Source: a virus
Strand: one strand, 5' to 3'
Length of the DNA stretch: 20,159 nucleotides
IMG/VR virus record: IMGVR_UViG_3300017786_000200
Location: 1 to 20,159 of that record
Shown here: positions 1 to 20,159 of the stretch, piece by piece
Numbering within the stretch: the first letter of the stretch is position 1
How the letters are laid out: each line of letters starts with the position of its first letter
Translations under genes and position numbers: made by a program
Notes under the pieces: generated by a model
Told to the model about the DNA's origin: nothing
Database searches by the model: none
The model's input: only the letters and a program-made list of their open reading frames with translations

Positions 1-1
1 A

Positions 2-1630
2 GACTCCCCCGAGTATCACTCAAGGCTTATCGAAGAACTAGAGATCATTCTCAAACTTCGTTTCGTCGACTATTTCCTAACAATTTGCGATGTACTAACG
101 CTAACCAACGACATTACACATATGACTCGTGGTTCAGCAGGGTCTAGTCTCGTCTGTTACCTACTAGGTATTACAGACGTGGATCCCATAAGATGGCAAA
201 TACCGGTAGCACGTTTCCTAAATCCTTTAAGGGATGACTTACCACATGTGGACATAGACTTTCCACACTGGCAACAGACGGCTGTTATGCAAAGAATATT
301 TGATAAATGGCCCGGTAAAAGTGCTCGCATCAGCAACTATGTAACTTACAAAGAAAAGAGTGCAAAGCGTGAAGCAGCACGACGTTTAGGTGCATCTGGT
401 AATCTCCCACGTGGCTTTAAGTATGAAGATTTAGACATCGACAAGGAAGAAGCAATGAGAATCGAACGTAAACTAATAGGCAAAAAAAGAGCAATATCAA
501 AACACTGCGGAGGTATACTTGTATTCAAACACAAAGTACCTAAAAGTTTAATCAACGCAGACAATCAAATACTACTAGACAAACACGAAGTAGAGGATTT
601 AGAACACCTCAAGATTGATATCCTTGCTAACAGAGGACTCAGTCAACTATTGGAGATTGACCCGGATACTCCACTAGAAGCATATCCGGAACAAGATTAT
701 GAAACAGAACAGTTGTTGCGCAGTGGCAACGTTATTGGGGTAACACAAGCAGAAAGCCCAGCAATGCGCAGACTGTTTCGTGCTATACAACCAAAGTCAA
801 AAGCAGACTGTGTGTTTGCTACTGCACTTATTAGACCTGTTGCTACTACAGGCAGACAAAAAGCAAGTTTTTTTCAAGACTGGACTGAACAACGTCTTGA
901 GGATACTATTGTTTATGAAGATGATGCTATCCGTAAAATAGCAAAACTTATCGACTGCGACATGTATGAAGCAGACATGTATCGTCGTGCGTTTGCAAAA
1001 CGTGACGAAGAACGTGTAATGGAATTCATGGAGAAGATGGGAGAGAGTGAGAACAAGGAACAGATCATTAATGAACTTTATGGTTTGGGCAACTTTGGGT
1101 TATGCAGGGCACACGCTGTAAATCTTGGAAGGCTGATTTGGGCATTAGCGTATCAAAAAGCCCACAACCCAAAAGCATTTTGGGCGGCGGCACTGAAACA
1201 CTGTCAAGGCAGTTGGCGCCGATGGGTACATAAAACAGAAGCAAAACTAAGTGGCTGGGACCTGCGTGACCTTGGCTTCCCTAATGGCATAACTGAAACA
1301 CCACAGCAACAATACAAACGCTATGGCTATTGGACACAGCCAGAGTTTATGCCCAATATGTTTGTGCAAGAGACCTGGGGCGACAGAGTAAACTTTGCAG
1401 GACTAGTTGCTAATGGTCGTGTGTTTAAAGGTGAAAGCGGAAAGTATGTTACGTTTGTTACTGTAGGTATTGCAAATGGTGAATATGTTGATGTAACCAT
1501 TAAAAAGCCATTTAGTTACAGAGACCATGACGTTATCACAGGCAGTGGTAAAATACGTTGGAACAACGGTAGTGCATATATTGACTGTTGGGACGCACAA
1601 GGTCATAGACTAGACCGTTATCTTAACTAA
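2..1630 (+). CDS. DnaE-type (C-family) DNA polymerase III alpha-like protein, 5' partial
   Basis: The frame stays open to the left edge, so the ATG at 122 is internal. The 40 residues before it (starting DSPEYHSRL) read as the DnaE stretch that precedes the RGSAGSSL motif. Landmarks, counted from the ATG at 122: RGSAGSSL (3-10), FLNP (32-35), PHVDIDF with D44 and D46, and LKIDIL with D166. These match the three catalytic Asp of the DnaE palm (E. coli D401, D403, D555). LCRAHAVNLG corresponds to the DnaE YGFNKSHS region. A C-terminal part near 420-460 (FKGESGKYVTFVTVG) looks like an OB fold. The PHP domain, if there is one, lies outside the window. By family role it would be the template-directed polymerase. 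T4-like phages usually use a B-family polymerase (gp43); none is in this window. The stop overlaps the convergent 2OG-oxygenase gene by 4 bases. Confidence 0.88.
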   Translation, partial: DSPEYHSRLIEELEIILKLRFVDYFLTICDVLTLTNDITHMTRGSAGSSLVCYLLGITDVDPIRWQIPVARFLNPLRDDLPHVDIDFPHWQQTAVMQRIFDKWPGKSARISNYVTYKEKSAKREAARRLGASGNLPRGFKYEDLDIDKEEAMRIERKLIGKKRAISKHCGGILVFKHKVPKSLINADNQILLDKHEVEDLEHLKIDILANRGLSQLLEIDPDTPLEAYPEQDYETEQLLRSGNVIGVTQAESPAMRRLFRAIQPKSKADCVFATALIRPVATTGRQKASFFQDWTEQRLEDTIVYEDDAIRKIAKLIDCDMYEADMYRRAFAKRDEERVMEFMEKMGESENKEQIINELYGLGNFGLCRAHAVNLGRLIWALAYQKAHNPKAFWAAALKHCQGSWRRWVHKTEAKLSGWDLRDLGFPNGITETPQQQYKRYGYWTQPEFMPNMFVQETWGDRVNFAGLVANGRVFKGESGKYVTFVTVGIANGEYVDVTIKKPFSYRDHDVITGSGKIRWNNGSAYIDCWDAQGHRLDRYLN

Positions 1631-2205
1631 GTCCATGTTGCATGTAAACTGTAACGATTGTAATCTGCAGGCACAACTCCGTGCAACCAATGTGTAAGAC
1701 CAACAGTATTATCAGCAACATATCCACTTCCTGGCGCAGTATCTGTCCAAGTGTTGCTCATATAATCCTGTGTTGATTCAAACACAGTGCTTAGATAAGA
1801 CAAGTTTTGAATATACATTTGCAAACTTGCATTAAACATAGGATTATCTGTATGCGGACCTATTGCATAGTTTTCTGTGTCTTTCCACAAATCTAAACCA
1901 TTGAATGTTAACTGCTTGTTGAATAACTTTGACAAATCATCAGTTACATTTTCCAACACCATATGCGAAACTTCAAGCACGGTATCATGTTCAAAACATA
2001 TTTTTTGCCTGTACTTAATAGTTTCACCATGGGGGTCCAATGCCGGCTGCCAGTCAGCTGATTCACAGTAGTCTAGCAACTCTGCTAGCAACTGTTGTGG
2101 AAATAGTTTTTGAAAAACCTGCACAGTGCCTTTACAACTAGGTAATGCATTTATAACTGTAGTTGCATGCGCAGTTCCTCGTTCAATAAGTTGAAAATCT
2201 AACAT
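1627..2205 (-). CDS. 2OG-Fe(II) oxygenase-like protein
   Basis: This 192-aa protein has the residues expected of the double-stranded beta-helix fold of 2-oxoglutarate/Fe(II) dioxygenases. GPHTDN gives the HxD iron-binding pair (H118, D120). GLTHWLHGV gives the distal His (H172 or H175), and NRYSLHATW gives an Arg (R184) placed to bind 2-oxoglutarate. Family members use Fe(II), O2 and 2-oxoglutarate to hydroxylate small molecules, peptides, nucleic acids or lipids. The substrate cannot be read from the sequence. The ATG overlaps the end of the amidinotransferase gene by 7 bases, so the two are probably translationally coupled. It is the last gene of the leftward operon. It could be a prolyl or small-molecule hydroxylase. 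Confidence 0.68.
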   Translation of the reverse strand: MLDFQLIERGTAHATTVINALPSCKGTVQVFQKLFPQQLLAELLDYCESADWQPALDPHGETIKYRQKICFEHDTVLEVSHMVLENVTDDLSKLFNKQLTFNGLDLWKDTENYAIGPHTDNPMFNASLQMYIQNLSYLSTVFESTQDYMSNTWTDTAPGSGYVADNTVGLTHWLHGVVPADYNRYSLHATWT

Positions 2206-3233
2206 TGTCTATCCAAATCATTTGTTAAGCAATGTATCCCACTGTCCCAGAACATTTGATGTCTAAACGGAGATACATGTGCAGTTATTCCATGCTGTTC
2301 TAGTACACGGAAAACTTGTTCATCGTAGTTACTCGTCACTACATTAGCGGGATCTACTATTAACATGTTTACATCGAAGTATGATTCTTGTATGTCTCCT
2401 AGCCAATGCTTGAGATAACTTTCAATGTACTGATCAAACTCAGTGTGTTGTAGATCAGTTGGTAACCACCATTGACCTATTTTGTTTTTTGCTGTTTTAA
2501 ACTGTTTGTTTATACTATTAGTTAGTGTGTATATTTCAGTGTGTTTACTATCAAAATAATTTTCCATACCAGGCGATACAAATGCTAGTTCTGGACTAAC
2601 ACAACAAACACTACCATCTAAGTGTCCTTGTGTATCTAGTAGTTTTACGGTTTTATTGGGAAACTGCTGGGTTAAGTATTCGCTTATATGTGCATGCTGA
2701 CTTATCCAGTTGCCGCATAGCAGTGTATCACCCAGTCGTTGCACCATTGCAGTATCTACGTCTTGGTTAAGCACTATATGTTCATAGTCATTGGGCAACG
2801 CTGTCATCCAACTATGGTCATAGTTGTACAATGATTCTACGCTGTGTCCGTCATATTCTGTAATACCTTGGGGAGGATCTTTGGGCCAGTCTGCTCCTTG
2901 CATCTGTCTCCATACACCCAGTGCATCCGGCGTAGGCATAAACAGTGTTGTGTCTATAACACCAAAATGATCTCTAGGAGTTAGCGGCGCTGGTAGTATT
3001 TTTGAGCCATACCGCACTTGATCTACGTTTGTAGCAACGCTAGGTCGTGTTACTGCTACATCAAAACTTTCTAACAATCGTTGCAGTGCAAGTAAATCTT
3101 CACAAGTTTGTTGTGCAATAGTTTCTAAGTTAGATCTTATATCTGCGTGGTCAATAAAACTATAGAACTCTGGAGGGTAAGCACTGCCCACAACACATGC
3201 TTGTAGTTTGTTCCAGTGAGCGTTAACCTGCAT
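2199..3233 (-). CDS. Amidinotransferase (GATM/StrB-like) family protein
   Basis: At 344 aa it is close to the usual length for glycine or inosamine-phosphate amidinotransferases, which move an amidino group from arginine to an amine through a Cys intermediate. The motifs run in order: TPRDHF near 85-90, corresponding to the family PRD region; QGHLDGS at 202-208, with the catalytic His204 and Asp206 of the HxD motif; and GIHCLTNDL near 332-340, with the likely nucleophile Cys335, as in the C-terminal active-site Cys loop of GATM. By my hand alignment the second catalytic Asp region (GATM Asp254) falls near residue 163, where Met is seen, so activity needs checking. It lies between a PLP-fold gene (11-base overlap) and a 2OG-oxygenase gene (7-base overlap), which suggests one pathway. 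Its acceptor amine is unknown. Confidence 0.78.
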   Translation of the reverse strand: MQVNAHWNKLQACVVGSAYPPEFYSFIDHADIRSNLETIAQQTCEDLLALQRLLESFDVAVTRPSVATNVDQVRYGSKILPAPLTPRDHFGVIDTTLFMPTPDALGVWRQMQGADWPKDPPQGITEYDGHSVESLYNYDHSWMTALPNDYEHIVLNQDVDTAMVQRLGDTLLCGNWISQHAHISEYLTQQFPNKTVKLLDTQGHLDGSVCCVSPELAFVSPGMENYFDSKHTEIYTLTNSINKQFKTAKNKIGQWWLPTDLQHTEFDQYIESYLKHWLGDIQESYFDVNMLIVDPANVVTSNYDEQVFRVLEQHGITAHVSPFRHQMFWDSGIHCLTNDLDRQC

Positions 3234-4044
3234 GCTTTACCAGGAGGTCTGTGATACACTCCAGTCCATGATTGCTTGGATTTACACAATGAACAAACTT
3301 GGTTTGTGTAAGATCCAGTTGTGTACATATATCTTGATTAAGATCACCATAAGTGTTCCATGCATAGTCTCTGTCTAGATTTTGCATGTGGTACATACCA
3401 CAACTGAATATGTTTGTGTTTATATCATGTTTATAATAATGATTAAGTATTGTAATGCTATCCATAGTACGCTGTCGACTCCAGCGCAATCCAACTCTGT
3501 TCCAGTTAAGATTAAGTTTACTCATACTAATAGCAAAACTTTTTATACAAGGATGTGATAGATCAATCTCAATATCCCGTGCCATAACGATCCAGGCTAG
3601 ATCCAAGTGTAAATCAATGTTACGAGCTTCAGCGACGCTTAATAGATCCTGCCACTCGTTGCGTACTCCACCTGTATGAAAGTCTGGTATTGTTACTATC
3701 ATTGGTTTATTGGCTTCAAGTTCTTCTAGTTCAACACCGTGTTTGCCCATTAGTTTGTAGTAAGCATATTCCCTAGGTAGAATTTGAAATCCTTGCCAGC
3801 CATATTTTAGAACAAAACTTTCAATATAGTGAGTGTTTCCGCATGTAACATCTACCCAAGGAAAATGTTCTACACCTTGCAAATCAACTAACTTACTATT
3901 CAAGAACCATTCTTGTGCAACTGCAATATAGTCTTTCCAACCACACTCAGGATGTGTTTGTTCGAACCATGCTTGTTTAAGCCTATTACTTGTAGCGTCG
4001 GCTATGGTGGTTATTCGAGGCTTTACTAAACTTCTATCGTACAT
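3223..4044 (-). CDS. Short PLP-dependent aminotransferase-fold protein
   Basis: This 273-aa protein reads like a trimmed fold-type I (class I/II aminotransferase-like) enzyme. VDVTCGNTHY (64-73) resembles the cofactor phosphate-binding turn. IPDFHTGG (119-126) sits where aminotransferases have the NPTG motif. DLHLDLAW (144-151) supplies the Asp (D148) that contacts the pyridine nitrogen. SMSKLNLNWNRVGLR (173-187) supplies the probable Schiff-base Lys176 and the following Arg residues. Typical enzymes of this class are about 400 aa, so the small C-terminal domain is reduced. The reaction and substrate are unknown. It overlaps the downstream amidinotransferase gene by 11 bases. An amine made here could be the acceptor for amidination, but that is inference. 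Confidence 0.66.
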   Translation of the reverse strand: MYDRSLVKPRITTIADATSNRLKQAWFEQTHPECGWKDYIAVAQEWFLNSKLVDLQGVEHFPWVDVTCGNTHYIESFVLKYGWQGFQILPREYAYYKLMGKHGVELEELEANKPMIVTIPDFHTGGVRNEWQDLLSVAEARNIDLHLDLAWIVMARDIEIDLSHPCIKSFAISMSKLNLNWNRVGLRWSRQRTMDSITILNHYYKHDINTNIFSCGMYHMQNLDRDYAWNTYGDLNQDICTQLDLTQTKFVHCVNPSNHGLECITDLLVKHAG

Positions 4045-4438
4045 GATCCATTACAAACTCATAAAAAGGACTGGTAAAATCTAATCGCCATACGCAGTTA
4101 TGTGATAGTTCACATTGTCCTAACACAGTTTCCTCTAGAACCACGCCCTCTGCACGTTGTTGTGTTGCCCAAGGTTCGGGATATTCAGGAGTATTTGTAC
4201 TATCAGTATAAAGTATATCTTGAATATTAATCCCATCTACTGTTATACTTTTTATTAAAACACTTTGTTCTGGTGTTTTATTTGTTTTTCCACTATGTAC
4301 TATTCGTAGTTCATGCTTGCCAAACTCTAGTGTTGCTGAAAACTTAGGCTGTGTATACAGTGTATTGTCAATATAAATGTCTAGTACAGGATCGCCTTGT
4401 ACATCTAACTGTATATCGAACTCTATAGTTTCATTCAC
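4034..4438 (-). CDS. Unassigned beta-rich protein, possibly carbohydrate-binding-like
   Basis: This 134-aa protein has alternating hydrophobic and polar residues typical of a beta-sandwich (for example DPVLDIYIDNTLY and the later KHELRIVHSG). This layout recalls Ca-dependent carbohydrate-binding modules, but no diagnostic motif is clear. No signal peptide or membrane segment is seen. The start is GTG at 4438: the nearby ATG at 4434 is out of frame and closes at once, and no internal Met is available before the C terminus. A GGA-containing stretch about 8 bases upstream could serve as ribosome site. The gene overlaps the helicase stop by 8 bases and the PLP-fold gene by 11 bases. Its place in the cassette may be coincidental. 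Confidence 0.5.
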   Translation of the reverse strand: MNETIEFDIQLDVQGDPVLDIYIDNTLYTQPKFSATLEFGKHELRIVHSGKTNKTPEQSVLIKSITVDGINIQDILYTDSTNTPEYPEPWATQQRAEGVVLEETVLGQCELSHNCVWRLDFTSPFYEFVMDHVR

Positions 4439-5828
4439 TTTTCAGTCCAGCAAGCATGTCTTTAAGTTTACTGCTTTGTACACTTGCAGTAATCTTGCCT
4501 GCTTCCTCATCTGGTGCAGTAACCACACCGCCGCTGTCTTTGTTTTTAAGTTGATCATAGATACTGCTACTCTGTTTCTTAAACTGTTGATATTCTTCAT
4601 CCTCGCCCAAGTCTCGGATGCGCAGACTTTCAACATCAAACTCCAAGTCAATCTTTTGACCAACGCCACTACTACTTCTAGTTTTCATTAACTGTAGTTG
4701 ATAGCGTCCACGTTCTTTCATTGCACGACTTGTAAAGATACCAAACACATTATCTGCTGTGTTGATCTTACTCAAACCACCTGCAATGTGCGAATGATCA
4801 AACTCGATCTCCTCCACTGCACCTCGGTTTAACTGCGATGCTGTTACAAACACACAGTTTAGCTCTTTAGCCAAGTTACGCAGTTCTTCTGATACATACT
4901 TGTCTTTAACAAACAAATCATTTGGACTGACCTTTGCACTCACAGGCATAATCAAGTCCAAGTAGTCAATAAGCAAGAAATCAATCTTCCAACCATTTTT
5001 AATCTGTAGTTCTTTCAAGTATGCACGAATATCATTTACGTTACTCTGTGCTGGCATGTATTTGATCTGCAAGTTACCGGCTTTTTTGCCTGCCATTTTG
5101 ACTTTCATTTCGACAGTGTCGAGGTCTTTAAACACCTCCTTTGTCGACACATTTGTCATCATGCTGTCAATACGCATAGCACTAAGTCCTTCGCTAAGTT
5201 CCAGACTCAAATACACGCCATTCAGTCCTGTTGTAACCCAGTTAACTGCTAGGTTCTGCATGAACAAACTTTTACCTGACCCTGATCCACCTGCAAAAAT
5301 ATTGAGTTCGCCTTTGTTCATGCCTCCGAACAGTTTCCTGTCAACAGCGGGCCATCCTGTACTGATCTGCCCGTTGTTGTCTTTGAGTGCCATCAATCTT
5401 GCTCTGGGATCCTCAAAATAGTTTGTACCCATGTCTTTTGTTAAACTAATCTGCACAGCATCTTTGATTAGTTTTTCTACAGGATCATATGTGCCTTTTT
5501 CCAACAAGTCTGCCGCCTTGAGAATAGCACGTTCTAGTTCTTGCCGCTTGGTGAATCCTTCAAACTCTGCAAGAAACCAATCATTGTGACTTTCGGTAAT
5601 GTCCGGAACGGGCTTTAGTTCAACACCCGTAACTGCCTGCACTTGTTCATATGTAGGCAATGCACCATGCTCATCGCTGTGTGTCTTGATAAACTCTGCC
5701 GCATCTTTAAGACTGCGATCAAAGTTCTCTGTATTGTAAATGTTTTGAATACGCACATAGTTTTGTGCATCATTCATCATCATTTCCAAAAACAGTTTTT
5801 GTAAGTCTGGTGTGTATTCTTTTGTCAT
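4431..5828 (-). CDS. 41: Replicative DNA helicase, DnaB/T4 gp41-like
   Basis: This 465-aa RecA-fold helicase is close to T4 gp41 in length. It has an N-terminal helical domain (about 1-130), then Walker A AGGSGSGKS (179-187), Walker B LLIDYLD (285-291) and the DnaB-type motif ASQLNR (330-335). A further run with basic residues near 380-400 (MKTRSSS) would fit arginine-finger or DNA-contact roles. In T4, gp41 is the hexameric 5'-3' fork helicase working with primase gp61 and loader gp59. Here the primase gene is in the same operon three genes upstream (primase, P-loop-like, radical SAM, helicase). The ATG overlaps the radical SAM stop as ATGA. The C-terminal tail after about 430 is Lys/Ser-rich and probably flexible. 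Confidence 0.93.
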   Translation of the reverse strand: MTKEYTPDLQKLFLEMMMNDAQNYVRIQNIYNTENFDRSLKDAAEFIKTHSDEHGALPTYEQVQAVTGVELKPVPDITESHNDWFLAEFEGFTKRQELERAILKAADLLEKGTYDPVEKLIKDAVQISLTKDMGTNYFEDPRARLMALKDNNGQISTGWPAVDRKLFGGMNKGELNIFAGGSGSGKSLFMQNLAVNWVTTGLNGVYLSLELSEGLSAMRIDSMMTNVSTKEVFKDLDTVEMKVKMAGKKAGNLQIKYMPAQSNVNDIRAYLKELQIKNGWKIDFLLIDYLDLIMPVSAKVSPNDLFVKDKYVSEELRNLAKELNCVFVTASQLNRGAVEEIEFDHSHIAGGLSKINTADNVFGIFTSRAMKERGRYQLQLMKTRSSSGVGQKIDLEFDVESLRIRDLGEDEEYQQFKKQSSSIYDQLKNKDSGGVVTAPDEEAGKITASVQSSKLKDMLAGLKSE

Positions 5829-6709
5829 TCACATTTTCCACAGTTGTAAACGCAATAGTCATAGCGTTGATTATGTATTGTAGCATAAAATGCATCGAAA
5901 TGTCTACATTGTTCTGACAATGTACTTGTAGTTATATCATGCTGTTGTCTGTTTTTCCACCACTCACTTTTATAATACCATACATGACTTGTCATCATAC
6001 AGCAAGGACTATAGTAGCCCTGGGCAGAGATATAATGTTGTTTTTGGTTTTTACAAACCGGATCAATGTCCAAGTCTCTGCGATTTTCTAACTTGTATTG
6101 CATTTTTACTTCACTGTCTTGATGTACCTGACTAGGACGTAATGGATCGTTTTCAATCCATCTACTGCTAAGGTCAACTACAAACCTATCTACACCAAGT
6201 TCTTTACTAAGTTGTTGCGCTGCATCTATATCATTTTCATTATATGCAAAAGGAATAAATCTCCAAGTAGTGCGGGCTGGACCAGAGACACATGCATCAA
6301 TTCCTGTTTTTACACTAGTCCAGTCGGCATTTATTCTATACTGCATAAAGTTGTGAGGCAATCCATCTATGCTAAACTTTATTCTATCTGTAGAGCGTAG
6401 TATTTTATTAAGTGCATCCCACCACTTTGCAGACTTTCCACTTCCGTTGGTTGTGATGCAAACATCTTTGGTCTTTGTCTGTAGCATTTGTACAAGTTCT
6501 ATAAACTTAGCATGGTAAATAGGATCGCCTAGATTGCCGCATAGATTTATATCATCTAGTTTTAAATCTATGAACTTATCTAACGCATCAATGTTAATAT
6601 CTCCTATAGGCAAAAACCTACGACCTTTTGCTAGAAGTTCAGTTCTTTCACAACGCGGGCAAGCAAGTCTGCATCTACTTGTAGGTTCAATGTGTAAACT
6701 AGATATCAT
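5825..6709 (-). CDS. Radical SAM protein with SPASM-like C-terminal cysteines
   Basis: The 294-aa protein has the radical SAM CxxxCxxC signature (C13, C17, C20) just after an N-terminal strand (SLHIEPT). A GNLGDP (58-63) fits the SAM-contacting region, and ITTNGS (85-90) is also typical. C-terminal cysteines at 219, 236, 237, 268, 286, 290 and 293 look like a SPASM/twitch-type auxiliary FeS site. Radical SAM enzymes cleave SAM to start carbon-centred chemistry on peptides, nucleotides or small molecules. The substrate is not evident and no precursor peptide was found nearby. It lies between the P-loop-like gene (11-base overlap) and the helicase (4-base overlap). The ferredoxin encoded at 17344-17697 could supply its electrons (inference). 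No clear Shine-Dalgarno precedes the ATG, so coupling is likely. Confidence 0.85.
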   Translation of the reverse strand: MISSLHIEPTSRCRLACPRCERTELLAKGRRFLPIGDINIDALDKFIDLKLDDINLCGNLGDPIYHAKFIELVQMLQTKTKDVCITTNGSGKSAKWWDALNKILRSTDRIKFSIDGLPHNFMQYRINADWTSVKTGIDACVSGPARTTWRFIPFAYNENDIDAAQQLSKELGVDRFVVDLSSRWIENDPLRPSQVHQDSEVKMQYKLENRRDLDIDPVCKNQKQHYISAQGYYSPCCMMTSHVWYYKSEWWKNRQQHDITTSTLSEQCRHFDAFYATIHNQRYDYCVYNCGKCE

Positions 6710-7562
6710 AATATTTGGTTATGTCTTTGCTGTTAGGAAAATTATCTAGATCATAACACAACAACTCAGTACCTTGTTCACGAATATAATGTTGTATCAT
6801 TGCTTCTAACCGCAAGTCTCCTCCGAGGTCTACAACGTGTTCTTCCGTGCCTTGTATAGTTGTTTTGTATTTTGAGAAGCGATCCCATTTATCCCATATT
6901 AAAGTTTGATTGGTACTCCAATCTTCGCAAAGTTGGTCGAAAAGAACTTGATCCCTGATAGATCCTTTGCACAGTTTGATGACCGTTCTTATACATCCTC
7001 TAAGATCAGTAAATATGTCCATTGTATCAATATGGTAAAATCCTAGTCTGCTTGCTTGCAGTATATTGTCTAGCATTTCTTTAGTCCACCATTCCATAAG
7101 ACTAAGACTGAGATGTTCTCTATGTTCCCATTGTGTGTCATTGGCAGGAGCAGGGTAACTTTCTTTTAGCTCTGCAGGTGCTTTAAGTTGAGTTATCTGT
7201 GCAAAATCTATACTATCTTTGCTAGGACCTATATACAACAAAACATCATCTTTTTTACACAAGTTATTTTTTATATAATCCATAACCTCTGTGCCTTTAT
7301 AGTCAATCATAGGTACTATAGGAGTAAAAATATTAACAGGTGCTGTTTTATACTTTTGTGCAAATAGTTGATCTTTAGACGCCGGATGCCATTGTTTGAT
7401 TAGCCAATGACTGGATTGTGCATCTGGTATATCCCATATTTCTGGCAAATCCATTACTTCTCTGTATCTAGGAGGAAGACAGTCCAGGTCACTACAATGT
7501 CTTATTACTTTTTCTACAGTAGTAGCACCGCTACCAGGCACAAATACAAGCCAAATATTCAC
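6699..7562 (-). CDS. Unassigned protein with P-loop/sulfotransferase-like N terminus
   Basis: The 287-aa protein begins with a strand followed by a glycine-rich turn, VFVPGSGATT (about 6-15), which resembles the 5'-phosphosulfate-binding loop of sulfotransferases or a loose P-loop. Nothing else ties it firmly to a family. Trp and aromatic residues are frequent (for example MEWWTKE). The start is GTG at 7562 in a GTGA overlap with the primase stop, and no other Met occurs until about residue 37. A second protein with a similar N-terminal Gly-rich turn is encoded at 12590-13204. It could be a sulfotransferase, a kinase-like P-loop protein or neither; the function is unknown. Confidence 0.55.
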   Translation of the reverse strand: MNIWLVFVPGSGATTVEKVIRHCSDLDCLPPRYREVMDLPEIWDIPDAQSSHWLIKQWHPASKDQLFAQKYKTAPVNIFTPIVPMIDYKGTEVMDYIKNNLCKKDDVLLYIGPSKDSIDFAQITQLKAPAELKESYPAPANDTQWEHREHLSLSLMEWWTKEMLDNILQASRLGFYHIDTMDIFTDLRGCIRTVIKLCKGSIRDQVLFDQLCEDWSTNQTLIWDKWDRFSKYKTTIQGTEEHVVDLGGDLRLEAMIQHYIREQGTELLCYDLDNFPNSKDITKYYDI

Positions 7563-8521
7563 CAGCGTTTCCTTCTCAAGTTTATCTTAAGACTGCTAGT
7601 TTCTTTTGCATCTAGTATACTTTTTAACACAAATAGTTTGCCATAACGAACCACAGCATCATTGACATCTTTTACGTCATTTTCCCACTCAGGAAAACTT
7701 ACACTCCAGCCATACTCTAGTGCATCATCAATAAGACGTTGACCTGCACGATCACGGTCTGGCACAAGTATAGTTTCTCTAGCCAACGTATCTATGATCT
7801 GTGCTTGTGTTTCACTGGCATTATTGCTTAGTATGCCAACACCGCCAATACACATTGCATCCAGTATGCCTTCTGTTACAACAACAAACTTTGCATTGGG
7901 CAACTGATCATCCATGCCATACACATAGCCTCCATCATAACTGTTGTGATACTTTGGCTTGCTGTTTTCATCTGTTGTTCTCGCAGTGTATCCAATGAGT
8001 TTGTTTTCATAGGTGCAAGGAATAATAAAACGCTTCCACATACCTGCAGGTTTTGTATTACTGTAAAACAGTTTGGTGCTGTCTATTCCTCTTAGAGCAA
8101 CATAGTCTTGCACTGCTTGCGGCGCACGATCAAGTGTAACACTATTTTCTGGCAGTGGTCTAGGCTTAAACTCTACAGTAAACTCTTCGTCAAGTTCTTG
8201 TTCTATTACTACTGTGTCTTTAATACGCAGTGCTTCAATGTTAAGCATACTGCGAGTGTTTTCATCCACTCCTAACCAAGCAAGTAGTTTGCGCATTTTA
8301 AAACTAATATGTCTGCCTGGTTGCCAGCCTGTTTTAAAGTTACAGTTAAAACAGTGATAACTTATTGCTTCGCCATTAGCAATAACGCCGCCTCTGCTAC
8401 GCTTGTCCATGCTTTCGCCATTGTGATGACAGCATACGGCATTAAACGAAATCCACCCATTGGTGGTACGCTTAGTCTTGCCAGGCAAGGCATCAATAAC
8501 TGCTTGTTGTATACTATTCAT
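7559..8521 (-). CDS. 61: DNA primase, DnaG/T4 gp61-like (zinc finger plus TOPRIM)
   Basis: The 320-aa protein has an N-terminal zinc-binding segment with C30/C31, H32/H33 and then C57 and C60 (CFNC). It also has a TOPRIM domain with VVTEGILDA (Glu217) and ILVPDRDRAG (Asp255, Asp257). Both match DnaG-type primases, and the length fits T4 gp61 (342 aa). It would make RNA primers on the lagging strand with the gp41-like helicase of the same operon. The ATG is 3 bases after the SGNH-like gene's stop, preceded only by a weak AAAAG. The C terminus (LRRKRW) is strongly basic. Confidence 0.92.
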   Translation of the reverse strand: MNSIQQAVIDALPGKTKRTTNGWISFNAVCCHHNGESMDKRSRGGVIANGEAISYHCFNCNFKTGWQPGRHISFKMRKLLAWLGVDENTRSMLNIEALRIKDTVVIEQELDEEFTVEFKPRPLPENSVTLDRAPQAVQDYVALRGIDSTKLFYSNTKPAGMWKRFIIPCTYENKLIGYTARTTDENSKPKYHNSYDGGYVYGMDDQLPNAKFVVVTEGILDAMCIGGVGILSNNASETQAQIIDTLARETILVPDRDRAGQRLIDDALEYGWSVSFPEWENDVKDVNDAVVRYGKLFVLKSILDAKETSSLKINLRRKRW

Positions 8522-8524
8522 CTT

Positions 8525-9151
8525 TTATATTATATGTTCTTTTGCGAAAAGATGCAACCGTTTTGTGAACCATTCGTGACCCTGCTCGTTAGGGTGTCCA
8601 CCACTAGCAAAATGTTCAGATTGCAGTACACTTTGCATTGTGGCGCCATCAAGGAAATAGTTAGGATATTGTGTTGGTGTGTGTTTGCCTATAGCATTGA
8701 ACTGTAGTATCGGAAGGTCATGGTATTTGCAAACTGCATTTACATTAAGTTTTGCGGCGTCTGTCCAATATTGATGATCAACATTGCTTTTCAACCAATC
8801 ACTGCGACTGTGTAAAAACTTTTGATCATTTCTAACCTGCCCATTGTGTGTCCAAGTTTCATCTAGCCAACTGAATCTACAAGACTCTGTCCAAGCAACG
8901 CAGATTATAATCTGTTCAGCAGGGTTCCAAGTGTTATTGATATAATCTGCTACTTGATATTGTATAGCATAGTTACTGTTTGCAGGTTGTGCAAGGTTAT
9001 CATAATGAAAGTCTAATCGTTCTGCCAGGCGACCTAGCCAAACATTGTGTTCTCTATAACGAATGTTTGCGTGATGAGACTCAGATCCTAGATCCGGATC
9101 TACTAGTTCACTGCCATAGGTAAAACTACAGCCAAATCCTACTAGTTTCAC
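8525..9151 (-). CDS. SGNH/GDSL-hydrolase-like protein (copy 1)
   Basis: The 208-aa protein has SGNH-hydrolase landmarks. FGCSFTYG (6-13) carries the putative nucleophile Ser9. AQPANSN (54-60) corresponds to the Gly/Asn block, with Gly apparently lost. The C terminus has SGGHPNEQGH (183-192) with His186. The usual DxxH Asp position is Ser183. SGNH enzymes are esterases or lipases acting on acyl or acetyl groups, often on glycans. A paralogue with the same AWxExxR-type middle motif and SGGHP ending is encoded at 16745-17347. The start is GTG at 9151 in a GTGA overlap with the structural gene's stop. A role on host or virion surface sugars is possible but unproven. Confidence 0.68.
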   Translation of the reverse strand: MKLVGFGCSFTYGSELVDPDLGSESHHANIRYREHNVWLGRLAERLDFHYDNLAQPANSNYAIQYQVADYINNTWNPAEQIIICVAWTESCRFSWLDETWTHNGQVRNDQKFLHSRSDWLKSNVDHQYWTDAAKLNVNAVCKYHDLPILQFNAIGKHTPTQYPNYFLDGATMQSVLQSEHFASGGHPNEQGHEWFTKRLHLFAKEHII

Positions 9152-9903
9152 GGTCTATATAATACTTGACTCAATGTTCCTGTAGTAGTCGAGCGTACAA
9201 AACGCACTGCACTGTATACGCCGGTAAAGTTGATGTAGTCATTGTCGGTTTGTGCAGTGTATGTTTCTGTTGCTATAGTTGTAAAATCAGCGTTTTGAAT
9301 ACTATTACTTGGATTGATTGAGCCCTGTATCTCCAGGGTGCCTGTAAACGCACTACTAAAATATACTTGTGCAGTGTGTTGCGCTGTGTTGCGATTAATA
9401 TATGGTGTTATTGCTATGTTACTGCCTGTGTCTCCACCTGCAAAATCTTCCGTTGTGCTATCCTTAAATGCAGGATAAACACCTTCAACTATTTCTAATA
9501 CACCATTTGCACCGTAGTTGTCATCAGCATATCCAATACTAGTTCTGCCTTCTGGATCTGTAACCTTAAGTGCATAACTATAATGTTTAGCATCCAAGTT
9601 TAGTAGATCACTTTCACTTATCAGTGCTTCCCATACTCCGCGTCTTGCATCTATACTAGTAAGCGCACGTTCAATATAAGCAACACTGTTTTCTTTGTCA
9701 ATGACAACAATGTTTGCTGTATGGTCAGTCATACTAACACGTTTTTGATCTCGATTCTTGAACTCGATTCGAACATAGTTGTCTATACCTCTATAGACTT
9801 TAATATTAGGTGTATAAAACATACTCATCTGATTAGAAACTCCAGTATCAGTTACAACCGCAGTGTGTCTTTGTGCATATAAATATCCAGTAGTAACAGT
9901 CAT
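9148..9903 (-). CDS. Probable virion structural protein (Ig-like/beta-rich)
   Basis: The 251-aa protein is Thr/Ser/Asn-rich and beta-patterned. A domain at about 30-140 (TPNIKVYRGIDNYVRIEF onward) looks like an N-terminal BppU/Ig-like fold of tail or fibre proteins, followed by a second beta domain. There is no enzyme motif. It is the first gene of the leftward operon and directly follows an exact T4-type late promoter, as expected for a virion protein. The start is uncertain. If transcription begins about 6 bases after TATAAATA, the ATG at 9903 lies at the transcript's very 5' end. The ATG at 9828 (residue 26, MSMFYTPN) has a GGAG 11 bases upstream and fits family-like starts, giving about 226 aa. 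Confidence 0.6.
   Translation of the reverse strand: MTVTTGYLYAQRHTAVVTDTGVSNQMSMFYTPNIKVYRGIDNYVRIEFKNRDQKRVSMTDHTANIVVIDKENSVAYIERALTSIDARRGVWEALISESDLLNLDAKHYSYALKVTDPEGRTSIGYADDNYGANGVLEIVEGVYPAFKDSTTEDFAGGDTGSNIAITPYINRNTAQHTAQVYFSSAFTGTLEIQGSINPSNSIQNADFTTIATETYTAQTDNDYINFTGVYSAVRFVRSTTTGTLSQVLYRP
9878..9885 (+). promoter_or_regulatory. T4-type late promoter, rightward
   Basis: This is an exact TATAAATA on the plus strand. Transcription would start near 9891, giving about 35 bases of leader before the ATG at 9926, with an AAGGA ribosome site in it. It lies inside the 5' end of the divergent structural gene, so the two late transcripts overlap at their 5' ends. Confidence 0.68.
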
Positions 9904-9907
9904 ACTG

Positions 9908-9915
9908 TATTTATA
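9908..9915 (-). promoter_or_regulatory. T4-type late promoter, leftward
   Basis: On the minus strand this reads exactly TATAAATA, the late-promoter -10 element recognised by gp55-family sigma in T4-like phages. It lies 4 bases upstream of the ATG at 9903 of the structural gene. The expected start of transcription is near 9902, so the first ATG would be leaderless. It faces the rightward late promoter at 9878-9885. Confidence 0.75.
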
Positions 9916-9925
9916 AAAGGAACCT

Positions 9926-10297
9926 ATGCCTAAACTCGCAGACGAAATATTTGAAAAATATCCATTTTTAAGTTTGGTAACCTATGGCGGTCAAGAGTAT
10001 GTAGGCATTGTGCAGAATCAAGACGATACTGTGTTAAGCATGTATGACTATAGCAAGATTCCAGACGGATACAAAGCAAGTTTTTTAGAACTTGGCGAAG
10101 TTTGGTGGTGGGAAAGTAATCGCACCATTCCTATCAACTTGTTCTTAAAAGCAGACTTTGCTGTCTTTACACCCACACTTATTACATTTAACATTAAAGA
10201 TACAGAAGTAATCAAAGGACCTAGTGTTAGTATTGCCGAGCTTGCAAAAAAACGCAGTAAAAGACGTAACATACAGTTGGTTCGAAAGGTTAAGTAA
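9926..10297 (+). CDS. Conserved marine T4-like phage protein of unknown function
   Basis: This 123-aa protein has no recognised domain. It has an N-terminal helix (LADEIFEKYPFL), beta-like central segments with a WWWESNR aromatic patch (about 60-66), and a basic C terminus (KKRSKRR near 108-114) that could bind nucleic acid. I recall similar small proteins in marine T4-like phage genomes, but no function is known to me. AAGGA sits 4 bases before the ATG. It is the first gene of the rightward island driven by the late promoter at 9878, and its stop overlaps the next start as TAATG. Confidence 0.7.
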   Translation: MPKLADEIFEKYPFLSLVTYGGQEYVGIVQNQDDTVLSMYDYSKIPDGYKASFLELGEVWWWESNRTIPINLFLKADFAVFTPTLITFNIKDTEVIKGPSVSIAELAKKRSKRRNIQLVRKVK

Positions 10298-10647
10298 TGG
10301 AACTCTTTCTTGCATTAATGATCAAGCATTATATTGCTGATCTAGGAATGCAACAGAGTATTCCAGGTTCGCCCAAGCACAAATGGTTAAGTGGACACCT
10401 GCACTACTTTCATCATGGTGTGACTGCGCTGCTTGCTTGTAGTTTTTTTGTAAGTTTGCCTATAGCACTAGCAATAGCAGTTATAGATTATGTTGCACAT
10501 TGGCATATAGATTTTGCAAAACACCATTTAAATAGAGCTATTGATGCAAAACCTAGAACTCCTGCTTGGTGGTGGACTATGGTGTTAGATCAGATTGTGC
10601 ATACTTTGTTTTACTACAGTGTTGCTGTATACATCAGTGGATTGTAG
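10297..10647 (+). CDS. DUF3307-like small membrane protein
   Basis: The 116-aa protein resembles the DUF3307 family in having His/Asp-rich helices. An N-terminal KHYIADLGMQQ (10-20) fits the family HxxxDxxxQ pattern. Next comes a His cluster (H34, H36, H39, H40), then a hydrophobic segment (about 42-63) running into DYVAHWHID (64-72), and finally DQIVH (98-102) before a last hydrophobic helix (103-114). It is probably an inner-membrane protein with two or more spans. The function of the family is unknown; the buried His and Asp residues suggest metal binding. It is translationally coupled to the upstream gene (TAATG) and converges on the leftward operon with a 14-base overlap. Confidence 0.66.
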   Translation: MELFLALMIKHYIADLGMQQSIPGSPKHKWLSGHLHYFHHGVTALLACSFFVSLPIALAIAVIDYVAHWHIDFAKHHLNRAIDAKPRTPAWWWTMVLDQIVHTLFYYSVAVYISGL

Positions 10648-10885
10648 TGCCACTCGGCGGCAAATTCTCAATATCAAAATCAAAATCATCCACTAGATTG
10701 TCTTTAACATGATCCAGCATCATTGTAATCTGTTCATCATCTAGAATCATTTTATACAAGATAACACTGTGCTTCATTAGCATAGTAGCCATATATAAAA
10801 AATCTTCATCGTCTTGCAAATCACTTTCAATATGTTTAAGCAATCTGTCTTGTATATCAGACAATCTTTGTAAATCTTTATCCAT
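10634..10885 (-). CDS. Small acidic helical protein of unknown function
   Basis: From the ATG at 10885 this is 83 aa, mostly helical and acidic (for example LVDDFDFDIENL near the C terminus). It has no recognisable motif. The frame is open up to an ATG at 10933, but that would overlap the previous gene by 47 bases with no ribosome site. The ATG at 10885 lies one base after the preceding TAA, which suits this tightly packed operon. It is the last gene of the second leftward operon and overlaps the convergent DUF3307-like gene. Confidence 0.6.
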   Translation of the reverse strand: MDKDLQRLSDIQDRLLKHIESDLQDDEDFLYMATMLMKHSVILYKMILDDEQITMMLDHVKDNLVDDFDFDIENLPPSGTTIH

Positions 10886-10886
10886 G

Positions 10887-11309
10887 TTAATCCCATAGGC
10901 TTTCGTAGTACTTACCAAAGAGTCTAAACCCATTTGAGATACGATTTTGTTCTTCTTCTAGTGCGCTGCGATCATCTAAACGCATATACACATCGTCCTT
11001 GTTTGCTTTACAATCAAATGCGTATATCATTTCGTCTAGTATCCAATCCCAACGTGCAAAAAAGCAAGGATCTGTTTCACCTGTTTTATTGTAATGATCT
11101 TCTTGTTCTTTAGTGGGCCACAAATGCCTAGGAACATCAACGAAGTCAGTTTTAGGGGCGCCATGTTTAGTGTCTTTTAGTTGTACTAGCATAGGCAGGA
11201 TAATAGGAGCAAGTGTGTGATCCATGCTCCATGTATCATACTCGTCTATGTGTATTGACATTTCTTGTGCTTCGCCGTCATCTGTGAACGGTCCTATTGA
11301 AACTTTCAT
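10887..11309 (-). CDS. Conserved phage protein of unknown function
   Basis: This soluble 140-aa protein has conserved-looking motifs: an N-terminal MKVSIGPF, then DEYDTWSMDHTLAPIILPML (22-41), and RWDWILDEMIYAF near 86-98. I recall the DxWSMDxTLAxIILPML pattern from marine phage proteins of unknown function. A Shine-Dalgarno GAGGAA lies 6 bases before the ATG. It overlaps the stop of the mini-DnaE gene as ATGA and is followed one base later by the small acidic gene. No enzymatic residues can be assigned. Confidence 0.72.
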   Translation of the reverse strand: MKVSIGPFTDDGEAQEMSIHIDEYDTWSMDHTLAPIILPMLVQLKDTKHGAPKTDFVDVPRHLWPTKEQEDHYNKTGETDPCFFARWDWILDEMIYAFDCKANKDDVYMRLDDRSALEEEQNRISNGFRLFGKYYESLWD

Positions 11310-11869
11310 TCTTGTTCCTCTAGTATATTCATATGCACTGCTACCAGTTGTGCATACGCAACACTGTGGCTTTTCTTAAAACTATAACTGTCTTGCCCTG
11401 CTTTATCCCAGATTGTTTGAGCAACTTCTGCCCACGGCAGACCAATCAAGTGCCGCTTTGCAGGGCGGATCACAGCAAGAAACATTGACATGCGTGGTAT
11501 ACTATTTACAGGTTCTGGCATCTTAAGCATTGTATCGTAGTGCTTGCCAACGTGTATAAGTTTTTCAAAAAACTCACGTTCTTGCAAACGATACCAGTGA
11601 GGTTCTCGCATAAGTTCTACTAAATGTAGTTCATTACTGATACGTTCATATACACCTACATTTAGCAAGTCCAGTTTAAAGTATCCTAGTTGCTCTGCCG
11701 CCTTGTGATCCAGTGTAGCGAGTCCATCATGTGCCATTGGGATGTCTGTAAAGTAAACACCAGTGTTGTGTTTGTTACCATTTTCAAGTCTAGCGCCAAT
11801 ACCCGACACATGTTTTAGTAACTGTGTACGATCACCGAAGTCAATGTCTACATCTGGCATGTCTCTCAT
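11306..11869 (-). CDS. Miniature DnaE-like protein (palm-related, 187 aa)
   Basis: The protein opens with MPDVDIDF, the palm signature of bacterial DnaE. Asp8 and Asp10 match the first catalytic pair, and YFKLDLL (Asp67) matches the third. KHNTGVY corresponds to the DnaE RHAAGV-type region, and YSFKKSHSVAYAQ near the C terminus matches the DnaE YGFNKSHSAAYA motif. The PHP domain, the upstream RGSAAGS part, most of the fingers and the C-terminal domains are absent (187 aa against over 1000). The start is taken as the ATG at 11869: it overlaps the previous stop as ATGA and has AAAGGA 9 bases upstream, while the ATG at 11902 has no ribosome site. I recall similar short proteins in marine T4-like phages. 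Whether it polymerises DNA is unknown. Confidence 0.8.
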   Translation of the reverse strand: MRDMPDVDIDFGDRTQLLKHVSGIGARLENGNKHNTGVYFTDIPMAHDGLATLDHKAAEQLGYFKLDLLNVGVYERISNELHLVELMREPHWYRLQEREFFEKLIHVGKHYDTMLKMPEPVNSIPRMSMFLAVIRPAKRHLIGLPWAEVAQTIWDKAGQDSYSFKKSHSVAYAQLVAVHMNILEEQE

Positions 11870-12597
11870 AGCCCTGCTTCCTTTAGTATGTGTTTTACCC
11901 ATTCTGTGTCTGCAAAATAATCTACAAACTTACGCTTCCAGTAGTCCGGATCGATGTACGGAAAAATCATTTCGACTTGTTCACTGCTTAGTTTGTTCAA
12001 CGCACTTTGTCCACTGTCACAGTTAAACACCACCCATGCACTGATACGTCCTGTTGTAATATGTTGCACAAGTAGGTTACTGTTCACATAGTTAAAATAA
12101 TGATTGAATACACTTTCTTTTTCTTCAGCCCAGTCTTCCATGGTTTTTATACTGCGCTCCAGTGCATCCTGCACTGCTTCTTTGCGCAAATGATCAAACA
12201 AGTATTCTTGATAGACAGCATCCTTACACCAGTAATCCAGTTTCTTATTGCTTTTAATCACCCAGTCAATAAACTTAGCAGTGTTGATTGCACGAATAGC
12301 AACCATGTGTCTACCAAACTTTACAAATGCATTGTAATAAGGACTAGTACTAAAGTCTGCATATGTTTTAAACTTAGCACTGCCTTGAGTCATTTCATAA
12401 AAACGCAAGTATGCAGTCATAGCAAGTTTTACACCTGCTTCATTCTCTTGCATGGCTCTGCGCTTTGGCTCACACAGGTGTGCCACAAGGGTACTTTCCT
12501 TGCGATAGCCTTTGCCACAATACTTACATTTAAAATCGGTTTCTTGCATACTGTAGTTTATTATAGCATCTCTGATAACTGATGTAAAGTTATCCAT
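11866..12597 (-). CDS. Conserved phage protein with N-terminal C2HC-type zinc finger
   Basis: Of its 243 aa, residues 24-42 form a compact finger: C24, C27, H40 and C42 (CKYC...AHLC), followed by basic KRR. The rest is mainly helical, with a motif run FYEMTQGSAK and SPYYNAFVKFGRH (about 66-97) that I recall from marine T4-like phage proteins without an assigned function. The finger plus basic patch suggests nucleic-acid binding (inference). AGGA lies about 10 bases upstream of the ATG. It overlaps the P-loop-like gene by 8 bases and the mini-DnaE by 4, so it may act with replication proteins. Confidence 0.72.
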   Translation of the reverse strand: MDNFTSVIRDAIINYSMQETDFKCKYCGKGYRKESTLVAHLCEPKRRAMQENEAGVKLAMTAYLRFYEMTQGSAKFKTYADFSTSPYYNAFVKFGRHMVAIRAINTAKFIDWVIKSNKKLDYWCKDAVYQEYLFDHLRKEAVQDALERSIKTMEDWAEEKESVFNHYFNYVNSNLLVQHITTGRISAWVVFNCDSGQSALNKLSSEQVEMIFPYIDPDYWKRKFVDYFADTEWVKHILKEAGL

Positions 12598-13204
12598 TTA
12601 TTTTATCCTGCCAGCGATTATAATATTCTAGTGTAAATGTTCGGTCAAAGTCTTTCATTTTAAACATTGTATAAAACATGCTGATATCATTAAGTAGACT
12701 TGCAATGTTACCGTAGTTTTCTACATCAAAAATATAGTCACTGTGTATATTTAAATCTTTCACAGGATTGTATATATCTCTACGCATGGTGCCGCAGTTA
12801 ACGAGATTTATCGTAGTAGCACGAGGAAAAGCACGACACAGTTGCAGATAGTTTTCTTCTGTATGCGTAGTTTGGAAAAAGTATTTGTCACCGTAACTTA
12901 TATCAACAACTTGGTCAAACTCAAACTCTATTTCGTGTATTGCTTCTGCTAGCAGACCATCTATGTTATATTCAAACTGTTTAAAGCAACCTAAGTCTAA
13001 ATCGTTCCAAGTGCCAGCAGGCGTAGCATCTAGTCTATCAAATATAAGTTGTTTCTTTTCTGTGCTTGATAGACTGTAAAGTTCCCAATCTTGCAAACAA
13101 GCACTGTTACTAACACCTAAACTGTTTATGAGAAACTTGCCGCCGGCACCTGTAGGGTAAGCAACAACGACAAGTTTATCTGTATTATAGTTAAACTTCT
13201 CCAT
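12590..13204 (-). CDS. Unassigned protein with P-loop/sulfotransferase-like N terminus (copy 2)
   Basis: In this 204-aa protein, KLVVVAYPTGAGGKFLINSL (11-30) is a strand, Gly-rich turn and helix, resembling the nucleotide-binding turn of sulfotransferases or P-loop proteins. No second catalytic motif is certain. Its N terminus parallels that of the 287-aa protein at 6699-7562, but the remaining sequence differs. Marine phages often carry such proteins, to my recollection without proven function. It overlaps the gp62-like gene by 14 bases and the zinc-finger gene by 8. Confidence 0.55.
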   Translation of the reverse strand: MEKFNYNTDKLVVVAYPTGAGGKFLINSLGVSNSACLQDWELYSLSSTEKKQLIFDRLDATPAGTWNDLDLGCFKQFEYNIDGLLAEAIHEIEFEFDQVVDISYGDKYFFQTTHTEENYLQLCRAFPRATTINLVNCGTMRRDIYNPVKDLNIHSDYIFDVENYGNIASLLNDISMFYTMFKMKDFDRTFTLEYYNRWQDKING

Positions 13205-13646
13205 GCAGTTTTTTAATCTCTTTAATGTCTGCGTCTGTGTATAAGTTTACTAGTATTTCTAGTTCATCTAACTTTGCAGCTGGATGTAGTTGTTCTATAT
13301 ATTTGCGATTTTTGTCTTTGGAGTTTTTACTTTTCTTTTTGTGTCCAACCCATTGATGAAACTGTGTACCCATACCAGGCGATACTGTGCATAGCAGTTG
13401 CCATACAAGTTTTGGATGCTTTGCTAGTTCAAAGTAAGTGCAGTTTACACGCTGATTGCCAGCCATCAAATAGTATGCAGCTAAGTCTGGATTGCCTTTT
13501 ACTAAACTTACATAACGATTAAGCAAAAAGGGTGCTACTTGCTTCTTGTGCTCATCAGTAAGGCGATCATAGAAGTCATAGTCTTTTTTATCAATAGCTG
13601 CAAGCACTGTGTTTAGTGGCAGTTTTTCACTCAAAGCGAACTCCAT
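13191..13646 (-). CDS. 62: Probable clamp-loader small subunit, T4 gp62-like
   Basis: The 151-aa protein matches my recollection of gp62 from marine T4-like phages. It has an N-terminal helix with AIDKKDYDFYDRL (17-29), a middle YYLMAGN (58-64), AKHPKLVWQLL (75-85), a GMGTQFHQW turn (91-99) and a Lys-rich linker, then a C-terminal helical part. T4 gp62 (187 aa) is the non-ATPase subunit that joins four gp44 subunits to load the gp45 clamp on primed DNA. The gp44 and gp45 genes are not in this window. It sits a few genes from uvsW in the same operon and overlaps both neighbours. No strong ribosome site is seen, consistent with coupling. Confidence 0.62.
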   Translation of the reverse strand: MEFALSEKLPLNTVLAAIDKKDYDFYDRLTDEHKKQVAPFLLNRYVSLVKGNPDLAAYYLMAGNQRVNCTYFELAKHPKLVWQLLCTVSPGMGTQFHQWVGHKKKSKNSKDKNRKYIEQLHPAAKLDELEILVNLYTDADIKEIKKLHGEV

Positions 13647-13908
13647 TTGTTTTTATAACATCACTAAATGATAACACAAACATTTGTGCATCGTCAAGTT
13701 TCTCAAACTCTATCCAGCCCATGTTTTCTGCTTCCTCATATCTAAACTCTACTTCACGGTTGTCAAAATATTTTTGTATACGCTGTGTAAGTTCAGTCTT
13801 AGCACCCTGTTTGCTGATGTCATCGATGCTTAGATATGTGTTAAAACCAAATCGTCTATAATCATGACGCAGTATTTTACCATGCTCTATCAACGTGAAC
13901 AATCTCAT
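13627..13908 (-). CDS. Small unassigned protein (93 aa)
   Basis: The frame extends up to 14022, but the protein most likely starts at the ATG at 13908 (MRLFTLIEHG). Anything longer would overlap the upstream gene by more than 140 bases, and the extra residues look like out-of-frame translation. It is a mixed alpha/beta protein with many charged residues, and no domain is recognised. It overlaps the upstream gene by 32 bases and the gp62-like gene by 20. No convincing Shine-Dalgarno precedes the chosen ATG, so the start is provisional. Confidence 0.58.
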   Translation of the reverse strand: MRLFTLIEHGKILRHDYRRFGFNTYLSIDDISKQGAKTELTQRIQKYFDNREVEFRYEEAENMGWIEFEKLDDAQMFVLSFSDVIKTNGVRFE

Positions 13909-14380
13909 TTTGTTTGTTGATTTCTTTTGCACAGTACACGCACTTGGGATTTTCCACATCAGCCTCAATCGGAATGGCGAGGATTTGTCCTTGTTTGAGT
14001 TTAGGAAAGAACCACTTAACATCGCTGTAAATATCCACTATGTTTACAGGTTCGTACTCGTGTCTAAAGTCTCCCAGAGGATTGAAAACAAATGCATCAA
14101 ACCCTCTGTCATTTAGACTGCTGAAGTTCAGCATTTCGAGGTCACCTACTTCTTTATCACCAATAAGTATCTTCCAATCCACAGGCATGCGTATCCTGTT
14201 GCCACCAATGTCTAACACTACTGCTGGACTGTTAAAACTTTCAAGAAAGATCAGCGGGATAAAAAAGTAATCTGGATCGTTAGGATTGCTGTTATCCAGT
14301 ATTGCGAAACGTAAATCTTCTACCTCGTCGGGTATATCATTCATTTCGTATGCACGGTTTTCAAGTGTTAATATTCTCAT
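13877..14380 (-). CDS. Conserved T4-like phage protein of unknown function
   Basis: This soluble 167-aa protein is beta-rich and has no recognised enzyme motif. Conserved-looking runs are LRFAILDNSNPNDPDY (23-38), then IPLIFLESFNSPAV, IRMPVDWKILIG (63-74) and LNDRGFDAFVFNPL (89-102). CVYC near 147-150 is a lone CxxC. I recall homologues next to uvsW in marine T4-like phages, annotated only as hypothetical. A GGAA lies 7 bases before the ATG. It follows the uvsW stop by one base. Confidence 0.72.
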   Translation of the reverse strand: MRILTLENRAYEMNDIPDEVEDLRFAILDNSNPNDPDYFFIPLIFLESFNSPAVVLDIGGNRIRMPVDWKILIGDKEVGDLEMLNFSSLNDRGFDAFVFNPLGDFRHEYEPVNIVDIYSDVKWFFPKLKQGQILAIPIEADVENPKCVYCAKEINKQNEIVHVDRAW

Positions 14381-14381
14381 G

Positions 14382-15839
14382 TTAGTTCCAGTCTGCTTTT
14401 TCTACCGTAAACGGGTAGTTTGCTTCTTTATAGAAGGCTTTACGTTTGGTGAGGTGTCTTTTAGCGTATTTTGCTGTACTGGTTATGTCCCAGATTTGTA
14501 CGAAGTCTTTGTCTTCCGCTTTACGAATACCACGCCCAATACTTTGAATAACGCGAACAAAACTTTTACCAGGCTCAACAAGCACAAGATTAAAGATTCG
14601 CGGAATATTAATGCCAACAGCTGCCACACCGTAAGTCGCGATAATGACCTTTCCTGTAGCAGTTGATACCTCGTCATATTCCGTTTTTCTGTCTGCACCT
14701 TTTGTACTTCCTGATACGAAAACACTGTCTGGTATACGACTTGCTAGTTCATTGCCTGCTGCAATTCTGTCAACTAGTATAAGTGTATTACCTGTGTCTT
14801 TGATACTATCGCATAGTCCTGCAATGTAATCAAGTCTACCTGCATCTTCTAGTAAGTATTTAAGTTCACTTTGATAGTTTGTATGCACAACTGTATCAAT
14901 CATTTGTACTACATTAACATGACACTGCGCAAGCACACCTTTGTCTTGTAGTTCTTTTGCACTGATTTGATTGATAACAGGACCAATACTACACACAATA
15001 CCCACGCTTTCAAACTTTTCTTTAGGCACTGTGCCTGTTAGTCCCCAACGTATGGGTATATGGCTCATTACGCCCGTTAGCAGGGCCGTTAGTGCGTCTG
15101 CTTTAGCCATATGCACTTCGTCCACCATAATACACACTACATCTTCTAAGAACTCACCAATGCTTATAGGTGCAACTGCATTCTTTGTGTTCTTTAGTAG
15201 TATGTTTAGACTTTGCCATGTGCAGATAGTATGTGTTCTGCCAAACTCTTTACGATCACCATAGTACACACCAACGTCCAATCCCATGTTAACATAGTCT
15301 TCTTCTGTTTGTGTTACTAGACTTTTGTTGGGAACAATAACTACACTGCGTCCATAGTTCTCTACACTCTTGCTCAATGCCGCTGTCATCAGTGTTTTGC
15401 CTGCACCTGTAGCAATCTCTTGCAGGCTTTGCGGATTAGTTAAGAATGCATTTATCGTTTCAACTTGATAGTCACGCAACTTGATAGGTGTACCGGCAAC
15501 AGGATGTCCTTCGGGCCAAAGTGTATCTGCAAAACTATCCTCATGCACTGGCTCTAGCACAAAATCTGTTTCATACTCTCGCATGTCATTTAGTGTTACG
15601 TCATAGCCACGCTCTACTAGCACAGGCAAGATGTCTGGTAGTAGGTTAATGTAAGTGCTACCACCTAGTTGAAAGAATGCTTTTTTGCCATCCCAACGTC
15701 CTAGTTTAACAGCAGGCAAGTAACGTGCATAAGGAATCTCATACTTGAACATGTTGGATAACTTCTTACGAGTATCCAAATCAAGTCCTTCTATCTTACA
15801 GTTTACTTCGTCTTTAACGTGCAATACCGCTGGTTTCAT
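14382..15839 (-). CDS. uvsW: UvsW-like superfamily 2 helicase
   Basis: The 485-aa protein has an N-terminal DNA-binding region (about 1-115). SF2 motifs follow in order: a Q-like LRDYQ (121-125), Walker A ATGAGKT (143-149), motif Ia VVIVP (166-170), DEVH (240-243), motif III LTGT (267-270) and motif VI QSIGRGIR (432-439). T4 UvsW (about 500 aa) unwinds R-loops and branched DNA, helping to switch from origin-dependent to recombination-dependent replication and to rescue stalled forks. AAGG lies 7 bases before the ATG. Its start overlaps the glycosyltransferase-like gene by 26 bases. Confidence 0.93.
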   Translation of the reverse strand: MKPAVLHVKDEVNCKIEGLDLDTRKKLSNMFKYEIPYARYLPAVKLGRWDGKKAFFQLGGSTYINLLPDILPVLVERGYDVTLNDMREYETDFVLEPVHEDSFADTLWPEGHPVAGTPIKLRDYQVETINAFLTNPQSLQEIATGAGKTLMTAALSKSVENYGRSVVIVPNKSLVTQTEEDYVNMGLDVGVYYGDRKEFGRTHTICTWQSLNILLKNTKNAVAPISIGEFLEDVVCIMVDEVHMAKADALTALLTGVMSHIPIRWGLTGTVPKEKFESVGIVCSIGPVINQISAKELQDKGVLAQCHVNVVQMIDTVVHTNYQSELKYLLEDAGRLDYIAGLCDSIKDTGNTLILVDRIAAGNELASRIPDSVFVSGSTKGADRKTEYDEVSTATGKVIIATYGVAAVGINIPRIFNLVLVEPGKSFVRVIQSIGRGIRKAEDKDFVQIWDITSTAKYAKRHLTKRKAFYKEANYPFTVEKADWN

Positions 15840-16767
15840 AAATCTGCCTTAAATTTTGTCTAAGTTCTTTATTATTAGTATTATACATTAGTTCTCTAAA
15901 AAATGCAATATCTTCTTCGCTGTTAAGTAAATGCAAATAACTGTTCAGTCTAACAAGCAGTCTATGATTTTCTGCTAATCTCTGCCTAACATCAACAGTG
16001 TAAACATCATATGCATTTTGCAATACTTGTTTGTTATCATCCATTAACTTTTGTGTTCTCGCATATGGATCAACAATATATTGACTACTATAATCTACTA
16101 TATCTTCAAACATATCAAAGCCAAGTTTTTTCATAGCCGCGCATGCACCATATCCATGCAGTATTGGAATACAATAATCTAAAATACAATGTTCTGTTTT
16201 CTCACTGTAATGATGACCTAGCTCAAAGAAGTTTGGTTCTGTAACAATGTCAAATACACTGCTGCTCCTTGGAGGACTGTCTTGCCAACGTTTAGGTAAC
16301 CCAGGATGCCAATCGTCTACGAAAAGTTCATGAGCTGACATACCATCTTCCTCTGCGTTGAACTGGCTTGTATACTCAAAGTCTTGTGTAAAGTTTTCGT
16401 TAATCCAACTGCTAACCAACACACGATGATGCCTAGGTTTATTTAACCATGCACTAAACTTATATTTTTTATCGCTAGGAGTGTTAGTGGGTATGTCTTT
16501 AATATGACTTATTGTTTCATTTACAAACAACACAGGACCAGGAACTTGTATATGTAAATAACTTTCAAATATCCAAGCAGTTTTGCCTTTGCTATTTTCT
16601 AACCAACAGTTTTGCCCATAGTGTTCTCGTTGTAGTTGTTGCCTACTAAAACTGTAATCTATTTCTTTTTCTGGCAAATGATCCATAACATAAACACAGT
16701 CTCTGTCGGTGTCGGTGTTTACAGGATCCCAGGGCCAGACTTTTCTAAATGTGTGATTGTATTGCAT
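15814..16767 (-). CDS. Glycosyltransferase-like protein (GT10-like C-terminal pattern)
   Basis: From the ATG at 16767 this is 317 aa. That start is chosen because AAAGGA lies 7 bases upstream, while the ATG at 16788 has no ribosome site. The middle has AWLNKPRHHR (about 106-115). The C-terminal half has HYSEKTEHCI (186-195), then a hydrophobic strand, then KLGFDMFED (214-222) and YARTQKL. This EKT, strand and GF-x-F layout is seen in fucosyltransferase-like phage and bacterial glycosyltransferases, where Glu-Lys contacts the sugar nucleotide. Donor and acceptor are unknown. The neighbouring SGNH-like gene upstream could trim or deacylate the same glycan. The extreme C terminus is helical and basic. 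Confidence 0.58.
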   Translation of the reverse strand: MQYNHTFRKVWPWDPVNTDTDRDCVYVMDHLPEKEIDYSFSRQQLQREHYGQNCWLENSKGKTAWIFESYLHIQVPGPVLFVNETISHIKDIPTNTPSDKKYKFSAWLNKPRHHRVLVSSWINENFTQDFEYTSQFNAEEDGMSAHELFVDDWHPGLPKRWQDSPPRSSSVFDIVTEPNFFELGHHYSEKTEHCILDYCIPILHGYGACAAMKKLGFDMFEDIVDYSSQYIVDPYARTQKLMDDNKQVLQNAYDVYTVDVRQRLAENHRLLVRLNSYLHLLNSEEDIAFFRELMYNTNNKELRQNLRQIYETSGIAR

Positions 16768-17347
16768 CTGCAATCCTTTGGTGACCATACTCTAGAGGAT
16801 GCCCGCCAGATCCATGTGGTGTACCATATGCCCACTCGACCATTCCATGGTATGGATATCCTATAAAACGTTCGGTGTTTAATCTGCTCAACAATGGATG
16901 TGTGCTATATTTAAGAAACATCTGCTGATTGCTAAATGCACTGCAATAACGCCAATCCACGTTATTGACGTCAAGATAGGATTGCAGTGCTATCATATAT
17001 GTTAGTGTGCGAGTAAACTGATGTTCTTCCTGTGTGTATTTTGCATACAGTTCTCTAAACCAAGGCAGTTCAGTCCATCTACTGTTTGTTTGTATTAGCC
17101 CTTGAAACTGTTTGTGTCTATGCACAGTAACGGGTTCGTGTGTGTATACTTCGTGCCTTGTACATTCGCTCCATGCTACTATAATGTGTGTACAAGTTGG
17201 TGCTAGCTCTATTGCAGTTCTAAAAATATACTCATTGCTAGCACCCGGTAAACCATGGTTTTCATAGCCTAACAATGTGGGCCATGCATTGCTACGGTCT
17301 TCTAGTTCTTCGCCGTAGGTAAAACTATCGCCTACTGCCGCTTTCAT
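16745..17347 (-). CDS. SGNH/GDSL-hydrolase-like protein (copy 2)
   Basis: The 200-aa protein has [11 protein letters not shown] (5-15), with Ser8 in a true GDS motif. GLPGASN (32-38) supplies the Gly and Asn blocks. VAWSECTR (57-64) is the middle motif, and [11 protein letters not shown] (179-189) supplies His183. As in the paralogue at 8525-9151, the DxxH Asp is replaced by Ser (Ser180). The family contains esterases acting on acylated sugars or lipids. AGGA lies 8 bases before the ATG, which overlaps the ferredoxin stop as ATGA. It overlaps the glycosyltransferase-like gene by 23 bases, suggesting joint action on a glycan (inference). Confidence 0.72.
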
Positions 17348-17697
17348 TCCTGCGGTCCTGATTCCTCACTGAACTGTGCAGTTTTATCTTCTGTATATCC
17401 CATGGCAGGATTGACTGCATCAGCATCAGGCAGTGCTTCTAACTTCTGTGTAATGTTGGGCCATATCAAACTATACTTGCGATTCTTTTCTAACCAGTAT
17501 TCCAAGTCAGTGTCCATGTAAGTGTCAGGCACAATCGCTTCTGCTGGACATTCAGGTTCGCATACTCCACAATCAATGCATTCGTCTGGATGAATAACGA
17601 TTGTGTTCTCACCAATATAAAAGCAATCAACCGGACACACTTCGACACAGTCTGTGTATCTACAGTTGACGCAGTTTTGATTTACAATGTATGTCAT
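17344..17697 (-). CDS. fdxA: Bacterial-type 7Fe ferredoxin (FdxA-like)
   Basis: The 117-aa protein begins [17 protein letters not shown] and continues with EVCPVDCFY and [15 protein letters not shown]. The Cys spacing is that of 7Fe ferredoxins carrying one 3Fe-4S and one 4Fe-4S cluster. The segment up to about residue 60 is nearly textbook alphaproteobacterial FdxA, followed by the usual helical tail (EYWLEKN...[14 protein letters not shown]). The start is the ATG at 17697, with AGGAG 5 bases upstream; a GTG at 17703 is in frame but would put the AGGAG against the start. The role is low-potential electron transfer; the phage radical SAM enzyme is one possible client. It opens the second leftward operon after the hairpin-rich spacer. 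It was probably acquired from a host. Confidence 0.95.
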
Positions 17698-17722
17698 ATA
17701 CACTCCTAGTGAAAAGGTCGAA

Positions 17723-17748
17723 GGGGCAGTCCTAGTTTGAACTGCCCC
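17723..17748 (-). other. Stem-loop in the ferredoxin leader
   Basis: GGGGCAGT (17723-17730) is complementary to ACTGCCCC (17741-17748), with a 10-base loop. It lies 25 bases upstream of the ferredoxin ATG. No T-run follows on either strand, so it looks more like a leader or RNA-processing hairpin than a terminator. Confidence 0.55.
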
Positions 17749-17754
17749 CTCTAT

Positions 17755-17797
17755 AGACCGCGATTGGAGGAGAGAGAGGAGAGAGGAGCCGCGGTCT
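17755..17797. repeat. Inverted repeat with GA-rich loop (hairpin 1)
   Basis: AGACCGCG (17755-17762) pairs with CGCGGTCT (17790-17797), extendable by one T-A pair to 9 perfect pairs. The 27-base loop is all GA-type on the plus strand and CT-type on the minus strand, where it contains CCTCC. A second hairpin of the same design lies at 17934-17970. Confidence 0.7.
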
Positions 17798-17806
17798 AAT
17801 CTGTCA

Positions 17807-17836
17807 AAAATCCAACATTTCGTTGTGCTGGATTTT
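17807..17836 (-). terminator. Stem-loop with T-run, weak intrinsic terminator
   Basis: AAAATCCA pairs with TGGATTTT over 8 bases around a 14-base loop. On the minus strand the stem ends in five T. It could end some leftward transcripts coming from the ATPase gene. The stem is AT-rich, so strength is doubtful, and it could work in both directions. Confidence 0.45.
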
Positions 17837-17871
17837 CCTATCCGTCAAAATCTTGTTTTTGTTAACCTACC

Positions 17872-17879
17872 AATAAATA
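17872..17879 (+). promoter_or_regulatory. Late-promoter-like box (AATAAATA), rightward
   Basis: AATAAATA differs from the T4 late consensus at one position and fits the NATAAATA form I recall from marine T4-like phages. No sense gene follows on this strand. A terminator-like hairpin follows about 15 bases further on, so a very short transcript or antisense RNA is the only evident product. Confidence 0.35.
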
Positions 17880-17892
17880 GTAGTATAAGGGT

Positions 17893-17926
17893 GAGTGAGG
17901 GACAAAAAGCCCCCCACTCGGTTTTT
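17893..17926 (+). terminator. Intrinsic terminator-like hairpin, rightward
   Basis: GAGTGAGGG (17893-17901) pairs with CCCCCACTC (17911-17919) with one mismatch, and a run of five T follows at 17922-17926 on the plus strand. The polarity is antisense to the flanking leftward genes. On the minus strand no T-run follows the stem. Confidence 0.5.
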
Positions 17927-17933
17927 GCAAATC

Positions 17934-17970
17934 TGACAACCTCGAGAAGAAGAGAGAGAGGGGGTTGTCA
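17934..17970. repeat. Inverted repeat with GA-rich loop (hairpin 2)
   Basis: TGACAACC (17934-17941) pairs perfectly with GGTTGTCA (17963-17970). The loop is GA-rich on the plus strand and includes AGAGAGAGAG at 17951-17960. It begins 12 bases downstream of the ATPase stop codon. It shares its design with hairpin 1 (17755-17797) but not its stem sequence. Confidence 0.7.
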
Positions 17971-17982
17971 TGCTTACAAAAC

Positions 17983-19038
17983 TCATTGTTCGCCAACTCT
18001 CTTCATACAAGTTGACTCAGCAAGTGATCTCCAGTTACTTGATATCTTTTTAAGGTCAGCAACCTTAAGCGCCATACGCAAACTTACTTCACGAAACCGA
18101 TCACAGTTATCGGCAATAAAGTCGATAATCTCTTGTTCGTTCTGTTTGTTAAAATCATAATCACGGAATAAGTCGCCTTTAGCGGCAATCTGTTTGATAC
18201 GCAATACCTTGTCACGCATAGTGTCCAACGTTAGGTCAAGATAGTGACAACGTGATTGAAGTGCTTCGAGGTGATCCTGCAGTTTCTTACTACGGATGTT
18301 TTCGAACTTGATGTTTGTAATAAAGCAGGCTGATCCCTTAAACTCAAACTTGTTAGGGATACCTTCGCTGCGCAGTTTTGCACTGTCTGCGTTCCAATAT
18401 ATCATACGTTTCTTCCCGCTGTCCAGTGCGGCTTTTAGGATGTTAAGTGCTAGATCATCCATTAGTACACTATCACAATCATCGAATACTACCACGTTGC
18501 CTTTATCTGCATACTCATATAGTTTTGCATAAAGACCTAGCGGCGTCATCGCACCTTTTACGACTTCGTATTTACGACGTTGAGCACCAATATCTCCAAA
18601 AAGTGAACTTTTATTCAGCTCTTCTTCAACGCCAAAGCTCTTACCAACACCCGGAGGTCCAGTAACAATCAGCGCACGAATGTCGCTTTTTACCAAGCTC
18701 TTAGTCATTGTATCGAGGATTTCAAAGCGTTCGCCAATCTCTGCCATACGTTTTGCATCATCTTCAACAGTGTATTTAGGTTCAACACTTTTTACAATCT
18801 CAGACTTTGCGCCTTCTTGTTTCTCAAAAGCATCACGCTCTACAATCTGTAGATATTTTTCAGCGCCAACACTAATCCGAACTTTTGTGGCATCAGGACC
18901 AAAGCGGCATGTACCATCAACAGTAACAAAACCACCTGGCTTGCCTTTGGCAGGCACAAAGTTTTTAATAAGGGGGAACACAGTATTTTCAACTGCTTGA
19001 TTGCGGTAACTACCGTCTTTCACAAGTACATAACCCAT
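17983..19038 (-). CDS. AAA+ ATPase of unknown role
   Basis: Of its 351 aa, the N-terminal 110 or so form a beta-rich domain followed by a helix. The ATPase core has Walker A GPPGVGKS (127-134), Walker B VVVFDDCD (182-189), a sensor-1-like ITNIKF (240-245, Asn242) and a possible arginine finger in QSRC (Arg263). It looks like the single-domain AAA+ ATPases common in marine phages. The partner is unknown. It is not obviously gp44, as the small C-terminal collar domain of clamp loaders is not recognised. The ATG is preceded by a GA-repeat ribosome site (AGAGAGAGAG) and a TTGACA promoter of its own. Confidence 0.85.
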   Translation of the reverse strand: MGYVLVKDGSYRNQAVENTVFPLIKNFVPAKGKPGGFVTVDGTCRFGPDATKVRISVGAEKYLQIVERDAFEKQEGAKSEIVKSVEPKYTVEDDAKRMAEIGERFEILDTMTKSLVKSDIRALIVTGPPGVGKSFGVEEELNKSSLFGDIGAQRRKYEVVKGAMTPLGLYAKLYEYADKGNVVVFDDCDSVLMDDLALNILKAALDSGKKRMIYWNADSAKLRSEGIPNKFEFKGSACFITNIKFENIRSKKLQDHLEALQSRCHYLDLTLDTMRDKVLRIKQIAAKGDLFRDYDFNKQNEQEIIDFIADNCDRFREVSLRMALKVADLKKISSNWRSLAESTCMKRVGEQ

Positions 19039-19075
19039 ATCTTACTCTCTCTCTGTTTTATTAACTTACTTAACT

Positions 19076-19103
19076 ATAGTAACATCTTTAAAGACAGTGT
19101 CAA
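19076..19103 (-). promoter_or_regulatory. Sigma70-like promoter of the ATPase gene
   Basis: On the minus strand this is TTGACA (19098-19103), a 16-base spacer, then TACTAT (19076-19081). The -35 box contains the TGA stop codon of the 99-aa gene. TATAGT at 19-base spacing is an alternative -10. The ATG of the ATPase is about 38 bases downstream of the -10 box. Confidence 0.65.
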
Positions 19104-19399
19104 CCATTTAAATAGTCTATTCTGCCTTTTCCCGACAACATCCAAGTTTCAACACGATCAACATCGCATGCAATCTTACAACGTGTCTTACCAACCCAAC
19201 CATAACGGTATCCGCTGTCAATGCCAGCGATTGGTGTAGTCACCCAAATCTTATGAGGAAATTCATGCTCAGGAAACTCTGGATTGCGGTCATTGTTCTT
19301 GCTGAACTCAAAGATGTTTTTGGTATCCTTCTCACGGAAACCACCTAGGATTGAACCATCGCCACAATCTTTATAAACGCTAGAGTCTGCAAATGCCAT
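19100..19399 (-). CDS. Unassigned 99-aa protein
   Basis: This short protein has no recognised domain. It is rich in Gly, Asp and aromatic residues, with an even pattern of beta-like stretches (KIWVTTPI, YRYGWVGKT). There is no signal peptide or membrane segment. A strong Shine-Dalgarno GAGGAGAG precedes the ATG, and a sigma70-like promoter lies just upstream, so it is probably expressed early. It stands between the DexA-like exonuclease and the ATPase. Confidence 0.7.
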   Translation of the reverse strand: MAFADSSVYKDCGDGSILGGFREKDTKNIFEFSKNNDRNPEFPEHEFPHKIWVTTPIAGIDSGYRYGWVGKTRCKIACDVDRVETWMLSGKGRIDYLNG

Positions 19400-19432
19400 T
19401 TCAATCTCTCCTCAAAAACAAACTATACATAT

Positions 19433-19460
19433 ATAATAGCACCTATATAGTGTTTGTCAA
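19433..19460 (-). promoter_or_regulatory. Sigma70-like promoter of the 99-aa gene
   Basis: On the minus strand this is TTGACA (19455-19460), a 16-base spacer, then TATTAT (19433-19438). The -35 box holds the TGA stop codon of the exonuclease gene, the same arrangement as at 19076-19103. The expected transcript start is near 19426, giving a leader of about 27 bases. Confidence 0.72.
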
Positions 19461-19996
19461 CCTTTTTCGATGCCTAATTCTCTAAAACAATACTGAACGC
19501 ACTGTGCTTGTGCTCTACAATCTTCTAGAGCATTGTGTGCGGCGAAGTTCATTGCTTTGCGAGGATCTTTTGGCATAAGTTGGAACAATGTTCTACTATC
19601 TCGGAGATTCCAAAAGTTCCATGGCTTGTTATGTCCTTTGCTTTTAAGCAATGTTTCAAGTATAGTAATGTCAAAGCCATAGCCTTGAGCCCAAATAACA
19701 TCTACACCGACTACCCAGCGTTGCAAGTCACGAATAAAGTCATCTATGCTAACACGGTCTTCATCGCCTAGTGCTTCTTGCCAAATAGCCTCATCTTGTG
19801 TACCCCACCAAGCAATAGTACCTTCGTCTACTGTACGCCCAAGTGCAGTTTGTTCATCTACATCAATACGATGATACATCTCTGCATATGGATCACTATC
19901 GCTAAGTGGATCAAACTTAATAGCACCACAGGTTAAGATTACACTGTCAACACCTGTATCCAGTGTTTCTAAATCAATCATTGCGTGTATAGCCAT
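19457..19996 (-). CDS. dexA: DexA-like 3'-5' exonuclease (DEDD family)
   Basis: In this 179-aa protein, MIDLETL gives Asp8 and Glu10 (Exo I), WAQGYGFDITILE gives Asp109 (Exo II), and FAAHNALEDC gives His154 and Asp159 (Exo III). TIAWWGTQ and FWNLRDSRT match the T4 DexA motifs TIEWWKNQ and FWNQRDIRT as I recall them. T4 DexA (227 aa) degrades single-stranded DNA and contributes to host DNA breakdown and modification fitness. GAGG lies 8 bases before the ATG. The ATG at residue 6 has no ribosome site. The start directly follows the stop of the gene to the right. Confidence 0.88.
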   Translation of the reverse strand: MAIHAMIDLETLDTGVDSVILTCGAIKFDPLSDSDPYAEMYHRIDVDEQTALGRTVDEGTIAWWGTQDEAIWQEALGDEDRVSIDDFIRDLQRWVVGVDVIWAQGYGFDITILETLLKSKGHNKPWNFWNLRDSRTLFQLMPKDPRKAMNFAAHNALEDCRAQAQCVQYCFRELGIEKG

Positions 19997-20159
19997 TTAA
20001 AATACCTCATATATTTGGCAGTTAGGATCTAAGTAATGCCGTCTGTTATCTAATAGTCTATCTTTAAGGTCACCATAGTTGGGTATTCCTTTTTCAAGTA
20101 CCGATCTGTTACTTTCGATCATATGTTCTATTCGTTTATCATCTTCTACTGTGTCATAA
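19997..20159 (-). CDS. C-terminal part of an unassigned gene cut by the right edge
   Basis: Reading leftward from the right edge, one frame is open for 53 codons and ends at TAA (19997-19999), which abuts the exonuclease ATG. The visible tail is hydrophilic with many charged residues (for example KRIEHMIESNRSVLEKG, then a C terminus CQIYEVF). No domain can be named from the fragment. The exact junction with the next ATG, in line with the operon packing, supports a real gene. Confidence 0.6.
   Translation of the reverse strand, partial: YDTVEDDKRIEHMIESNRSVLEKGIPNYGDLKDRLLDNRRHYLDPNCQIYEVF

Follow-up and report, generated by a model that had tools for sequence, protein, structure and literature searches.

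A conserved viral module of a compact PLP enzyme, an amidinotransferase, and an oxygenase that probably serves an undescribed pathway to a guanidine-bearing compound

Why does a virus carry genes for a putative PLP-dependent enzyme, an amidinotransferase, and an oxygenase behind its replicative helicase gene? This question is raised by IMGVR_UViG_3300017786_000200, a virus record of 20,159 bases that was analyzed over its whole length (the window). The window encodes a DnaB-like helicase (phrog_19), a primase, a DNA helicase (phrog_16), an exonuclease (phrog_255), and pieces of DNA polymerase, which is a T4-like replication set; a search of the window for tRNAs found none. The two polymerase pieces (phrog_405 and phrog_11778) are separated by about 9.7 kb and lie on opposite strands, at 11306 to 11902 (minus) and 2 to 1630 (plus). 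The latter is a DNA polymerase III alpha-like gene whose product has the sequence LPHVDIDF, compared with LPDVDIDF in four related contigs; the changed residue, which is within the presumed catalytic Asp motif, reflects either natural variation or an error in sequencing.

On the minus strand, dnaB (4431 to 5828; phrog_19, E value of 1.6e-71), which we treat as context outside the module, is followed by four overlapping open reading frames: u134 (4034 to 4438; 134 aa), PLP (3223 to 4044; 273 aa), AT (2199 to 3233; 344 aa), and OG (1627 to 2205; 192 aa). The coordinates and the junction DNA give overlaps of 8 bp for dnaB/u134, 11 bp for both u134/PLP and PLP/AT, and 7 bp for AT/OG. A first-pass annotation of this DNA had described PLP, AT, and OG as a trio of overlapping genes, and they lie where it placed them, on the minus strand; the fourth overlapping gene, u134, had been overlooked in its inventory of the cassette. 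The residues that it named (D148 and K176 of PLP; H204, D206, and C335 of AT; H118, D120, and R184 of OG) were confirmed in the translations and, when relatives were inspected for their absence, proved to be conserved (50 PLP, 32 AT, and 41 OG members). Two residues that it did not name, H172 of OG and D160 of AT, also are present in the window translation.

For the PLP protein of the window, none of Pfam, PHROGs, and NCBIfam gave a significant match, and a sequence search of the PDB with the PLP profile found nothing. Scanning viral contigs with the PLP alignment yielded 84 relatives, and those kept gave 50 non-redundant representatives. An AlphaFold model based on the 50 relatives reached a pLDDT of 93.6 (an earlier run with 11 sequences, which reached 47, was discarded). 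Compared with fold-type-I PLP enzymes, this model gave an E value of 6e-9 with Foldseek and a Z score of 16.7 with VIA (rmsd of 4.1; 257 of 273 residues aligned). The riskiest claim of the first-pass annotation, that of a short PLP-fold enzyme, was borne out by this check, and on the strength of the model the reading of the fold as that of a fold-type-I PLP enzyme is firm. The protein contains the motifs G69xT71 and H146xD148 as well as K176, and both K176 and D148 are conserved in 50 of 50 members. Judged by motif and fold, K176 would be equivalent to the Schiff-base lysine and D148 to the aspartate directed to the pyridine nitrogen. No conserved Arg was seen in residues 240 to 273 among the 50 members. 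The closest viral model is an uncharacterized Caudovirales protein.

The top structural neighbors of PLP were C-S lyases, MalY, and aminotransferases; these were tied within 1 Z, so the structure does not tell which reaction is catalyzed, and a family missing from the listed neighbors is not thereby excluded. The PLP family carries an H-x-D-x-A-W motif that is known from decarboxylases. PF00282 (Pyridoxal_deC) was matched weakly by 18 of the 50 relatives (best E value, 0.0046). The window PLP protein did not match it, the curated cutoff for PLP group II decarboxylases not being reached, and a PF00282 search of the window's own record found nothing. No PLP, OG, or u134 gene was found in the annotated phage collection. 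A scan of genome contigs with the PLP alignment, which used two short patterns only and thus leaves room for cellular homologues, gave no relative. The compact PLP family appears, so far, to be known only from viral contigs.

Searched as a single sequence, AT gave only weak matches, to HsvA and StrB. A profile of 32 relatives matched human AGAT (8.7e-24), SxtG (4.9e-21), HsvA (3e-20), and StrB (2.3e-17), and H204, D206, and C335 were invariant (32/32). The profile matches and the invariant residues uphold the earlier suggestion of a GATM/StrB-like amidinotransferase and support the assignment of AT to this superfamily, with transfer of an amidino group from arginine as its predicted activity. 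D160, which is present in the window and aligns with the catalytic Asp254 of AGAT, is Asp in only 17 of the 32 members. HsvA is a polyamine amidinotransferase, and this match, together with the PF00282 matches and the H-x-D-x-A-W motif of the PLP family, would suit a free small guanidino amine resembling agmatine or an amidino-polyamine, made, for example, for neutralization of DNA charge in the capsid. We consider this unlikely, as the PF00282 matches are weak, the structural neighbors of PLP do not separate aminotransferases from C-S lyases, and u134 would be left without a role.

AT shares its superfamily and the conserved catalytic His and Cys with AGAT of human creatine synthesis, but it lacks the AGAT loop carrying Met302, and its neighbors in the cassette are PLP and 2OG enzymes. 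The AGAT segment NPM, which precedes the catalytic His, is absent. Met302 has a known role in AGAT, and the missing loop argues against glycine as the acceptor; a creatine pathway, which was considered, is unlikely for the same reason. Relatives of AT are numerous in viral contigs (at least 589). In the open-access literature, an amidinotransferase has been named as a single phage gene (PMC8226683), and one is mentioned where genes for creatine synthesis are discussed (PMC11360552).

The relatives of OG share an HxD...H...RxS pattern, which in the window consists of H118-x-D120, H172, and R184-x-S186. H118, D120, and R184 were found in 41 of 41 relatives and H172 in 40 of 41 (97 to 100% conservation of the motif). 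This facial triad and 2OG-binding Arg motif suggest that OG is a 2OG-Fe(II) oxygenase. The motif on which this family had been proposed thus holds, but profile support was not obtained: OG had no significant match in Pfam, NCBIfam, PHROG, or the PDB. A search against PADLOC gave a weak match to AbiJ.

In order to be read as one pathway, these genes should travel together. OG was found in 42 of the 50 PLP loci, AT in 34, and u134 in 30, with maximum gaps to PLP of 1,807, 900, and 5 bp, respectively. Nine contigs of 36 to 95 kb have OG beside PLP, and in each of them that OG match was the sole one. The cassette occupies two unrelated genomic sites, one beside dnaB and the other beside gp46/gp47 (names that are our own reading of the sequences), and its genes occur in the orders u134-PLP-AT-OG, AT-OG-PLP, and OG-AT-PLP and as u134-PLP facing OG. 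Divergence of the members was correlated, with a partial r of 0.54 to 0.81 across nonindependent locus pairs after the divergence of dnaB or gp46 was removed. On a tree of 93 ATs, the PLP-linked ATs need 2 label changes, compared with a mean of 27 when labels are shuffled. The trio is linked beyond chance, AT and OG lying within 1.8 kb of PLP wherever they were found with it, and the PLP/AT/OG(/u134) set is a real module.

The linkage is not uniform. AT is absent from 16 and OG from 8 of the 50 loci, partly through contig ends and partly through true absence, and the latter indicates that all three genes are not always needed. A scan with AT gave 74 new loci, 12 with a PLP match and 62 with none. 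Independent occurrence of the genes, which the first-pass annotation had held to count against its pathway, applies to AT, which is common without PLP, but not to the trio, which is linked at two sites. At one locus (L009:1670-2530), AT was lost by an in-frame deletion, and its last residues are fused to the C terminus of PLP. Between the window and L011, OG is 89% identical but AT only 53%, which suggests exchange of single genes. Shared insertion hot spots for genes with no common function would accommodate this difference, the loci that lack AT or OG, and the wide occurrence of AT alone. It would be hard to reconcile with the same trio at two unrelated sites in permuted order, with correlated divergence and dedicated AT lineages, and we regard it as very unlikely.

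A radical SAM gene had been included in the proposed pathway at first pass. The gene does lie upstream of the helicase gene, at 5825 to 6709 on the minus strand (PF04055, 5.8e-6; phrog_21308, 5.4e-27), but its membership in the cassette did not hold. It was found in 7 of the 50 PLP loci, adjoining dnaB, and in L011, L012, and L015, where the cassette is elsewhere, it remains beside dnaB. We rejected it as a pathway member since it is tied to dnaB and does not move with the cassette. Its match in PADLOC, to pVip, was weak.

The fourth gene, u134, abuts the start of PLP in relatives, and the C-terminal half of its product is strongly conserved. One member of its family weakly matched CBM60 (E value of 0.057), and u134 is a probable small beta-sandwich protein and a probable partner of the PLP enzyme in one branch. 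Its position against PLP in 30 of 50 loci and its conserved half would be in keeping with modification of a protein, either u134 itself or a virion protein, instead of a small molecule. This seems improbable to us, given that the cassette loci at the gp46 site lack u134 and that one branch of u134 is found by itself in other phages. That branch, which ends in SPFYMWLL(E/D)NLY, occurs without PLP in L205, L224, L225, L228 to L231, and L233 to L236. A doubled u134 is found as a single 383-aa protein in L063:348-1499.

The PLP fold, AT profile, OG motif, conserved linkage, and codivergence support the family assignments and one linked pathway. We infer the enzyme activities, the sharing of a pathway, the order of steps, and the identities of substrate and product as follows. 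The compact PLP enzyme, with u134 as a probable partner in one branch, would act by decarboxylation or transamination to make or handle a primary amine. AT would shift the amidino group of arginine onto the amine via Cys335, and OG would hydroxylate the substrate or the product. The expected product is a guanidino compound bearing a hydroxyl group; it would probably be built on a sugar or another larger acceptor and not be free guanidinoacetate or creatine. A phage module for guanidinylation and hydroxylation of an amine supplied by the PLP enzyme is our best explanation of the locus, at a probability of roughly 0.5.

The surroundings of other phage ATs bear on the acceptor. Other settings of AT include one with a glycosyltransferase, GTP cyclohydrolase I, an NAD epimerase, and a short DegT-type PLP protein and one with a DUF6875/DUF6614 set. 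The first of these neighborhoods fits the ketone-amine-guanidine logic of amino-sugar guanidinylation. NAD epimerases were found in 6 of 15 cassette contigs, which would suit sugar chemistry without pointing to it specifically. In five loci (L115, L121, L126, L128, and L140), the glycosyltransferase, epimerase, amidinotransferase, DegT-like PLP protein (about 200 aa), and GTP cyclohydrolase I were observed together.

The acceptor could also be a base. At both sites the cassette is among replication or recombination genes, and hypermodification has precedents in marine phages, for example that of 5-carboxymethylcytosine-glycine in Synechococcus phage S-B43, where formation of 5-carboxymethylcytosine uses CmoA/CmoX/CmoY (PMC12783734). 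This system resembles the cassette as a marine phage tailoring pathway. Guanidinylation and hydroxylation of a base-borne amine nonetheless appears to be a doubtful reading of the set, because neither the thymidylate-synthase/hydroxymethylase family (PF00303) nor CmoA was found in the 15 cassette contigs (most of them fragments, one of 316 kb); other handles are possible. Of the original proposal to make an amine, amidinate it, and hydroxylate it, the enzyme families and their linkage are retained, whereas the radical SAM gene is removed and the known handles of hypermodified bases were not seen. It is possible, and we put this forward tentatively, that a phage-specific pathway with its own compact PLP family makes an undescribed hydroxylated guanidino modification on phage DNA, glycan, or protein.

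Similar combinations of enzymes are known from cellular pathways. The streptidine branch of streptomycin biosynthesis uses the PLP aminotransferase StsC and the amidinotransferase StrB. Like it, the cassette pairs a PLP enzyme with a GATM-superfamily amidinotransferase, whose profile matches StrB, and related phage ATs have a DegT-type PLP protein, an epimerase, and a glycosyltransferase as neighbors. Unlike it, the cassette is phage borne, its PLP protein is compact (273 aa) and not recognizably DegT, it has an additional 2OG oxygenase and u134, and no inositol genes were seen in the window. With SxtG, an amidinotransferase of the saxitoxin type that AT resembles by profile, only the enzyme superfamily is shared, and there is no sign here of the remaining saxitoxin-type pathway. 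Capreomycidine synthesis, to which the first-pass annotation had pointed, joins the 2OG arginine hydroxylase VioC to the PLP enzyme VioD; the cassette likewise combines a 2OG oxygenase with a fold-type-I PLP enzyme, a likeness in the kinds of enzyme. We know of no amidinotransferase step in capreomycidine synthesis.

A search of open-access papers for the PLP/AT/OG set found no description, and the module probably represents a viral pathway, undescribed so far, for a guanidine-bearing compound. Pathways that guanidinylate by means of a PLP enzyme and an amidinotransferase are known in organisms that make antibiotics or toxins; a compact version conserved in phages whose hosts are uncultured would add a new class to viral biosynthesis. 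It also would give a use to phage amidinotransferases, which to date have been recorded one by one as auxiliary metabolic genes (PMC8226683). As the four cassette genes are small and adjacent, the product is open to direct search by coexpression and mass spectrometry.

Elsewhere in the window, the minus-strand genes at 6699 to 7562 and 12590 to 13204 encode proteins with a P-loop-like N terminus that are without a significant family match and possibly are sulfotransferase-like. Two SGNH/GDSL-like proteins with SFTYG and GGHP motifs are encoded at 8525 to 9151 and 16745 to 17347 (minus), the first of which weakly matched PF13472, and a small ferredoxin-like protein (phrog_16249) is encoded at 17344 to 17703 (minus).
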